Assembly: GCF_001854245.1 (NCBI RefSeq) | Contig: NZ_CP015381.1 | Location: 1,771,001 to 1,835,000 of the forward strand | Origin: Desulfococcus multivorans | Lineage (GTDB): Bacteria > Desulfobacterota > Desulfobacteria > Desulfobacterales > Desulfococcaceae | Reading direction: 5' to 3' | Length of the DNA stretch: 64,000 nt | In this document: piece after piece, positions 1 to 64,000 of the stretch | How positions within the stretch are numbered: the stretch's first letter is position 1 | How the letters are laid out: every line of letters starts with the position of its first letter | Made by a program: the position numbers and the translations under genes | The notes under the pieces: generated by a model | Told to the model about the DNA's origin: nothing | The model's input: only the letters and a program-made list of their open reading frames with translations | The model's database searches: none

Positions 1-1548
1 GTTACCGGCTCAATGCACCTGATTACCAGCGAAACCGACCGTATTCTCCTCGACTGCGGTATGTTCCAGGGGCGGCGCAAGGAAAGCGACCGGAAGAACC
101 GGACCCTTCCCTTTGCACCCGAAATCCTGACCAACGTGGTTCTATCCCATGCCCACATCGATCATTCGGGACGTATCCCCATGCTGACCCGGGAAAAATT
201 CGCCGGGAGGATTATCTGCACCCGCGCCACCGCCGATGCATGCCAATATCTGCTGCCGGACAGCGCCTATATCCAGGAGTCGGATGCCAATTACCTCAAC
301 TACAAGACGGTGCGCGCCTCCCTCTCAAGGCTTCGTTCGGGTAACGGAACGCGGAAACTCAGCAGTCGGGAAATGAACGACATCAAGTCCCTCCTGAAAA
401 AAGATCGTCACGGACTCAATGTGGAGGCCATCAATGAGCTGATAGAAAAATATCGTCTGGAAGGCGTCGAGCCGCTCTACACCGTCGAGGAGGCGGAGCA
501 GTCTCTGGATGCCTTCGACGGCTATCCCTATGGTCACCCGGTCACCATCGGGATCAACACCTCCTGCACCTTCTATGAGGCCGGTCACATTCTGGGCTCG
601 GCGATTTCGATCATCAAGGCCCGGGAGAACGGTTCTCAATACACCATCGGCTATACCGGGGATATCGGGCGGTTCGACAAGCCCATCATCAAAGACCCGA
701 CCCTGAAGTTCAGGGAGGAAGATCGGAATCTTGACCTGCTCGTCATGGAGAGTACTTACGGTAATCGGCTCCACGAGCCGGTGGAGGATCTCAAGCCGCA
801 TCTCAAGCGGATTCTCCAGGAGACATGGGCACGAAAAGGATCGGTGGTTATCCCTTCATTCGCCTTTGGTCGTACCCAGGAGCTCATTTACGTCCTTCAC
901 GAACTTTACGACAATCATGAAATCGAACGCGTACCGGTCTATATCGACAGCCCGCTGGGCGTCAAGCTGACCCGCGTGTTCGGGGAGCATCCCGAGGTCT
1001 ACGACCAGGAAACCCAGGAGACTTTTCTTAAAAAAGGCAAGAACCCTTTCTCTTTCGGTCAGATCCGTTTCGTTCAGAGCGTCGAGGATTCCATGGCACT
1101 GATGCAGGAGACCCGACCTCATATCGTCATCGCCTCCTCCGGCATGTGCGAGGGGGGGCGTATTTTGCACCATCTGCGATACAAGATCCACAACCCCGAC
1201 AATACCATTCTCTTCGTGGGCTACATGGCGCAGCATACCCTGGGGCGGCGGATTCTGGAGCAGGGAGAGGCCTTTGAGGATTCGGGGAGGACGGGAGATC
1301 CGCCCGTCGTCAGGTTCCTCAACAAGGAATATCCCCTGCGGGCACATGTGGTGAGGCTCGGCGGCTTCAGCGGCCACGGCGATCAGAACGAGATGATGCG
1401 TTTCCTCAAAAAATCCAATCTGATCGTGAAACGCATTGCGGTGGTCCACGGCGAAGCGGAACAGTCCGCCGCCTTTGCGGATCGATTGTCGGCGGAAGGG
1501 TTCCAGGTGACGCTCCCCTATCAAGGACAGTCTATCTGGATCCGTTGA
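1..1548 (+). CDS. MBL-fold / beta-CASP metallohydrolase (RNA-processing type), 5' partial
   Basis: Metallo-beta-lactamase-fold protein of the RNase J / CPSF-73 superfamily, which in bacteria and archaea act as zinc-dependent RNA nucleases in the cytoplasm. Seen, counting from the first in-window Met at base 13: the zinc motif HAHIDH at residues 46-51, GDIGR and ESTYGNR further on, the beta-CASP segment around FAFGRTQELIYVL, and the C-terminal GFSGHGDQNEM motif of the RNA-specificity (RMMBL) domain. The frame is open to the window edge and the codons before base 13 read V-T-G-S, which fits the usual family start (...VTGSxH), so the true start lies just upstream. No signal peptide. Exact substrate cannot be read from the sequence; nuclease function is inferred from the family. 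Confidence 0.88.
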   Translation, partial: VTGSMHLITSETDRILLDCGMFQGRRKESDRKNRTLPFAPEILTNVVLSHAHIDHSGRIPMLTREKFAGRIICTRATADACQYLLPDSAYIQESDANYLNYKTVRASLSRLRSGNGTRKLSSREMNDIKSLLKKDRHGLNVEAINELIEKYRLEGVEPLYTVEEAEQSLDAFDGYPYGHPVTIGINTSCTFYEAGHILGSAISIIKARENGSQYTIGYTGDIGRFDKPIIKDPTLKFREEDRNLDLLVMESTYGNRLHEPVEDLKPHLKRILQETWARKGSVVIPSFAFGRTQELIYVLHELYDNHEIERVPVYIDSPLGVKLTRVFGEHPEVYDQETQETFLKKGKNPFSFGQIRFVQSVEDSMALMQETRPHIVIASSGMCEGGRILHHLRYKIHNPDNTILFVGYMAQHTLGRRILEQGEAFEDSGRTGDPPVVRFLNKEYPLRAHVVRLGGFSGHGDQNEMMRFLKKSNLIVKRIAVVHGEAEQSAAFADRLSAEGFQVTLPYQGQSIWIR

Positions 1549-1611
1549 CGCCCGTAGCGGCGGGGGCAACCGGCGAAACTTATCTTATTTGCAGGAAAGG
1601 AATAGCGCTTC

Positions 1612-2100
1612 ATGGAGACCATTGAATACCGTCCCATCGGCATCATCCACACCCCCTTCAACTGCCCGGAGGGAACTCCGATTCAGCCGCCCGGCGGCCT
1701 CGATCATTGCGGGGTGGTGGAGGTCTTCTCCGAATTTCACGAAGGGCTTCGGGACGTCGAGGGGTTTTCCCATCTTATCCTGCTATACCATTGTCACCTT
1801 GCCGGGGCCGCCCGTCTGACGGTCATGCCGTTTCTGGACGACGCCGCTCACGGGCTCTTCGCGACCCGGGCCCCGGCCCGGCCCAACGCCATAGGGCTTT
1901 CGGTGGTGCGCCTCCTCCGGGTCGAGGAAGGGCGTCTCTACATTCGGGAGGTGGACATCGTCGACGGCACGCCGCTTCTCGACATCAAACCCTACGTCCC
2001 GAAATTCGACAGCCGGTCGCCCGAGCGGACCGGATGGCTCGAGAAACAGGCTCACCGGACCGAACAGGCTCGGGATGACGGACGGTTTTCAGATCGATAA
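1612..2100 (+). CDS. trmO: tRNA (N6-threonylcarbamoyladenosine37-N6)-methyltransferase TrmO family
   Basis: 162 aa. TrmO (YaeB/TsaA/VirR family) uses S-adenosylmethionine to methylate t6A37 in tRNA-Thr(GGU). Seen: an N-terminal beta-strand block typical of the family (EYRPIGIIHTPF), the signature RPNAIGLSVV at about residues 93-102 and the DIKPYVPKFD motif near residue 125, both hallmark SAM-barrel segments. The start follows an AGGAAAGG ribosome-binding site. It lies 63 bp after the metallohydrolase gene and converges on the next gene with only 6 bp between. The length is at the short end of the family: the C-terminal extension of E. coli TrmO is absent, as in many single-domain homologues. 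Confidence 0.85.
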   Translation: METIEYRPIGIIHTPFNCPEGTPIQPPGGLDHCGVVEVFSEFHEGLRDVEGFSHLILLYHCHLAGAARLTVMPFLDDAAHGLFATRAPARPNAIGLSVVRLLRVEEGRLYIREVDIVDGTPLLDIKPYVPKFDSRSPERTGWLEKQAHRTEQARDDGRFSDR

Positions 2101-2106
2101 AAAACG

Positions 2107-2508
2107 TCACGATTTCGTTTTTTTGAATTTTTCCTGTATCTTGGCAAAAAGCTCCCGCTGTTCCTGTTCTTTTCGGGACTGGAATTTTTCAATACGATCC
2201 TTGAAATCCTTGCGGCTCGACTGGAATTTTTCGAGCTCGTCCTTGAGGGAGGTGCCCTCGATATTTTGGGGAATCTCCTCGATTTTGATGTGGTTCCGGA
2301 CGAACAGGCGGATCCCGAAAGGGCCTTCGACCATCTCGATGATCTGTGCGTCGTGAAGCTTGTTGCAGATCAGGTGCCCTTGTTCCAGGGAAAACTTCAG
2401 AAGGTCGCAGACTTCCGAGATGGACGGTGCCTCCACTCCGGTGTGAGAGAGTACCCGGATGGCGGAGACGATGAGATGGGATTGGGAATAAAAGTCTTTT
2501 TTCTGCAT
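2107..2508 (-). CDS. hypothetical winged-helix / coiled-coil protein
   Basis: 133 aa, not assigned to a named family. The N-terminal ~75 residues look like a winged-helix DNA-binding fold (helix-rich start SHLIVSAIRVLSHTG, then SISEVCDLLKFSLEQGHLI as a possible recognition segment, then a short beta wing). The C-terminal ~50 residues are a highly charged coiled coil rich in Lys, Glu and Gln. It is transcribed away from eno, so the 240-bp gap upstream is a divergent control region. A DNA-binding regulatory role is an inference from fold impression only; no catalytic motif is visible. Confidence 0.6.
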   Translation of the reverse strand: MQKKDFYSQSHLIVSAIRVLSHTGVEAPSISEVCDLLKFSLEQGHLICNKLHDAQIIEMVEGPFGIRLFVRNHIKIEEIPQNIEGTSLKDELEKFQSSRKDFKDRIEKFQSRKEQEQRELFAKIQEKFKKTKS

Positions 2509-2624
2509 GCTCCTTCGGTCCTTACTGGTTTCACTTTTGTTTGGCTTGTATGGACTTGACCCAGGCAGACTAACATTTTTTCAAGGGGTTTTGTCAATTT
2601 AAAATGAGGGGGTCCAACCGTGGC

Positions 2625-2666
2625 TTGACATCAAATCCGGAGGAGAGTACAAATTGACGATTGTAC
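2625..2666 (+). promoter_or_regulatory. candidate eno promoter with GTACAA/TTGTAC palindrome
   Basis: TTGACA at 2625-2630, a 17-bp spacer and TACAAA at 2648-2653 form a plausible sigma-70-type promoter for enolase. The -10 region overlaps an inverted repeat GTACAA (2647-2652) / TTGTAC (2661-2666) that could bind a dimeric regulator. No transcription data; moderate-to-low support. Confidence 0.4.
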
Positions 2667-2715
2667 CGACAGCGATCAGATCATCAAGATTGAGAGACAC
2701 ACCGCACGTTTTTGA

Positions 2716-4026
<1,311 letters not shown>

Positions 4027-4114
4027 CTGATTATTCCGCCGTCCCGCCGTCGGGGCACATTGGGCCGGCATGAGCCGACCCGATGACGACCGACGCCGAC
4101 AAATCCATACCTGT

Positions 4115-4143
4115 TTGACAATATAAATGGAAATCGATTTGAT
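4115..4143 (+). promoter_or_regulatory. candidate pyrG promoter
   Basis: TTGACA (4115-4120), 17-bp spacer, TTTGAT (4138-4143). It would start transcription near 4150, leaving a leader of about 78 nt that contains the hairpin described next. Confidence 0.45.
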
Positions 4144-4165
4144 CGGTGAACATGAGAATTCAACG

Positions 4166-5892
<1,727 letters not shown>

Positions 5893-5902
5893 TCCGGGGA
5901 GA

Positions 5903-6634
5903 TCAATTTGCCGACAGGACCCGGCGGGCCTCCTCGCGGCCGCTCGGGGTTAAAAAGGCGGTCTCGAGAAGGTGGTTCAGCTTTTCCTCGGTGACGGCGT
6001 TTTTCTTCAGCTGCTCCGACAGATTTTCGATAAGGTCGGCGTCGTAGACGACCTTGAAGTTGAGCGTCTCCTCGGACCGCGGATGGTGGTGGTGACCCAC
6101 GATGTCACAGACCTCCTCGATGAGTTCGGTCTCGGCTCCCAGCTTTTCCAGGATCGACCGCGCGATGGGAGGTCCCTCCTTTTCCTGATGGACGGCGGCG
6201 GTGCTGCCGTGACGCCGTTCCGCCTCGTGGATGCCGATGTCATGGAGGTAGGCCGCCGACATGATGACGGCGATGTCCGCGTCCTCCTGTTTTCCGATGG
6301 CCTCCGCATACCGGGCCACTCGGGTGGCGTGTCCGATTCGCTTGAAATCCGTTTTGAAATAACGCTTCATCTCTACGGCCACCCGATCCTTGAGCAGGCT
6401 GTCCCGTTGGGCCAGCAACTCGGGGGCGAGGTCTCCAATGCACTGCTTGGCATACTTACAGTAGGCAGCGCATCCGAAGTCCATCCTGGGGTTGGGAAAC
6501 CGATGCCCGCAGTGCTCGCATTTTCGGGCCGAGTCGTCCTTGAAAAACTCCACATTCCCTCCGCATTCAGGGCATTTCACCTCGTAGATGGCATCCTCTT
6601 TCCAGTATTGGGTATCCTGTCCCGGACATTTCAT
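5903..6634 (-). CDS. HD-domain phosphohydrolase with N-terminal zinc-ribbon
   Basis: 243 aa cytosolic protein. Residues ~20-66 hold Cys pairs CPECG and CEHCG followed by CAAYCKYAKQC, which look like a zinc ribbon plus a second Cys cluster. Residues ~100-200 form an HD domain: HATRVARYAEAI (first His), YLHDIGIHE (the HD pair) and GHHHHP. HD proteins are metal-dependent phosphohydrolases, often acting on nucleotides; the substrate here is unknown. The Cys-rich front end joined to an HD domain is seen in anaerobic deltaproteobacteria, where such proteins may respond to redox or metal status (inference). It is transcribed towards pyrG and shares an upstream region with the next, divergent gene. 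Confidence 0.75.
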   Translation of the reverse strand: MKCPGQDTQYWKEDAIYEVKCPECGGNVEFFKDDSARKCEHCGHRFPNPRMDFGCAAYCKYAKQCIGDLAPELLAQRDSLLKDRVAVEMKRYFKTDFKRIGHATRVARYAEAIGKQEDADIAVIMSAAYLHDIGIHEAERRHGSTAAVHQEKEGPPIARSILEKLGAETELIEEVCDIVGHHHHPRSEETLNFKVVYDADLIENLSEQLKKNAVTEEKLNHLLETAFLTPSGREEARRVLSAN

Positions 6635-6755
6635 GGGCTGATCCTCCTTCAGGCATCGCCTCCGGCGCTGTCGGACTGCCTCCGGCGGCCTTGGATTTTT
6701 CCGTTATGAGATTATCTCTATGATCAGAATCTTACAGGATAACTATGAGCATTGG

Positions 6756-6771
6756 TTTGACTTAAATCAAA
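6756..6771. promoter_or_regulatory. candidate FNR/HcpR-like box
   Basis: TTTGACTTAAATCAAA, a 16-bp near-palindrome with one mismatched pair. It shares the TTGACTTA core with the clear HcpR-type box at 45207-45222. It lies between two divergent genes, about 30 bp before the gene at 6801, so either could be controlled. Confidence 0.35.
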
Positions 6772-6800
6772 TCTCGTGCGAATTGAACGACGGGTGAGTC

Positions 6801-7136
6801 ATGACGAAGTCGAAAGGCAAACAGCGATTCGTGTCGGAGCCCATCGCACCGATGGGTGACAACTTCGATTCGGAGCCCATGGCGGCGGGGGGGCCGGGGT
6901 TGCCCCCCGCATTTGCCTGGCGGGGCCAGACCCTTGCCATCGCGGGGGTTCGTCGTGTATGGCGGGACACCGGTTTCTGCCGTCACGGCAGCAAAGAACG
7001 CTATGTGCGGAAGCACTGGTTCGAGGTGGTGACTACGGACAAGCGGACGGCGAGGATCTATTTTGACCGGCAACCCCATGGCCCTAAACCGGTTTCCCGG
7101 TGGTGGCTATTCAGCATCGACGACGGCGCCGACTGA
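6801..7136 (+). CDS. DUF6504-type small cytosolic protein
   Basis: 111 aa. Visible traits: N-terminal SEPIAPMGDNFDSEP, FAWRGQTLAIAGVRRVWRDTG, KHWFEVVTTDKRTARIYFDRQP, and a C-terminal WWLFSIDD. This arrangement of beta strands resembles DUF6504, a family of unknown function found widely in bacteria, often near DNA polymerase IV or repair genes elsewhere. No such neighbour is present here. No signal peptide or metal motif. The start has a weak ribosome-binding site (GGGTGAG). Family assignment is from memory of the motif pattern. Confidence 0.6.
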   Translation: MTKSKGKQRFVSEPIAPMGDNFDSEPMAAGGPGLPPAFAWRGQTLAIAGVRRVWRDTGFCRHGSKERYVRKHWFEVVTTDKRTARIYFDRQPHGPKPVSRWWLFSIDDGAD

Positions 7137-7159
7137 AGACCGGGGTCAACCTTCCATTT

Positions 7160-7813
7160 CTACAGCCCTCTGGGTATCAGTGGTATTTCCATACGAGCCT
7201 TCCTTCCTTCACCGGCATAGTCCACCACCAGTGCTTTGGGATTCGGAATGTTCGGCAGAAAGGCGCTGCCTTCCACCGTGCCTCCGGGTGCCAGTTCGAC
7301 GTTCTTCAGAATGCGAAACATGAATTCACGTCTGGCCTCGGCCGTCCTTCCGGCAGAGGAGGTTGTCCTGGCGTTGGAAAGAACGCTCAAGACGGTTCCG
7401 CCGCAGGGCACGAAGGTGGCTGCCGCTATGCCGGCCGCTTTTCCGGTGACATCGCCGGCCACCGAAGTGATGACATTCGGGGGGGAGGTGATTTGTTCGT
7501 AGATCCCGGCGGAATCCACGTAGCGTCCCGTTCGATTCAGTAGCTTGACGTTTTGCACCGTGAGAATTTCCGGGCTGCGATTTTCGATTTCCATAATATA
7601 CTCACGCCAGCCGGGATCCCTGATGAGCGTATTGTCATCGCCCGGCTCAGCGATTCTGATCAAGGCCGCCGCCAGGTCGACAGAAGCCATCCGGACCAGC
7701 GTTACCCTTGTCTCGCCGCCCGACGCCAATGACGCCTTTGATCCGGTACAGCCGGGGAGCATTGAAATGAGGGTGATAACGGACAGGATAAAACAGGCAC
7801 GCACTGAAATCAT
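7160..7813 (-). CDS. putative lipoprotein, unknown function
   Basis: 217 aa. The N-terminus is a lipoprotein signal peptide: a hydrophobic stretch ending in MLPGC (lipobox, Cys at about residue 22), so the mature protein should be membrane-anchored outside the cytoplasm. A glycine/alanine-rich segment near residues 115-150 (VAGDVTGKAAGIAAATF) may insert into or associate with membrane. The rest is beta-rich without recognised catalytic residues. The start is preceded by AAGGAATC. It converges with the preceding gene (23-bp gap). No function assigned. Confidence 0.65.
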   Translation of the reverse strand: MISVRACFILSVITLISMLPGCTGSKASLASGGETRVTLVRMASVDLAAALIRIAEPGDDNTLIRDPGWREYIMEIENRSPEILTVQNVKLLNRTGRYVDSAGIYEQITSPPNVITSVAGDVTGKAAGIAAATFVPCGGTVLSVLSNARTTSSAGRTAEARREFMFRILKNVELAPGGTVEGSAFLPNIPNPKALVVDYAGEGRKARMEIPLIPRGL

Positions 7814-8174
7814 GATTCCTTAAACCAGAAAATACACCCCGTGGGGCATCAGAGATACAGCACCAATCTGCCGGACTGTAAGGCTGAATCCAACCCTATC
7901 ATGGAAAATCCCGCCCCGCCATCGTTAAAAAAAATCCAATACTGGAAGAAGGTTTTATTGTCAATGCCGACCACGATCGGGCGTTTCGAAAATCCGTTTT
8001 GCCGACGGTGTCCCCGGATGGACGGCACTTGGGTGCGCAGATGACGCTTGAGAACGGCGAACGCGCAACCATAAAAGGGTGACATTATACCTTGACAGGT
8101 TTCGGCCGGGGTGCCAAGGAAGTCGCATGATATCAACAGGGTGGTGCGGCGATTTCGGAAAAACGGAAAAAGCG

Positions 8175-8669
8175 ATGAGGAGAAATGCATTGGTGAAACG
8201 ATGGACGGCGTTGGCCGTGCTGCTGGTCGTTATAGCGGTGACCGTATCGTGCGGGACGATTCTTTACCCCGAACGTCGTGGACAGAAGATGGGCAGGATC
8301 GACGCCGGTGTCGCGGTGCTGGATGGTATTGGGCTTCTTTTCTTTATCGTACCCGGCGTCGTTGCGTTTGCAGTGGATTTTGCCACCGGCGCCATATTCC
8401 TGCCGGGGAGCCGGGCCGGTCTGGATATCCGCCCCCGGGATCCCGAGGCGTCCAGGGTGATCGTAAAAGTCCGGAGACCGGTCACCCGTCATCAACTGGA
8501 GACGCTGTTGTCTCGGAGAACCGGACAGGCGGTGGTGCTGTCGGCGCCTGGGGTGACGGCGGCCAGGATGTCCGGAGAAGATGCGTTTGTCTGGGGGGCC
8601 GTGGCCGACATCATGACACCGGAGCAGTTCTCCTGTTTTGACGATGGCCCGATGGTGGTGATGCGGTGA
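8175..8669 (+). CDS. YceK/YidQ-like lipoprotein
   Basis: 164 aa from the ATG chosen; a start at the TTG or GTG 15-18 bp downstream fits better with the AGGAG at 8178-8182 and gives a cleaner signal peptide, so the start is uncertain. Seen: hydrophobic signal ending in TVSCG (lipobox) and then GTILYPERRGQ, GRIDAGVAVLDGIGLLFFIVPG and AFAVDFATGAIFLP, a pattern of small bacterial lipoproteins related to YceK/YidQ. The C-terminal ~70 residues add a short beta-rich tail. Function of the family is unknown; envelope location is inferred. Confidence 0.65.
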   Translation: MRRNALVKRWTALAVLLVVIAVTVSCGTILYPERRGQKMGRIDAGVAVLDGIGLLFFIVPGVVAFAVDFATGAIFLPGSRAGLDIRPRDPEASRVIVKVRRPVTRHQLETLLSRRTGQAVVLSAPGVTAARMSGEDAFVWGAVADIMTPEQFSCFDDGPMVVMR

Positions 8670-8682
8670 CTGGGTTGCCGCA

Positions 8683-9846
8683 TCATGGATGAAAAGGACA
8701 TCCAATGGCCTTGCCGTCGGGGGCAAAAAAGTGAAGGTTGCCGGAGTTGATGCTGAGGCGCAGGGGCTCCCCGTGCCGTAATGGCCGGTGGCCCCGGAGT
8801 ACGGCGGAAAGGATCGGCGTTTCCGTGACGGCGGTGAATGGGGTTTGGGCGTCGAATGCGACCGTGGTCACTTCGGCGGCGGCGTGGAGAATGGTTTCAT
8901 GACCCAGGGATTCGGTGGCCCGCACCGCCGCCGGGATGCCGGCGTCATCGTGCTCATCGGCGAGAGAGATCCCTTCGGGGCGGATGCCGACGAGGAGCTC
9001 TCGGCCGATCCATGCCTCGAGGGTCGGACATCGGGAAAAAATATCGTCGGGCAGGGCCAGCCTGAACCTGTTTATTCGGGCGGCGAGGCCGTTGTCGTCG
9101 GAAGCCAGTTCAGCCCGGAGAATGTTCATGCCCGGGCTGCCGATGAAGCCGGCCACAAAGACGCTGGCGGGGCGCTCGTAAAGCGCTTGGGGCGGCGCCG
9201 TCTGCTCGAGTTTTCCAGACCGCATCACTGCCACTCGTTGCCCCATTGTCATGGCTTCGACCTGGTCGTGAGTGACGTAAAGGGTGGTGACCCTGAGGCG
9301 TGCCTGAAGGGCGGCGATATCGGTTCGGATCTGGATCCTCAGCCGAGCGTCGAGGTTGGAGAGCGGTTCGTCCATCAGGAAGACGTCGGCGTCGCGGACA
9401 ATGGCTCGGCCCATGGCCACGCGCTGGCGCTGGCCCCCGGACAGGGTTTTCGGCCGCCGGTCCAGCACCGGCGAGAGGCCGAGCATCTCAGCCGTTTTCG
9501 AAACCCGCCGTGCAATTTCCCTGCGCGGCAGCTTCTGCATCCGCAGCGGGAATTCCAGGTTTCGGCGGACCGTCATGTGGGGATATAGGGCGTAGTTTTG
9601 GAATACCATTGCCACATTGCGTTGCTGGGGCGGCAGGTCGTTCACCACCCGGCCGCCGATGCGGATTTCGCCGTCGCTTACCATCTCAAGCCCCGCCGCC
9701 ATGCGGAGCACCGTGGATTTCCCGCATCCCGACGGCCCTACCAAAACCAGGAATTCACCATCCCGAACCTCAAGATCCAGGTGGTCGACGACCGGGGTCT
9801 CACCGTCATAGTATTTCTTCACCTGGTCGAAAACGATCGATGCCAT
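8683..9846 (-). CDS. sugar-type ABC transporter ATP-binding protein (MalK/UgpC class)
   Basis: 387 aa. Energises import through the two permeases encoded just upstream. Seen: Walker A GPSGCGKST (about residues 36-44), Q-loop QNYALYPHMTV, signature LSGGQRQRVAMGRAIV, Walker B DVFLMDEP, switch His in TLYVTHDQVEAMT, and a C-terminal regulatory TOBE/OB-type domain (~residues 240-385) typical of carbohydrate importers. A TTG nine bases upstream would overlap the permease stop, but the ATG chosen has AAGG upstream. Last gene of the four-gene operon. Substrate is not predictable; glycerol-3-phosphate, maltose-type sugars or polyols are all possible. Confidence 0.93.
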   Translation of the reverse strand: MASIVFDQVKKYYDGETPVVDHLDLEVRDGEFLVLVGPSGCGKSTVLRMAAGLEMVSDGEIRIGGRVVNDLPPQQRNVAMVFQNYALYPHMTVRRNLEFPLRMQKLPRREIARRVSKTAEMLGLSPVLDRRPKTLSGGQRQRVAMGRAIVRDADVFLMDEPLSNLDARLRIQIRTDIAALQARLRVTTLYVTHDQVEAMTMGQRVAVMRSGKLEQTAPPQALYERPASVFVAGFIGSPGMNILRAELASDDNGLAARINRFRLALPDDIFSRCPTLEAWIGRELLVGIRPEGISLADEHDDAGIPAAVRATESLGHETILHAAAEVTTVAFDAQTPFTAVTETPILSAVLRGHRPLRHGEPLRLSINSGNLHFFAPDGKAIGCPFHP

Positions 9847-9851
9847 ATGCT

Positions 9852-10682
9852 TCAACCTTTAATGGCTGAGGCGGCAACGCCGCGTACGAAGCCGCGCTGA
9901 AAGATCAGGAATATCGCGATCACCGGTGCCGCCATCATCACGCCAAAAGCGAGGATGTCGCCCCACGCCGGCGGGGGGAGGGTGTGGAAGGCGGCGATGG
10001 CCACCGGTAGGGGACGTACCCGCGGGCCGATGGTGATCATCATGGGCCAGAGATAGGACCCCCACCAGATCAGAAACGACAAGATCGCCGCAGCAGCGAA
10101 CGCCGGCCCGGCATTGGGTGCGATGATTCCGAAGAATATGTGCAGCGTACCGGCGCCGTCGAGGCGCGCCGCCTCCTCCAACTCCCGGGGCAGGTCGATG
10201 AAGAAGGTATAGAAGAGAACGATGGAGAAGGCGTTGGCGATGAAGGGCAGAATTTGAGCCGTATAGGTGTCGCGCAGGCCGAGGATGGATACGCCATAGA
10301 AAAGGGGCACTGCGATAGCCTCGAAGGGAAGGATCATGAGCGCCAGAACGAGATTGAAGCAAAGCTCGCGGCCTCGCCAGCGGAGGCGCGCAAAAGCGTA
10401 TGCGGCCATGGAATTGACGATCAGGCCGCAGACGACGATCGTGCCGTTGATAAAAAGTGAGTTGAACAGAAATCGGAGAAAGTCGGTGCGAGCGAAGACG
10501 TCTGCGTAGTTCTTCAGGGAGGCGTCCGTCGGTATGAAGGCGGCCGTGGTGCCGGCCTCCACCAACACCCGATCGTCCGGCTTGAAGCTGCCCGCCGTCA
10601 TTATGGCCACCGGCGCCAGAAAGAGCAGGGCCGCCGTCGTGAGCGTCATGTACGTCAGTGTCGGCGCCAGGATCCGCTTCAT
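9852..10682 (-). CDS. sugar-type ABC transporter permease (MalG/UgpE class)
   Basis: 276 aa inner-membrane protein with about six transmembrane helices. Seen: an N-terminal helix (TLTTAALLFLAPVAIM), then a periplasmic loop, and the EAA-type cytoplasmic loop ELEEAARLDGAGTLHIFFGIIAPNAGPA that docks on the ATPase. The start ATG overlaps the stop of the upstream permease gene in an ATGA arrangement, showing translational coupling. It belongs to the binding protein-permease-permease-ATPase operon. Confidence 0.92.
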   Translation of the reverse strand: MKRILAPTLTYMTLTTAALLFLAPVAIMTAGSFKPDDRVLVEAGTTAAFIPTDASLKNYADVFARTDFLRFLFNSLFINGTIVVCGLIVNSMAAYAFARLRWRGRELCFNLVLALMILPFEAIAVPLFYGVSILGLRDTYTAQILPFIANAFSIVLFYTFFIDLPRELEEAARLDGAGTLHIFFGIIAPNAGPAFAAAAILSFLIWWGSYLWPMMITIGPRVRPLPVAIAAFHTLPPPAWGDILAFGVMMAAPVIAIFLIFQRGFVRGVAASAIKG

Positions 10683-11581
10683 TCCGTTTCCCGTTTCGGA
10701 TGCGTCAACCGTCTCTGAACCCATGTTACCCCCATCACCAGGACAAAGAAGACCACGGTCATGGCGCTGGCCCGGGCCACTTGCCGGCGGGTGAAGACGG
10801 CCTGGACCATTTCGTACATCACCGTGGTGGTGGCGTTATCCGGGCCCCCGCGCGTCATGATCTGCACCTGGTCGAACAGTCGGAAGGCGAGGATGGTGGT
10901 GATCATCATGACGAAGAGGAGAGGATTTCGCAACTGGGGCAGCGTGATATGCCGAAAGCGATGCCAGACCCCTGCGCCGTCCAGGGCAGCGGCTTCATAG
11001 AGGGCTTTTGGAATTCCCTGGAGACCGGCGAGGAGGATCACCATCTGAAACCCCGATCCCTGCCATATGGAAAGAAGCATGATGGACGGCAGCGCCAGGA
11101 CGGGATCGCGCAGGAAATCCCGGGCCGTCCATCGGCCGCCGGTGAGCAGATGCAGAAACGCGTTCATCATTCCTTCAGGGCCGGGGGCGTAAATCAGTAT
11201 CCAGACGACTGAAACCAGCGACATGGGAAAGACCACGGGCATGAAGAAGATGGCCCGGAAAACGACAGTGCCTCGAACACCCAGGTTCACGATCAGGGCA
11301 AGACCCAGGGCCAAAGCCGTCTGCAGCGGCACCACCGCCGATGCGAAAACGAAGGTGTTGGCGAGGGCGCGGTTGAAATCAGGATCGGTGAAGATACGCT
11401 GGAACTGCTTGACGCCGACAAAAGTGATGGGGAGGGGGGAGCCGAGGCGCAGATTGGTGAAGGAAAAGACCAGCGCCGCTATAAAGGGCGTGAAGATGAA
11501 AAGGATCAACCCGAGCATGGCCGGGCCTGCCATGATCAGCGCGGCGGGGGTCTGTTCGCCGAATCTGAAACGTCCTCTCAT
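10679..11581 (-). CDS. sugar-type ABC transporter permease (MalF/UgpA class)
   Basis: 300 aa, about six membrane helices beginning with PAALIMAGPAMLGLILFIF. The EAA loop reads ALYEAAALDGAGVWHRFRHITLPQLRNPL, matching the partner-docking loop of carbohydrate importers. The start overlaps the stop of the binding-protein gene (ATGA), and its own stop overlaps the next start, so all three are translationally coupled. Confidence 0.92.
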   Translation of the reverse strand: MRGRFRFGEQTPAALIMAGPAMLGLILFIFTPFIAALVFSFTNLRLGSPLPITFVGVKQFQRIFTDPDFNRALANTFVFASAVVPLQTALALGLALIVNLGVRGTVVFRAIFFMPVVFPMSLVSVVWILIYAPGPEGMMNAFLHLLTGGRWTARDFLRDPVLALPSIMLLSIWQGSGFQMVILLAGLQGIPKALYEAAALDGAGVWHRFRHITLPQLRNPLLFVMMITTILAFRLFDQVQIMTRGGPDNATTTVMYEMVQAVFTRRQVARASAMTVVFFVLVMGVTWVQRRLTHPKRETE

Positions 11582-12921
11582 CGCATTGCTTCCTCCCGGC
11601 CTCGACCGATCAGTGGATAGCCCTGGTTGTCCTCGATCTCGAGGTCGATCATCCGGGCCGCCCGGTCAAGGGCCGCCTGGACATCCCCGCCGCTGCGGAT
11701 GCGGTCGAAACTCTTTTGAAAAGCCGCCGTGATTACCGGATAGGCCGGCGTGCGGGGTCGCGGGATCGCGGCACCCGTTTCAAGCTGCTCGACAAAGATA
11801 TGCAGCGGCCCGCCCGGTCGGTAGTCGCGGGATCGCGACACGGCGGATCGGGTCGCCGGGACGGCGCCGTTTGCGCGGGTTATGGCGAGCACCTCCTCCG
11901 GGCGCAGCAGAAAGGAGAGAAACCGCGAAGCGGCCTCGGGATTCAGACTGTCAGCCGTGACGGCCCAGCTCCAGGATCCCTGTCCTGTTCGGGGGCCTCG
12001 ACCGAAATCGGGCAGGGGCAGCAAGAGCAGGTCCCGGCCGAGGTGTTCACGGTATTGGCTCCAGTTCCAGTGTCCGCCCATGGCCAGTGCCGTCCGGCCC
12101 GTGATGAAGGCGGCATCATCGATGTTGGGGTCGACCCGGCCACTGATGATCCAGTCCTGAACGATCGTCATGGCCCGAACCGTCTCGGGGCCGTTGAGGA
12201 TGCCCGTCGCTCGGCCGCTGCCGTTCCTCTCGACGAGGTCGCCGCCCGCCGACTGGATAAGCGGTGAAAAAGCATAGGTATACCATTCGCCTGCGTAATT
12301 GAGCTTCAGGTCAAGGACCTGTCCGTCCGGGTCATCGGCGGCCAGCCGATCGAGAATCTCGGTGAATTCAAGAGAAGTCCAGGGCCGTGCAGGGGTGGGA
12401 ATGGGAATTCCGGCTCGGGCGAGGCGGGTGCGGTCGGCATAGAGTCCAAGGCCGGAATCGAAGGCGCCCACCGACCAGAGGCGGCCGTGGTACGTTCCCT
12501 GGGCGATGATGGATGGGATCAGGTCGGAGAGCAGATGCGGGGTCAGCAGGCGATCCACCGGTTGGAGTCGTCCCTGCCAGACATAGCCATAGAGGAATGG
12601 CCCGTCGAATTCCAGCAGATCGGGCAACTCGCCGGCTGCCGCGGCAGCCTGTACCTGGGCGTTGTAACTGCCTTCGGGAATCAGGGTCAGGCGGACCCGA
12701 AGATCGCGATGGGCTGCATTGAATCGGAGGACCTGATCCACGAGTGTGCTGCGTTCCAACTCCTGGCCTGCGTGGGCCCAGGCATCGAGGACGGTATTGC
12801 GTTCAGGCGCGGTCGCATCCCCGCATCCCGATATCATCGCTATATATGCCAGAAGAAAAAGGCGCGGCAACGGACCTGCAAGCGCGAGGCGCGCGGTGAT
12901 GTTTCGGATGCTCCAATGCAT
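11578..12921 (-). CDS. ABC transporter extracellular solute-binding lipoprotein
   Basis: 447 aa. Captures the substrate outside the inner membrane for the importer encoded downstream. Seen: a signal peptide ending in the lipobox MISGC (Cys about residue 33), then a family 1 solute-binding fold (LDAWAHAGQELERSTLVDQVLRF, PDLLEFDGPFLYGY, TGRTALAMGGHWNWSQY). The Trp-rich and acidic sites fit a carbohydrate or polyol ligand but do not identify it. First gene of the operon; a strong hairpin separates it from the DsrE-like gene upstream. Confidence 0.9.
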   Translation of the reverse strand: MHWSIRNITARLALAGPLPRLFLLAYIAMISGCGDATAPERNTVLDAWAHAGQELERSTLVDQVLRFNAAHRDLRVRLTLIPEGSYNAQVQAAAAAGELPDLLEFDGPFLYGYVWQGRLQPVDRLLTPHLLSDLIPSIIAQGTYHGRLWSVGAFDSGLGLYADRTRLARAGIPIPTPARPWTSLEFTEILDRLAADDPDGQVLDLKLNYAGEWYTYAFSPLIQSAGGDLVERNGSGRATGILNGPETVRAMTIVQDWIISGRVDPNIDDAAFITGRTALAMGGHWNWSQYREHLGRDLLLLPLPDFGRGPRTGQGSWSWAVTADSLNPEAASRFLSFLLRPEEVLAITRANGAVPATRSAVSRSRDYRPGGPLHIFVEQLETGAAIPRPRTPAYPVITAAFQKSFDRIRSGGDVQAALDRAARMIDLEIEDNQGYPLIGRGREEAMR

Positions 12922-12973
12922 GGTCGGGGTCCTATCGATAGACCGCTTCAGCGGAGAATTCGCCTTGAATCAC

Positions 12974-13020
12974 GGACCATCCCGGGGCGACATCGATGCA
13001 TAATCGTGCCGGGATGGTCC
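12974..13020 (-). terminator. 12-bp stem hairpin between DsrE-like gene and ABC operon
   Basis: GGACCATCCCGG (12974-12985) and CCGGGATGGTCC (13009-13020) are perfect complements separated by 23 nt. It sits 27 bp past the stop of the DsrE-like gene and 53 bp before the binding-protein start, so it most likely ends the former transcript. No U-tract, so strength is uncertain. Confidence 0.5.
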
Positions 13021-13047
13021 ATCCGAAGCCTGTGACGGGGAGGAAGA

Positions 13048-13398
13048 TCAGAAATTGAACACCTTTGCTTCAACCGCCATGTCGATGAGATGCGGCCCGC
13101 CGTCCAGCAGCATATTACTGAAGAATTTGGATTCGTCGAGTCCGCGATTCTTGGCGCAGGGGGTGCAGATGCCGGTGGCGACTTCGTTTTCCACCAAATA
13201 GGGAAGATAGTCCGCCGGGCAGTCCCCCGTGGCGGTCTTGAGGGTCAGGTCCCTGTCCTTGTTGGCCCACATGACGCCGCTGTCGATGAAAAACATGTCG
13301 ACATGATGTCCCTTGGAATGGGCAATTCTGGCGAACTGAAAACACCGGGTTGCCTTTTCGTTGTCATCTTGACTCAATACGAATAAAAACTTGACCAT
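13048..13398 (-). CDS. DsrE/DsrF-like family protein
   Basis: 116 aa cytosolic protein of the DsrE fold, a family involved in sulfur transfer and related redox chemistry. Seen: start VKFLFVLSQDDNEKATRCFQFA, HHVDMFFIDSGVMWAN, and the Cys-containing loop GICTPCAKNRGLDE at the place where DsrE-type proteins carry their active Cys. Clear AAGGAG site before the start. Monocistronic. A sulfur-relay role would fit a sulfate reducer but the partner is unknown. Confidence 0.78.
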   Translation of the reverse strand: MVKFLFVLSQDDNEKATRCFQFARIAHSKGHHVDMFFIDSGVMWANKDRDLTLKTATGDCPADYLPYLVENEVATGICTPCAKNRGLDESKFFSNMLLDGGPHLIDMAVEAKVFNF

Positions 13399-13445
13399 GG
13401 GTTTTTCTCCTTTCTGATTTCCATACCTCGTTTAAACTCATTTAC

Positions 13446-13506
13446 TCAACTTTCGACTTTCACAGGCCGTATCTTTCCGGTCATCGTCATGAAAGTCGAA
13501 AGTTGA
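13446..13506. repeat. palindromic intergenic repeat, copy 1
   Basis: Perfect 17-bp arms TCAACTTTCGACTTTCA (13446-13462) and their complement (13490-13506) around a 27-nt centre containing CAGGCCGTATCTTTCCGG. A shortened copy in the opposite orientation lies at 14164-14210, on the other side of the gene between them. REP/MITE-like; it may also act as a terminator or mRNA-stabilising hairpin. Confidence 0.75.
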
Positions 13507-13551
13507 ATCATTTAATTCCGAAACGGCGAAAGCGGAATTTTTCCCCGAGTT

Positions 13552-14061
13552 CTATTTCAGAAACGGGATGTCACCATCGCGGAAAATCCGCTCCTTGATC
13601 ATACTCGTATCGACGGGTAAGCGAAAGATATCGCTGATCAATTCAACGACATTGCCCAAACGGTTTTTATAAACGTGAAAATTGAAATCCTTCAACCGGA
13701 TGTAAAACCCGTCGCTTACCGTCGGCACCGTTTCGAGGCTGATGTGGCAGGCGTCATCCATCGAATAAGATCCGGCGCAGTGGTGGATCAGGAGATAGAA
13801 GCAGGCGGCCGACATGTATTTCGAATCGGTTTGTCGATACAGCTCGGGATAAAATCGAGACACATGCAGGTCTTTTGCGATGGGACTGTATGAAAAGATC
13901 AGCGCGGACGAAATGGTTTCTGTTGAAAAACGCTTTTCGATAAAATATTCGATACAAGACCCTTCTTTGACAAAGGACAGTGAAAAGTTTTTAAGGAAAA
14001 TGGGAACCTGCGTTAGCATGAATCCTGATTCGCATCGCATTTTCGGAGCTGAAATCGCCAT
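13552..14061 (-). CDS. hypothetical protein
   Basis: 169 aa with no recognised family. It is soluble-looking, with a Cys-containing hydrophobic core segment (SKYMSAACFYLLIHHCAG) and no signal peptide, membrane helix or known catalytic motif. The ribosome-binding region AGAGGGGGTGAT precedes the ATG, supporting translation. The codon usage is less GC-rich than the neighbours. It is bracketed by two oppositely oriented copies of one palindromic repeat, which may mean it was inserted or moved as a unit (inference). Confidence 0.55.
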   Translation of the reverse strand: MAISAPKMRCESGFMLTQVPIFLKNFSLSFVKEGSCIEYFIEKRFSTETISSALIFSYSPIAKDLHVSRFYPELYRQTDSKYMSAACFYLLIHHCAGSYSMDDACHISLETVPTVSDGFYIRLKDFNFHVYKNRLGNVVELISDIFRLPVDTSMIKERIFRDGDIPFLK

Positions 14062-14163
14062 ATCACCCCCTCTTCAAAGGCTGACGTGACAGCCGCCTTC
14101 CCATCCGGCGGTTGCAGAGGCCGAACTTCCCGGTTACCCCGGTCTGAATCGATTATATCTGCC

Positions 14164-14210
14164 TCAACTTTCATAGGCCGGTGCCGGAAGGATACGGCCT
14201 GAAGTTGAAT
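14164..14210. repeat. palindromic intergenic repeat, copy 2 (inverted, shortened)
   Basis: Read on the minus strand it gives CAGGCCGTATCCTTCCGG in its centre, differing by one base from the same stretch of copy 1, with outer arms TCAACTT / GAAAGTTGA. It lacks the GTCGAAA part of the longer stem of copy 1. Orientation is opposite to copy 1. Confidence 0.7.
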
Positions 14211-14690
14211 ATCTGTATAATAATTTTCAATATCTCATTGGCGGGCGGTCGTCAACAGTCGGATAGACCATTTGCGTTCGGATTTGTTACCCAAATGGCT
14301 TTTCAGAATCTGCAATGCCATGTTTACAGATAAAATTGGCCTGATACGGAGGAACGCGCAACCCATGAGGCGTTAAATCGACATCCGAGGCCGGAAAATG
14401 GCTTTGGGCGCCCCATGTTGGAAACGGAAGCGTCAATCACCAGAAAATAATGATTGACAATTAAATGAATGGCAATTAAAGGAATAGCATAATCAAACAA
14501 CCAACCGACCGCTCGCTCAGAATTTTTCCCAAGGGCACCATCGGCGGGAGAACGACCTGAATTCTAAAGCGTACAGGGTCGATAAAGCCCTGTAAAGCGG
14601 TATTTTTTGGGGGCCTCGGTCAAAATCGGAAAGAGGTCTGAATCGTTATCACGGAAGACAGTGGGCTAACAACTAAAATGGAGGAAGGGT
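14211..14690. other. intergenic region before the acyl-CoA synthetase gene
   Basis: No coding sequence recognised. It contains TTGACA at 14454-14459 with AT-rich sequence 17 bp further on, the likely promoter region for the acyl-CoA synthetase, and AACCGACCG followed by CTCGCTCAG near 14502-14520, which resembles one half of a TetR-type operator. The last 15 bp contain a GGAGG ribosome-binding site. Confidence 0.4.
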
Positions 14691-16454
14691 ATGTCGTTGG
14701 AAAATTTTTACAGAGATGCAATGGCGCTCAACACCATCGCAGACATGGAAAAAAGGAAAGAGGCCGCAAAGGCTTTTTTTGAGAAGCTGAACCAGACCAC
14801 TCTGCCCGAAAAATTCAACTGGGCCGCGGAAATTTTCGAAGGGGTGCATGTCAAGGAGCGGGGTGATCAGCTCGCGCTGATCTGGACGGATCTCGACACG
14901 GACGCCGAGCGACAGTTCACCTACAGAGAACTGGCGGAAAATGGAAATAAGTTTCTTAATTTCATCAGAAAAAAAGGTGTCGCAAAGGGCAACAACCTTT
15001 ACATGCTGACGCCGATTGTTCCCGAAACCTGGTTTGCCTCCTTTGCAGGTATCAAAGGGGGGTTGGTGTCGGTGCCCACGGCCACCACCATGACGGAAAG
15101 GGAGATTCAGTTCCGCTTCGAGTCCTACAAACCCGATGTCATCGTTGCCTTTGAAGGCCTGACCCAGTTGGTGGACGATGCCTTGGTGAAGGCGAACTGC
15201 ACGCCCAAGGCCAAAATTGTATTGGGGAAAAAGGATGGATGGGTGTCTTATGAAGAAATCAGCGCCGAATCCGGCACGGCCGATGCCGCTGATGTCGGCA
15301 AGGACGACGTCCTGTTCTGCTTTTTTACCTCGGGCACCACGGGGCTTCCCAAACGGGTAGGCCACAGCGCTACCTCCTACCCTGTCGGGCACCTTTCGAC
15401 CGCGGTCATCCAAGGGCTTGAACCCGGCGGAATTCACCACAATCTGAGCGCTCCCGGGTGGGCCAAATGGGCATGGAGCAGCTTTTTTGCCCCACTCAAT
15501 ATCGGAGCCACCGCAACCGGTTTTGCCTTTACGGCGCTGGACCCCGAAAAATACGTCGCCACCATCGCCAAGTACAAGGTGAATTCCTTCTGTGCACCGC
15601 CCACCGCCTGGCGCGCCTTCGTCCGTCTGGACCTCTCCAAATACGATTTCAGCGCCATCAAATACTCCCTGAGTGCCGGCGAACCCCTGAACCCCGAGGT
15701 GATCGACCGGTGGAGTAAAGCGACCGGGACCGAGATCAGGGATTTCTACGGCCAGACCGAATCGACAGCCATGATCGGAAACCCGCCCTGGATGGAAGGC
15801 AAGATGCGCTTTGGCTCCTTTGGGTATCCTTCAGACATGTACGACGTGATCCTGACCGATGACGAAGGCAACGAAATCACCACCCCCGACGAACCCGGCC
15901 ACATTGTGATCCGCCTGAGCCGGTGGCGGGCACTGGGCCTCTTCCAGGAATACATCGACGACCCCGAAAAAACCCATGGCGCCTTCAAGGGCAGCATGTA
16001 CTTTACCGGCGACAAGGCGTCCTTTGACAAGGACGGGTACTGGTGGTTCGTCGGCAGATCCGACGATGTCATCAAATCCTCCGATTATCGCGTGGGCCCC
16101 TTCGAGGTGGAAAGTGCGCTGATCGAGCATCCCTCCGTCATGGAGGCCGCCGTCGTGGGTACTCCCGATCCTACACGATATCAACTGGTCAAGGCTTACG
16201 TGATTCTGAACAAGGGTTACCAACCCTCCAGGGATCTTGCCCTGGAGCTGTTTCAGCACACCATCAAGGTGCTGGCGAAATTCAAAATTCCGAGAATCAT
16301 CGAATTCGTCGAAGAGTTGCCCAAAACCATCAGCGGTAAAATCCGGAGGGTGGAACTGAGGGAAGACGAAGAAAGAAAGAAAAAGGGGGAATCGGTTTCT
16401 CCCAACGAATACTTCTATCATCAGTTCCCTGAACTGAGCTCCAAGAAGAAGTAA
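14691..16454 (+). CDS. AMP-forming acyl-CoA synthetase
   Basis: 587 aa, adenylate-forming enzyme that activates a carboxylic acid with ATP and CoA. Seen: ATP-binding motif FFTSGTTGLPKRVGHS (about residues 217-232), the adenine-binding YGQTEST, TGDKASFDKDGYWWFVGRSDDVIKSS (hinge and ribose contacts) and the catalytic Lys in PKTISGKIRR near the C-terminus. The layout is closest to acetyl/medium-chain acyl-CoA synthetases (ACSM-like); the acid used cannot be read from sequence. No membrane segment. Strong ribosome-binding site (GGAGGAAGG). In a sulfate reducer it would feed short-chain or branched fatty acids into beta-oxidation (inference). Confidence 0.9.
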   Translation: MSLENFYRDAMALNTIADMEKRKEAAKAFFEKLNQTTLPEKFNWAAEIFEGVHVKERGDQLALIWTDLDTDAERQFTYRELAENGNKFLNFIRKKGVAKGNNLYMLTPIVPETWFASFAGIKGGLVSVPTATTMTEREIQFRFESYKPDVIVAFEGLTQLVDDALVKANCTPKAKIVLGKKDGWVSYEEISAESGTADAADVGKDDVLFCFFTSGTTGLPKRVGHSATSYPVGHLSTAVIQGLEPGGIHHNLSAPGWAKWAWSSFFAPLNIGATATGFAFTALDPEKYVATIAKYKVNSFCAPPTAWRAFVRLDLSKYDFSAIKYSLSAGEPLNPEVIDRWSKATGTEIRDFYGQTESTAMIGNPPWMEGKMRFGSFGYPSDMYDVILTDDEGNEITTPDEPGHIVIRLSRWRALGLFQEYIDDPEKTHGAFKGSMYFTGDKASFDKDGYWWFVGRSDDVIKSSDYRVGPFEVESALIEHPSVMEAAVVGTPDPTRYQLVKAYVILNKGYQPSRDLALELFQHTIKVLAKFKIPRIIEFVEELPKTISGKIRRVELREDEERKKKGESVSPNEYFYHQFPELSSKKK

Positions 16455-16473
16455 GCGGAGCTGGTAAGACTTT

Positions 16474-16522
16474 TCACCCGGAAACGGCGTTCGCTGGTAT
16501 CGCGAGCGTCGTCTCCGGGTGA
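16474..16522. terminator. bidirectional terminator between converging genes
   Basis: TCACCCGGA (16474-16482) pairs with TCCGGGTGA (16514-16522), with an inner GCGTTCGC/GCGAGCGT stem. TTTT lies before the left arm and TTTCT after the right arm, so both converging transcripts (acyl-CoA synthetase and FKBP) could end here. Confidence 0.75.
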
Positions 16523-16546
16523 TTTCTGTTGCAGGGTTTCAGCGGT

Positions 16547-17044
16547 TCAGCAGCTGCACCCCGAACCGCACTCGCAGTTCGACCCGCATCCGTGGGGCTG
16601 CTGCGTGGGGGTGTCGCTGATGCCCACCACCTCGACGGCGAAAGTCAGGCTCTCCCCGGCGAGGGGGTGATTGAGATCGAAGGTCAGGTTCTCGTCGTCC
16701 ATCCGGACAAGCCTGGCCGGTATCTGCTGTCCCTGGGGCGTGGAAAAGGTTACGGTATCGCCCACTTTCGGGGAGACGCCTGCCGGAAGATCGGCCCGGG
16801 GAAAGTCATGAACCCGGGTGTCGTCCCGATGGCCGTAGGCTGCTTCGGGCGGCAGGGTAAATGTCTTCTTCTCGTTCAACGACATGCCCATCACAGCATC
16901 CTCGAACCCCTTGATCAGCTGGCCTTCACCGGTCTGAAACTCCAGTGGCGCCCGCCCTTCACTCGTATCGAACACCTCTCCGTTTTCAAGGGTCCCCGTA
17001 TAGTTTACGCTGATAAACATGCCGCTTTCGACTTTCTGCATCAT
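16547..17044 (-). CDS. FKBP-type peptidyl-prolyl isomerase, SlyD-like
   Basis: 165 aa from the ATG that follows AAAGGAGCT; a longer reading frame upstream lacks such a site. Folding helper that isomerises X-Pro bonds and acts as a chaperone. Seen: FKBP strand FISVNYTGTLENGEVFDTSEGR, the LIKGFEDAVMGM segment, the flap (IF) domain insert from about residue 70 (AYGHRDDTRVHDFPRADLP) as in SlyD, NHPLAGESLTFAVEVV, and a Cys/Gly-rich tail (HGCGSNCECGSGCSC) able to bind metals such as nickel. SlyD-type proteins assist hydrogenase nickel loading elsewhere; that role is only inferred here. Confidence 0.9.
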   Translation of the reverse strand: MMQKVESGMFISVNYTGTLENGEVFDTSEGRAPLEFQTGEGQLIKGFEDAVMGMSLNEKKTFTLPPEAAYGHRDDTRVHDFPRADLPAGVSPKVGDTVTFSTPQGQQIPARLVRMDDENLTFDLNHPLAGESLTFAVEVVGISDTPTQQPHGCGSNCECGSGCSC

Positions 17045-17290
17045 TTTAGCTCCTTTGATTTGATGTGCAAATTCCGGAAAAGATATGGCCGAATCACGAC
17101 AAGTCAAGTTTTTGATCCGCTTTGTGGGATGAGCCCAAGCCGAATCGATGCAGACGGTCCGGCATCGATGTTGATTCGAAGTGTTTCGACACGTCGCGGT
17201 GTCAATCGATTTTTTCTTGACGAAAACGGATGGTTATCCTATAAGGCTTGTGTGCAAACTAATTATATCGATTATAGAGACAGGATAACG

Positions 17291-17710
17291 GTGAAACCTC
17301 ACGAATGCATTTTTTTTCAACTGGCCAAGGCTGGTCAGGCCGGTGCAAGGCATTGGAGTGACTGCGTCGCCGGATTCGGCGTGACAGCGGTTCAAGGAAT
17401 GGTGCTTGCGTTTTTGGCGGATGAAGACGGCGTATCGTCGGGCAGGCTGGGCAGCCGAGTACAACTCGACAGCGCCACCCTCACCGGGATTATCGACCGC
17501 CTCGCCCGTGCAGGTCTTGTGGAACGACAGGCTGATCCCGACGACCGTCGGGCGATACGGATTTGCCTCACCGGAAAAGGTCGAGATGTGAGCGACAAGA
17601 TCGGTGCTCTTGTGGAGCCGGAAAACCGTTCCTTCCTGTCGAACCTGACCGATGAAGAAGAGATGATTTTCCGGATGCTGCTGCGCAAGCTGCTATCCCC
17701 CCGCGGCTGA
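17291..17710 (+). CDS. MarR-family transcriptional regulator
   Basis: 139 aa from a GTG preceded by AGGATAACG. The reading frame is open far upstream, but that part lies antisense to the FKBP gene and is not protein-like. Seen: winged-helix core with LAFLADEDGVSSGRLGSRVQLDSATLTGIIDRLARAGLVERQADPDDRRAIRICLT, including the conserved DxRAxxIxLT wing. Such repressors usually sense small phenolic or lipid-like ligands and bind palindromes in their own promoter. It is divergent from the FKBP gene and followed after 79 bp by a thioesterase gene that may be co-transcribed. Confidence 0.88.
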   Translation: MKPHECIFFQLAKAGQAGARHWSDCVAGFGVTAVQGMVLAFLADEDGVSSGRLGSRVQLDSATLTGIIDRLARAGLVERQADPDDRRAIRICLTGKGRDVSDKIGALVEPENRSFLSNLTDEEEMIFRMLLRKLLSPRG

Positions 17711-17789
17711 TCTGCACATCAGGAATTTTCAGGTGCTAAAATTTTGTATGCAAGATAAGTGTGTCCAATATTATCAAAGCGGAGGGCGA

Positions 17790-18254
17790 ATGCCAAAACC
17801 GAATCCGGAATACATCGAGGAGTTGATTCATGTGGTCAAAACCAGCCCGTTCCCCAATCATATGGCCATGTGGCTTTCGGCCATCGAGATCGACAGCGCC
17901 ACGATCATGCTCGATACAGGCTCCTGCCATCTCCAGCCGTTCGGCATCGTCCACGGCGGCGTGCTGGCGACCCTGATCGACACCGCCACCTTCTGGGCTG
18001 TGTTCATGCGTCTCCCCGAAGACGCGGGTCTGGTCAACATCGATCTGAAGCTCAACTATCTGGAACCTGTGCTGAAGGGACGCTTGACGGCCCAGGGCCG
18101 AACCATTCGTTTCGGCAAATCCATCAGCTATGCCGAGGCCCGGGTTCTGGACGCCGACGGCCGTCTGGTCGCCCACGGCACCTCAACCCTGATGACCCTT
18201 CCGGGCAAGGGGTTGAAGCTGACGGCGAATAAATTCGTCGATGAAAGTTTTTGA
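17790..18254 (+). CDS. PaaI-type hotdog thioesterase
   Basis: 154 aa from the ATG preceded by GGAGGG. Single hotdog domain: HLQPFGIVHGGVLATLIDTATFWAV carries the HGG turn and catalytic-region helix typical of PaaI/YdiI thioesterases, followed by DLKLNYLEPVLKGRLTAQG. These cytosolic enzymes hydrolyse acyl-CoA or aryl-CoA. Located behind the MarR-type regulator, which suggests shared control and an acyl-CoA-related signal (inference). It converges on hgcB with a 42-bp gap. Confidence 0.88.
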   Translation: MPKPNPEYIEELIHVVKTSPFPNHMAMWLSAIEIDSATIMLDTGSCHLQPFGIVHGGVLATLIDTATFWAVFMRLPEDAGLVNIDLKLNYLEPVLKGRLTAQGRTIRFGKSISYAEARVLDADGRLVAHGTSTLMTLPGKGLKLTANKFVDESF

Positions 18255-18296
18255 TGGCGAAGCTTTCGAAATCGACGGAATGGTGCCGGCCGGTCT

Positions 18297-18581
18297 TCAG
18301 CAGCATCGCGTCCCTGCTGATCCTTTGATGCGGTGTATCCAGGTCGAGATGATGTAGGCGGCACAGCCTACGCCCGGGGTGACTGCGATGGCTTTTGTGG
18401 GGCAGTTCCGCGCGCAGGCGCCGCACTCCATACAGGCGTCGATGTCGCGGATGACCGCCTGTTTTTCCCGCACCGTGAAGATGCGGTGAGGGCAGACCGT
18501 CTCGCACATGCCGCAGCCCACACACCGGCCCGTATCAAGCTCCAGGGTAGCGACACCGCCGATATATCTAAAATCTTTCAT
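18297..18581 (-). CDS. hgcB: mercury methylation ferredoxin HgcB
   Basis: 94 aa. HgcB supplies electrons to the corrinoid protein HgcA during methylation of Hg(II) to methylmercury in anaerobes. Seen: two 4Fe-4S motifs, CVGCGMCETVCP and CMECGACARNCP, a further conserved Cys in TPGVGCAAYII, and a C-terminal pair of adjacent Cys (RCC end), the combination that separates HgcB from ordinary ferredoxins. The N-terminus FRYIGGVATLELD also fits. It lies 90 bp after hgcA on the same strand, the canonical order hgcA-hgcB. Confidence 0.93.
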   Translation of the reverse strand: MKDFRYIGGVATLELDTGRCVGCGMCETVCPHRIFTVREKQAVIRDIDACMECGACARNCPTKAIAVTPGVGCAAYIISTWIHRIKGSAGTRCC

Positions 18582-18671
18582 GCGTTGTCCATATCTGAAA
18601 ATCCGTTGGATATCCGGATGTTGAAATCGTGTCGATTATGTCCGGCGGGTTTGCCGATTGTCAATTTCCGG

Positions 18672-19874
18672 CTACCCGAAAAACGGGGCTGCAAACCAGA
18701 CTGCGACGGCGATCAAGCCGGCGGCGACTTGGGCCGGGATTGCCCTGCGCATCTCTTTTTCCACCCCCGAAGGGGAGGTGTAGGGCGTTGAACCGGTAAA
18801 GTTCATGGCCAGATAAGAGCCGACAGCGCCGGTCCAGAGCATCAGCGAAAGGGATTCCCAGGCGTCCAGCCTCCCGTTGAAAAGCCAGGTGTTCGCCACG
18901 CCGGCCACGATGCCGGCCAGGGCCCCGCTGATCCAAAACTCCCGCCAGGGAAAGTGGGGCAGGAGGAAAGGCACGATCACCGCCCCGGCCAGGATGCCGA
19001 AGAGCGTGGCGCACACGGCGGGGATTCCCCGGGAAAGGGCGGCATCCATAGAAAATATCCCCGGTCCGAAACCTGAGAGGAACAGGGTCGCGATGATGAC
19101 GACGGCCAGCGCTTTTCGCAGCAGAAGGATCTCCACAGGCGTCAGGACGGCACGCTCCCGGAAGGTAAAGGTTACCGTCCGCATGGCCTGGTCGGCCGTT
19201 TTGCCCGCCTGAATGAAGGCGGGAATGTCGGCGGCCCGTATCGGGCCGTAGATGACCTTGAAACCGCAGATTTTCTTTACCTGGTGGGCGGCGATCCCCG
19301 TGGCGGAGAGTTGCGGCAGGATCAATTCCCGGTGGGAGACGATCTCTGCGAGCCGGGACCTGTTTACCCGGCGGACGACTTCTTCGGTGGAGAAGAGCCC
19401 TTTTCCGGCGGCGCACCATACATTGATCCCCCGGGTGTCAGCCGCCAGGATCCAGGCATCGAGGCCTCCCAGCTCTTTCCGGAGAGCGTCGAAGGTGAGC
19501 TTGTAGTTGGCGGTCATGAGCACCGGCGATTCCGGGCCGGGCGTTCCCACGCAGTAGAGACCGGGGACCACCTTGTAATTGTACCGCCCGATGCCGAGGC
19601 GAGTCTTGACGGTGCCGAGCTTGTCCCGGAGCGAGACCGCTGTTTCAACACGGGGAACGGGTCCTGCGGACGTCTCCACAAAACCGTCTACATAAGGCTC
19701 GATGACATACCCCGGCCGTTCATGGACCCCGGCCTCGGGGTCGGGCTTGGGGCCTCAGCAGGGCGCATCACCCGTCGGCGTCCCGAGGATGATCTGCGGT
19801 CCGCAGACATTCGGCCGTGCGTCGGGAGGAGCGACGAAAACAGGTCCCAAATCGGAATGTTTTGACTTATTCAT
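18672..19874 (-). CDS. hgcA: mercury methylation corrinoid protein HgcA, apparent selenoprotein
   Basis: HgcA transfers a methyl group from its cobamide cofactor to Hg(II). Seen: the cap-helix motif NVWCAAGK whose Cys (residue 154 in the numbering used here) is the lower cobalt ligand, the corrinoid-binding domain before it and about five C-terminal membrane helices ending in NFTGSTPYTSPSGVEKEMRR. A GTG at 19679 would give 335 aa, but the family-like sequence DPEAGVHERPGYVIEPYVDGF lies upstream of it in the same frame, with no start codon between it and a TGA at 19755-19757. The frame continues above that TGA to an ATG (19872-19874), giving 400 aa with a Cys-Sec pair (DAPC-U-GPKP, Sec at residue 40). 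A SECIS-like hairpin follows the TGA. I therefore call UGA decoding as selenocysteine; a frameshift or error is less likely because both sides are coding-like. Confidence 0.88.
19725..19742 (-). promoter_or_regulatory. candidate bacterial SECIS hairpin of hgcA
   Basis: Counting from the base after the UGA, nucleotides 13-18 (GACCCC) pair with 25-30 (GGGGUC) around the loop GAGGCC; an extra G-C pair can shorten the loop to AGGC. Spacing of 18 nt from UGA to the apical loop and G residues in the loop match the rule for bacterial SECIS elements (for example fdhF of E. coli), which recruit SelB. Confidence 0.65.
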
Positions 19875-20067
19875 GTATTCATTTCAGCTTTCGGTGTTCA
19901 GAAGCGGGTGTCGTCAGGGGGCGTTCTTGGCCCCATGCGGTTGCCTTGATAATTCAGTCTAAAAGTTATTGACAAGGATGTCCACAGAAAACTCGACGAC
20001 CCTTCGCCGGGCCGGTTTCTGGCGACATGAGTCGATCTCATTGAAAAGCAGGGCTTAAGAGAACGTG

Positions 20068-22659
20068 ATGATCAACGCGGATAATGTCCCAAAGTGGCGG
20101 CGGCAGGCGGCAGGCCTGCCGGTGATATCGGTGATTCCGGAGGTGCGGCAGGCCCTGTCGGCAGGGGCGGGCGCGGTGCTGATCGCACCGCCCGGGGCAG
20201 GAAAGACCACCTGCGTGCCCCTGGCCTTGCTGGATGCGCCCTGGCTCTCCGGTCGCAAAATCATCATGCTGGAACCCCGTCGGTTGGCGGCTCGAGCCTC
20301 GGCAAGGCGGATGGCTGCGATGCTGGGAGAGGATGTCGGTGAAACAGTGGGCTACCGGGTGCGGTTGGAGAGCCGGGTAGGCGCATCCACCCGTGTGGAG
20401 GTGGTGACCGATGGGATCCTCACCCGCTGGATTCAGCGGGACCCGGCGCTTTCCGGAGTCGGGCTCGTGATCTTCGATGAGTTTCATGAAAGGGGTCTTC
20501 AGACGGATCTGGGACTGGCGCTCTGCCTCGAGAGCCGCAGTGTTTTCAGGGAAGACCTCAGGATCCTGGTGATGTCTGCGACTCTCGCGGGCGAGCCCGT
20601 GGGTCGCCTGATAGGTAATTCACCGGTAATCGTGAGTTCCGGCAGGTGTTTTCCCGTGGAAACCCGGCACATAAATCAGGCGGCGAAATCCTGGGGACAG
20701 GAACATCAGATTGCAGGACGAACGGTCGAGGCGGTGATGGAAGCCGTGACGGCTGAGGACGGAAGTATCCTGGCCTTTCTGCCCGGCGTGAGAGAGATAC
20801 GGAGGGTGGCCCAGCTCCTCGACGAGCGCCTGGCAGGCACCGGCATCTCCATAGCCCCCCTTTACGGAAATCTTCCACTGGTGGACCAGGAGAGGGCCAT
20901 CCGGCCGACGCCTCCGGAAAAGCGAAAGATCGTTCTGGCCACGGCCATCGCCGAGACCTCGCTGACCATCGAGGGGATCCGGATCGTGGTGGACTGTGGC
21001 TGGATGCGAGTGCCGCGGTTCTCGACCGCTACCGGGATGAGCCGTCTTGAGACGGTGCGGGTGTCCAAGGCTTCGGCGGATCAGCGGAGGGGCCGAGCCG
21101 GGCGGATCGCCCCCGGGGTCTGTTACCGCCTCTGGAGCGAAGCCGAACATCAGGGCTTGACGGCGGCGTCGGTTCCGGAGATCCTTTCCGCCGATCTGGC
21201 TTCGCTGGTGCTGGAACTGGCGGTTTGGGGCACCACCACACCGGACGGCATACCATGGCTCGATCCCCCGCCGGAAGTCGCATTCCGATCGGCCCGGGAG
21301 CTCCTTATCCAACTCGGGGCTCTGGATCGTCAGGGCCGGGTTACGGCCCGAGGCAAAACCATATCGAAGCTGGGACTGCATCCCCGCCTCGGCCATATGC
21401 TCCTGGTGGGACGCAGGATAGGGCGGTATCGGCTGGCTTGCGAACTGGCCGCCATCTTGGAGGATCGGGATGTCCTTCATTTCCCCCCGGGGGCCTGGGA
21501 CGCCGATATACGGCTCAGGGTCGAGGCCCTGCGCCAGGGGAATGCGTTCCGGACACCGGGTGCCTCGATGAATTCCGGCGTCTGCCGCCGCATCCGGGCA
21601 CAGGCCGATCGCTGGGAACGCATGCAGACGGTCGGGGATGGTAGAACGATAACGGAGGGCGTCGAAAATCCGGACAGGTATGCCGGAACGCTCCTGGCCA
21701 TGGCCTATCCGGACCGCGTGGCGCAGCTTCGGCCGGAGGGGGATCGCCGCTACAGGCTTTCGGGCGGCCGGGGGGCTCGATTTATCGATGTGGAACCCCT
21801 GGCCGCAGAGAACCTGCTCGTGGCGGCGGCGCTGGACGGCACAGGAAGGGATGCCCGGATCCGTCTGGCCGCGCCTGTTCGACCTGAGGAGTTGGCGGCC
21901 CATTTGCCGGAATGGGTCGGGGAATTCGTCGTGGTCTGCTGGGACTCCCGGGAAGAGACAGTGGCGGCAAGGTTCGAAGAACGGTTCGGAGAACTGGTGC
22001 TGCGCTGTCGTCCCCTGAAAAACCCCGATCCCGAACAATTGACGGCGGCCATGGTTCAGGGGATCCGGCATATGGGCCTTTCGGCGCTTCCGTGGGAGCG
22101 AGGGATTCTGAACTTGCGTGCTCGGGTAATGTTTCTCAGAAGCGAGGCGTTCGGCGGGCCGGGATGGCCCGATCTCTCGGATGCGACGCTGCTGGCCCGC
22201 CTGGAGGACTGGCTGGGCCCGTTTCTCGGCGGAATCAGGCGGCGGAGTCATCTCCAGCGGCTGGATCTGAAAGGTGCTATTCTGGCCATGCTGTCATGGG
22301 AGCAGCGCAAGACACTCGATACCCTTGCGCCGACTCATGTCGTCGTTCCCAGCGGATCGCGCATCCCCGTGGACTACATCGCCGGCGAAACGCCCGTCCT
22401 GGCGGTTCGCCTTCAAGAGATGTTCGGTGCCGCTGAAACACCTTGTATTGCGGGGGGCCGGGTCCCGCTTCTGCTGCACCTGCTCTCTCCCGCCGGACGC
22501 CCCCTCCAGGTGACCCGGGACCTGGGGGGATTCTGGACGGGCACTTACGCAGTCGTCAAAAAGGAGATGAAGGGCCGTTACCCCAAACATGAATGGCCGG
22601 ACGACCCCCTCCTGGCCTTGCCCACGAACCGGACAAAAAAGAAGGGGAAAAAGGGGTGA
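20068..22659 (+). CDS. hrpB: ATP-dependent helicase HrpB
   Basis: 863 aa from the ATG; a GTG one codon earlier is also possible. DEAH-box-family helicase of unknown physiological substrate, cytosolic. Seen: motif I APPGAGKTTCVP, motif Ia LEPRRLAARA, motif II DEFHER (residues ~136-141), motif III MSATL, motif V TAIAETSLTIEGI, motif VI QRRGRAGR, then the HA2 domain and the HrpB-specific C-terminal domain (...LPSFR-like region around RRRSHLQRLDLKGAILAML and HVVVPSGSRIPVDY). Full length for the family. Divergent from hgcA with a 193-bp gap. Confidence 0.95.
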   Translation: MINADNVPKWRRQAAGLPVISVIPEVRQALSAGAGAVLIAPPGAGKTTCVPLALLDAPWLSGRKIIMLEPRRLAARASARRMAAMLGEDVGETVGYRVRLESRVGASTRVEVVTDGILTRWIQRDPALSGVGLVIFDEFHERGLQTDLGLALCLESRSVFREDLRILVMSATLAGEPVGRLIGNSPVIVSSGRCFPVETRHINQAAKSWGQEHQIAGRTVEAVMEAVTAEDGSILAFLPGVREIRRVAQLLDERLAGTGISIAPLYGNLPLVDQERAIRPTPPEKRKIVLATAIAETSLTIEGIRIVVDCGWMRVPRFSTATGMSRLETVRVSKASADQRRGRAGRIAPGVCYRLWSEAEHQGLTAASVPEILSADLASLVLELAVWGTTTPDGIPWLDPPPEVAFRSARELLIQLGALDRQGRVTARGKTISKLGLHPRLGHMLLVGRRIGRYRLACELAAILEDRDVLHFPPGAWDADIRLRVEALRQGNAFRTPGASMNSGVCRRIRAQADRWERMQTVGDGRTITEGVENPDRYAGTLLAMAYPDRVAQLRPEGDRRYRLSGGRGARFIDVEPLAAENLLVAAALDGTGRDARIRLAAPVRPEELAAHLPEWVGEFVVVCWDSREETVAARFEERFGELVLRCRPLKNPDPEQLTAAMVQGIRHMGLSALPWERGILNLRARVMFLRSEAFGGPGWPDLSDATLLARLEDWLGPFLGGIRRRSHLQRLDLKGAILAMLSWEQRKTLDTLAPTHVVVPSGSRIPVDYIAGETPVLAVRLQEMFGAAETPCIAGGRVPLLLHLLSPAGRPLQVTRDLGGFWTGTYAVVKKEMKGRYPKHEWPDDPLLALPTNRTKKKGKKG

Positions 22660-22691
22660 CGGCCGATGGAATACTTCCCGCGTTCTGAAGA

Positions 22692-25352
22692 TCAGGGTTT
22701 CACTTCAGCCGCCGCTCTCCTCGAGAGAATGGCGTCGATGTCCGTCCGGATCTTTCGGTCATAGTGGTCCACCTGGGCGGGATTGGTCATGATCATATCG
22801 AGCTGTCGGGTGTGCAGATGGAGGTAGCCCAGAACCTTCAGATAGGCGGTCATATGCACTTCGGGATAGTTCTCCATGCGTGCGGCGAGATGGTCTTCAC
22901 GAATGCGGACGCTGAAGCCGCTTTCTTCCAATATGTCGCCGATGAAGGTCACGCGACGGCGCCGCCGCTGGTCGTCGGCGGCCCCGCCCTTGAACTGGAA
23001 GTTGATGTAATTCTCCCGGACCCGCTCGCCGACAAGGGCTTCCAGGGTGGAAAAATGGTATCCCAGACGAGCGTTTAAACTGCAATAGTTTTTGGAGACC
23101 ATGAAATAATTGTGCTGGGCATACTGCGATCGGACGCCGGTGGCCAGGGCAGGGTTCGCGGTCGACCGAAACATCACGGACATGAAGCCGCCGCCGTCGA
23201 TGCCCGGAGGACCGTCCCACGGAATGGCCGTAAAACCTTCCCAGAACGCCAGCATGGGAATGGAAACGATGTTTTCGATCGGAATGTATTTGCCGGGGAC
23301 GGCTTCCCTGAAACCGTCATCCAGGTCGAGGACCCACCATTGCATGGGAACCTTGTTGTGAACGAGCTGCTTGGCGGCCCGTTCCGGAAAGTTCGTGTTT
23401 TTGCTGGAATTGAACATCTCATGGACCGACTTTTCGTGGATGAACCGGGTGATGTCGTGAAGCGTGGCGCATTTTTCAGGTCTGAAATCCGTCGCATCCG
23501 GGTCCAGAAGATTCAAGGGAACGATCAGCCTTCCGGCGCGTTTGAGAATCTGGTGTACGGGGCTGCCCACCATGAGATTGGGGCGCGGTTTTCGCCCGAC
23601 GCTGAATCTGTTTTTGACGCCGCGATAGATCTTGAGGTGATCGGCGTCGACAGTGACGCGTTCACCTGCTTTCAGGACGTCAAATGCGTTCTCGACCCCG
23701 AAAAGTGCGGGAATACCGAACTCCCGGCAGACGCTGGCGAGATGACCGGCGATGCCCCCCTGCTCGGAAACCACGGCCGCGGCTCGGTTGAGAAGGGCGG
23801 CCCATTTGGGCAGTGCCTGGCGAACCACCAGGACGGCGTCCTTGGGAAAGCGGAGCGTATCGGCGGCCTTTGCGGCAATGTAAACCTCCCCCCAGGCCGA
23901 ACCGGGGCTGGCCGTCACGCTGCCGACGGCAAGGACGTCCGTTTCGTCTTTCTCGGTTTCATCCGAATCCGGGATGGTTTCCGATGGCGTGTTTGTGACG
24001 GGGCTGAGTGATAAAGGGCGGCATTGCAGCAGAATGATGTCGCCCTTGCCGTCGATAACCCACTCAATGTCCTGGGGCAGACCGTGGTGGGATTCGAGGG
24101 AAACGGCGATCTCCGCGAGGCTTATCTGCTGTTTCTCTTCGATGGCGGGAGAAGCGGCCTCCCGATCGTTTACTGGAATGCGATCCGTTCCGCCGTCCGT
24201 GTTGGAGACATACATCGTCTTCTTTACGGCAATCTCCCGTCGAATCACCCGGGCGGGGACGGATTTGGACACCACAAACAGGTCACAGGGGGTCGAACCG
24301 TCCACTACCGCCTTGGGGAGACCGCGGACGGCATTGATATGGACCGTATCATCCGAGGCGTTTACGGGATTCCGGGAGTAGGCCACGCCACCGGCCGCAG
24401 CTTCCACCATGATCATGCAACCTACGGCCATGGGAATGTCTTCATCGCGGAAGCCCCGGTTCATCCGGTAGGTGACGGCCTGGGGCGAATATTTGCTGGC
24501 CACCACTGTTTTGTAGGCATACAGGACGTCATCCGGTGCGACGTTCAACTCCGAATGGTATTGTCCGGCAAAGGAGCTGTGGATCGCGTCTTCGCCCACC
24601 GCACTGCTTCTCAGGGCAAGCGAAAGCGGCTTCCGGCTGCGTTCAGCGAGCCGTTCGCACGCGGTGATGATTTCATGTTCGAGATCCTCCGGCAGGGGAG
24701 TGCGGAGGACGAGCTGCTGAATCTCCGAGCAAAGTGCATGAAGGGTTTCCACATCGTTCAGGTCCGCCGTCTGAAATTTCCGGTTGATCTCGGTCTGGAT
24801 GCCGGATTCCTCAAAAAAGCGCTCGAAGGCATGTGTGGTGATAACGAAGCCTTCGGGCACGGAAAAACCCAGGCGGTTCCGGATATCACACAATCCGGCC
24901 ATCTTGTTCCCCACGAGGGGCGAGCTGTTTTCATCCACCGCCTCGAAGTCGAGCACCAGCCTTTTATCGAGATCCGGCCGGCGGGCCGCGAGGATCTGTT
25001 CGATGCCTTCACGGATCTCTGTGTAGCGCTCTGACAGCCTCGAATATTTCCCGGGCGCCAGACGGTCGATCTGTTGAATCATTCGATGGACATTGACCGT
25101 GACGCCCGTGCATTTGGCCCGCACAAAGGCCATGTCGAAGGGCGTATGCCCCTGGAGTGCCTGTTCGATCTCGCTCATGATCTCGAGCGCACGGTTGTTG
25201 GCTCCCAAAAGAATCTTGAAACTGTGGTAGCGCTTTTTAAACGCCGATCGAAGAGACTCGACGTCCTCGGCCGCCGCAACGACGGTACGGCCCGGAAAAA
25301 GTGCGGCGAAATAGCGGTTTCTCAATATGCGATTGAATATCGATGCTGTCAT
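22692..25352 (-). CDS. PEP/pyruvate-binding phosphotransfer protein of unusual layout
   Basis: 886 aa. Residues ~1-150 are helical with no known domain. Residues ~150-470 form an ATP-grasp pyruvate/PEP-binding domain like that of PEP synthase (GNKMAGLCDIRNRLGFSVPEGFVIT, LALRSSAVGEDAIHSSFAGQY, EWVIDGKGDIILLQCRP). Residues ~500-590 hold the swivelling phospho-His domain, GGIAGHLA with the His near residue 537. The PEP-binding TIM barrel of true PEP synthase is missing; instead ~280 C-terminal residues of no recognised fold follow. It may phosphorylate another molecule or protein with phospho-His (inference). Last gene of the minus-strand set starting with the membrane kinase at 30558. Confidence 0.8.
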   Translation of the reverse strand: MTASIFNRILRNRYFAALFPGRTVVAAAEDVESLRSAFKKRYHSFKILLGANNRALEIMSEIEQALQGHTPFDMAFVRAKCTGVTVNVHRMIQQIDRLAPGKYSRLSERYTEIREGIEQILAARRPDLDKRLVLDFEAVDENSSPLVGNKMAGLCDIRNRLGFSVPEGFVITTHAFERFFEESGIQTEINRKFQTADLNDVETLHALCSEIQQLVLRTPLPEDLEHEIITACERLAERSRKPLSLALRSSAVGEDAIHSSFAGQYHSELNVAPDDVLYAYKTVVASKYSPQAVTYRMNRGFRDEDIPMAVGCMIMVEAAAGGVAYSRNPVNASDDTVHINAVRGLPKAVVDGSTPCDLFVVSKSVPARVIRREIAVKKTMYVSNTDGGTDRIPVNDREAASPAIEEKQQISLAEIAVSLESHHGLPQDIEWVIDGKGDIILLQCRPLSLSPVTNTPSETIPDSDETEKDETDVLAVGSVTASPGSAWGEVYIAAKAADTLRFPKDAVLVVRQALPKWAALLNRAAAVVSEQGGIAGHLASVCREFGIPALFGVENAFDVLKAGERVTVDADHLKIYRGVKNRFSVGRKPRPNLMVGSPVHQILKRAGRLIVPLNLLDPDATDFRPEKCATLHDITRFIHEKSVHEMFNSSKNTNFPERAAKQLVHNKVPMQWWVLDLDDGFREAVPGKYIPIENIVSIPMLAFWEGFTAIPWDGPPGIDGGGFMSVMFRSTANPALATGVRSQYAQHNYFMVSKNYCSLNARLGYHFSTLEALVGERVRENYINFQFKGGAADDQRRRRRVTFIGDILEESGFSVRIREDHLAARMENYPEVHMTAYLKVLGYLHLHTRQLDMIMTNPAQVDHYDRKIRTDIDAILSRRAAAEVKP

Positions 25353-25444
25353 GGCCTAATATGGCTCCCTCTCCCCGGATACGGAAGAGGGAGCGGCTTG
25401 AGGGTGGTCATGCGGTCGGATCGTCAAATACTGCACCGTTATTG

Positions 25445-26131
25445 TCAGTGCTCCAGACGCATGCCCCACCCTTCGAACATGAACATGATGGAAAACCCGA
25501 ACCAGAGCGTGTAAATGACATAGAAGACCAGGGAAAAGATAACGATGCCGATCTTGTCGGTGATCTTCTGCGGCGTGATCTCATAGAAATTGTAGGCGCA
25601 TTCGACAGCCCGCTGATTGACGTCGCCGGCGAATTTGGCTTCCTTGAACATCTCTTGTTTTTTAAGGGCCATGTCCATCTTGTTCAGCGCCGTCCACCAG
25701 TTGAAGAGGGCCTGGCGTTCGCCGTAGCCGTATTTTTCCCGTAGCTGTGCCCCCTGATTGTGGAACATGATGTCCGAATCTGCCAGACAGTTCGCCAGAA
25801 TGGCCCCCAGATCGCCGTTCACGGCGATGCCGGTATCGGTTTGCGTAACCGTCGCTCCGGATTTTTCGAAAAGGAGGGCGGTCTCTTCGGCCTGGCGCTT
25901 TCCGGCGAGCGCCAATGTTGCCTGAACCGGCGTATTTCGGTAAGCCTTGTTCTCCTCCTGAAGGCCTGGAATGTAATAAGCCGAACCCTTGGAGATGGAA
26001 TTGTAGAGGTTGTCCATGTAGTTTAGTGCGTTCCCTTCATTGAACAGGGGCATGAACATTGCGAACAGCACGACCAAAAATGCGGCCAACAGTAGGAATC
26101 CTTTGAAAAACAGCTTCTTGTTTGCAATCAT
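25445..26131 (-). CDS. small two-helix membrane protein of the TauE cluster
   Basis: 228 aa. One membrane helix near the N-terminus (GFLLLAAFLVVLFAMFMPLF), a ~150-residue segment that should face outward (with LAGKRQAEETALLFEKSGATVTQT), and a C-terminal helix (IGIVIFSLVFYVIYTLWFGF). No recognised family. Its start overlaps the stop of the TauE/SafE-type gene (ATGA), so the two are translationally coupled and probably form one membrane complex (inference). Confidence 0.7.
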   Translation of the reverse strand: MIANKKLFFKGFLLLAAFLVVLFAMFMPLFNEGNALNYMDNLYNSISKGSAYYIPGLQEENKAYRNTPVQATLALAGKRQAEETALLFEKSGATVTQTDTGIAVNGDLGAILANCLADSDIMFHNQGAQLREKYGYGERQALFNWWTALNKMDMALKKQEMFKEAKFAGDVNQRAVECAYNFYEITPQKITDKIGIVIFSLVFYVIYTLWFGFSIMFMFEGWGMRLEH

Positions 26132-27414
26132 GATACGGCTCTTTCTCCTTTGAGGATTTTAATATTGGTCAGAAAGGTTCCGATGACCCATACGCCGAAT
26201 CCGCCGATGACGATGAAGAAGGCCCACACGCCGATCTTGTCGAGGATGCCGGTGGTCTCCCTGGAGAGGGTGATGACCTCCATGGCGGCCAGTTTCCCAG
26301 GCAGGGCGAAGATCCGGTTGACAAATCCCGCCAGGACCGCCATGGCGTAGAATCCGCGGATGGTGATGCCGCTGACGACCTTGGTGACCAGTGCCCCGAT
26401 CTGGATGCCGATGAGGGAGCCCAGCAGCATGCCCATCGCCAGGGTGTAAAAAATGAAGCCGTAGATGGCATACTGTGTGATGGCGGCATACCCCGCCGTG
26501 AAAACGATCTGAAAGATATCGGTCCCCACGGTGGTCATGGAGGAGACGCCCAGCATGTAGACGAAGATGGGGAAGGTGAGGAAGCCGCCGCCTACCCCCA
26601 TAATGGCCGCGGCAAACCCCACCAGCGCGCCGCTCAGGATCAGGAAAACGGCGGAGATGCTCCGTCCGCCGGGCACAAGCCCCTGGTCGAAATTGATCAT
26701 GGGGGGGATCTTGACGGCCTGCAGCTTCCTGGGAAGGCTGCCCAGATCCGCGCCTTCGTGTTTGCCGCCGTGGGCGGACCCGGCGTCTCCGCGTTTCCTG
26801 GCTTTGAGATAGTCGAGCATGGCATAGCATCCCAGCATGCCCAGCATGAGGGAGTAAATCGTCGTGATGAAGGCGTCGCTCAGCACCGGATTGATCTCGT
26901 AGAGAACCCGGTTGATGATGCCGCCGCAGGTGGCGCCGATGACGGCGCCGATGAGGAAGATGACGGCCAGGGGCACCGAAACGTTCCCCAGCTTGCGGTG
27001 AATGACGCTGCCCATGATCGCTTTTGCGAAAATATGGAACAGGTCTGTGCCTACGGCCAGAATACCTTTGATGCCTGCGCTCATAAGGGCGGGGGCGATG
27101 ATGAAACCGCCGCCTGCGCCGATGCAGCCGGTGATGAGCCCGGCGCCCAGGCCGATGAGAATGGATGCGATAAAGATGCCTGTCGTGAAAAATGCGGGGC
27201 TGTAGGCCTTTTTACCGCCCAGCACCTCCGGCATGACCGTTCCAATCTGATCCGCGAAGGCGATTCCCCCCAATATGATGGGAACGAGCAATAATCCGAG
27301 GATCATTATCCGTTTCCGGTCTTTGACGATGGTATTGGATACCGCTATTTCCCAATCAGCGTGGGCTCTTGCGCCCATCATCATGAATCTGCCCCATTCT
27401 TTGAAGAATTTCAT
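26128..27414 (-). CDS. TauE/SafE-family anion permease
   Basis: 428 aa inner-membrane protein. The TauE/SafE (DUF81) family exports sulfite, sulfonates and related anions. Seen: two repeated halves, each with the Gly-rich helix pattern (GLGAGLITGCIGAGGGFIIAPALM and LVGFAAAIMGVGGGFLTFPIFVYMLG), at least eight helices, and a ~60-residue cytosolic loop between halves (LKARKRGDAGSAHGG). Longer than the usual ~260 aa because of the N-terminal extension and central loop. Linked to receiver proteins upstream and a coupled membrane partner downstream. In a sulfate reducer, sulfite or sulfate handling is a reasonable guess; the substrate is not shown by the sequence. Confidence 0.85.
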   Translation of the reverse strand: MKFFKEWGRFMMMGARAHADWEIAVSNTIVKDRKRIMILGLLLVPIILGGIAFADQIGTVMPEVLGGKKAYSPAFFTTGIFIASILIGLGAGLITGCIGAGGGFIIAPALMSAGIKGILAVGTDLFHIFAKAIMGSVIHRKLGNVSVPLAVIFLIGAVIGATCGGIINRVLYEINPVLSDAFITTIYSLMLGMLGCYAMLDYLKARKRGDAGSAHGGKHEGADLGSLPRKLQAVKIPPMINFDQGLVPGGRSISAVFLILSGALVGFAAAIMGVGGGFLTFPIFVYMLGVSSMTTVGTDIFQIVFTAGYAAITQYAIYGFIFYTLAMGMLLGSLIGIQIGALVTKVVSGITIRGFYAMAVLAGFVNRIFALPGKLAAMEVITLSRETTGILDKIGVWAFFIVIGGFGVWVIGTFLTNIKILKGERAVS

Positions 27415-27489
27415 TTTGTTACAGTGCCTCCTGAATACTTTGGGTTTTGGGTTCCTGGAAGACGGTAGCCGCTCTTCCGGTTCTGCTCT

Positions 27490-27900
27490 CTATTGTCCTG
27501 CATTTTCAGAGTTGTTTTTCCCCCCCAGGATCTGTTTTTCGCGGTATACGTCCTGGAGTTTGTAGACCAACTCGTCAAAATTCATGGGTTTCATGAGATA
27601 GTCGAAGGCACCCAACTCCATTCCCGCAATGGCGGCTTCGATATTGGCATGTCCGGTGAGCATCACCACGCCGATGGACGGGTCGATCCGTTTGATTTCG
27701 GCCAGGGTTTCGATGCCGTCCATACCGGGCATCTGGACGTCCAGCACCACCAACTCGACGGGGTTCTTGCGGATGAAATCAAGGGCGTCGGGGCCGCTGG
27801 TGGAGGTCTGGACGTGGTAGTTACGCCGCTTCAGCCGCTTGACCATGGGCGCCAGAAACTCGACTTCGTCGTCCACCAACAGCAGGCTGATTTTATCCAT
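27490..27900 (-). CDS. receiver-only response regulator
   Basis: 136 aa single REC domain: acidic pocket LLLVDDEVEF, phospho-acceptor Asp in LVVLDVQMPGMDGIETL, Thr/switch segment VVMLTGHANIE and Lys in YLMKPMNFDEL. No output domain, so it should act through protein contacts or as a phosphate relay. Overlaps the end of the neighbouring receiver gene by 8 bp. Confidence 0.9.
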   Translation of the reverse strand: MDKISLLLVDDEVEFLAPMVKRLKRRNYHVQTSTSGPDALDFIRKNPVELVVLDVQMPGMDGIETLAEIKRIDPSIGVVMLTGHANIEAAIAGMELGAFDYLMKPMNFDELVYKLQDVYREKQILGGKNNSENAGQ

Positions 27901-28294
27901 GTATAGACTCCTTTCTGCTGCTTACGGCCTCCTGGATTTTTTGGAGGAGGTCCTGAATTTCATAAGGTTTCGGCAGGCATTCCACGGCACCGCAGTCGAC
28001 GCCCAACTGGGCCTCTTCCACCGAACCGTGGCCGGTGATCATGAAGACGGGGATGTGCGGCTTCGTCTCCTTGACGACCTTCAAGACCTCGATGCCGTCC
28101 ATAAATTCCATTTTGAGATCCAGGAGGATGACGTCAAAATCCTTTTTGAGAAATTCCTGGACGGCGTCTGAGCCGCTGAGACACGCCGTGACCCGGATCC
28201 CTCTTTTCTCCAGTCTTTTTGAGAGAACACTTACGAAATCCGCTTCATCATCCACCAGGAGCAATTCAATCGGTGCGGGGGATGGGTTTACCAT
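27893..28294 (-). CDS. receiver-only response regulator
   Basis: 133 aa single REC domain: LLLVDDEADFV, phospho-acceptor Asp in VILLDLKMEFMDGIEVL, MITGHGSVEEAQ and the Lys in CLPKPYEIQDLL. No effector domain. Middle member of three consecutive receiver genes that differ clearly in sequence, so they are not recent duplicates. Confidence 0.9.
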   Translation of the reverse strand: MVNPSPAPIELLLVDDEADFVSVLSKRLEKRGIRVTACLSGSDAVQEFLKKDFDVILLDLKMEFMDGIEVLKVVKETKPHIPVFMITGHGSVEEAQLGVDCGAVECLPKPYEIQDLLQKIQEAVSSRKESIHG

Positions 28295-28304
28295 GGCATT
28301 TCCC

Positions 28305-28754
28305 CTATTGCGCCCTGGTGCGCATCAGCTCTTGCATCCGTGCTTCGACAACTCTTTTTTCATGCTCCCGCTTCTTTTCGGCGGCACGATTGACCTTGCT
28401 CACCAGATCGCTCATTTCACAAGGCTTCAGGAGGTAATCGAAGGCACCTTTTTTCATGCCTTCGATGGCCGATGATACGGTGGCGTGGCCGGTGAGCATA
28501 ATCACCTCCTTGAGGGGGAATTTGCGCTTGATTTCGGCCAGGGTTTCAATGCCGTCCATACCCGGCATCTTGACGTCCAGCACCACCACCTCCGTGGCGT
28601 TGCCGTTTTCTTCCAGCTTTTCCATGGCCTCCATGCCGGAGTGCGCGGTCTGAATTATGAAATGTCTCTTTTTGAGTCTTTTGGTGATGGTTTCTACAAA
28701 AGCGATCTCATCGTCCACCAGCAGCACGTTGATGTCGGGCGCCAATTCGTTCAT
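28305..28754 (-). CDS. receiver-only response regulator
   Basis: 149 aa REC domain: VLLVDDEIAFVE, Asp in VVVLDVKMPGMDGIETL, VIMLTGHATVSSAI and Lys in YLLKPCEMSDLV, followed by a basic helical tail (RAAEKKREHEKRVVEAR) of about 25 residues. First receiver after the membrane kinase gene (52-bp gap), so it is the likely primary target of that kinase. Confidence 0.9.
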   Translation of the reverse strand: MNELAPDINVLLVDDEIAFVETITKRLKKRHFIIQTAHSGMEAMEKLEENGNATEVVVLDVKMPGMDGIETLAEIKRKFPLKEVIMLTGHATVSSAIEGMKKGAFDYLLKPCEMSDLVSKVNRAAEKKREHEKRVVEARMQELMRTRAQ

Positions 28755-28806
28755 CTTTTTTCTCTCCTTGATCCGGGTCCGGCGGGAAAAAGGGGCCGGA
28801 CGATCT

Positions 28807-30558
28807 TTAATGCGTTAGGGTAACGGCTTTTCCGATCGCCGATGATGCTTCGGAAACGGTGCCGGGCCCTGAATCCTGATGGGGAATGAAGACCCGGAAA
28901 TTGGTTCCGATACCGACGGAGCTGGCGACGGTGATCTTCCCGCCCATATTGTTCAGTATCCCGTAGCAGATGGACAGCCCCAGACCCGTTCCTTTTCCCA
29001 CCGGCTTGGTCGTATAAAAGGGATCGAATATCTTCGCCAGGTCCGCCCGGGGGATTCCCGGCCCGTTGTCCTTGACCTCGATCACCGCCATGTCGTCCTC
29101 GCATCCGGTCATGATGACGATCTTGCCGCCCGTGGCCCTCAGTGCGTCCAGCGCATTGTTGATGAGGTTGAACAGAACCTGCTGAAGCTCTGTCTGGGAT
29201 GCGTGGATATAGGGCATGTCCTCGGCGAATTTGGTTACGATGCGAACGTTGCTGTATTTTGCCTGGTGGGAGAAGAGGCCGACCACCTCCTCGACCATGG
29301 CGTTGATTTTGATGATCTGCTTCTGGGATTCGGATCGCCGGGCGAAGCTGAGAAGCTTGTGCGTGATGTCGCGGCATCGCAGCCCCTGCTTCTTGATTTG
29401 GCCGAGCGAGGTCTGGAATTCCTCCAGGTTTTCACTTTCCTGGAATTCTTCTTCTTCGAGGAGATCGCTGATCCACCCGGCCTCCTCCACCATAATGGCC
29501 ACGGGGTTGTTGATCTCGTGGGCGATGCCGGCGGCCATCTCGCCCAGTGAAGCGAGGCGGTTGCTCTCGATCACCTGCTGGTTCATCATCTCTTTCTCGT
29601 TGTCGGCCTCGGCGATGCGTCCGACCGTGCGCCGGGAAACGATCATTGCCATGGTGATGATGGCGACGGCGCCCGCCGTGAAAACGATCAGGGCGATCCA
29701 CCAGGTGCGATAGATTTCCGCGAAGGCGTCGCCCACGTCCTGCTGATAGATCAGCGCCCAGTGGCCGTTGTTGAGCAGGCCGGTGACGTAGAGGTTTCTC
29801 TTTTGGGTTTTTCGGCTCTCGAGAACGCTGATCCTGACCTTACTCTGGGCGTCGAAAGCCTGATTGATCAGTCCCCGGTAGAGTTCGCTGTCTTCGGATA
29901 TGTCCAGGGAGGTGTCTGTCTGAAGTTCGTTTTTCCGGTTGATGATAAAGGCGGAACCGGTTTCGCCGATCCGGATGTTTCGCACAACACGGTTGAACGC
30001 CTGAAAATCGACAGTGGCCCGCAGAATGTAATGGTTGCCGTTCCATTCGTTCCTTGCGGCGACGATAAAATGCGGAAATCCTCTCAGCCCCATGAAAACG
30101 TCGCTGATGAAAAACTGCTCCCGCATTGCCTTCTGGAACCATTCCGCCGAAGCATAGTTGGCGTTCTCGAGCCGAAAAGGCCCTGCATAGGCCGTTTGAT
30201 GGCCGTTGTGATCCACGACGCCGAGATCCGAAAACACTTCGCCGTACTCTTTTCTCAGGATCTCGAGTTTTTTCTGCAGGAAATCCTCATCGCTCAATTC
30301 CGGATAATTATAGCTTTCCGCCAGGAAATGAATGTTGTTCTCCCGCTCGGTCAGGAACATGTCGATATCATGGCGGTGCCGGTTGACGAGGGCTTCGAGA
30401 TAGGAGCACACCTTCGAACTGTGGGCGGTTTGAAAATGGTAAAGGATAATGCCGCTGACAAAGATCAGCGGCATGAAGGATACCACCACCACCGTGGTGA
30501 ATATTTTTCTCGTGAGAGTTTTGTAATATGTCTTGTCTTCCGCAGTGTTCGATGGCAT
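28807..30558 (-). CDS. membrane sensor histidine kinase with extracytoplasmic sensor domain
   Basis: 583 aa. Membrane helix at ~16-40 (TTVVVVSFMPLIFVSGIILY), a ~240-residue outer sensor domain of the dCache type, second helix near 290 (WWIALIVFTAGAVAIITMAM), then HisKA with the phospho-acceptor in GEMAAGIAHEINNPVAIM and an HATPase_c domain (NLINNALDALRATGG, DNGPGIPRADLAKIFDPFYTTKPVGKGTGLGLSI). Cache domains bind small ligands such as carboxylates or amino acids. Starts the minus-strand set of receivers and membrane proteins and has a sigma-54-type promoter 69-82 bp upstream. Confidence 0.92.
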   Translation of the reverse strand: MPSNTAEDKTYYKTLTRKIFTTVVVVSFMPLIFVSGIILYHFQTAHSSKVCSYLEALVNRHRHDIDMFLTERENNIHFLAESYNYPELSDEDFLQKKLEILRKEYGEVFSDLGVVDHNGHQTAYAGPFRLENANYASAEWFQKAMREQFFISDVFMGLRGFPHFIVAARNEWNGNHYILRATVDFQAFNRVVRNIRIGETGSAFIINRKNELQTDTSLDISEDSELYRGLINQAFDAQSKVRISVLESRKTQKRNLYVTGLLNNGHWALIYQQDVGDAFAEIYRTWWIALIVFTAGAVAIITMAMIVSRRTVGRIAEADNEKEMMNQQVIESNRLASLGEMAAGIAHEINNPVAIMVEEAGWISDLLEEEEFQESENLEEFQTSLGQIKKQGLRCRDITHKLLSFARRSESQKQIIKINAMVEEVVGLFSHQAKYSNVRIVTKFAEDMPYIHASQTELQQVLFNLINNALDALRATGGKIVIMTGCEDDMAVIEVKDNGPGIPRADLAKIFDPFYTTKPVGKGTGLGLSICYGILNNMGGKITVASSVGIGTNFRVFIPHQDSGPGTVSEASSAIGKAVTLTH

Positions 30559-30626
30559 GGGATGTCCGTGTTAAAGCGCTTGGTGACATTTCCTGGAATC
30601 ATTTGCGTTCACGCACATAATTCAAA

Positions 30627-30640
30627 GCAATAACTGTGCC
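30627..30640 (-). promoter_or_regulatory. sigma-54 promoter of the kinase/receiver/TauE set
   Basis: Minus strand reads GGCAC-AGTTA-TTGC, an exact match to the -24 GG / -12 GC rule with the correct 5-bp spacing. Transcription would begin near 30616 and enter the membrane kinase gene (start 30558). Confidence 0.75.
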
Positions 30641-30867
30641 TGAAATATGAAGGTTTCGCGTCATTGATTAAAAAAAATAATAAAATCAAATGGATTAAAG
30701 ATAGGAGTCTCCGCCGTCACGAAATGCGGCAGTTGAATTGACTACCTGTTCGTGTGCGGGTTGAGCGGAATAGATCCAAAAAGGGGGGGTGCAAATGATG
30801 CAGGTTTGGAAAAGGGGCATCCGGTGAGGAAAATCGGGGTAAAACGGGTGGGGAAAAACGTTCCGGT

Positions 30868-30882
30868 GGGGAAAATTTCCCC
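30868..30882. promoter_or_regulatory. 15-bp palindrome (enhancer site or terminator stem)
   Basis: GGGGAAAATTTCCCC: arms of 7 bp around a single A. It is 6 bp beyond the stop of the NtrC-type gene, so it may be a weak terminator stem, and about 230 bp upstream of the sigma-54 promoter, a usual distance for an enhancer site. Confidence 0.35.
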
Positions 30883-30887
30883 GAAGT

Positions 30888-32252
30888 CTAATCCTCCGGG
30901 AAGTTCGTCTCCCGGCCGGCGCGCTTGAGCTTTTGACGCAGGGTTTTCCGGTCGATTCCCAAAATCTCGGCCGCCCGGGTTTTATTGCCGCCGACTTCGG
31001 CAAGGACCCGCTCGATGTGCTCCAATTCCACCTCGGCCAGGGGGCGCGCCTGCCAGGTTTTCGTCGGAACATTGGCGCGCATGGCCGGGGGCAGGTCGAT
31101 GACGTCGATCGTGTCGGCATCCACAACGACCACCAGGCGTTGAATCAGGTTTTCGAGTTCCCTGACATTTCCCGGCCAGCTGTAGTTCCGGATGGCCTGC
31201 AGGGCGTTGTCGGTAAATTCAGGAACGGATCGATGCATCTCTTTCGAGAATTTTGAAAGGAAATGATGAATCAGGCTCATGATGTCGTCCTGACGTTCCC
31301 TCAGGGGCGGTACGGGGATGTCGATCACGACCAGGCGGTAGAAGAGGTCTTCCCGGAAGAGGCCTTTTTGAACCAGGACTCTGAGATCCTGGTGGGTGGC
31401 GGCGATGACCCGCGTGTCCACCTTCCGGATACGGCTGGATCCCACCACGTGGATCTCCTTGTTCTGGAGCACCCGGAGTAGTTTTCCCTGCAAGTTGGGG
31501 CTGGCGTCGCCGATTTCATCCAGGAATATCGTCCCCCCGTCGGCAACCTGGAAAAAACCGGTTCGGGACTCCTTGGCGCCGGTAAAGGCCCCTTTGACAT
31601 GCCCGAACAGTTCACTTTCAATGAGGGTGTCGGGGATGGCGGTGCAGTTGACGGAGACAAAGGGCGCCGAGGCCCGGTCGCTGCCGTAGTGGATGGCCCG
31701 GGCGACGAGCTCCTTTCCCGTGCCGCTCTCTCCCGATATCAGGACGTTCACCAGGGTGGATGCCGCCTTGTCGATGAGGGAATAGACCGACTGCATGACG
31801 GCGGATTGACCGATGATGCCGTAAGATTTCGGAGGGGTGACGTCGGCGTGGACGCTTCTTCTGAGGCGGAGTTTTTCCCGGACCCGCTCGATGGCCGAAA
31901 ACAGTTCGGCTTCGGTGAACGGTTTTGTGAGATAGTCCTCCGCGCCGTCCTTGACGGACTGGATGGCGTTGTCGATGCGGGGGTAGGCGGTCATGATCAT
32001 GATTTCCGTGTCCGCGGCATTCTCCCGGATGTATCGCACCAGGTCCAGGCCGTTCAGCTGCGGCATTTTCATATCGGTGATCACCAGGTCGACGGGATGG
32101 AATTCCAGCTTGCCGATGGCCTCGGCAACGCCGGGGGCGACGCCGGCCGCATACCCGGCGCCGCAGAGCTGTCGCTGAAGGATTTCCAGGGTTTCAGGGT
32201 TGTCGTCGACGATCAGAATGCGCATGGTTTCAGTTGGATCTTTTTCCGGCAT
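30888..32252 (-). CDS. NtrC-family sigma-54-dependent response regulator
   Basis: 454 aa. Domains: REC (ILIVDDNPETLEIL, phospho-acceptor in LVITDMKMPQLNG), AAA+ activator (Walker A GESGTGKE, sigma-54 contact loop KGAFTGAKES, Walker B GGTIFLDEI, LPPLRERQDDI-type region) and a C-terminal Fis-type helix-turn-helix (NKTRAAEILGIDRKTLRQKLK). It activates sigma-54 promoters when phosphorylated. Its gene starts 1 bp after the stop of the soluble kinase gene, so the two are a cognate pair. The nearest sigma-54 promoter is directly downstream, in front of the second kinase set, which is therefore the likely target. Confidence 0.95.
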   Translation of the reverse strand: MPEKDPTETMRILIVDDNPETLEILQRQLCGAGYAAGVAPGVAEAIGKLEFHPVDLVITDMKMPQLNGLDLVRYIRENAADTEIMIMTAYPRIDNAIQSVKDGAEDYLTKPFTEAELFSAIERVREKLRLRRSVHADVTPPKSYGIIGQSAVMQSVYSLIDKAASTLVNVLISGESGTGKELVARAIHYGSDRASAPFVSVNCTAIPDTLIESELFGHVKGAFTGAKESRTGFFQVADGGTIFLDEIGDASPNLQGKLLRVLQNKEIHVVGSSRIRKVDTRVIAATHQDLRVLVQKGLFREDLFYRLVVIDIPVPPLRERQDDIMSLIHHFLSKFSKEMHRSVPEFTDNALQAIRNYSWPGNVRELENLIQRLVVVVDADTIDVIDLPPAMRANVPTKTWQARPLAEVELEHIERVLAEVGGNKTRAAEILGIDRKTLRQKLKRAGRETNFPED

Positions 32253-32253
32253 G

Positions 32254-33414
32254 CTATGCCTCGCTGTTTTTCAGGGGAAAGGTGATGCAGAAAACACTGC
32301 CTTCCCCCACCTTGCTGGAAACGCGGATATTCGCGCCGTGGCTTTCGACAATGCCCTGGACGACGGAGAGACCGAGTCCCGTACCCTGTTCGATCTCCTT
32401 GGTCGTGAAAAAGGGAAGAAAAATCTGCTCCAGGGTCGCCGGATCCATTCCGGTTCCGGTGTCCGCCACCGTAAGCGTCGTATGTCCTTCCTCACGACGC
32501 GTCCGAATGGTCAGGCGACCGCCCTCTGGCATGGCTTGTGCGGCGTTCATGATCAGGTTCATCAGCACCTGCCGCAATTGAAACGGATCTGCCGTTATGT
32601 CGTCAAGGGTCTCGTCAATATCCTGAATGATCTCAACACGGTGTTTTTCGCAGAGATGGGTCATGAAATAGACGTTCTCCTTGACCAGCAGATTCAGGTC
32701 GACCGCTTGCGTCACCGGGGGGACCTGGCGGCTGTAAAGCATCAGTTTCCTGACGACCTCCCGGGCATGGAGGGTCGCCTGGATGATTTTTTCGATATCC
32801 CGGGCCGCCTGCGCCGGCAGTCCCTCGGCACCGGCGGCCAACTGGGCGAAACCCAGGATGTTGTTGAGCGGGTTGTTGATCTCGTGGGCGAACCCCGCCG
32901 CCACCTGGCCGATCTTTGCCAGACGGTCTGCATGGCGCACCTGGGCTTCCAGTTCAACCTTCCGGATTTCGCCCTCTTCCTTTTCGAGCAGCAGCGAAAG
33001 GTGATGGGCGACGGTTCGGATCAGGCGCTGTTCCTTCTGAACGACAGACGGGTTTTGTCTTGTTGTTGCCGGCGGTTTCCCGGAATAGACGACCTTGACC
33101 ATGCCCCGCTGCCGGCCGGCGATATAGACTTGTTCCATAAAGGCGTGAGTCGCCTTTTTTTCCGAGTAGCCGGGGCTGTAGAACACCTGTTGATCCAGGC
33201 GGATGAAGGCGGCCGCCGAGGAAGGGTCTTTGAAGGACTGGGGAAGCATGCCCGCGATGGTCTGGGCCTTTTCGGTGAAGGGCATCTCCGAATTTCGCAT
33301 GACCTGGGCCAGACAATAGAGGAATGTCTCTATTTTTTTATCGAGGTTGTCGAGCTTCTTTTTTTCTCGGGGCATGCGGGGATCCTTTTTCGGCCTTGCC
33401 GTTGGATCGAACAT
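32254..33414 (-). CDS. soluble sensor histidine kinase
   Basis: 386 aa, no membrane helix. Residues ~1-150 form a GAF-like or unknown sensory region (AFIRLDQQVFYSPGYSEKKATH), then HisKA (HADRLAKIGQVAAGFAHEINNPLNNILGF) and HATPase_c (NLIMNAAQAMPEGGRLTI, DTGTGMDPATLEQIFLPFFTTKEIEQGTGLGLSVVQ). Cytoplasmic signal input. Start preceded by AGGGGCG. Pairs with the NtrC-type regulator that follows. Confidence 0.9.
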   Translation of the reverse strand: MFDPTARPKKDPRMPREKKKLDNLDKKIETFLYCLAQVMRNSEMPFTEKAQTIAGMLPQSFKDPSSAAAFIRLDQQVFYSPGYSEKKATHAFMEQVYIAGRQRGMVKVVYSGKPPATTRQNPSVVQKEQRLIRTVAHHLSLLLEKEEGEIRKVELEAQVRHADRLAKIGQVAAGFAHEINNPLNNILGFAQLAAGAEGLPAQAARDIEKIIQATLHAREVVRKLMLYSRQVPPVTQAVDLNLLVKENVYFMTHLCEKHRVEIIQDIDETLDDITADPFQLRQVLMNLIMNAAQAMPEGGRLTIRTRREEGHTTLTVADTGTGMDPATLEQIFLPFFTTKEIEQGTGLGLSVVQGIVESHGANIRVSSKVGEGSVFCITFPLKNSEA

Positions 33415-33592
33415 TAATCGCCCCTGGATGCCGCGTCAACTCAAAATGGGCGACATCGTATGAATCTTCTGAATTTCATCACAAAAACCGCGCGGAAAAT
33501 CCGTTGCCGTTTTTTCGATAAGGAATGGCACAAATCCGGGGTTGCATCCTTCCGGCATCACCGTGCAGCGCTCTGTCGTGTCTTTTTTGATG

Positions 33593-35038
33593 TCACGGGA
33601 TATAGCCCGCCGACTTCACCGGCTGCGAGTTCACAACGGTTTCCGCAGTCGCCACCCATCCGCCGCCCATGGACTTGTAGATGTCGATCAGGGCCTGAAG
33701 CATTGCATTCCGGCCGGCAATTTTCGACAGTTCGACATTGAACAGGCTGCGTTCGGCGTCGAGTACCTCCAGGTAACTCGTGACGCCTTCATTATAACGC
33801 ATTATCGCCAACCGTGCATAATTCTGCAGTGCCCGGGTCTGCCTGACCAGGGATTGGAGTTTTTGATCTGATTTTTTCTGGTTTACCAGGGCATCGTCCA
33901 CCTCGCGGAAGGCGTTCTGAACGGTCTGAAGGTAGTCGTACAGCGTTTGTTTCCGGAAGGCTTCGGCGCTTTTGACTTCGCCGCCGATGCGGCCTGCCGT
34001 GAAAATCGGAACGGTCAGGGGGACGCCGACGTTCCATACCTTGGATCGGCCGCTGAAGAGATCCGACAGATCGGCGCTTGCAGTGCCAAGGTCGCCGGTC
34101 AGGGAAATCGTCGGGAAATAGAGGGATTTGGCGACGCCGATCCGGGCGTTCGCAGCGATCAGGGCCTGCTCGGCAGCCCGGATATCAGGACGCCGCGCCA
34201 GCAGATCGGAGGGGAGGCCGGCGGGGATCGCAGGGGGAATCAATTCGTCGATGGTGAGTCCCCGGGGAATGGGTCCAGGGTTTCGGCCTGTCAGGATGCT
34301 CAGGGCATTCTCGGTCCGGGCGATGGCCAACTCGATTTCGGGAACGCGCGCCAGGGCGTCCTCGTATTCCGCCTCCGCCTGGCTCACGTCGATCTCTGGG
34401 ATGATGCCCCGGTCCAAACGGATCTTGAACAGGTCCAGCGTCTGCAATCGGGTCTTCACTGTGCGGCGGGTGATCTCCAGTTGCTTGTCTAGCGCCCGGA
34501 TCTCCACATAGGCGCCGGCTACGGCGCTCACCAAGGTCAGAACCACCGTCCGCCGGGCCTCCTCCGTGCTAAAGAGTTCGGCGCGGGCGGCCTCGGAAGC
34601 GCGGCGGTACTTACCCCAGAAATCGATTTCCCACCGGGCGCTCATGAAGGCCTCGTAGTAGTCGAAGGTCGAATCCACCCCCGAAGGAATGGGGGTGGGC
34701 CCCACCTCGGTTACCCGCTCACGGGACGCGCTTGCACCGGCATCGGGAAAGGGGAACTGATCGCCGCGGGTGGAAAAATAGCGGCCGAAGAACTCCTCCA
34801 CCCGAGCCGTGGCGATCATCAGGTCCTTGTTCTCCGAAAGCGCCGTGCGTACCAGGCCGTTCAGAACCGGGTCGTTGAACTGCTCCCACCAGGCCGTGTC
34901 GGCAAGGTCCAGGGCCTCTTTCTCCTCGATCCGCCAGGCGGCAGGGACATCCACGGCAGGACGCCGGTAGTCCGGCCCCACCATCGCGCACCCTGTCGCG
35001 GTGATTAACAGCGCGCAGCAAAGAAGCCGTTTACGCAT
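33593..35038 (-). CDS. outer-membrane efflux lipoprotein (NodT/OprM family)
   Basis: 481 aa. Outer-membrane channel of a tripartite RND pump. Seen: signal peptide with lipobox ending ITATGC (Cys ~16), [16 protein letters not shown] typical of the family, and two OEP repeats each with long amphipathic helices (residues ~60-250 and ~270-460; [22 protein letters not shown] and [17 protein letters not shown]). The start overlaps the end of the RND pump gene by 8 bp. Third gene of the adaptor-pump-channel operon. Confidence 0.92.
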
Positions 35039-38000
35039 GTTCTTCTTCCTTTCTTTCTGCTTGCGGATCTTGAGATCCGGTCAGGGCTTGCCGGCCCTCG
35101 CTTTTGCCCCGGTGGGACAGTCTTTCCACTACGTAGAAGGTCATGGGAATCAGAAAAATGGCGATAAAGCTCGATGCCAGCATGCCGCCGATCACGCCTG
35201 TGCCCATCACCCGGCGGGCAATGGCCCCCGATCCGGTGGCGACGGCCAGCGGGATACAGCCCAGGATAAAGGCAAAACTCGTCATGAGGATCGGCCGCAG
35301 TCGCAGGCGTGCGCTTTCCAATGCCGCATCCGTGATGGATTTTCCCTTTTCGTATTCCACCTTGGCGAATTCGACGATCAGAATCGCGTTCTTGGCCGCG
35401 AGGCCGATCAGCATGATGAGTCCGATCTGGGCGTAGAGATTGAACTCCATCCGTCGAATGAAAAGGCCGGTAAACGCGCCTAAAACCGCAACGGGCGTGC
35501 CGAGGAGGACGCTGAAGGGCAGGGACCAGCTTTCGTACTGGGCGGCCAGAATCAGGAAAGCGAAGACCATCGACAATCCGAAGATCACGGCGACCGGTAC
35601 GCCTTCCAACGCCTTCTTCTCCTGGTAGCTCATGCCGAGATAATCATAGCCCATCCCGGCCGGCATGTCGGCTTCGAACACCTCCTCCAGGGCCTTCATG
35701 GCCTGTGCCGAGCTGAACCCCGGTTTGGCGGTCACGTTGAGCTGGGCCGAACGGTAGAGGTTGTAGCGCATGGTGAACTCCGGTCCGGAACGCTCCCGGG
35801 TCGTGGTCATGGCGGAGAGCGGCACGGTATCGCCGGCGGCGTTTCTCACATAGAATTGGCCGAGCTGTTCCGCCTCGGTCCGGTATTCGCCTTCCGCCTG
35901 GATGTATACCTGCCACTGTCGGCCGAATCGGTTGAAGTAATTGACAAAATATCCGCCCATAAAGGCTTGCAGGGTGCGATAGACCTGGTTCAGATCGATC
36001 CCCTGCTTGAGCACCCTGTCGCGATCTACGTCCACGAAGACCTGTGGCACCGTGGGCAGGAAGGTGGTGGAGACCCGGGCGATCTCGGGCCGCTGCTTTG
36101 CCGCCTCGATAAACCGCTGTACGTTTTCCCATAAAAAAGCGATATTCTTCCCGGAGCGATCCTCGAGGATAAAGGTCACGCCGCCGGCTGTACCGATGCC
36201 CGGGATCGCCGGCGGAGAGAAGGCGAAGGCGACTCCCTGGGAAATCCTGCCCATACGCTGATTGAGGCTTGCCATGACGGCTCCGTATTGCTCTTCCGGG
36301 CTTGTCCGCTCATGCCAAGGCTTGAGCGTAATGAAATAAAAACCGCTGTAGGTGTTGGCTACGCCGGAGAGAAGGCTGTAGCCCACCACCGTGGTGCAAA
36401 ACGCGACCCCCGGGGTTTCCATGATGATTTTCTCGATTTTCCGGCTGGCCTTGTCCGTCCGCTGCAGGGACGCGGCATTCGGCAGCTGAACCCCGGCGTA
36501 GAGGTATCCCTGATCCTCCTCCGGCAGAAACCCGCCGGGAACGCCCTTGCCGACCGCACCGATCGCGGTCGACATGACGGCGAGCAGGATCAGGCTGATC
36601 ACGAACTTGCGGATGAACCATCCGCAGAGCTTTACGTAGCTGTTCGTGGCTTTTCCGAAGAGATTGTTGAATCCGCGGTAGAAGGCACCCAGGGGCCCGC
36701 GGGTCTGTTTCCTGGGCTTCAGGATCAGGGACGAGAGTGCGGGGCTCAGGGTCAGGGCGTTGAAAGTAGAGATGAGGACCGAGACGGCGATGGTTACCGC
36801 GAACTGCTGGTAGAGCCTGCCCGTGATCCCGGGGATGAAGATGGTGGGCAGGAACACCGCGGAGAGCACCAGACTGGTGGCAATCACCGGCCCGGAGACC
36901 TCCTCCATGGCCTTGATTGTCGCCTCCCTGGGAGAAAGCCCATGCTCGATATGGTGCTCCACCGCCTCCACCACCACGATGGCGTCGTCAACCACGAGCC
37001 CAATGGCGAGCACCAGGCCCATGAGCGCGATGGAGTTGATGGAAAACCCGAGAATGGGAAACACGGCAAAGGTCCCGATCAGAGAAACCGGCACCGCCAG
37101 GGCCGGGATCAGGGTCGCCCGCCATCCCTGGAGAAAGATGAACACAACGATAATGACGAGCACCAGGGCTTCGACCAGGGTGTGCAGGATCTCCTCGATG
37201 CCCGCGCGTACCGACTGGGTCGTGTCAAGGGGGATGCTGTATTCGAGATCGTCCGGGAAGTTCTGCTTCGTCGCCTCCATGAGCCGTTTGACGCCGTCCA
37301 CGGCTTCGATGGCATTGGAGCCGGGAAGCTGGTAAAGGGCCAGCACGGCAGCAGGCTTGCCGTTCAGACGACCGGCCATGGCATAGGTTTGGGACCCCAG
37401 CTCGGTACGGGCGACATCCTTAAGTCTTACCACCGAGCCGTCCGTGTTGGCCCGCAGCACGATCTGCTCGAATTCCTCGGGGCTCGAAAGCCGGCCCTGG
37501 GCGCGGATGGCGTAGGTGTATTCCTGGCCGGGGGGCACGGGTTCAGCACCCACCTGACCGGCCGGGTTGACGGTGTTCTGCTGCTTGACGGCATCCACGA
37601 TCTCCGGAACGGTGATGTTCAGTTTGGCGAGCTGATCCGGCTTCACCCACAGCCGCATGGCGTACTGACCGGCGCCGAAGACCGTGACGCTCGCGATTCC
37701 GGGGACGCGGGTGAGTTGATCGTTCAGGTTGATGTAGGCATAATTGGCCAGGAAGGTCGCGTCGTAGCTGCCTCCCGGTGAGGAGAGAGCGATCAGCATG
37801 AGCGGTGAAGAGGTGGACTTCTTGACCGTGACCCCGTAGTCGCGCACCTCGGCGGGCATTTTGGCATCGGCCTGGGTCTTGCGCATCTGGGCCAGGACCT
37901 GGTCGATATTGGGGTCGGTTTTGACGTCGAAGTTGACGTAGAGCTTCAGCTCGCCGTTGTTGGCGTTGAGGGAGTACATGTAGTTCATGTTGTCCACTCC

Positions 38001-38210
38001 GCTCATTTCCTGCTCGATGGGGGTGGCAACCGACTGCTCCACGGTCTGGGCATCGGCACCGACATAGGTCGTGTTGATGACGATCTCCGGCGGGACGATG
38101 TCCGGATACTGGGCGATGGGAAGCCCCAGCATCGCCACGATGCCCACAATGACGAAAATGATGGAGATGACGATCGCCACGATGGGCCGGTTGACAAAAA
38201 ATCTAGCCAT
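35031..38210 (-). CDS. RND efflux pump, HAE1 family
   Basis: 1059 aa proton-driven inner-membrane pump for hydrophobic and amphiphilic compounds (AcrB/MexB class). Seen: first helix at the N-terminus ([21 protein letters not shown]), two large periplasmic loops, twelve membrane helices, and the proton-relay acidic pair in [20 protein letters not shown]. Full length. Its substrate range cannot be deduced; no heavy-metal RND (CzcA-type) signature is apparent. Central gene of the operon. Confidence 0.95.
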
Positions 38211-38255
38211 GGAAAATCAACCTTTCTTCGGGTATCGGAAGAGGCTGTCTACCGC

Positions 38256-39395
38256 CTAAGGTTCGGCCGAATAAGGCAGGGGGGTTACCTTGATGCCGTC
38301 CTTCACCTTCTGGATGCCTTCCACAACGACCCGCTCCCCGGGTTTCAGTCCTTCCTCGATGATCCAGAATGCATCGGAGCGCCTGCCGACCTTGACGCTT
38401 CGGATCTTCACCGTGTTGTCGGCATCCACCACCGCCACCCGGTAAGTGCCCTGAAGTTCGCTCACGGCGCGCTGGGGCACCACCATCGCCGCCTTTTCGG
38501 TTTCCAGGAGTGCTCTTACTCTGGCATATTGTCCGGGCCGCAGGATGTTCTCGGGATTGGGGAAGAGAATGGCCACCCGGATGGCCCCCGTCCGGGGATC
38601 CACCTGCCGGTCGGCAAAACCCAGTGTTCCCTTGTGGGGCCAGATGGTGCCGTCAGTCAGGATCAGGTCGAACCCGGTTTTTCCAGGGGCATGTTTTCGG
38701 GTACCTGCGTGTTCCATCGTCTGCAGGTATTCCCGCTCGCTGATGGGCACATAGACCTTGATGGGGTCTACCGTGGAGACCGTGGTCAGTTCCTGCGACT
38801 GGGGGGTGCCCACCAGATCGCCGATCTGTGCCTTTGCAGCGCCTGCGATGCCGTCTATGGGGGACTTGATTTTTGTGAAACTCAGTTGAAGCTCGGCCTT
38901 GCGAACCTCCGCCCTGGCGGCCAGGACCTCGGCTTCGGCGGCCTGAACCCGCCCCGTGGCGTCGTCTTTATCCTTTTGGCTGACCGCACGGGCTTCCGCC
39001 AGCGGCAGGATGCGTTTGAGGGTTGACCGGGCCGTCGTGAGCACGGCCTGATGCCTGGCCAGAACGGCCCTGGCCACGTCCAGCGACGCCTCAAAAGGAC
39101 GCGGGTCGATCTCGAACAGGAGGGTTCCCTTTTTGACGAAACGTCCTTCCTGGTAGTTCTGTTTGATCAGGTATCCCTGCACCTGGGCAAGAATCGTGGC
39201 ATTCATCATGCCGTCCGTGGCGGCCACATACTCGCGGGAGGTCGGGACCGCTTTTTCAAACACATCAGTCACCTCGACCTCGGGCGGTGCCGCTGCCGTC
39301 ACCGCTTTGGTTTCCTTTACACCGCCATGGCCGACGCCGCTCAACATCGTCACGACCGTTATGAGCATCAACATCAGCAGATGTTCTTTCTTCAC
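38256..39395 (-). CDS. RND periplasmic adaptor (membrane fusion protein)
   Basis: 379 aa. Links pump and outer-membrane channel across the periplasm. Seen: N-terminal signal segment (HLLMLMLITVVTMLSG), lipoyl-type half motif GYLIKQNYQEGRFVKKGTLLFEIDPRPF, a coiled-coil hairpin with many Ala/Glu/Arg (residues ~95-160), the second lipoyl half (LSFTKIKSPIDGIAGAAKAQIGDLV) and beta-barrel/membrane-proximal domains. First gene of the operon. No local regulator is seen next to it. Confidence 0.93.
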   Translation of the reverse strand: MKKEHLLMLMLITVVTMLSGVGHGGVKETKAVTAAAPPEVEVTDVFEKAVPTSREYVAATDGMMNATILAQVQGYLIKQNYQEGRFVKKGTLLFEIDPRPFEASLDVARAVLARHQAVLTTARSTLKRILPLAEARAVSQKDKDDATGRVQAAEAEVLAARAEVRKAELQLSFTKIKSPIDGIAGAAKAQIGDLVGTPQSQELTTVSTVDPIKVYVPISEREYLQTMEHAGTRKHAPGKTGFDLILTDGTIWPHKGTLGFADRQVDPRTGAIRVAILFPNPENILRPGQYARVRALLETEKAAMVVPQRAVSELQGTYRVAVVDADNTVKIRSVKVGRRSDAFWIIEEGLKPGERVVVEGIQKVKDGIKVTPLPYSAEP

Positions 39396-39592
39396 GTTGC
39401 CTCCTCCTTCATCGAAATATCCGATATGGCCCCATTACCCGTATGACAATTTCCTGAGACGGCGATTTGTCGTCCGCGCCGGCGATAGCAGCATCAACCT
39501 TCAGGATATGCCATGACATCAACATTCTGAAATACATCGGTCCGCGGATAACCGTGTTCTGTAATCTGATGTCCCGGCTTGAGAAGGCGTTC

Positions 39593-40297
39593 TTACCGGG
39601 TTCTGCCGTGAACATTATCCAAGATGATCCTGATCCGATCTCCCCAGAACCTGAACGCCTCTTCAGTGGACCCCCATTTGCTGAACCGTTCCGTGAATCC
39701 CGCGCTTTTTTCGTCCTGGGCAACGGCGAGCACCTCATTCGTCACGGCGTCGAGAACCATTATCTCGGCGGTCGTCGATCCTGAACCGGACCAGGCGCCC
39801 GTGGCCCCTTTCTTGAAGATACTGATGCCCAGACCTATGGGAATCACCGAGGTGACGGTGCTCAGCTCCGGATTGCTCTGTTTGAGATCGGTAATGGCAA
39901 AACGAATCCGCAAAACATCGGGACCCGGTTTTGCCGCGATGGGGTAGGCGTCCTTGAGCGCATTGACGAGAATCATGTTGCATTTATCCGCCAGAGCCTT
40001 CATTTCCTGGGCATCGATGCCCTTATGTGCCGAATCGTCCGAAAGGTAGAAAACAACGCTGTCCAGCATAATCCTGTTGTACCGGCTGAAATCGGCATCG
40101 GGGTTCACCCAGCGCATTTTGGCCCCGCCTTCCGGACCGGGCTGCAATTTGCCGTAATAGTCCTTTAGAAAGCCTGAATATTGCATTGGGGCTGCAGGCT
40201 TGCCGGATTGCGTGCTCTGCGTTGCGCAGGCGGTCATGAGGCACGCCAGCACAATCCCAATAGCGATTGCCGGAGTTTTCCCTGTCGGTCTTATCAT
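39593..40297 (-). CDS. DUF3313 lipoprotein
   Basis: 234 aa. Signal peptide ends in the lipobox LMTACA (Cys ~24). The mature part carries FLKDYYGKLQPGPEGGAKMRWVNP and DADFSRYNRIMLDSVVF, a pattern of DUF3313 proteins, which are envelope lipoproteins of unknown role in Gram-negative bacteria. The middle contains VTSVIPIGLGISIFKKG. It lies 197 bp upstream of the RND operon on the same strand; co-regulation is possible but not shown. Confidence 0.8.
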   Translation of the reverse strand: MIRPTGKTPAIAIGIVLACLMTACATQSTQSGKPAAPMQYSGFLKDYYGKLQPGPEGGAKMRWVNPDADFSRYNRIMLDSVVFYLSDDSAHKGIDAQEMKALADKCNMILVNALKDAYPIAAKPGPDVLRIRFAITDLKQSNPELSTVTSVIPIGLGISIFKKGATGAWSGSGSTTAEIMVLDAVTNEVLAVAQDEKSAGFTERFSKWGSTEEAFRFWGDRIRIILDNVHGRTR

Positions 40298-40468
40298 GGG
40301 CTTTTCCTTTTTTCGGTGTTGATGCGTTATGGTTGTCCCTGGGGCGGTTCCCGGGAATCACTTCCTCATTTTTGCCAAGCACCCTGCCGAGCCGGTAGAA
40401 TTTGGCGGCATTCCGCATGCAGCAATAGACCGAAGCAATGGCGTTTACGTCGGCGTCATACCTAAGGT

Positions 40469-42955
40469 TCAAACTCCCTGCCTTATGCGCCAGATATCCT
40501 TGCAGTACTCCCGAATGGACCTGTCCGACGAAAACCTGCCCATGCGGGCCACGTTGAGGATGGAGATGCGGGTCCAATGCTCCTGATCGCGATAAGCAGC
40601 GGCAATCTGATCCTGGCAGTCGATGTAGGCTTGATAGTCTGCAAGCAGCATGTAGGGATCATGATTCAAAAGAGTGTCAAGCAGCGGAACGAAACGCGCC
40701 TGATGGTCCGGGGAAAAATGCCCGGAATAGAGCAGGTCGACAGCCTCCCGCAATTGGGCGTTTTCCTCGTAATACCGCCTGGGGTTGTAGCCGCGGCCCC
40801 AGAGATCGTTGACTTGATCCACCGTCAATCCGAAAAGGAAAAAGTTTTCAGGCCCCACTGCCTCCCGGATCTCGACATTGGCGCCGTCGAGGGTTCCGAT
40901 CGTCAATGCGCCGTTCATGGAGAATTTCATGTTGCCGGTGCCGGAAGCCTCCTTGCCGGCCGTTGAAATCTGTTCGGAGAGTTCAGCCGCGGGGTAGATC
41001 ATCTGGCCGTTTTTGACATTGAAGTTCGGGAAAAAAACGACCTTGAGACGTCCGGCCACGTCGGGATCCCTGTTGACCACCGCGCCCACGTCGTTGATCA
41101 GTTTGATGATCAGTTTGGCCATGGCATATCCCGGCGCGGCCTTGCCGCCGAAGATGAAGGTCCGCGGCGTGATGTCCAGGTTCGGATTCCGCCTGATCCG
41201 GTTGTAAAGGGTGACGATGTGCAGCACGTTGAGATGCTGCCGCTTGTACTCGTGGATCCTTTTGACCTGGACATCGAAGAGGGTGTCCGGATCGACGGTG
41301 TTGCCGGTCCGCTCATGAATGAGCCCGGCAAGATCTGCCTTGTTGCCGCGCTTCACTTCCCGCCAATGATTACGGAATGCCGGATCGTCCGCCAGAGGCG
41401 CGATCTTTTCGATTTCTTCTTCGAAGCGGCAGATCCAGCGGTCGCCGATGGCGCTTTCGAGGAGACCGGCAAGCTTGGGGTTGCTCAGCACCATCCAGCG
41501 TCTCGGGGTGACGCCGTTGGTCACGTTGACAAAGCGGTCGGGATAAATAGCATGAAAATCCCTGAGCACGGTCCGGGACAGAAGTTTCGTGTGCAGCTCG
41601 GCGACACCATTGATCCGATGGCCGGCCACACTGGCGAGGTGCGCCATCCGGATGCTTTTTTGGCCGCCTTCGTCAATGATGGAAAGCCGGGAAGCCAGGC
41701 CGTCATCCCCTGGAGCGTGCCGGCGGACTTCCTCGAGAAACCGATGGTTGATTTCATAAATGATTTCCAGGTGGCGCGGGAGCAGGTGGCCGAAGAACGG
41801 AAGGGGCCATTTTTCCAGGGCCTCGGAGAGAAGGGTATGATTCGTGTAGGAAAACACGTTTCGGGTAATGGTCCATGCCTCGCACCAGTCCATGTCGTGT
41901 TCATCCACGAGCAGGCGCATGAGTTCCGCAACGGCAATGGCGGGATGGGTGTCGTTGAGTTGAACGGCGAAGCTCTCGTGAAACGTATCCAGGGCTTTCC
42001 CCCGGATGAGATGAACCCGGATCATGTCCTGAAGTGCGCAGGAGACGAAGAAATACTGCTGGGCGAGACGCAGCGTTTTGCCGATTTCCGGCTCGTCGTT
42101 GGGGTAGAGGACCTTGCTGACGGTCTCGGAAACCACCTTTTCGTCGACCGCCTTGTAATAGTCTCCGACGTTGAAGGCCTGGAAATCGAAGGATTCCACC
42201 GCCTCGGATTTCCAGAGGCGCAGGATGCCGATGAAATCCTTGCGAAAGGCGGGAATCGGTGTGTCGTAGGGGACTCCCTTGATGACCCGGTTTGGAATCC
42301 ACCTGATCCGCAGACGCCCGCGCTCGTCATGGAACCATTCGGTGCGGCCGCCAAAATTCACGGTGCAGGACAACTCCGGCCGGTGAATTTCCCAGGGGTT
42401 TCCCAGGCGGAGCCATTTGTCGGTTTTTTCGACCTGTCGGCCATCACGGATTTCCTGGCTGAAGATGCCGAATTCATACCGTATGCCGTAGCCCAGGGCC
42501 GGCACGCCCAAAGTGGCCAGCGAATCCATATAACAGGCGGCAAGTCTTCCCAGGCCGCCGTTCCCAAGGCCCGGCTCCTCCTCCTGAGCCAGGAGGTCGT
42601 CGAGATTTAATCCGAGCTGCGCGACAGCTGCCCGGGTATTGTCATGTATACCCAGATTGATGAGCGCATTGCCGAGATGCGGGCCCATCAGAAATTCAGC
42701 CGACAGATAGCCGACGATCTTTCTTTGGGGATCCGCAATCGCCTGGACGACATTCATCCAATGTCCGAACATGCGGTCTCGGACGGTATATGCAAGCGCC
42801 ACATACCAGTCATTGCATGTGGCCATGACCGGCAGGCGTGCCTGGGAAAAATGGATATGGTCCAGTATGGACTTCCGGATCGCTGCGACGCTGTTTCCGC
42901 TGCGGGCATCGTTTTCGGTCGCCGGTGGGAAATCTTCCTTTGCTTCCAGTTTCAT
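40469..42955 (-). CDS. glgP: glycogen/starch/alpha-glucan phosphorylase
   Basis: 828 aa. Releases glucose-1-phosphate from alpha-1,4-glucans using phosphate and pyridoxal phosphate; cytosolic. Seen: DLLAQEEEPGLGNGGLGRLAACYMDSLATL, the loop around QLNDTHPAIAVAELMRLL, GKAAPGYAMAKLIIKLINDV and the PLP-lysine signature EASGTGNMKFSMNGALTIGTLDG. Full length. The ATG chosen follows GGGAGGTTT; a TTG two codons earlier is less well placed. Monocistronic. It implies a polyglucose reserve, common in sulfate reducers (known for several species). Confidence 0.96.
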   Translation of the reverse strand: MKLEAKEDFPPATENDARSGNSVAAIRKSILDHIHFSQARLPVMATCNDWYVALAYTVRDRMFGHWMNVVQAIADPQRKIVGYLSAEFLMGPHLGNALINLGIHDNTRAAVAQLGLNLDDLLAQEEEPGLGNGGLGRLAACYMDSLATLGVPALGYGIRYEFGIFSQEIRDGRQVEKTDKWLRLGNPWEIHRPELSCTVNFGGRTEWFHDERGRLRIRWIPNRVIKGVPYDTPIPAFRKDFIGILRLWKSEAVESFDFQAFNVGDYYKAVDEKVVSETVSKVLYPNDEPEIGKTLRLAQQYFFVSCALQDMIRVHLIRGKALDTFHESFAVQLNDTHPAIAVAELMRLLVDEHDMDWCEAWTITRNVFSYTNHTLLSEALEKWPLPFFGHLLPRHLEIIYEINHRFLEEVRRHAPGDDGLASRLSIIDEGGQKSIRMAHLASVAGHRINGVAELHTKLLSRTVLRDFHAIYPDRFVNVTNGVTPRRWMVLSNPKLAGLLESAIGDRWICRFEEEIEKIAPLADDPAFRNHWREVKRGNKADLAGLIHERTGNTVDPDTLFDVQVKRIHEYKRQHLNVLHIVTLYNRIRRNPNLDITPRTFIFGGKAAPGYAMAKLIIKLINDVGAVVNRDPDVAGRLKVVFFPNFNVKNGQMIYPAAELSEQISTAGKEASGTGNMKFSMNGALTIGTLDGANVEIREAVGPENFFLFGLTVDQVNDLWGRGYNPRRYYEENAQLREAVDLLYSGHFSPDHQARFVPLLDTLLNHDPYMLLADYQAYIDCQDQIAAAYRDQEHWTRISILNVARMGRFSSDRSIREYCKDIWRIRQGV

Positions 42956-43483
42956 GACCAAACCTCCCGATCAGCATATGTCAACGTGTTCGGGCCGAGG
43001 CCGGCACTGTCAATTTTTCCGGCTGGATGGTCCGGACGGCCGCCGTCTACGCCTATGTGCGGGTTATGGGCCGCCGCCTCCGGCTCGACTTTCCAAGCGG
43101 GTACAGGGGTGGATGAGCACCGGTGAAGTCGGTAGTCCTTTAAAGCTTGCTTCGGGCGGCCCGGAAACTCGCCGCTGAAGGGGGGTGGCCGTACCCGACC
43201 GATACCGGCATACGAATAGAGTGAATTGAACTATAAAGAAAAAATATGCTTTTGCAAATAGAAATAATTACCCAGATATATGAGGAGAATGTCCCATTTG
43301 TTTGCGGCGTGACCTGCGTTCTCAAAGTCATGCCGTGGCGGGTAAACTACGGGGGGCAGCGCTGTCCGTGCGGATGTCGGCAGGGTAGCGCATGGGGCAT
43401 GAGCGGTGTGTTTTTTTGGTGGCGAGGGGTGTGAGCTGACGGCAGGCACATGCCCGCCGTCAGCTCAATCATTTTCGATCTGA
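42956..43483. other. intergenic region between glgP and hcp
   Basis: About 530 bp without a credible gene. Base composition shifts from GC-rich to AT-rich around 43205-43300 (an AT-rich tract at 43225-43270 that may hold a promoter for glgP on the minus strand or just be spacer). The right end carries the inverted repeat listed next. Confidence 0.4.
43432..43467 (-). terminator. long hairpin 3' of hcp
   Basis: TGAGCTGACGGC and GCCGTCAGCTCA are complementary over 12 bp, with a further GGCA/TGCC pairing inside. It lies 17 bp past the hcp stop on the minus strand. There is no U-run after it on that strand, so it may be an mRNA end-stabilising hairpin rather than a classic terminator. Confidence 0.5.
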
Positions 43484-45112
43484 TTACCCCAGAATGGCTT
43501 TGAGGTCGCCCTCGGGGGTCCCGATGGGCATGATGTTGAAGTTTTCCACCAGCACGTTGAGCACGTTGGGGCTGATGAACGCCGGCAGGCTCGGCCCGAG
43601 GCGGATGTCCTTGATGCCCAGATGGAGCAGGCTCAGCAGGATGACGCAGGCCTTCTGCTCATACCAGGAGAGGATCATCGAGAGGGGCAGGTCGTTGACC
43701 CCGACTCCGAAGGCGTCGGCCAGGGCCTGGGCGATGCGCACGGCGGAGTAGGCGTCGTTGCACTGGCCCACGTCGAGGAGACGCGGTATGCCGCCGATGT
43801 TGCCGAGGTCCTTGTCGAAGAAGCGGAACTTGCCGCAAGCCAGGGTCAGGACCACGCAGTCTTCGGGCACCTTCTCCACGAACTCGGTGTAATAGTTCCG
43901 GCCCGGCTTGGCGCCGTCACAGCCGCCCACCAGGAAGAAATGCCGGATGGCCTTGTTTTTCACCGCTTCGATGACCTGAGGCGCGACGCCCAGGACGGCA
44001 TTGCGGCCGAACCCCACCATGACCGATTTGCCTTCCACGTCCTCGGTGAAACCGTCCATGGCCAGCGCCTTCTCGATCACCGGCGTGAAATCGTCGTTGG
44101 TCACGTGGGTGACGCCCGGCCAACCCACCAGGCCGGTGGTGAAGATCCGGTCATTGTAGCTTTCCCTCGGCTTCTGGATGCAGTTGGTGGTCATGAGAAT
44201 GGCGCCGGGGAAGGCGTCGAACTCACGGGCCTGATTCTGCCATGCCGTCCCGTAATGGCCGTAGAAATGGGGGTGCTTCTTCAACTCAGGGTAGCCGTGG
44301 CAGGGCAGCATCTCACCGTGGGTGTAAATGTTGATCCCTTTTCCCGCCGTTTGCTTGAGCAGGGTATCCAGGTCTTTGAGGTCGTGGCCCGAGATCAGGA
44401 TGGCCTTGCCCTTTCGGGCGCCCAGGGGCACCTTTGTGGGGACGGGGTGGCCGTAGGTTCCGGTGTTGCCGGCGTCGAGCAGTTCCATGGCCCGGATGTT
44501 GACCTCGCCGCACTTCAGGGCCAGGCCGACATACTCGTCAACGCCCACGCTCTTGTTCAGGGTGGCGGCCATGGCCTCATGGATAAAGGCAAAGACCGCT
44601 TCGTCCTGCTGCCCCAGGATGGCCGCGTGGTCCGCGTAGGCCGCGAGCCCCTTGAGCCCGTATACCAGCAATTCTCTCAGCGAGAGGAGATCCGGGTTCA
44701 TGTCAGGGTCGGCCTTGATGCCCACCTTTTCCCCCTCGGCGATCATCTCGGCCGTGGTTCCCGCCGGAGTGAAGTCTGCCGCGGCATCCGAAAAGGAAGC
44801 AGCACCGCCGGCAGCCGCCACTTTTTTCTTGAGGGCTTCCCGGTGGGCCACGCAGTCCCGGATCAGCGTTACGAAGCGTTCGGAGTCGAAATCGACGTTG
44901 GTGAGGGTGGAGAAGATCGCCTCGCAGGTGAAGCGGTTGACGGCGTCATCCGATACGCCGACCTTTCGGCCTTCCACCGCGACGAGGGAGAGGCCTTTGA
45001 CCGCATGAATCAGGAGATCCTGGAGGGCTGCCGTTTCGGGTTGTTTTCCACATACGCCGATCTTGGTGCAGCCTTCGCCTTTTGCCGTCTGTTCGCATTG
45101 AAAACAAAACAT
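43484..45112 (-). CDS. hcp: hybrid cluster protein (hydroxylamine reductase)
   Basis: 542 aa from the ATG after AAGGAGGCAACAC; a longer frame upstream is not homologous. Hcp contains a 4Fe-4S (or 4Fe-2S-2O type) centre and reduces nitric oxide or hydroxylamine, protecting anaerobes from nitrosative stress. Seen: N-terminal cluster motif CFQCEQTAKGEGCTKIGVC and hybrid-cluster ligands in HGEMLPCHGYPE, TTNCIQ, VGGCDGAKPGRNYY, ACGKFRF and VGQCNDAY. Divergent from a CRP/FNR regulator with an HcpR-type box between, so it should be induced by nitrite/NO. Confidence 0.96.
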   Translation of the reverse strand: MFCFQCEQTAKGEGCTKIGVCGKQPETAALQDLLIHAVKGLSLVAVEGRKVGVSDDAVNRFTCEAIFSTLTNVDFDSERFVTLIRDCVAHREALKKKVAAAGGAASFSDAAADFTPAGTTAEMIAEGEKVGIKADPDMNPDLLSLRELLVYGLKGLAAYADHAAILGQQDEAVFAFIHEAMAATLNKSVGVDEYVGLALKCGEVNIRAMELLDAGNTGTYGHPVPTKVPLGARKGKAILISGHDLKDLDTLLKQTAGKGINIYTHGEMLPCHGYPELKKHPHFYGHYGTAWQNQAREFDAFPGAILMTTNCIQKPRESYNDRIFTTGLVGWPGVTHVTNDDFTPVIEKALAMDGFTEDVEGKSVMVGFGRNAVLGVAPQVIEAVKNKAIRHFFLVGGCDGAKPGRNYYTEFVEKVPEDCVVLTLACGKFRFFDKDLGNIGGIPRLLDVGQCNDAYSAVRIAQALADAFGVGVNDLPLSMILSWYEQKACVILLSLLHLGIKDIRLGPSLPAFISPNVLNVLVENFNIMPIGTPEGDLKAILG

Positions 45113-45206
45113 GTGTTGCCTCCTTGTTGAGTTGATATATAAGAAAAGGGTTTTAGTGTTGTCGTTGCTGTTGGAGCCGAATCTAACCCATCGGTCCTGC
45201 CGCCGC

Positions 45207-45222
45207 ATTGACTTAGGTCAAT
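45207..45222. promoter_or_regulatory. HcpR-type operator between hcp and its regulator
   Basis: ATTGACTTAGGTCAAT matches the published deltaproteobacterial HcpR consensus TTGACnnnnGTCAA exactly. It lies about 95 bp before the hcp start and about 94 bp before the regulator start, so it can control both. Confidence 0.8.
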
Positions 45223-45315
45223 AAAAGGGACATCAACGAGAAAAAGCAGGTCCCATCCACTATAGAGAGCCGGGGTGGGGGTCGAAAACCGGTCGAATTC
45301 GAGAAAGAGGGGAGA

Positions 45316-46005
45316 GTGGATAAAATCATTACCATTATAAAGTCCGTTCCGATTTTCAGCGGACTCGAAGACGATGACATTGACGCCCTGCTGCGGATCG
45401 CGGTCCATCGCCGGTACGGCAGGGGCGAACTCATCTTTTCGGACGGAGACGCAGCCGACGGATTCTATGTCGTCGCCGACGGGAAAATTAAGATATTCAA
45501 GATGTCCTTTGACGGAAAGGAGCAGATCCTTCATATCTTCGGGCCGGGTGAGCCGTTCGGGGAGGTCCCGGTCTTCAGCGGCGAGTCCTTCCCGGCCAAC
45601 GCCCAAGCCATTGCCGCGAGCCGCTTGATTTTTTTTTCACGGAAAGACTTCATCGCGCTCATCACCGAAAAGCCGTCCCTGGCGTTGAACATGCTGGCCG
45701 TGCTTTCCATGCGGCTGCGCCGGTTCACGGTTCAGATCGAACACCTCTCCCTGAAAGAGGTGCCCGAACGCCTGGCCGCTTATCTGATGTACCTTGCCCG
45801 GGAGCAGGAATCCGAAGATCACGTCCGGCTCGAGATCGCCAAGGGGCAGCTGGCAAGCCTCCTGGGGACGATACCCGAAACCCTTTCCCGAATCTTTGCG
45901 AAAATGAGCGCTGACGGCCTTATCGAGGTGAACGGGCCTGATATCCGTCTTTGCGACCGGGAGGGATTGGCGATTCTGGCCGGTATGGACCTGGATGAGG
46001 CCTGA
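45316..46005 (+). CDS. CRP/FNR-family regulator, HcpR-like
   Basis: 229 aa from a GTG preceded by AGGGGAG. Seen: cyclic-nucleotide-like sensor barrel (FSGLEDDDIDALLRIAVHRRYGRGELIFSDGDAADGFYVVADGKIKIFKM, FGEVPVFSG), long dimerisation helix, and a CRP-type helix-turn-helix (LEIAKGQLASLLGTIPETLSRIFAKMSADGLIEV). No N-terminal 4-Cys cluster, so it is not an iron-sulfur FNR. Divergent from hcp with a matching operator between, the standard hcpR-hcp arrangement of sulfate reducers, where HcpR senses nitrosative stress (known in Desulfovibrio). Confidence 0.88.
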   Translation: MDKIITIIKSVPIFSGLEDDDIDALLRIAVHRRYGRGELIFSDGDAADGFYVVADGKIKIFKMSFDGKEQILHIFGPGEPFGEVPVFSGESFPANAQAIAASRLIFFSRKDFIALITEKPSLALNMLAVLSMRLRRFTVQIEHLSLKEVPERLAAYLMYLAREQESEDHVRLEIAKGQLASLLGTIPETLSRIFAKMSADGLIEVNGPDIRLCDREGLAILAGMDLDEA

Positions 46006-46082
46006 AAGAGCCGCTGCGAGGCCCTGCAGCTCCCGGAACGATCCGATGTCCCACCGGGGCTGCAGGAATCTGAAAACCCGAT

Positions 46083-46745
46083 TTAGTCTGAAAGGCCCAG
46101 GGCGGATTTGAATTGGGTTGCGCCGATGCGGTTCATGAACCGGGCGGTCCGCTCCCGCTTCTTTCCGTTTTCCTTGTAGTACTCCAGGGCGCGCCTGACC
46201 AGCTCGATGGCGGCATCCCTGTCGAGATTTTCCGCCAGCAGATCGCCGATTCTTGGCTTGCCTCCCGAGTTGCCGCCGAAAATGACATGCCATCCTTTCT
46301 TCGTCCCGATGAGACCGACGTCGCGAACATAGCTTTCCCCGCAGCAGAATGGGCATCCGGAAACGCCGAACTTGACCTTGGCCGGCAGGTCGATGCCCAC
46401 GTACATCTTTTCCAGCTCCAGAGCCATCCCCAGGGAATCCTGAACGCCGAACCTGCAGACGGCCGTTCCCGGACATGCCTGGGCATAGTGAACGCAGAGC
46501 TCCGTAGCCCGTCCGATGTCGGTCCCGAGGTCTTCCCAGATGTCGTCGATGACGTCGGCTTTCATGCCTACCAGGGCCAGGCGCTGGCCCGATGTGATCT
46601 TCACGATGGGGATCTCGTATTTCTGCACGACCCGCGCGAGAGCTTCCAGGGTTTCGCGGGGCACCAGGCCCACGGGGGTTCTGGGAACGATGGCGTAGGT
46701 TTCTCCGTCCCGTTGCAGGATAGCGCCTTTCGGTGTATCGGTCAT
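46083..46745 (-). CDS. small siroheme/4Fe-4S nitrite/sulfite reductase-like protein
   Basis: 220 aa from the ATG after AGGAGAAAACTAC. Seen: N-terminal ferredoxin-like half (YAIVPRTPVGLVPRETLEALARVVQKYEIPIVKITSGQRLALVG) and the siroheme-proximal cluster motifs CPGTAVC and GVSGCPFCCGES. It is about the size of the low-spin assimilatory-type sulfite reductase of Desulfovibrio vulgaris (known, ~218 aa), far shorter than NirB/CysI. It converges on the HcpR-like gene, 78 bp apart. With hcp and HcpR nearby, a role in nitrite or sulfite reduction during nitrosative stress is plausible (inference). Confidence 0.82.
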   Translation of the reverse strand: MTDTPKGAILQRDGETYAIVPRTPVGLVPRETLEALARVVQKYEIPIVKITSGQRLALVGMKADVIDDIWEDLGTDIGRATELCVHYAQACPGTAVCRFGVQDSLGMALELEKMYVGIDLPAKVKFGVSGCPFCCGESYVRDVGLIGTKKGWHVIFGGNSGGKPRIGDLLAENLDRDAAIELVRRALEYYKENGKKRERTARFMNRIGATQFKSALGLSD

Positions 46746-47071
46746 GTAGTTTTCTCCTGTGATGTTAAAGCGGTAAAAATAATCCCGGGATCGACGCGAC
46801 GGTCGACGGACATCGCTTTCATGGGTGAATTCCAAGCGGAAAGGACACATCCCTGCCGCTGGTTGCCAGCCGATTTCACCCTATGAGGGCAATCCTTTTA
46901 ATAGCCACGCTTCGGCGCATGTCAAGGGGCCGCAGACGGTGACGACCGTCGATGTCCCGATGAATTCATTTCCTGCCGTCCCATGCGGCAGCCGGATCGC
47001 TGTCGGGTGAACATGGGTTACCGCTCGATTCTACCTGGATGGACGACGTTGGGTGCGGCCCGTTAAAATTC

Positions 47072-47127
47072 TTGACAAGTCTATACCGCCATGATAACGA
47101 CATTATATGATTGAGCGCTCGTTCAAT
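47072..47127 (+). promoter_or_regulatory. promoter and TetR-like operator of the flavoprotein gene
   Basis: TTGACA (47072-47077), 17 bp, TAACGA (47095-47100), then the 18-bp palindrome ATTGAGCGCTCGTTCAAT at 47110-47127 just after the predicted start site. A repressor bound there would block elongation; the palindrome type resembles TetR-family operators. No TetR gene is in the window. Confidence 0.5.
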
Positions 47128-47218
47128 ATAAAATCCGGGTCTCACACCGTTCGAACAAAACCCGGGCGGAGCGGGGCACGTCATTCATTTTTTTAGAGAC
47201 GCGGGAGGAAACCCAACC

Positions 47219-49153
47219 ATGAGTCACTTGAAGCACCTTTTTTCGCCGGTGGAGATCGGCGGCATGACCGCCAGAAACCGGCTTCTCATGCCGGCCATGA
47301 GCATCAATTTCGGGGTGGACGACAACGGGTACGTCCAGGACCAGCTGACCGAGTATTTCGTGGCCCGGGCCCGGGGCGGCGCCGGCATGATGCTGGTGGG
47401 CGGGGGCGGTGTTCACCCCACCGGTCTCGAGCTGCCCCAGCTCCCGGCCCTTTGGGACGACGGTTGCATCCCCGCCCTCAAGAAGATGACCGATCGGGTC
47501 AAGCCTTTCGGCGCGCTGTTCGGCATGCAGCTCATGCACGGCGGGCGCCAGTCCTACCACGACAAAAAGGTGGCCCCGTCGCCCATCCCCGCGCCGGCCG
47601 TGGTCAAGGGTACGCCCCGGGAGCTCACCATCCCCGACATCGAGGAGCTGGTCGCCGCCTTCGGCGACGCGGCGAGGCGGTGCAGGGAAGGCGGCTTCGA
47701 CTTCGTGGAGATCCACGCCGGGCACGGATACCTCATCAACCAGTTCTATTCCCTCAATTCGAACAAGCGCACCGACAAATACGGCTGCGGGTCCTTCGAG
47801 AACCGGATCCGCTTTCTCATGGAGCTGTTCCGGGACATCAAGGCCAAGACCGGCGACGACTATCCCGTGGGGGTCCGGTTCAACGGCATGGACTACATCA
47901 AGGACGGCTGGACCCTCGAAGACGCCCTGAAGCTTGCGCCCATTCTGGAGCGGGAAGGCGCGGCCTATCTCCATGTCTCGGCCGGGGTCTACGGCTCCAC
48001 CGAACTCACCATTCCCTCCATGTACGTCAAGCACGGCTGCTTCGTCCACCTGGCCGAGGCCGTGAAGCAGATCGCCGGCATTCCGGTCATCACCGTGGGC
48101 CGCATCAAGTCGCCCGAGATGGCCGACCGGATCATCAAGGAGGGGCGGGCCGACGTGGTGTCCATGGGCCGCAGTCTCCTTGCCGACCCTGAGCTGCCCA
48201 ACAAGGCCATGGCCGGCGAGCTTTCCCGGATTCGCCCCTGCCTCGGCTGCTGCCTGGGCTGCATCCACGCGGCGCTTCAGCTCGAACCCGGCGGCTGTGT
48301 GGTCAATCCCGACGTGGGCCGGGAATACCAGCTCAAGGAAAACGACACCACCGACCGGCCCAAAAAGATTCTCGTGGCGGGCACCGGCCCGGCCGGACTG
48401 GGCGCGGCCCGCATGGCGGCCCTCCGGGGCCACAAGGTCGTGGTCTGCGACGAGCGCGGCGAGATGGGCGGCCTGGTGCGATTGGCGGGAAAAGTCCCCG
48501 GCCGCGGCGAGGTCATGGACATCATCAATTTCTTCAGAAACGAGATGGACCGGCTCAAGGTGGAGGTCCGCCTCAACGTCCCGCTGGATCAGGCCCTCCT
48601 GGATGCCGTGGCCCCCGACGAGGTCGTTCTGGCCACCGGCAGTTTGCCCGAGATGCCCATCATCAAAGGCCTTTTCCAGACGAAAATGACCCTCTGCACC
48701 GTCACCGACATCATGGCGGGCACGGCCATGGCGGGCGACCGCGTCATCGTGCTGGGCGGCAGCCAGGCGGCCCTGATGGTGACGGACTTCCTGGCGGAGA
48801 AGGGCAAGGCCGTGGTGGTCCTCAACCGCAAGCGTCATTTCGCCGAAGAGATGTCGAGCAACGACCGCTTCTATCTGCGGGAGCGGCTCAAGCGCGATAC
48901 GGTGACCCTCTTCAAACAGGTGTCGGTCAAGCAGTTCCTGCCCGACGGCGTCACATTCACCACCGGCGGCGACACCGTCACCCTGTCGGGGTTCGACACC
49001 GTCGTCATCTCCGAGAAGATGACCCCCATCCGAACGGCGGCGGACCTCTTCAAGGGCGCTGCCATCCCGGTCCACATCATCGGCGACGCCAAATCGCCGC
49101 GCATCATCATGCACGCCCTGAGCGAGGCCGAGGAGCTGGGCCGGACCCTCTGA
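47219..49153 (+). CDS. old-yellow-enzyme-type iron-sulfur flavoprotein (NADH:flavin oxidoreductase / 2,4-dienoyl-CoA reductase family)
   Basis: 644 aa. Domain order: FMN-binding TIM barrel (residues 1-~340; HAGHGYLINQFYSLNSNKRTD active-site loop, GRSLLADPE), Fe-S linker with Cys cluster RPCLGCCLGCIH...C (~340-365), then an FAD/NAD(P) two-dinucleotide-fold part starting KKILVAGTGPAGLGAARMAA. This layout belongs to FadH/enoate-reductase-type enzymes that reduce C=C bonds of enoyl compounds. Strong GGAGG site. Very GC-rich codons. Single gene followed by a terminator-like hairpin. Exact enoyl substrate unknown. Confidence 0.92.
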   Translation: MSHLKHLFSPVEIGGMTARNRLLMPAMSINFGVDDNGYVQDQLTEYFVARARGGAGMMLVGGGGVHPTGLELPQLPALWDDGCIPALKKMTDRVKPFGALFGMQLMHGGRQSYHDKKVAPSPIPAPAVVKGTPRELTIPDIEELVAAFGDAARRCREGGFDFVEIHAGHGYLINQFYSLNSNKRTDKYGCGSFENRIRFLMELFRDIKAKTGDDYPVGVRFNGMDYIKDGWTLEDALKLAPILEREGAAYLHVSAGVYGSTELTIPSMYVKHGCFVHLAEAVKQIAGIPVITVGRIKSPEMADRIIKEGRADVVSMGRSLLADPELPNKAMAGELSRIRPCLGCCLGCIHAALQLEPGGCVVNPDVGREYQLKENDTTDRPKKILVAGTGPAGLGAARMAALRGHKVVVCDERGEMGGLVRLAGKVPGRGEVMDIINFFRNEMDRLKVEVRLNVPLDQALLDAVAPDEVVLATGSLPEMPIIKGLFQTKMTLCTVTDIMAGTAMAGDRVIVLGGSQAALMVTDFLAEKGKAVVVLNRKRHFAEEMSSNDRFYLRERLKRDTVTLFKQVSVKQFLPDGVTFTTGGDTVTLSGFDTVVISEKMTPIRTAADLFKGAAIPVHIIGDAKSPRIIMHALSEAEELGRTL

Positions 49154-49181
49154 TGCTTCGCAAATAAGATTCGGAAAACTT

Positions 49182-49210
49182 TCGGGCGCCGCCGGTTCTG
49201 GGGCGCCCGA
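49182..49210 (+). terminator. terminator-like hairpin after the flavoprotein gene
   Basis: TCGGGCGCC (49182-49190) pairs with GGCGCCCGA (49202-49210), 11-nt loop. It lies 29 bp past the stop. No U-tract follows. Confidence 0.55.
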
Positions 49211-49273
49211 GGTGTCTGCGGCCGAGTGACAAGGCGGGAACGGATATCCTGTTGTGCGGCGGTGGGTATGATG

Positions 49274-49288
49274 CTATTTTCAAAATAG
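49274..49288. promoter_or_regulatory. palindrome upstream of toxin-antitoxin genes
   Basis: CTATTTTCAAAATAG, a perfect 15-bp palindrome 69 bp before the antitoxin start. Its position fits an autoregulatory operator of the module. Confidence 0.4.
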
Positions 49289-49356
49289 ACGAATAGAACG
49301 AATGAAACCCTGGCGGTTTATCATAAAGACGCCTGCCCAACGCTGGAGAGAAGAAA

Positions 49357-49578
49357 ATGACGAATTGTTTTACATTTTCGGAAATCAAGAAACTGAGTGT
49401 GAACGAACGCATTCGTATCGTGCAGGAGATCTGGGACAGCATTGTAGAGGATCAGCGAGCCCTGAGCCTAACGGAAGCCCAGAGAGACGAGCTCGACCGA
49501 AGGCTTGACCGACAGCAGGAGGCTCCCGAGGACTGCAGGTCCTGGGATGAGATCAAGAGAAAGTTTGACGTCTCCTGA
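49357..49578 (+). CDS. addiction-module antitoxin (RelB-like, TIGR02574 type)
   Basis: 73 aa acidic/helical protein: FSEIKKLSVNERIRIVQEIWDSI then LTEAQRDELDRRLDRQQEAPEDCRSWDEIK. This is the pattern of the small 'putative addiction module component' antitoxins that pair with ParE/RelE toxins. Its stop overlaps the toxin start (TGATG), the usual coupling. The module lies just outside the integron, next to the broken integrase. Confidence 0.85.
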   Translation: MTNCFTFSEIKKLSVNERIRIVQEIWDSIVEDQRALSLTEAQRDELDRRLDRQQEAPEDCRSWDEIKRKFDVS

Positions 49579-49874
49579 TGGATCTTCCACTCCTGATACG
49601 TTCCGAGGCCGAAGCGGATATCGATGAAGCCTATCGATGGTATGAGGATCAGCAAGAGGGTTTGGGGGCTGAGTTCGTCAAAGTGCTTGAAGACGCGTTT
49701 GCAAAGATACGAACACACCCTGAAATGTATCCTTTGGTGCACAGGAATGCCCACCGGCTCCTGATCCCCAAATTCCCTTATGGAATCTTTTATATCGTCG
49801 AACCGGAAGCCATCATTGTATTTGCGGTTTTTCACGGGCATCGTGACCCGAGACGATTGAAAAATCGAAGCTAA
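49578..49874 (+). CDS. ParE/RelE-family toxin
   Basis: 98 aa. RelE/ParE fold: SEAEADIDEAYRWYEDQQEGLGAEFVKVLEDAFAKI, RRNAH-type turn (VHRNAHRLLIPKFPYGIFYIVE) and the C-terminal FHGHRDPRRLKNR. ParE members poison gyrase, RelE members cut mRNA; the helical N-terminus favours ParE. Translationally coupled to its antitoxin. Confidence 0.88.
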   Translation: MDLPLLIRSEAEADIDEAYRWYEDQQEGLGAEFVKVLEDAFAKIRTHPEMYPLVHRNAHRLLIPKFPYGIFYIVEPEAIIVFAVFHGHRDPRRLKNRS

Positions 49875-49895
49875 TCTGAACCATTAATCATGAGA

Positions 49896-50102
49896 TCATC
49901 CAGCGGGCCTGCCACCCCATGCCCGCCCTGCCTCGATCTTTTCTTCCCCTCCAGCCAGATCCTCGCGGAACGTCATGCCATGGAAGCGCACGAATTTGCG
50001 GATCCCCGCACAATAGGTTCTTTCTGTGTGAATCGAATAATGGTGGAGCCGCATCGCCTGCCGGACTTCGTCAAGCAGCCTGGGTCGTTTTTCAGTTGAC
50101 AT
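49896..50102 (-). pseudogene. truncated integron integrase (IntI N-terminal fragment)
   Basis: 68 aa remain: PRLLDEVRQAMRLHHYSIHTERTYCAGIRKFVRFHG matches the N-terminal SAM-like core-binding domain of integron integrases (pattern LLDxVRxxxRxxHYSxxTExxYxxWIxxFxxFHxxxHP), followed by a run unlike the family and a stop. The catalytic domain with the Arg-His-Arg-Tyr tetrad is gone and only 21 bp separate the fragment from the toxin gene, so a deletion removed it. Its minus orientation, facing away from a plus-strand cassette array, is the classic integron layout. Confidence 0.82.
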
Positions 50103-50285
50103 GGGCCAAATGGAATGGTTTGGAAAAGATACAGGATAGGTTCAATAACTGCTCAAAATGATTTTGTTGCGAAATAATAATATTACCGTAATCGGATTAT
50201 GTTATTGAGGCAAGGCAATATTGCCCGAATTCACTCTCAATATCATAATATCAGGTCAAATTGACCTGATAATCAATGGTTGTGC
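50103..50285. promoter_or_regulatory. attI-like region and first cassette junction
   Basis: AT-rich stretch between the integrase start and the first cassette. The recombination junction is the GTTGTGC at 50279-50285. Two palindromes are present: GGCAATATTGCC (50214-50225) and a 23-bp one at 50249-50271 with arms TATCAGGTCAA/TTGACCTGATA. Either could bind a regulator of the integrase or cassette promoter. Confidence 0.55.
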
Positions 50286-50355
50286 ATACGAATAAAACAA
50301 AAGACTGCGCATACTTTTTCCGCAGAATTTGTGGCTTCAATAAAAGGATATTTCA

Positions 50356-51177
50356 ATGCTTCAGCATAAAATGATCGAACGCTTCAAGGAAGCTTGTCAT
50401 GATGATGAACGAATAATCGCGGCATTGATGTTCGGCTCATTTGCTATCGGAGAGGGTGACGCGTTCTCTGATATTGAATTCGCAGTATTCATCCAGGATG
50501 AGTCTTTTGAAAATTTCGATCAGCGCTCGTGGCTTAATGCCGTATGTCCGGTTGCAGCTTACTTTCCGGACGACTTCGGCCACCACACCGGACTTTTTGA
50601 AAACGGTATTCGCGGTGAATTCCATTTCATGCGCAAATCGGACACACCGATCATTTCCTCTTGGCAAGGCTACGGGTGGTTTCCCTCGCTTGATGCGGCA
50701 GTTTTGCTTGACCGATCAGGAGAGTTGTCAAGGTACGCTAGTGCTCTCGTGGGGGGTCCCCCGATACGTGAAGGCGCGCCCTTGGTTGAAGGGCTTGTAT
50801 TGAACCTCATCAGCCTGATGCTCTTTGGGGCTAATCTTTTAAATCGGGGAGAGTATGCTCGCGCCTGGGCTTTGCTCAGCAAAGCACATGAAAACCTACT
50901 CAAGCTGGTTCGCCTCCACGAAAGGTCAACAGACCACTGGCCGACACCTTCGCGCGCGCTGGAAAAGGATGTTTCAGAGGACTCGTATAATCGCTACCTG
51001 GCATGCACAGCCAGCGCAGAGTCAAGTGCACTATGCGTAGCCTATCATGAAACGTGGAAGTGGAGTCTCGAATTGTTCAAGGGTGTTGCAGAACCACTGA
51101 ATATCGAGCTTCCGAGAACTGTAATTGCGCAGGTAAAAAGGTTGTTTAATGAGTCTGCGACGCCGCACAACAAGTAA
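50356..51177 (+). CDS. Lnu(F)-like nucleotidyltransferase (cassette 1)
   Basis: 273 aa, the same length as Lnu(F)/Lnu(G) lincosamide nucleotidyltransferases. Seen: nucleotidyltransferase motif ALMFGSFAIGEGDAFSDIEF (Gly-Ser and the Asp/Glu metal ligands), GEFHFMRKSD, GYGWFPSLDAAVLLDRSGELSRY, and a C-terminal helical domain (ANLLNRGEYARAWALLSKAHENLLKLVRLHERSTDHWPTPSRALEKDVS). Known members adenylate lincomycin/clindamycin and travel as integron cassettes; substrate here is untested and identity to clinical Lnu enzymes appears partial. First cassette after attI, where a Pc-type promoter would act. Confidence 0.78.
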   Translation: MLQHKMIERFKEACHDDERIIAALMFGSFAIGEGDAFSDIEFAVFIQDESFENFDQRSWLNAVCPVAAYFPDDFGHHTGLFENGIRGEFHFMRKSDTPIISSWQGYGWFPSLDAAVLLDRSGELSRYASALVGGPPIREGAPLVEGLVLNLISLMLFGANLLNRGEYARAWALLSKAHENLLKLVRLHERSTDHWPTPSRALEKDVSEDSYNRYLACTASAESSALCVAYHETWKWSLELFKGVAEPLNIELPRTVIAQVKRLFNESATPHNK

Positions 51178-51222
51178 ATCCAGCGGACGCATAAAAACGC
51201 GCCGCTGATTTTGGCGTTATGC
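51165..51222 (+). repeat. attC site of cassette 1
   Basis: Starts GCACAAC, ends GTTATGC; inner CAGCGG/CCGCTG stem. 58 bp. It overlaps the 3' end of the nucleotidyltransferase gene. Its start heptamer is the exact complement of the junction heptamer at 50279-50285. Confidence 0.82.
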
Positions 51223-51238
51223 ATAAAGGAGCCTGCGA

Positions 51239-51985
51239 GTGATTCCCGATTCACTGAAACTGAACGTGTTCCCACTTGCGGTCTGGAACGAGGCGGGGCC
51301 GCTTCAAAAGCAACTGGATGATCGCAAACGGGAGGGAATTTCCGAAGAGCTCGATGAATATCAGTTCTATGTCATGAGAGTGGGTTATTCGCTCGCTCAA
51401 ATTATGACATGGATGGAACAGCTCGATGACGCCGTTTACTATCTTTCCGATTTTTCGTATAGGAAAGATGCAAAGGATGAAGGGGTGAATCGAGCCAAGC
51501 ATCTGCTTTACAACGTCGAGAACTACTTGATCCGTTTGCAGTCAGTGTATGACAGAGCGCTGCAATTAACGAACAACGTTTTCCACCTTGGAATCGAAGA
51601 ATCCAACGTAGGCCACTCCGTAGTCGTAAGCAATATCAAGGTTTCGCGAACCGATGTCGCAGGCCAACTAAGGGCCGTAAAGAAGGAGGTGGAGCATAGG
51701 GCACAAGAAAGGCACGCCATCGTCCACCGGGAGTCCCACCGAGACGAAGACCTTCGACGGCTCGAGATGTTCTACATGTTTCGGGAGGATACCTGGAACG
51801 CAAAACCGGATGGACTCACCTTCGAGGGGCTATGCCACACACGTTCACAGCTGCTTAAAACAGTAGTGGCCGAGAAAAAGAAGGAGTTCACGGAGCTTAA
51901 TCAGGCTGTCTTCAAAAAGGTCGAAACGCTGTTCGCCGGTCTGCACTTTCAGTACAACAAAGAACGCGAACGCTTGCGACTCTAG
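51239..51985 (+). CDS. HEPN-like hypothetical protein (cassette 2)
   Basis: 248 aa from a GTG preceded by AAGGAG. All-helical: MRVGYSLAQIMTWMEQLDDAVYYLSDF, VNRAKHLLYNVENYLIRLQSVYDRALQLTNNVFHLG, and a EHRAQERHAIVHRESHRDEDLRRLE segment that resembles the RxxxxH signature of HEPN-type RNases. Such proteins are common in defence and toxin systems; RNase activity is inferred only. No partner nucleotidyltransferase adjoins it, and the previous cassette carries one on its own site. Confidence 0.6.
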   Translation: MIPDSLKLNVFPLAVWNEAGPLQKQLDDRKREGISEELDEYQFYVMRVGYSLAQIMTWMEQLDDAVYYLSDFSYRKDAKDEGVNRAKHLLYNVENYLIRLQSVYDRALQLTNNVFHLGIEESNVGHSVVVSNIKVSRTDVAGQLRAVKKEVEHRAQERHAIVHRESHRDEDLRRLEMFYMFREDTWNAKPDGLTFEGLCHTRSQLLKTVVAEKKKEFTELNQAVFKKVETLFAGLHFQYNKERERLRL

Positions 51986-52000
51986 GTTTACGGAAAGAAT

Positions 52001-52075
52001 GCATAACAACAGCGTCAACTCGAACGCCCAACTGCGCTGCGCTCCGTTGGGCGCCGGTTACGCTGGCCGTTATGT
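52001..52075 (+). repeat. attC site of cassette 2
   Basis: Starts GCATAAC (the exact complement of the heptamer opening the cassette), ends GTTATGT; central stem CGCCCAAC/GTTGGGCG around TGCGCTGCGCTCC. 75 bp, the best-formed attC of the array. Confidence 0.93.
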
Positions 52076-52092
52076 TTCTAAAATAAAAATAA

Positions 52093-52260
52093 ATGAATAG
52101 GCGAAAATACAAATACTTGGACGATCAAATATTTAAAAATGACGCATTTCAGGCGTTATCGTCGCAATTTCAAAATAAAGAAAAATTTGAAGAATTCTAT
52201 TCAAGTCTAAAAGATGATAAGACAAAAGATGAATTTCTTAGAATTGGAACTTCTTATTAA
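52093..52260 (+). CDS. short hypothetical cassette ORF, possibly truncated (cassette 3)
   Basis: 55 aa: begins MNRRKYKYLDDQIFKNDAF and ends LRIGTSY. AT-rich, highly charged, unrecognised. Its stop codon runs directly into the inverted repeat of the IS630-type element (ACTTCTTATTAA then CCCGGC), so the original gene may have been longer and cut by the insertion. Confidence 0.5.
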   Translation: MNRRKYKYLDDQIFKNDAFQALSSQFQNKEKFEEFYSSLKDDKTKDEFLRIGTSY

Positions 52261-53355
52261 CCCGGCAATTAAAAATATAAAAAATTGAAGAATATGCTAT
52301 AGAGTGTGCATGGAAAAAATTGATGCACGCAAACTTGCGCCGGAAGTACAGCAACAGCTTCGAAATCAGGCAATTCGTCTTCGTAAATCCGGAAGGACAT
52401 ACAAAGAGATTTCCGAAATTATTGGCGTCCATTTTACGACTATTTGTGGATGGTGCAAAAGGTATGAACGCGAGGGAGCAAAAGCGATCCAGATAAAAAA
52501 GCGTGGTCGACCCTATGGGGGTTGCCGAACTCTGACTCCGGACCAGGAAAAAGAGGTCCGGAAGACAATTTACGATAAATGTCCGGATCAGCTCAAACTG
52601 CCTTTCGCCCTCTGGACTCGCATCGCGGTCCAACAACTGATCAAAGAACGATTTTCCGTTACGAACCGTCGGCGAATACCTGAAACGATGGGGTTTTACA
52701 CCACAGAAACCGCTTAAGCGAGCTTACAGGCAGAACCCCAAGGCTGTCAAAAAATGGCTTAAAGAGGCGTATCCTGCCATTGAAAAAAGAGCCCGGTTGG
52801 AAAACGCCGAAATCCACTGGGGGGATGAAACCAGCCTCTGTAATGACAGTTATCATGGCAGAAGCTATGCGCCTCGGGGCCAGACGCCGGCCATATCTCT
52901 TCACCCCAGATGCGAACGGGTCAATCTGATTTCCACCGTTACGAATCAAGGCAAGGTCCGTTTCATGGTGTATGAGAATAGAATGAATTCAGAAACATTG
53001 ATCAAATTCATGGAGCGTCTCATAAAGGATGCAGACAGAAAAGTATATCTGATCCTCGACAATCTGAAAGTCCATCACAGCGATGTAGTCCGGGATTGGC
53101 TATCAGAACACAAGGTACAGATTGAAGTGTTCTTTTTGCCGTCTTATTCCCCTGAGCTGAATCCGGATGAATACCTCAACTGTGATCTCAAGGCCGGCGT
53201 CCATTCAGGCGTGCCGGCAAGAACTAAAAAGCAGTTGAAGAAAAAAGCGATATCACACTTGCGGAAGCTTCAAAAACTGCCGAATCGAGTGATGAAGTAC
53301 TTCAAGCATCCTAAAATTCACTATGCAGTATGTTCGGTTTTTTAATTGCCGGGTT
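52259..53355 (+). mobile_element. IS630-type insertion sequence
   Basis: Terminal inverted repeats AACCCGGCAATTAAAA at the left and the complement at the right end (about 16 bp). It encloses a frameshifted DDE transposase. No clean TA target duplication is seen (TTAA on the left, TTGA on the right). It sits in or next to the attC of the short cassette ORF. Confidence 0.8.
52304..53345 (+). pseudogene. IS630-family transposase, frameshifted
   Basis: First part (137 aa, to 52717): helix-turn-helix region LRNQAIRLRKSGRTYKEISEIIGVHFTTICGWCKRYE. The family sequence then continues in another frame from about 52657 (RTVGEYLKRWGFTPQKPLKRAYR) and joins the second part (182 aa from 52797): DDE residues in HWGDETS, LILDNLKVHHS and LNPDEYLN. 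One frameshift near 52655 splits the gene. Some IS630 relatives use programmed frameshifting, but no slippery run is visible, so it is probably defective. Confidence 0.8.
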
Positions 53356-53439
53356 GATATAAGGCTCCGTTATTGACATTGGATAGAAAGCTGATCGCAT
53401 CTGCCTCAAATTTTAATGTTGAAACTCTGGAGGTTTAGA

Positions 53440-53658
53440 ATGCAGGTTTTTACATATTCTGAAGCACGACAAAAACTTGCCATGCTTCTTGAGCAGGCAG
53501 AAAACACGGGAAAAGTACTAATCCGAAGGAAGGACGGCAGAACCTTTGCGCTGGTTCCGGAAAAAGTCGTTTCTTCCCCATTGGATGTGCCTTCAATTAA
53601 AGCAAAAATTACCACACAAGAAATAGTGGATATTATTCGGGAAGGAAGGGAGCGGTAG
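53440..53658 (+). CDS. Phd/YefM-type antitoxin without an adjacent toxin (cassette)
   Basis: 72 aa from the ATG after CTGGAGG. VFTYSEARQKLAMLLEQAENTGKVLIRRKDGRTFALVPEK is the Phd/YefM N-terminal DNA-binding dimer fold. The C-terminal tail (ITTQEIVDIIREGRER) would normally bind a toxin, but no toxin gene follows: the stop is followed directly by an attC. Orphan antitoxin cassettes are known from integrons and can neutralise related toxins. Confidence 0.8.
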   Translation: MQVFTYSEARQKLAMLLEQAENTGKVLIRRKDGRTFALVPEKVVSSPLDVPSIKAKITTQEIVDIIREGRER

Positions 53659-53726
53659 AAACTTGCCCTACACCCGGACAGAAACTCCGCAGCACTCCGT
53701 TTCTGCCGATGAAGGAATCTTTAAAC
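53656..53726 (+). repeat. degenerate attC site of the antitoxin cassette
   Basis: Core hairpin CGG(A)CAGAAAC / GTTTCTGCCG with one extrahelical A, the same layout as the attC at 59536. Outer sites have decayed: AAAC on the left, TTTAAAC in place of GTTRRRY on the right (the G of the crossover triplet is lost). Confidence 0.7.
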
Positions 53727-53800
53727 TAATCTTTAACAGTGAGCGATCGTTCAATGAACATAACACCCTGAAATCACGATACCGCTTTTTGAAAAGTCCG

Positions 53801-54521
53801 AAAAAGGTAGTGCCACAGAATCGCGCTTTTATGCTTGATGCATGGTTTTCAAGCAGCTATCATGGGAGTGACGCTGAGAATGGAGGCTCCCATGTTTGCA
53901 CGCATCAAAAAGTCCGGCAGATATCAATACCTGCAGATTGTCGAAAATCGCAAAGGGACCGGTAGGGTCAGACAACGCGTGATTGCCACATTGCGTCGTA
54001 TGGACCATCTGCATGACAAGGGCCGGGTCGAGACCCTGATTCGTTCCCTGATGACAAGGGGCAGCCGATCTGCTGCGAGATGTGGCCCGGCAACACCACC
54101 GACGTCAAGACGCTGCTGCCGATTGTGGCGAGACTGCGAAACCGTTTCAACATCGGCCGTCTCTGCATTGTCGCCGATCGCGGGATGATCAGTGCGGATA
54201 CCCTGAAGACGTTGGCGGATCCGGAAAATACCATCCCTTAACATCCTGGGCACCCGCATGCGTCGGGTCAGGACGATTCGGGAGGCCATACTCTCGCATC
54301 CGGGCAGATACCGGGAAGTCCGCTGGGCGGATGTCAAACAGGACCTGAAAGCACTGCAGCAGGTGACCATCGAAGAAGGCGATAGACGTCTCGCGATCCG
54401 GAGTAGAAGCAAGAGCGTTTGCGGCAAAATCTTCCAGGCGGTCGGCGTCGCCATGCCGCCGACGATCCGGGAGGTGTGAGCCTGTGCGGATAAACCCGTG
54501 CGGTAGTGCCAAGACCTTTTT
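53801..54521 (+). mobile_element. IS1634-type remnant
   Basis: Imperfect inverted repeats at 53801-53816 and 54506-54521 (13 of 16 positions, AAAAAGGTnnTGnCAC) enclose a deleted transposase gene. About 0.7 kb remains of an element that is normally more than twice as long. Confidence 0.65.
53892..54479 (+). pseudogene. IS1634-family transposase, internally deleted and frameshifted
   Basis: The N-terminus (MFARIKKSGRYQYLQIVENRK, GRVRQRVIATLRRMDHL) is followed after a large in-gene deletion by GQPICCEMWPGNTTDVKTLLP and IVADRGMISADTLKTLADPE, then a 1-bp frameshift at about 54238 (CCTTAACATCC) and the C-terminal end (CGKIFQAVGVAMPPTIREV). Clearly non-functional. Confidence 0.8.
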
Positions 54522-54580
54522 TGACTGCAGTAATCCGTTGAAATAAAGGTGGAATCGAAAATCAAGTGTCAAAAATCAGC

Positions 54581-55069
54581 ATGAACATTAGAGAGGCATT
54601 GAAAGAAGATTGGGAATCAATCTGGCCTATATTCCATGAAATTGTTAAAGCTGGCGAAACCTATGCATATGATCCCGCTACGACCATGGATCAGGCAGAG
54701 AAACTATGGATAGAGGCTCCACGTAAGAGCTTTGTATTCGAAGAGAGCGGTGAAATCCTGGGCACGTACTATTTGAAAACAAATCAAGCCGGGCCGGGAA
54801 GTCATGTTTGTAACTGTGGCTATATGGTTTCTTCGAAAACAAGAGGTCGGGGTATAGCAACAACCATGTGCGAACATTCGCAAAAAGTTGCATTAGAACT
54901 TGGTTACGCAGCAATGCAGTTCAATTTCGTAGCGTCAAGCAATGAAGGGGCGGTTCGTTTGTGGCGCAAGCTCGGGTTTGAGACGGTCGGCAGGCTCCCC
55001 AAAGCGTTTAATCACCCAGAAAAAGGGCTTGTAGATGCATTGGTCATGTATAAGTGGCTTCAAACATAA
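54581..55069 (+). CDS. GNAT-family N-acetyltransferase (cassette)
   Basis: 162 aa from the ATG (an in-frame GTG lies 15 bp upstream). GNAT fold: REALKEDWESIWPIFHEIV, CNCGYMVSSKTRGRGIATTMCEHSQKVALELGY (the acetyl-CoA loop RGRGIA) and VASSNEGAVRLWRKLGFETVGRLPKAF. Substrate unknown; members include antibiotic, amino-acid and toxin-modifying enzymes. Directly followed by its attC. Confidence 0.87.
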   Translation: MNIREALKEDWESIWPIFHEIVKAGETYAYDPATTMDQAEKLWIEAPRKSFVFEESGEILGTYYLKTNQAGPGSHVCNCGYMVSSKTRGRGIATTMCEHSQKVALELGYAAMQFNFVASSNEGAVRLWRKLGFETVGRLPKAFNHPEKGLVDALVMYKWLQT

Positions 55070-55134
55070 CAATCGCATGTTGTCGGACTGGTTTCCGCTG
55101 CGCTCCAAACCAGCCGCAAATGCGGGCGTTAACC
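55064..55134 (+). repeat. attC site of the acetyltransferase cassette
   Basis: Starts ACATAAC, ends GTTAACC; stem CTGGTTT/AAACCAG with loop CCGCTGCGCTCC and an extrahelical base. ACATAAC complements GTTATGT at 52069, so the acetyltransferase cassette may originally have begun there, with the insertions added later (or the match is chance). Confidence 0.88.
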
Positions 55135-55141
55135 TATTGAA

Positions 55142-55663
55142 ATGAAAACAAGGCCAACTTTATACGTATTCTCTGGTCTTCCAGGTGTTGGAAAATCGAC
55201 GTTGGCTAAAATGCTGGCTAGCTATACAAACGCCACCTATTTAAGCATCGACACGATAGAACAAGCCTTAAGAGATTTATGTTCTTTAAATGTCCAAGGT
55301 GAAGGCTACCGATTATCTTACAGAGTAGCAAAAGACAATCTACAAATTGGTAATAGCGTAATTGCAGACTCCTGCAACCCAATTCAACTCACAAGGGATG
55401 AATGGCAAGAGGTTGCATGTTCAGCAGATGCAGCTTTCATGAACATCGAAATTATTTGCTCTAATCATAAAATTCATAAGCAAAGGGTTGAATCAAGATC
55501 CTCAAACATTCCAAACTTCGCTCTTCCAAGTTGGCAAGAAGTTGTAGACCGAGAATATCATGAATGGAAAGAAGATAGAGTAATTATAGATACAGCAAAA
55601 AAATCAATAGATAAAAGTTTTTTTGAACTAAATTATTATATTAATAACAGAAACATAGGTTAA
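55142..55663 (+). CDS. P-loop kinase-like ATPase (cassette)
   Basis: 173 aa. Walker A FSGLPGVGKSTLAKML near the N-terminus, then LSIDTIEQALRDL with the Asp of a nucleotide-kinase-type acceptor region and VIADSCNPIQLTRDEW. Related to AAA_33/zeta-type small kinases, which phosphorylate nucleotides, sugars or antibiotics. AT-rich codon use differs from the chromosome. The stop overlaps the palindromic GGTTAACC that begins the following, damaged attC. Confidence 0.78.
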   Translation: MKTRPTLYVFSGLPGVGKSTLAKMLASYTNATYLSIDTIEQALRDLCSLNVQGEGYRLSYRVAKDNLQIGNSVIADSCNPIQLTRDEWQEVACSADAAFMNIEIICSNHKIHKQRVESRSSNIPNFALPSWQEVVDREYHEWKEDRVIIDTAKKSIDKSFFELNYYINNRNIG

Positions 55664-55675
55664 CCAGCCCAGGGG
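55658..55675 (+). repeat. truncated attC remnant after the kinase cassette
   Basis: GGTTAAC (55658-55664) is the complement of GTTAACC that opens the kinase cassette at 55128, so an attC started here; its right half is missing. Since GGTTAACC is self-complementary, the match is less decisive than at other junctions. Confidence 0.5.
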
Positions 55676-55682
55676 GGATTTC

Positions 55683-55895
55683 ATGGCTGAAACAAACGCG
55701 ATCCTAGGGTGGACACTTGTGTCCGAGTGTCCAATTTCGGGAGACGTGACCGATCTGCTCGTGTCGGGCGAGACAGCGATTGCCGCATACAAGACGTTTC
55801 GGGATGCTGCCATCTTCACGAACAAGCGGCTCATCGTCAGAGACCCTCAGGGATTCAACGGCAAGAAGGTGGAGATCTACTTAAGAAGAATATGA
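55683..55895 (+). pseudogene. PH-domain protein fragment (N-terminal ~63 residues)
   Basis: 70 aa: VSGETAIAAYKTFRDAAIFTNKRLIVRDPQGFNGKKVEIY matches the first strands of bacterial PH (bPH_3) proteins of ~120 aa, then three unrelated residues and a stop. The rest of the domain is missing. The ribosome-binding site (AGGGGGG) is retained. The ORF's stop overlaps the start of the antiporter gene (ATGA), so two unrelated pieces have been joined. Confidence 0.65.
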
Positions 55896-57205
55896 CTCAG
55901 CTCTCCTTTACATACACCAATTCGCCCTACAAGGCGCAGCAACTTATCGAATTCAATGATCCAGGTTTGTTTACCGTCGAGTTGTATGATGTGGGCCTAC
56001 TGGTTCTCGGCTTGATCGTCTTGATAGCGGTCATCCTGCCCCGGCTCGTCTCGGACCGGTTAATGGTTACTGCGCCCCTTGTCTACATGGCCACCGGCGC
56101 GCTCCTGTTTCTGTTGCCGTGGGCACCAACCCTGCCCGATTTGGTCGACGATGCATGGTGGCCAAAACGATTGACCGAGTTGGGGGTGATTATCGCGCTT
56201 ACCTCGGCCGGACTGAAGATTAACCGCCCGTTCGCCCGCACGACCTGGACGGTCAGTTGGCGGCTACTCGCGGTTACGATGCCGCTGAGCATTGCCTTTG
56301 CTGCGTGGTTGGGATGGTGGCTAGCAGGATTGATGCCGGCGGCCGCGCTGCTGCTTGGCGCTGTAATCTCACCTACCGATCCGGTACTGGCCTCCGATGT
56401 GCAGACCACGGCGCCGGGACAGCCCGATGATTCCAGTACCCGACTTGCGCTGACCACAGAGGCCGGACTGAATGACGGACTGGCTTTCCCCTTCACCAAC
56501 CTGGCGATTGCGGTGGCCTTGGTCGGACTGGCACCTTCGGAATGGTTACTCGGCTGGCTGATTATTGATGTCTTCTACAAAATCATCGTCGGCGTGCTGG
56601 TCGGTGCCGTCAGCGGCTGGCTGATGGCTCAGTTGTTCTTTAGGTTTCCGGCCACCCGAGGCCTGCCGAAGACCATGACGGGTATTGCGGTGCTTAGCCT
56701 TACGCTGGTCCCTTATGGTTTTGCCGAGCTGTTATCCAGCTACGGCTTCATCGCGGTATTCGTAGGCGCCTGCGTATTTCGTGACGTCGAGTGCAGCCAT
56801 GAATACCATGCCGCACTTCACGAACTTTCCGAGGAATTCGAGCGTGTCTTTGTTGCGGTCTTGATGTATCTCCTAGGCGCCTATGCGGCCTCCGGCCTCT
56901 TGGGTCACATGACACTACCCATGTGGGGCCTTGTGGTATGTATCGTGTTCTTAGTTCGTCCGATTTCCGGGTTGATAGGACTCGTTGGCTCGGATCTTCC
57001 GCGTCGCAAGCGACTTGCGATCTCTTTCTTCGGCATTCGTGGCATAGGCTCGTTCTATTACCTAGCCTACGGAGTCTATCATGCGCACTTTCCAGAAGCC
57101 ATGTCTGTCTGGGCGATAGTAATTGCCGTAGTAACCATCTCCGTGTTTGTACATGGAATCACGGCTCGGTCAGTGATGAATTGGGTCGCTACTGAACGTA
57201 ACTGA
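55892..57205 (+). CDS. CPA1-type cation:proton antiporter
   Basis: 437 aa membrane protein with about 12 helices. Seen: YDVGLLVLGLIVLIAVILPRLVSDRL, GVIIALTSAGLKINR, the ion-binding helix GAVISPTDPVLASDVQ, EAGLNDGLAFPFTNLAIAV, FGIRGIGSFYYLAYG and a C-terminal helix. This is the NhaP/CPA1 pattern of Na+/H+ or K+/H+ exchangers. The start is joined to the PH-domain fragment, and the first ~25 residues do not resemble the family, so the natural start may have been lost in the rearrangement. Full conserved core is intact, so it may still function. Confidence 0.85.
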   Translation: MTQLSFTYTNSPYKAQQLIEFNDPGLFTVELYDVGLLVLGLIVLIAVILPRLVSDRLMVTAPLVYMATGALLFLLPWAPTLPDLVDDAWWPKRLTELGVIIALTSAGLKINRPFARTTWTVSWRLLAVTMPLSIAFAAWLGWWLAGLMPAAALLLGAVISPTDPVLASDVQTTAPGQPDDSSTRLALTTEAGLNDGLAFPFTNLAIAVALVGLAPSEWLLGWLIIDVFYKIIVGVLVGAVSGWLMAQLFFRFPATRGLPKTMTGIAVLSLTLVPYGFAELLSSYGFIAVFVGACVFRDVECSHEYHAALHELSEEFERVFVAVLMYLLGAYAASGLLGHMTLPMWGLVVCIVFLVRPISGLIGLVGSDLPRRKRLAISFFGIRGIGSFYYLAYGVYHAHFPEAMSVWAIVIAVVTISVFVHGITARSVMNWVATERN

Positions 57206-57229
57206 CGCACAGATTATGGTATGGCTGCC

Positions 57230-57275
57230 GAACAACCAGTTGCAGCGGACGGCGCTATCGCGCTGCCTCGATTTC
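57230..57275 (+). repeat. half attC-like sequence before a VOC fragment
   Basis: GAACAACCAGTTGCAGCGGACGGC followed by GCTATCGCGCTGCC looks like the left half of a second attC type (the common GTTGCAGC/GGACGGC form). The right half is replaced by coding sequence, another cassette fusion. Confidence 0.5.
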
Positions 57276-57393
57276 TTGCCCCGGCAGTGGTCGCCGATCA
57301 CCGCAATGCCCCAGTGAACGCTCTCGGTTACCTGCGCGTCATGTTCACGGTAGAGGACATTGACGATACGCTCGCCCGCCGCTCAACGCCAAC
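57269..57393 (+). pseudogene. VOC (glyoxalase-type) protein fragment
   Basis: VVADHRNAPVNALGYLRVMFTVEDIDDTLARR is a typical stretch from the middle of VOC-family proteins; the sequences before and after are missing and the frame ends soon after at the RidA cassette boundary (GTTGGGC at 57394). A non-functional remnant. Confidence 0.6.
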
Positions 57394-57425
57394 GTTGGGC
57401 TCATATAGTAATCAGCTCGTAAACT

Positions 57426-57878
57426 ATGATAATAGGTGCGCAAGCATCTTCTCAGGGGATCAAAAATGAAGACAAAAAAATAAACGTATCTGGTCTTGGT
57501 CGTCTCCCTTCCTTTTGTCATGCAGTGATTGCTGGGGATTTTATATATGTTTCAGGTACACTGGGAACTAAACCAGACTCAAAGGAGCTTGTAGAGGGTG
57601 GAACCAGGGCGGAAACCGCTCAGGCTCTTCAAAATATTGGCCTCATTTTAAAGGAATGCGGCGCTTCTTTTTCCGATCTTGTAAAAATCAGTGTTTTTCT
57701 GGCTGATATAAAGACTTTCCCGGAAATGAACGAGGCCTACCTTGAAGTGATGGGCAGTGATCCTCCCGCACGTATCACGGTTGGTGGAGCCGATTTAGCA
57801 CGTGGAGCTGCAGTCGAGATTGATGCGGTTGCATACAAGCCAAACGCGATGTCAGACGGGATTACTGACACTCAATAA
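57426..57878 (+). CDS. RidA-family enamine/imine deaminase (cassette)
   Basis: 150 aa from the only in-frame ATG; a better-placed ATG at 57465 behind GGGGATCAAAA is one base out of frame because of a 7-A run. RidA proteins hydrolyse reactive enamines/imines from PLP enzymes. Seen: VSGLGRLPSFCHAVIAGDFIYVSGTLGT, TRAETAQALQNIGLILKECGASFSDLVKISVFLADIKTFPEMNEAYLEVM, and the Arg of PPARITVGGADLARGAAVEIDAVA. Co-transcribed with the PhzF gene 9 bp downstream and sharing one cassette. Confidence 0.85.
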   Translation: MIIGAQASSQGIKNEDKKINVSGLGRLPSFCHAVIAGDFIYVSGTLGTKPDSKELVEGGTRAETAQALQNIGLILKECGASFSDLVKISVFLADIKTFPEMNEAYLEVMGSDPPARITVGGADLARGAAVEIDAVAYKPNAMSDGITDTQ

Positions 57879-57887
57879 GGATGCATA

Positions 57888-58733
57888 ATGAATTCTGGAA
57901 AACTTTATCGTCGGGCAGCGTTTACGGACAACCCCAAGGGTGGTAATCCCGCCGGCGTTTGGGTTGGTGAGACCTTGCCATCTGCAGATGTTATGCAGCG
58001 AATTGCGGCTGAAGTCGGTTACTCCGAAACTGCCTTTGTGGCGCCGACTTTCGGACAGAACCGAACGATTCGTTATTACAGTCCTGAGATGGAGGTGCCG
58101 TTTTGTGGTCACGCTACTATTGCTACAGGTGTAGTGCTCGGCGAGACTGAAGGGGACGGTACATATCGATTGACAACTGCTGTGGGGGAGGTCTCAATCA
58201 CCGTTCATTCCCAAGGTGAGGTGCGTGAAGCCTCGTTGACTTCAGTGGAGCCAAGGTACACAGGTGCTTCCGATGTACTTGTCAACGAAGCGCTCTCCGC
58301 GCTTGGCTGGCAATCGAGTGATGTCGATGGCTCAATTCCTCCTGCCAGAGCTTACGCTGGGGCATGGCACTTGGTGTTGGCCATCAATGATCCGCATAGA
58401 CTGGCCAGGTTAAATTATGACTTTGAGAGACTGAAGGCGCTTATGCTTCGAGAAGGACTTACTACGCTACAATTGGTGTGGCGAGAGAGTACGAATGTAT
58501 TTCACTCTCGCAACCCATTTCCAGTAGGTGGGATTGTGGAAGACCCGGCCACGGGTGCGGCGGCAGCTGCGCTTGGCGGGTATCTCCGAGAAGCCGAACT
58601 CATTGCTGTGCCCGCCACCATTTTCATCCGTCAAGGGGAAGCGATGGGCCGTCCGAGTCGACTGACAGTCGAAATACCTGCTACAGGAGGAATTGTGGTA
58701 AGAGGTACTGCGGTTCCGATTGAGGCAGAGTAA
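57888..58733 (+). CDS. PhzF-family isomerase/epimerase-like protein (cassette)
   Basis: 281 aa. Two-fold diaminopimelate-epimerase-like barrel: YRRAAFTDNPKGGNPAGVWVGE, SETAFVAP (catalytic Glu), RYYSPEMEVPFCGHATIATG and the second-half VEDPATGAAAAALGGYL. Known members isomerise small acids (PhzF in phenazine synthesis), but most have unknown substrates. Shares a cassette with RidA; the pair may handle a reactive amine or enamine intermediate (inference). Confidence 0.9.
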   Translation: MNSGKLYRRAAFTDNPKGGNPAGVWVGETLPSADVMQRIAAEVGYSETAFVAPTFGQNRTIRYYSPEMEVPFCGHATIATGVVLGETEGDGTYRLTTAVGEVSITVHSQGEVREASLTSVEPRYTGASDVLVNEALSALGWQSSDVDGSIPPARAYAGAWHLVLAINDPHRLARLNYDFERLKALMLREGLTTLQLVWRESTNVFHSRNPFPVGGIVEDPATGAAAAALGGYLREAELIAVPATIFIRQGEAMGRPSRLTVEIPATGGIVVRGTAVPIEAE

Positions 58734-58782
58734 TGTCGAAGGAAGGTTGTGTAATCGAGTGCGGCGTCAATCCGTAATAACC

Positions 58783-58854
58783 GCCCAACAAATCGCTTCA
58801 CTGGATTTTCACTCCGCTGCGCTTCGTGAAAACCAGTGAGCTCAACCGTTATCC
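58783..58854 (+). repeat. attC site of the RidA-PhzF cassette
   Basis: Starts GCCCAAC (complement of GTTGGGC at 57394), ends GTTATCC. Inner stem CACTGG(A)TTTTCAC/GTGAAAACCAGTG with one extrahelical A. 72 bp. Confidence 0.93.
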
Positions 58855-58868
58855 AATCGAAATGAGTG

Positions 58869-59285
58869 CTATGCCGATGGTTGAGAATGATCTGAATGAA
58901 TCGCGTTCTGCGCGAGATGAACGAGAAAGGAGGATCTTGACATTCCCCTTTTTTTGGCTGCTGCATCAATTTGCTTAAGGGTCATCTCTGGCACGGTAAT
59001 ATTGATCCTTACGGTGCGAGGTTTGGTATCCGGAATAGAAACTACCAGATAAGCGATGACATCAGCGTAGTCCGCATCAGCCATTATATCTTCGAGTTTG
59101 GATGGAGCCGGCATTTCATCGCCGTCTTCAATCATTCCTTTAACATGGAGTGCAAGCGCCTCTTGGGCTAAATCCTTGGCTTCGTCCACGGTTTGCCCAG
59201 CGGTAATACAACCCGGAAAATCTGGAAAAGATACGCCAAAGTCAGTTTTGGACGCTTTATGAACGACAGCTATATAATTTGCCAT
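58869..59285 (-). CDS. HicB antitoxin (cassette, reverse-oriented)
   Basis: 138 aa. N-terminal HicB fold YIAVVHKASKTDFGVSFPDFPGCITAGQTVDEAKDLAQEALALHVKGMIEDG and a C-terminal ribbon-helix-helix (RINITVPEMTLKQIDAAAKKRGMSRSSFLVHLA) for DNA binding. It neutralises HicA and represses the operon. Read on the minus strand after hicA, opposite to the array direction, so the cassette must bring its own promoter. Confidence 0.92.
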   Translation of the reverse strand: MANYIAVVHKASKTDFGVSFPDFPGCITAGQTVDEAKDLAQEALALHVKGMIEDGDEMPAPSKLEDIMADADYADVIAYLVVSIPDTKPRTVRINITVPEMTLKQIDAAAKKRGMSRSSFLVHLAQNAIHSDHSQPSA

Positions 59286-59294
59286 GATATTGCC

Positions 59295-59483
59295 TCACGT
59301 GAACTTAATTCCCGACTGGCGCTCGATACTCTTTAATGTGCCGATCGGTATATCCTTTTCAGGGTGTGGTACGGTTACGCGTCCCTTTTTTTGTGGATGC
59401 CGGAATTGTGTATGAGAGCCAACTTTGGCGATCTCATACCAGCCGTTCTGTTTGAGTATCTGAATGATTTTCCGGCTGTCCAT
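59295..59483 (-). CDS. HicA toxin (cassette, reverse-oriented)
   Basis: 62 aa mRNA interferase with a double-stranded-RNA-binding-like fold. SRKIIQILKQNGWYEIAKVGSHTQFRHPQKKGRVTVPHP contains the catalytic His in GSHTQF and the C-terminal KDIPIGTLKSIERQSGIK. Overlapping promoter and operator lie directly upstream. The start is within two or three bases of the predicted transcription start, suggesting a leaderless mRNA. Confidence 0.92.
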   Translation of the reverse strand: MDSRKIIQILKQNGWYEIAKVGSHTQFRHPQKKGRVTVPHPEKDIPIGTLKSIERQSGIKFT

Positions 59484-59485
59484 AG

Positions 59486-59520
59486 TGTGTAACAATACAC
59501 ATTATATGGGGCCTTGTCAA
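59486..59520 (-). promoter_or_regulatory. hicAB promoter and operator
   Basis: Minus strand: TTGACA (59520-59515), 17 bp, TATTGT (59497-59492). A palindrome TGTGTAACAATACACA (59486-59501) overlaps the -10, fitting autorepression by HicB. Confidence 0.65.
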
Positions 59521-59535
59521 TTGTTTATGGAATCT

Positions 59536-59607
59536 GGATAACGTTGCCTTTCACTCGGACGGGAACTCCGCTGAGCTCCGTTCCCGCCGGTGAAGGCCAC
59601 GTTATAT
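59536..59607 (+). repeat. attC site of the HicBA cassette
   Basis: Starts GGATAAC (complement of GTTATCC at 58848), ends GTTATAT; stem CGG(A)CGGGAAC/GTTCCCGCCG. 72 bp. Confirms a cassette running from 58849 to 59601 that holds only the reverse-oriented module. Confidence 0.93.
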
Positions 59608-59629
59608 GTGACAAAAACGGAGATCGCGC

Positions 59630-60769
59630 ATGAGTAGATTGTTTGAAGAAAGCTCAATTAATCAGATGTCCTTGAAAAATAGATTTGTTCGGGCGGCTAC
59701 ATGGGAAGGACTGGCAACCGAAAAAGGTGAAGCCACCCCTGAATTGATGGAAATGATGGCATCGCTCGCCAAGGGAGGTGTCGGCTTGATTATAACAAGC
59801 CATTCTTATGTTTCGCAGGAAGGGCAGGGGACTCCCTGGCAGCTTGGCGTTTATGATGACAAACTCATTCCGAAACTGGAAGCGATGGCTTCAGCCGTTC
59901 ATGAAAACAGCGGCAAAATTGTTATGCAACTTGCGCATGCCGGCCTGTATGCCGAGGTGGCGTTAACAGGTCGGCCGGCATTAGCCGTGTCGGATCCTGC
60001 CGGTTTTCCGGAAGGAAACATCAAGACCATAACACCCGTTGAAATCCAGCGCCTTGTTTCATCGTACGCACAAGCGGCAAAAAGGGCCCAGGTGGCCGGT
60101 TTTGATGGTCTTGAAATCCATTCCGGGCATGGCTATTTACTAAGCCAGTTTCTCTCCCCTGCCTACAATAAGCGACAGGACGAATACGGCGGGGCGATAG
60201 AGAACAGGGTCAGAATTCATCTGCAAATATATCAGGCCATAAGAGAAGTTGTCGGAACAGATTATCCCATAATGGTAAAGATGAATGGTTCGGACTTTAT
60301 TGAGAACGGACTAACCAGAGAAGATTCATTGAAGGCCGCCAAACTCTTTGCCGATGCAGGCTTCGATGCCATTGAAGTCAGTGGCGGCATCATCAGAACC
60401 GGTAAGCTTTCGCCAAGCAGACCCGGTATTACGACAGAAGATAAGGAAGCCTACTTCGAAGAATATGCAACACACTTCAAAAGCAATATAAAAACACCGT
60501 TGATCCTGGTTGGCGGTTTGCGATCTTTCACGATCGCCGACAGAATAGTTGCCGAAGGGATTGCCGATTACATTTCCATGAGCAGGCCGTTTATTCGGGA
60601 GCCTGATTTGATCAACCGTTGGAAAAACGGCGATCTGCGTAAAGCCGAATGTAAATCCGACAACTTGTGCTTCAACCCGGGCTTTGAAGGCCACGGGGTG
60701 TATTGCGTCACAAGGGAACTGGAAAAAAATAAAATTTCCGGACAGCATACAACCAGTCGCTTCAGTTGA
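59630..60769 (+). CDS. old yellow enzyme-type NADH:flavin oxidoreductase (cassette)
   Basis: 379 aa FMN-binding TIM barrel. Seen: LKNRFVRAATWEGLATEKGEATPELMEMM, IVMQLAHAGLYAEV, the catalytic-region HSGHGYLLSQFLSPAYNKRQDEYGG, and the C-terminal phosphate-binding ILVGGLRSFTIADRIVAEG with FIREPDLINRW. Shorter than the FadH-type enzyme at 47219: no Fe-S/FAD module, so it is a simple ene-reductase or xenobiotic reductase. A Cys pair near the end (ECKSDNLCFN) may bind a small cluster. Lower GC than the chromosomal neighbour. Confidence 0.88.
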   Translation: MSRLFEESSINQMSLKNRFVRAATWEGLATEKGEATPELMEMMASLAKGGVGLIITSHSYVSQEGQGTPWQLGVYDDKLIPKLEAMASAVHENSGKIVMQLAHAGLYAEVALTGRPALAVSDPAGFPEGNIKTITPVEIQRLVSSYAQAAKRAQVAGFDGLEIHSGHGYLLSQFLSPAYNKRQDEYGGAIENRVRIHLQIYQAIREVVGTDYPIMVKMNGSDFIENGLTREDSLKAAKLFADAGFDAIEVSGGIIRTGKLSPSRPGITTEDKEAYFEEYATHFKSNIKTPLILVGGLRSFTIADRIVAEGIADYISMSRPFIREPDLINRWKNGDLRKAECKSDNLCFNPGFEGHGVYCVTRELEKNKISGQHTTSRFS

Positions 60770-60794
60770 CCGCCAAAGGGTAGCGGCGGAACTG
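60763..60794 (+). terminator. bulged hairpin after the flavin oxidoreductase (terminator or decayed attC)
   Basis: CAGTT(GA)CCGCC pairs with GGCGGAACTG, a 10-bp stem with two extrahelical bases, as in attC cores. No intact GTTRRRY site flanks it, so it may be a decayed attC. Confidence 0.4.
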
Positions 60795-60823
60795 AGCTTT
60801 AAGTCATGCTCGATATACCACAC

Positions 60824-60852
60824 TTGACAAAACGTACGTAATGACGTACCGT
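60824..60852 (+). promoter_or_regulatory. promoter/operator of the YefM/YoeB-like module
   Basis: TTGACA (60824-60829), 17 bp, TACCGT (60847-60852). Within the spacer lies the palindrome GTACGT-AATG-ACGTAC (60834-60849), resembling the GTAC-type operators of YefM/YoeB modules. Confidence 0.6.
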
Positions 60853-60888
60853 TAAGGGGCCATCAACTGTAAACAAATGAGGTGTATT

Positions 60889-61131
60889 ATGCCCACTTTA
60901 ACGGCAACCGAAGCGAGATCGAAGCTTTACCGTCTTATCGACGAGGCATCGTCTTCGCATGAACCGATTGTCATAACCGGCAAGCGAGGAAGTGCCGTTC
61001 TTATTTCAGAGGATGACTGGCGCTCTATACAGGAAACGCTCTACTTGCTGAATATCCCGGGCATGCGCGAGTCGATACGGGAAGGGCTGGCAACGCCCAT
61101 CGAAGAGTGCACTGACGACATCGAATGGTAA
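60889..61131 (+). CDS. YefM/Phd-type antitoxin
   Basis: 80 aa from the ATG behind GAGGTG. LTATEARSKLYRLIDEASSSHEPIVITGKRGSAVLISEDDWRSIQETLYLL is the YefM N-terminal domain; the acidic tail (EECTDDIEW) binds the toxin. Its stop overlaps the toxin start (TAATG). Has its own promoter and operator. Confidence 0.93.
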   Translation: MPTLTATEARSKLYRLIDEASSSHEPIVITGKRGSAVLISEDDWRSIQETLYLLNIPGMRESIREGLATPIEECTDDIEW

Positions 61132-61391
61132 TGTGGCGGGTCGTTTTCACGAAACAGGCTCGAAAAGACGCTAAAAAATTATCCTTCGCGGGTTTGCGCC
61201 AAAAAGCCGAGACACTTCTTGATATCCTGCGAGAAAATCCCTACCAGACCCCTCCTCCTTTTGAAAAGCTCATCGGCGATTTGGCGGGCGCGTATGCACG
61301 TCGAATCAACATACAACACCGGCTGATCTATCAAATCATCGATGAAGCCAATGTTGTGAAAGTGCTACGAATGTGGACCCATTATGAATAG
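61131..61391 (+). CDS. Txe/YoeB-type toxin
   Basis: 86 aa. RelE-fold mRNA interferase: FTKQARKDAKKLSFAGLRQKAETLLDILRENPYQTPPPFEKL, GDLAGAYARRINIQHRLIYQIIDEANVVKVLRMWTHYE, with the C-terminal HYE of YoeB/Txe, whose His is catalytic. An ATG two codons upstream (61125) is also possible. Confidence 0.93.
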   Translation: MWRVVFTKQARKDAKKLSFAGLRQKAETLLDILRENPYQTPPPFEKLIGDLAGAYARRINIQHRLIYQIIDEANVVKVLRMWTHYE

Positions 61392-61659
61392 AATGGCATA
61401 AGATAGGCGTTGAGCAGACGCCGAGGAAGATGTACCCAAATATTTTATCACAGTCTGCACGTAGAACAGGGAATGCATATTCGGAGAGATCCCCGTAGGG
61501 GCGGACGGCTGTCCGCCCGCTGAAACGATAGATGTCCTGACCATCAAATTATACCGGCCCTGCGGATTCCGGGCCGACGGCGTTTCAGAATCAAACCGGT
61601 GTTCAACCCAGCGGGTTCGGTTACCCTTGGCGTTGGGGCTATCGGAATCTGGGGATAGA

Positions 61660-61974
61660 TCATGCGGCATTCAAGGGTCGGATTTGAGACAATTCTTTAC
61701 TGTAGCGTTTTTCCGAATCCCAAAGGTCCCACGAATGCTGGGCATTCAGCCAGAATTCCGGTGAATTGCTGAAAAGTCGAGATAATCTTAGCGCCATAGC
61801 CGGACTGATAGCACGTCGTTCTCTCAAAATTTCATTAATTGTTTGGCGTGACACGCCTAATGCGTTTGCCATGGAAGCCGTGTTCAGATCATAGTCCGGC
61901 ATGAAATCCTCTCTAAGCATTTCACCGGGATGAGTCGGCTTAATTTCACGCTTTGTCGTATTGGGTATAGCCAT
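61660..61974 (-). CDS. HigA-type antitoxin (cassette, reverse-oriented)
   Basis: 104 aa XRE-type helix-turn-helix protein: HPGEMLREDFMPDYDLNTASMANALGVSRQTINEILRERRAISPAMALRLSRLFSNSPEFWLNAQ, the standard HigA/VapA arrangement. Downstream of higB on the same strand, the typical toxin-first order. Within the cassette delimited by GTTGGGG (61632) and CCCCAAC (62336). Confidence 0.92.
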   Translation of the reverse strand: MAIPNTTKREIKPTHPGEMLREDFMPDYDLNTASMANALGVSRQTINEILRERRAISPAMALRLSRLFSNSPEFWLNAQHSWDLWDSEKRYSKELSQIRPLNAA

Positions 61975-61985
61975 TGCTCTTATCC

Positions 61986-62267
61986 TTAATGGTAATCGGT
62001 AACCTCAACATCGTAGGCATCGCCTTCAATGAAACGGAAACATATTCGCCACTGGTCATTTATCGATATTGAGTGTTGCCCTTTCCTGTCGCCTTTAAGC
62101 GCATGGAGCCTGTTGCTGCGTGGCACCAAAAGGTCTTTTATGTCATTTGCAAAGTGAATAAATTCTAAACGTCTTATTGCCCTTCGTAATAAATCGGATG
62201 GTAAGCGTTTCGATTTGCCGGAAACAAATAATTGCTGGGTTTCTTTATCGGCAAATGTTTTTATCAT
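61986..62267 (-). CDS. HigB-type toxin (cassette, reverse-oriented)
   Basis: 93 aa. RelE-superfamily mRNA interferase: FADKETQQLFVSGKSKRLPSDLLRRAIRRLEFIHFANDIKDLLVPRSNRLHALKGDRKGQHSISINDQWRICFRF. This is the HigB pattern with the NRLHALKG turn and the QWRICFRF core strand. Upstream of higA by 11 bp. Frame also open upstream but without family sequence. Confidence 0.92.
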   Translation of the reverse strand: MIKTFADKETQQLFVSGKSKRLPSDLLRRAIRRLEFIHFANDIKDLLVPRSNRLHALKGDRKGQHSISINDQWRICFRFIEGDAYDVEVTDYH

Positions 62268-62335
62268 GAACCTACTGTAAACAATCACGTGACGGATGTC
62301 AACTGCGTAAAACATAGAAAGATTAAAGTGGGTTG

Positions 62336-62394
62336 CCCCAACAACATCGTGTTGGTCGACTCGCTTTTCTCACCGCAGACGCGGAGCGTTATGC
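62336..62394 (+). repeat. attC site of the HigBA cassette
   Basis: Starts CCCCAAC (complement of GTTGGGG at 61632), ends GTTATGC. Inner stem is weak (CTCGC/GCGGAG region). 59 bp. Confidence 0.7.
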
Positions 62395-62627
62395 TCGAAA
62401 CTGCCAATTCAGCGGCGCTATAAACAAAAGAGAGAAGAAGAGTAGATGTCGATATCGCATAAGAAGTGCGCGGTGTTTGATGACGTAAAGGGCGCGCCGT
62501 AAAGTTTTGCGTTGGCCCCACAGCGTAAGGGTTGACAAGCTGCGCTTTGAATGTACATTCAGGTATATATTTAAGGAAGTTCTGATATGGCTTAAGATTC
62601 GGCCTGCGCCGTTTAGGGGAGAATGTT
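62395..62627. other. gene-poor cassette remnants before the membrane protein gene
   Basis: Only a very short ORF is present. GCATAAG at 62456 differs by one base from the complement of the GTTATGC opening this stretch, and GTTGGCC follows at 62509, so a short cassette without a gene may occupy 62389-62510. The last part is AT-richer and holds GGGGAGA, the ribosome-binding site of the next gene. Confidence 0.35.
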
Positions 62628-63113
62628 TTGCTGTTACGTACCTGGTGGCTCGTGACGCTCCTGCTTGCCGCACTTGGGCTCATCATGGGCGGTGCTCACG
62701 TGCTCGAGCTGCCTGTTCGGATGCAATATGAGGCTCGGTTCTACATGCAGGTCACAAGTACGCTTTACCGGTACTTTGGTCTTGTAGGTGGGCCGATTCA
62801 GATCTTCGCCTTTTTCGCCGCTGTCTCACTCGCGGGGCTTCTGCGCCGCCGGGCGGCGGTCCGTTCAACGGTTTTGGGGGCAGGATGCCTTGGTCTATCC
62901 CTCGTTATCTGGTTCCTGCTCGTCCAGCCGGTAAATGTCGCCTGGGCCGAGGCGCTTCGAGCGGGTGGCGGCAATGCGATAGAGATATATCCAGAACTGC
63001 GTAGCCGCTGGGAATATGGGCATGTCGCCGCCTTCATCGCCTGGTTTCTCGGATTCACCCTGCTGATATTCGGGGTATTGCAGGAGGTCGAGTCTTCATC
63101 CACCGGCACCTGA
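62628..63113 (+). CDS. four-helix membrane protein, DUF1772-like (cassette)
   Basis: 161 aa from a TTG placed 8 bp behind GGGGAGA. Four membrane helices: LVTLLLAALGLIMGGAHVLELP, GPIQIFAFFAAVSLAGLL, TVLGAGCLGLSLVIWFLLVQP and HVAAFIAWFLGFTLLIFGVL. The size and helix pattern suggest DUF1772/anthrone-oxygenase-like proteins; no catalytic residue is certain. Function unknown. Followed by an attC. Confidence 0.65.
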   Translation: MLLRTWWLVTLLLAALGLIMGGAHVLELPVRMQYEARFYMQVTSTLYRYFGLVGGPIQIFAFFAAVSLAGLLRRRAAVRSTVLGAGCLGLSLVIWFLLVQPVNVAWAEALRAGGGNAIEIYPELRSRWEYGHVAAFIAWFLGFTLLIFGVLQEVESSSTGT

Positions 63114-63138
63114 AACGCACATGGCGTTGTAGGGGTGT

Positions 63139-63222
63139 GCTCAACAAGACCGGGGACAGCGACGGCTTTTTCGTTTCGGCTTCGCCTTCCCTGCAAAGCC
63201 TCGCGTGCCGGCGGGGTTAATG
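63139..63222 (+). repeat. attC site after the membrane protein cassette
   Basis: Starts GCTCAAC, ends GTTAATG; inner stem CGA(C)GGCTTT/AAAGCCTCG with one extrahelical C and a 25-nt loop. 84 bp. No complementary cassette-start heptamer was found upstream. Confidence 0.6.
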
Positions 63223-63416
63223 GTGACGAGAGCCAGCTGCTTTATCCTACGATCACTACACCTACCTTAATTCTCTGGGGGCGGGAGGATAGTTGGATAC
63301 CGCCGGAACGAGGAGAGGCGCTTCACGGCATGATTCCGAAGTCGATTCTCCGCATAATTGAGGATGCGGGCCATCTCGTCATTGAAGAGAAGCCTTATGA
63401 AAAGGAGGGGATTCTC
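63222..63416 (+). pseudogene. alpha/beta-hydrolase C-terminal fragment
   Basis: PTLILWGREDSWIPPERGEALHGMIPKSILRIIEDAGHLVIEEKP is the standard C-terminal end of alpha/beta hydrolases (Asp in GRED, His in AGHLVIEEKP). The N-terminal two thirds, including the nucleophile, are absent. It runs in the same frame into the next gene without a stop. Confidence 0.7.
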
Positions 63417-64000
63417 ATGAACAGACCATTCAAGTATACCCGGCTTTCGAAGGACGACGCGGCCTGCCTGCTGATCGATCATCAGTCGGGTCTGATCTCT
63501 CTGGTACAGGACTTCTCGCCGGGTGAGTTCAAGAACAACGTTCTTGCTCTGGCGGCCGGTGTCAAGTATTTCAAGCTGCCCACGATCCTGACGACAAGCT
63601 TCGAGAATGGACCGAATGGACCTCTGGTGCCGGAACTCAGGGAGCTGTTCGCCGACGCGCCGTATATCGCACGTCCCGGGCAGATCAATGCCTGGGACAA
63701 CGAGGAGTTTGTCGATGCGGTGCAAAAGACCGGCCGGAAGCAGTTGATCATCGCCGGGGTGGTCACCGAGGTGTGCGTGGCGTTCCCGGCGCTCTCAGCC
63801 GTCGAGGCTGGATACGACGTTTTTGTGGTGACCGATGCCTCCGGAACGTTCAATGAGGTTACAAGGCACGCCGCATGGGCACGCATGGCCGCAGCAGGTG
63901 TTCAGATCATGAGTTGGTTCGGCGTGGCGTGCGAGTTGCACCGGGATTGGCGAAACGACATCGAAGGTCTCGGCGCACTCTTCTCCGAGTATATTCCGAA
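63417..64000 (+). CDS. isochorismatase-like hydrolase, YcaC type (3' partial)
   Basis: At least 194 aa, open at the window end. Starts with an ATG after AAGGAGGGGATTCTC. Isochorismatase fold: LSKDDAACLLIDHQSGLISLV (catalytic Asp), LPTILTTSFENGPNGPLVPEL (catalytic Lys region absent or shifted), QLIIAGVVTEVCVAFPALSAVEAGYDVFVVTDASGTFNEVTRHAAWARMAAAGVQIMSWFGVACELHRDW with the catalytic Cys in TEVCVAF. This is close to E. coli YcaC, a hydrolase of unknown substrate. It lies behind the hydrolase remnant in the same frame, so expression as a fusion is possible, but its own start has a good ribosome-binding site. Confidence 0.9.
   Translation, partial: MNRPFKYTRLSKDDAACLLIDHQSGLISLVQDFSPGEFKNNVLALAAGVKYFKLPTILTTSFENGPNGPLVPELRELFADAPYIARPGQINAWDNEEFVDAVQKTGRKQLIIAGVVTEVCVAFPALSAVEAGYDVFVVTDASGTFNEVTRHAAWARMAAAGVQIMSWFGVACELHRDWRNDIEGLGALFSEYIP

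Follow-up and report, generated by a model that had tools for sequence, protein, structure and literature searches.

The HgcAB proteins make toxic methylmercury, and the hgcA gene of Desulfococcus multivorans raises the question of whether a UGA in its frame is a stop codon upstream of the gene or a codon within it. The gene lies in the window, i.e., the whole stretch of 64,000 nucleotides that was analyzed (contig NZ_CP015381.1, positions 1,771,001 to 1,835,000 of the forward strand). As an earlier note on this DNA proposed, hgcA very probably encodes a selenoprotein: translation would start at ATG 19874, a hairpin past UGA 19757 would bind SelB, which would bring Sec-tRNA-Sec to this codon, and the product would have its Cys39-Sec40 pair at the margin of the flexible N-terminal tail that precedes the corrinoid domain of HgcA (Table 1). 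The sequence support for this reading consists of the frame itself, the recurrence of the UGA at one site, the exchange of Cys and Sec among relatives, a selected hairpin and the machinery encoded in the genome, and it is from these that we infer actual insertion of selenium into HgcA.

A table in a 2026 review lists HgcA (NF040863) with the motif CU, citing Zhang and Gladyshev (2008) and Haft and Gwadz (2023), and HgcB (NF040864) with the motif GVGU, citing the latter (PMC13188914). HgcA as a CU selenoprotein is already in print (Haft and Gwadz, 2023, as represented in citing papers), and the window's hgcA adds a well-supported case. The CU-motif HgcA of PMC13188914, which was found via truncated annotations that extend across a UGA, belongs to the same family and has the same order of Cys and Sec, while the UC, lone-U and shifted-pair variants and the HgcB-Sec exclusion described below are absent from the available passages of that paper. 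A literature search for HgcA combined with an in-frame UGA found no paper, and neither the main text of Zhang and Gladyshev (2008; PMC2398784) nor the deep-Sep paper (PMC12013277) gave a match to the terms looked for, as far as the text of each was available.

The hgcA frame across the UGA

The read-through frame runs on the reverse strand from ATG 19874-19872, with an in-frame stop upstream (TGA 19886-19884), to the stop at 18674-18672, and contains a single internal TGA, in DAPC-U-GPKP. The coordinates and codons that the earlier note had given for this TGA (19755-19757), for the ATG upstream and for the surrounding motif are all correct. Reading the frame also confirmed that no ATG, GTG or TTG lies between the UGA (19757-19755) and GTG 19679, as had been claimed, and the expectation that an annotator would start at that GTG and lose approximately 65 residues was borne out by standard ORF calling, which yields 335 aa of the 400-aa frame. 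Annotations starting at GTG 19679 lack the CU motif, and clones or structural models derived from such annotations would lack it too.

The read-through protein matches NF040863 with 453.1 bits (cut-off 275), the match beginning at residue 73, and contains the HgcA cap helix N(V/I)WCAAGK as NVWCAAGK, in which Cys154 is invariant across a 16-row alignment. Apart from this full HgcA match, the genome (single contig, 4.455 Mb) holds a single weak and partial one (34% identity, 122 residues). The model for HgcAB-like fusions, NF043039, reached 210 bits against a cut-off of 285; hgcA and hgcB are separate genes here.

Table 1. Features of the hgcAB locus, in positions of the window
Feature	Positions	Strand	Remarks
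hgcA, full frame with the UGA as predicted Sec	18672..19874	-	400 aa, CU at residues 39-40; NF040863 match, AlphaFold model
N-terminal 39 codons	19758..19874	-	lost with a start at GTG 19679, together with the predicted Sec codon and the 25 codons from UGA to GTG
In-frame UGA, predicted Sec codon (residue 40)	19755..19757	-	Cys codon 19760-19758 immediately precedes it
SECIS-like hairpin, 7 bp, loop AGGC (19735-19732)	19725..19742	-	loop starts at +20 from the UGA; register is that of the helix counted over 42 sequences
GTG taken as start by standard ORF calling	19677..19679	-	335-aa product
hgcB, dicluster ferredoxin	18297..18581	-	NF040864, 123.8 bits (cut-off 99); Cys at GVGC; C-terminal Cys pair

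Recurrence of the UGA and exchange of Cys and Sec

In a phylum sample of 395 genomes, 123 had an HgcA match at E <= 1e-30, and 110 loci were taken from 109 of these; 14 genomes with only partial, short or weak HgcA matches were left out, as were the second matches of G279 and G355. Among the genomes left out, G122 has two TGA codons in its partial match. In 42 of the 110 loci, a TGA lies 105-111 codons upstream of the cap-helix NVWC; the motif there is CUG or CUP in 32, CUA in one and UC in four, with no directly adjacent Cys in the remaining five. Five further TGAs in the scanned stretch come before the Met at which translation starts and were treated as normal stop codons. The best 80 loci from named genomes were added to the sample, 22 of them with a TGA at the same place. 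Since the cores of four of the resulting 190 loci duplicated those of others, the combined set comprises 186 distinct HgcA genes, of which 64 have the TGA, in a set that is enriched for relatives of the window. This fraction, together with the repeated exchange of states described below, means that the Sec site is widely used among the genomes examined.

The nearest relative among the matches listed is an uncultured Desulfococcus MAG (L135, 73% identity), which, like L136 and L137, reads EAPCUGP or DAPCUGP. The recurrence of the TGA in these separate records speaks against a sequencing error. An alignment of 64 rows was built from the window's protein and 63 proteins chosen by hand from 73 listed named-locus proteins, and represents nearer relatives. 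Its UGA column contains Cys or Sec in 63 rows (20 TGA and 43 Cys) and Arg in one, so that Cys is found in 43 of the 44 rows that lack a TGA; more distant relatives are more varied. The earlier note had anticipated that homologues would show Cys-Cys here, and TGA-less homologues do read through with CC. Over the wider set that includes the best 80 named loci, the tails of the 122 distinct TGA-less genes have CC in 75, Cys without CC in 30 and neither in 17, states that were scored by pattern match, as were those of HgcB, and some of the Cys-less tails are cut or masked sequence.

A start codon upstream of the TGA is present in all 64 TGA genes of the combined set (ATG in 61, an alternative start in three), and 57 of the 64 also have a downstream in-frame GTG or TTG, or in nine cases ATG. 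Median dN/dS, calculated from 22 of the 24 rows of the window's clade, is 0.65 upstream of the UGA, 0.23 in the first 45 codons after it and 0.16 in the core. The second value agrees with the expectation of coding sequence downstream of the UGA. The tail upstream of the UGA, where dN/dS is weakly below 1, is little constrained apart from the motif; Cys directly precedes the UGA in most TGA genes.

These observations bear on the explanation that the UGA is a true stop, that hgcA starts at GTG 19679 and that the frame upstream is open by chance. Standard ORF calling gives just such a 335-aa protein, and residue 73 is the first that the NF040863 match covers, but relatives have codons similar to the 25 that separate UGA and GTG here (GPKPDP..ERPGYVIEPYVDGF), the low dN/dS extends over the first 45 codons past the UGA, and TGA-less homologues with CC are read straight through. 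Furthermore, the TGA recurs at one site and is accompanied by a selected hairpin (see below), and the appearance of a true stop is known from the five genes in which a TGA precedes the start Met. A true stop is, on this evidence, extremely improbable.

Several loci depart from the usual arrangement. The order Sec then Cys (UC) occurs in L067, L080, L083 and L072, a U with no adjacent Cys occurs in L069, L082, L091 and L115, and L126 reads C-L-U. In the HgcA of a Desulfuromonas MAG (L189), a TGA lies in an upstream second Cys pair (SCUPP), 130 codons before the cap helix; in this gene a hairpin follows the SCUPP TGA and the usual region contains CC, and it was counted among the TGA-less genes.

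A SECIS-like hairpin after the UGA

The hairpin of the window's hgcA, GACCCCG-AGGC-CGGGGUC, starts 12 nt past the UGA. The stem GACCCC/GGGGTC reported earlier is present and is extended by one G-C pair, giving 7 bp and a loop of AGGC at +20. Bacterial SECIS elements have a G in the first loop positions. Taken alone, the window's hairpin did not stand out: the z-score of a 71-nt stretch was -0.53 against dinucleotide shuffles, which is not significant, and the synonymous-shuffle p was 0.164. An Rfam search of the window at gathering thresholds returned no family. The significance of the hairpin rests on comparison across relatives and not on the window's single sequence.

In this comparison, the region after the UGA was folded along with 200 synonymous-codon-shuffled versions of it, and TGA-less genes were treated in the same way at the matching place; 61 of the 68 TGA-less loci entered the synonymous-shuffle comparison and 65 the comparison of loops and stems. 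Folding beyond coding need was evident in the 42 TGA genes (mean z of -1.22) versus the 61 TGA-less genes (+0.12; Mann-Whitney p = 1.8e-8), and genes taken singly gave p < 0.05 in 10 of 42 versus 5 of 61. A G in the first two loop positions of the best stem was found in 40 of the 42 TGA genes versus 29 of the 65 TGA-less ones.

A helix formed by columns 19-25 and 30-36 of the DNA alignment of the 42 sequences had 69.7% paired cells, a figure lowered by a shifted register in some TGA genes, versus 54.5% in shuffles, none of 500 of which scored as high. Its covariation was 0.418 versus 0.203 in shuffles, and versions of the helix slid along the alignment reached at most 49.3% pairing and 0.202 covariation. 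Two of five pair measures were not above shuffles, i.e., changes on both sides (6 versus 5.9) and further pair types (17 versus 17.4). The stem of the window's hairpin (7 bp, loop AGGC) is in the main register.

Selenocysteine machinery and a second SelB

The earlier note had suggested that the genome be checked for sel genes, and SelA (619 bits), SelB (361 bits), two SelD proteins and tRNA-Sec (77 bits) were all found in it above curated cut-offs. The two selD genes (C1:392680-393600 and C1:2844887-2845810; L049 and L050) each exceed the cut-off and each contain one in-frame TGA. SelA is present in all 42 genomes with a TGA-containing hgcA and in 60 of 67 without the UGA, so that all seven SelA-less genomes lack the hgcA UGA. 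The association of SelA with the UGA is consistent but weak, because most UGA-less genomes have SelA as well and four of the seven SelA-less genomes are less than 83% complete; for the former reason the presence of SelA was set aside as a discriminator of TGA genes.

The genome also encodes a second SelB (SelB2, C1:1714493-1716385; 274 bits in its frame), which adjoins a tRNA(UCA) ending in U73-CCA and is separate from the main SelB and the tRNA-Sec with G73. This arrangement brings up the alternative that the UGA is recoded but read as Cys, or as a mixture of Cys and Sec, by SelB2 and its neighboring tRNA. In a passage of PMC8762117, G73 is given as the base of tRNA-Sec and U73 as the determinant of tRNA-Cys for an archaeal enzyme. 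The SelB2/U73 tRNA locus is perhaps the non-canonical tRNA-Cys/SelB pair that has been published. However, SelB2-like matches (E up to 1.1e-129) occur in just nine of the 42 genomes with a TGA-containing hgcA. In the remaining 33, only one SelB was seen, and it is less similar (E of 4e-107 or weaker), although most of the genomes are not closed and a SelB2 could be missed in them; three of the 33 (G376, G357 and G088) have an hgcA from the window's own clade. In addition, the form of the hgcA hairpin is that usual for bacterial SECIS elements. Because these 33 genomes, three of them with an hgcA from the window's clade, have one, less similar SelB, Sec appears to be the better reading of the hgcA UGA; decoding as Cys is very unlikely and would be a minor fallback in the window's genome.

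ARAGORN detected a tRNA at the SelB2 loci of all nine TGA-hgcA genomes, with the anticodon UCA in three, including the window's genome, and GCA in six; all nine tRNAs are 92 nt long and end in U73-CCA. The SelB2/tRNA locus of the window's genome (G000) spans C1:1714445-1716517 (L041, L033, L215). The 691-aa SelB2 query ORF reaches into the tRNA, and its true start is probably an ATG after the tRNA. SelB2 loci elsewhere have the anticodon UCA (L216, L217, L219-L222) or GCA, classified as tRNA-Cys by ARAGORN (L223-L228), and no tRNA was shown at SelB2 locus L218.

Position and possible role of the Cys-Sec pair

An AlphaFold model of the selenoprotein reading of HgcA, built with the 64-row alignment, has a mean pLDDT of 89. 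Confidence is low in residues 1-30 (about 40-51) and 31-40 (mean of 56), and rises to 85 in residues 41-50 and then to 88, so that in the model the CU pair lies where a flexible tail ends and order begins, ahead of the corrinoid domain. Long helices at residues 276-399 are candidate C-terminal membrane helices, and hgcB is next door. The large subunit of CFeSP has no membrane domain and takes part in a reaction different from that of HgcA. Structures of this subunit (4c1n, 2ycl, 2h9a, 4djd) share the corrinoid-binding fold with HgcA at 27-31% identity over 124-149 columns. The best fold match was 9a0b, a computed model of HgcAB (with the same title as PMC7305189, strain ND132), at 58% identity over 326 columns; it shares both the corrinoid domain and the membrane helices with the window's HgcA, and its chain has 329 residues versus 400.

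In strain ND132, Cys73 of HgcB is essential, its change to Ala having abolished activity, and the C-terminal Cys pair of HgcB was proposed to move Hg(II) or CH3Hg+, according to the parts of PMC7305189 that were available. By analogy with this C-terminal pair, we infer that the Cys-Sec pair of HgcA may have a role with Hg(II) or CH3Hg+: the soft pair could help to catch Hg(II), pass on Hg(II) or CH3Hg+, or keep a thiol reduced beside the corrinoid. Because some genes have no Cys pair in the tail, the available sequences suggest that the pair is not essential in all HgcA proteins. If the proposed reading is true, Sec beside Cys at the entrance of HgcA would be a strong soft-metal ligand dependent on the supply of selenium, and mercury methylation could therefore respond to selenium.

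Evolutionary history and HgcB

On a FastTree tree of the 186 HgcA cores, calculated without the N-terminus, the window falls in a clade of 24 rows with the UGA in every row (local support of 100), and the tree as a whole requires no fewer than 16 transitions between presence and absence of Sec. The codon at the Sec site is AGA, one base from TGA, in L077 and L102. An HgcA in a chromosome record labeled MAG Phycisphaerales bacterium (L213) groups with rows from the phylum sample.

The window's HgcB has Cys at GVGC, a position occupied by Sec (GVGU) in another clade. By our own equivalence, drawn against the available part of the ND132 paper (PMC7305189), this Sec is apparently at the position of ND132 Cys73. 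The 18 rows with HgcB-Sec form a single clade; all of them have a 7-bp hairpin after the HgcB UGA and none has HgcA-Sec, and Sec in both proteins was found in none of the 176 distinct loci with a scored HgcB, including the best 80 named loci; no HgcB was found in five TGA-less and two TGA loci, and three had another form. Because HgcB-Sec is one clade, and one change on the tree, the apparent mutual exclusion of HgcA-Sec and HgcB-Sec is suggestive only.

A broader and rather unlikely proposal is that HgcAB carries at most one selenium site, which would have moved in evolution between the Cys of HgcB that is essential and the Cys-rich flexible N-terminal tail of HgcA (as CU, UC, lone U or in another Cys pair). 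Under this proposal, the same UGA could be served in genomes like that of the window by two SelB/tRNA(UCA) systems, of which one inserts Sec and the other Cys, giving rise to HgcA with or without selenium.

Two further variants of HgcB were observed. In 14 rows (e.g., L004, L138, L140 and L142), DDGCGCA (NPDDGCGCA or alike) replaces PGVGCA, a variant that, among the loci examined, is confined to the window's HgcA clade. The HgcB of L173 has, besides the GVGU site, a second in-frame TGA in its tail (NASCUDSGCC), which is a candidate Sec codon, a stop or an error.
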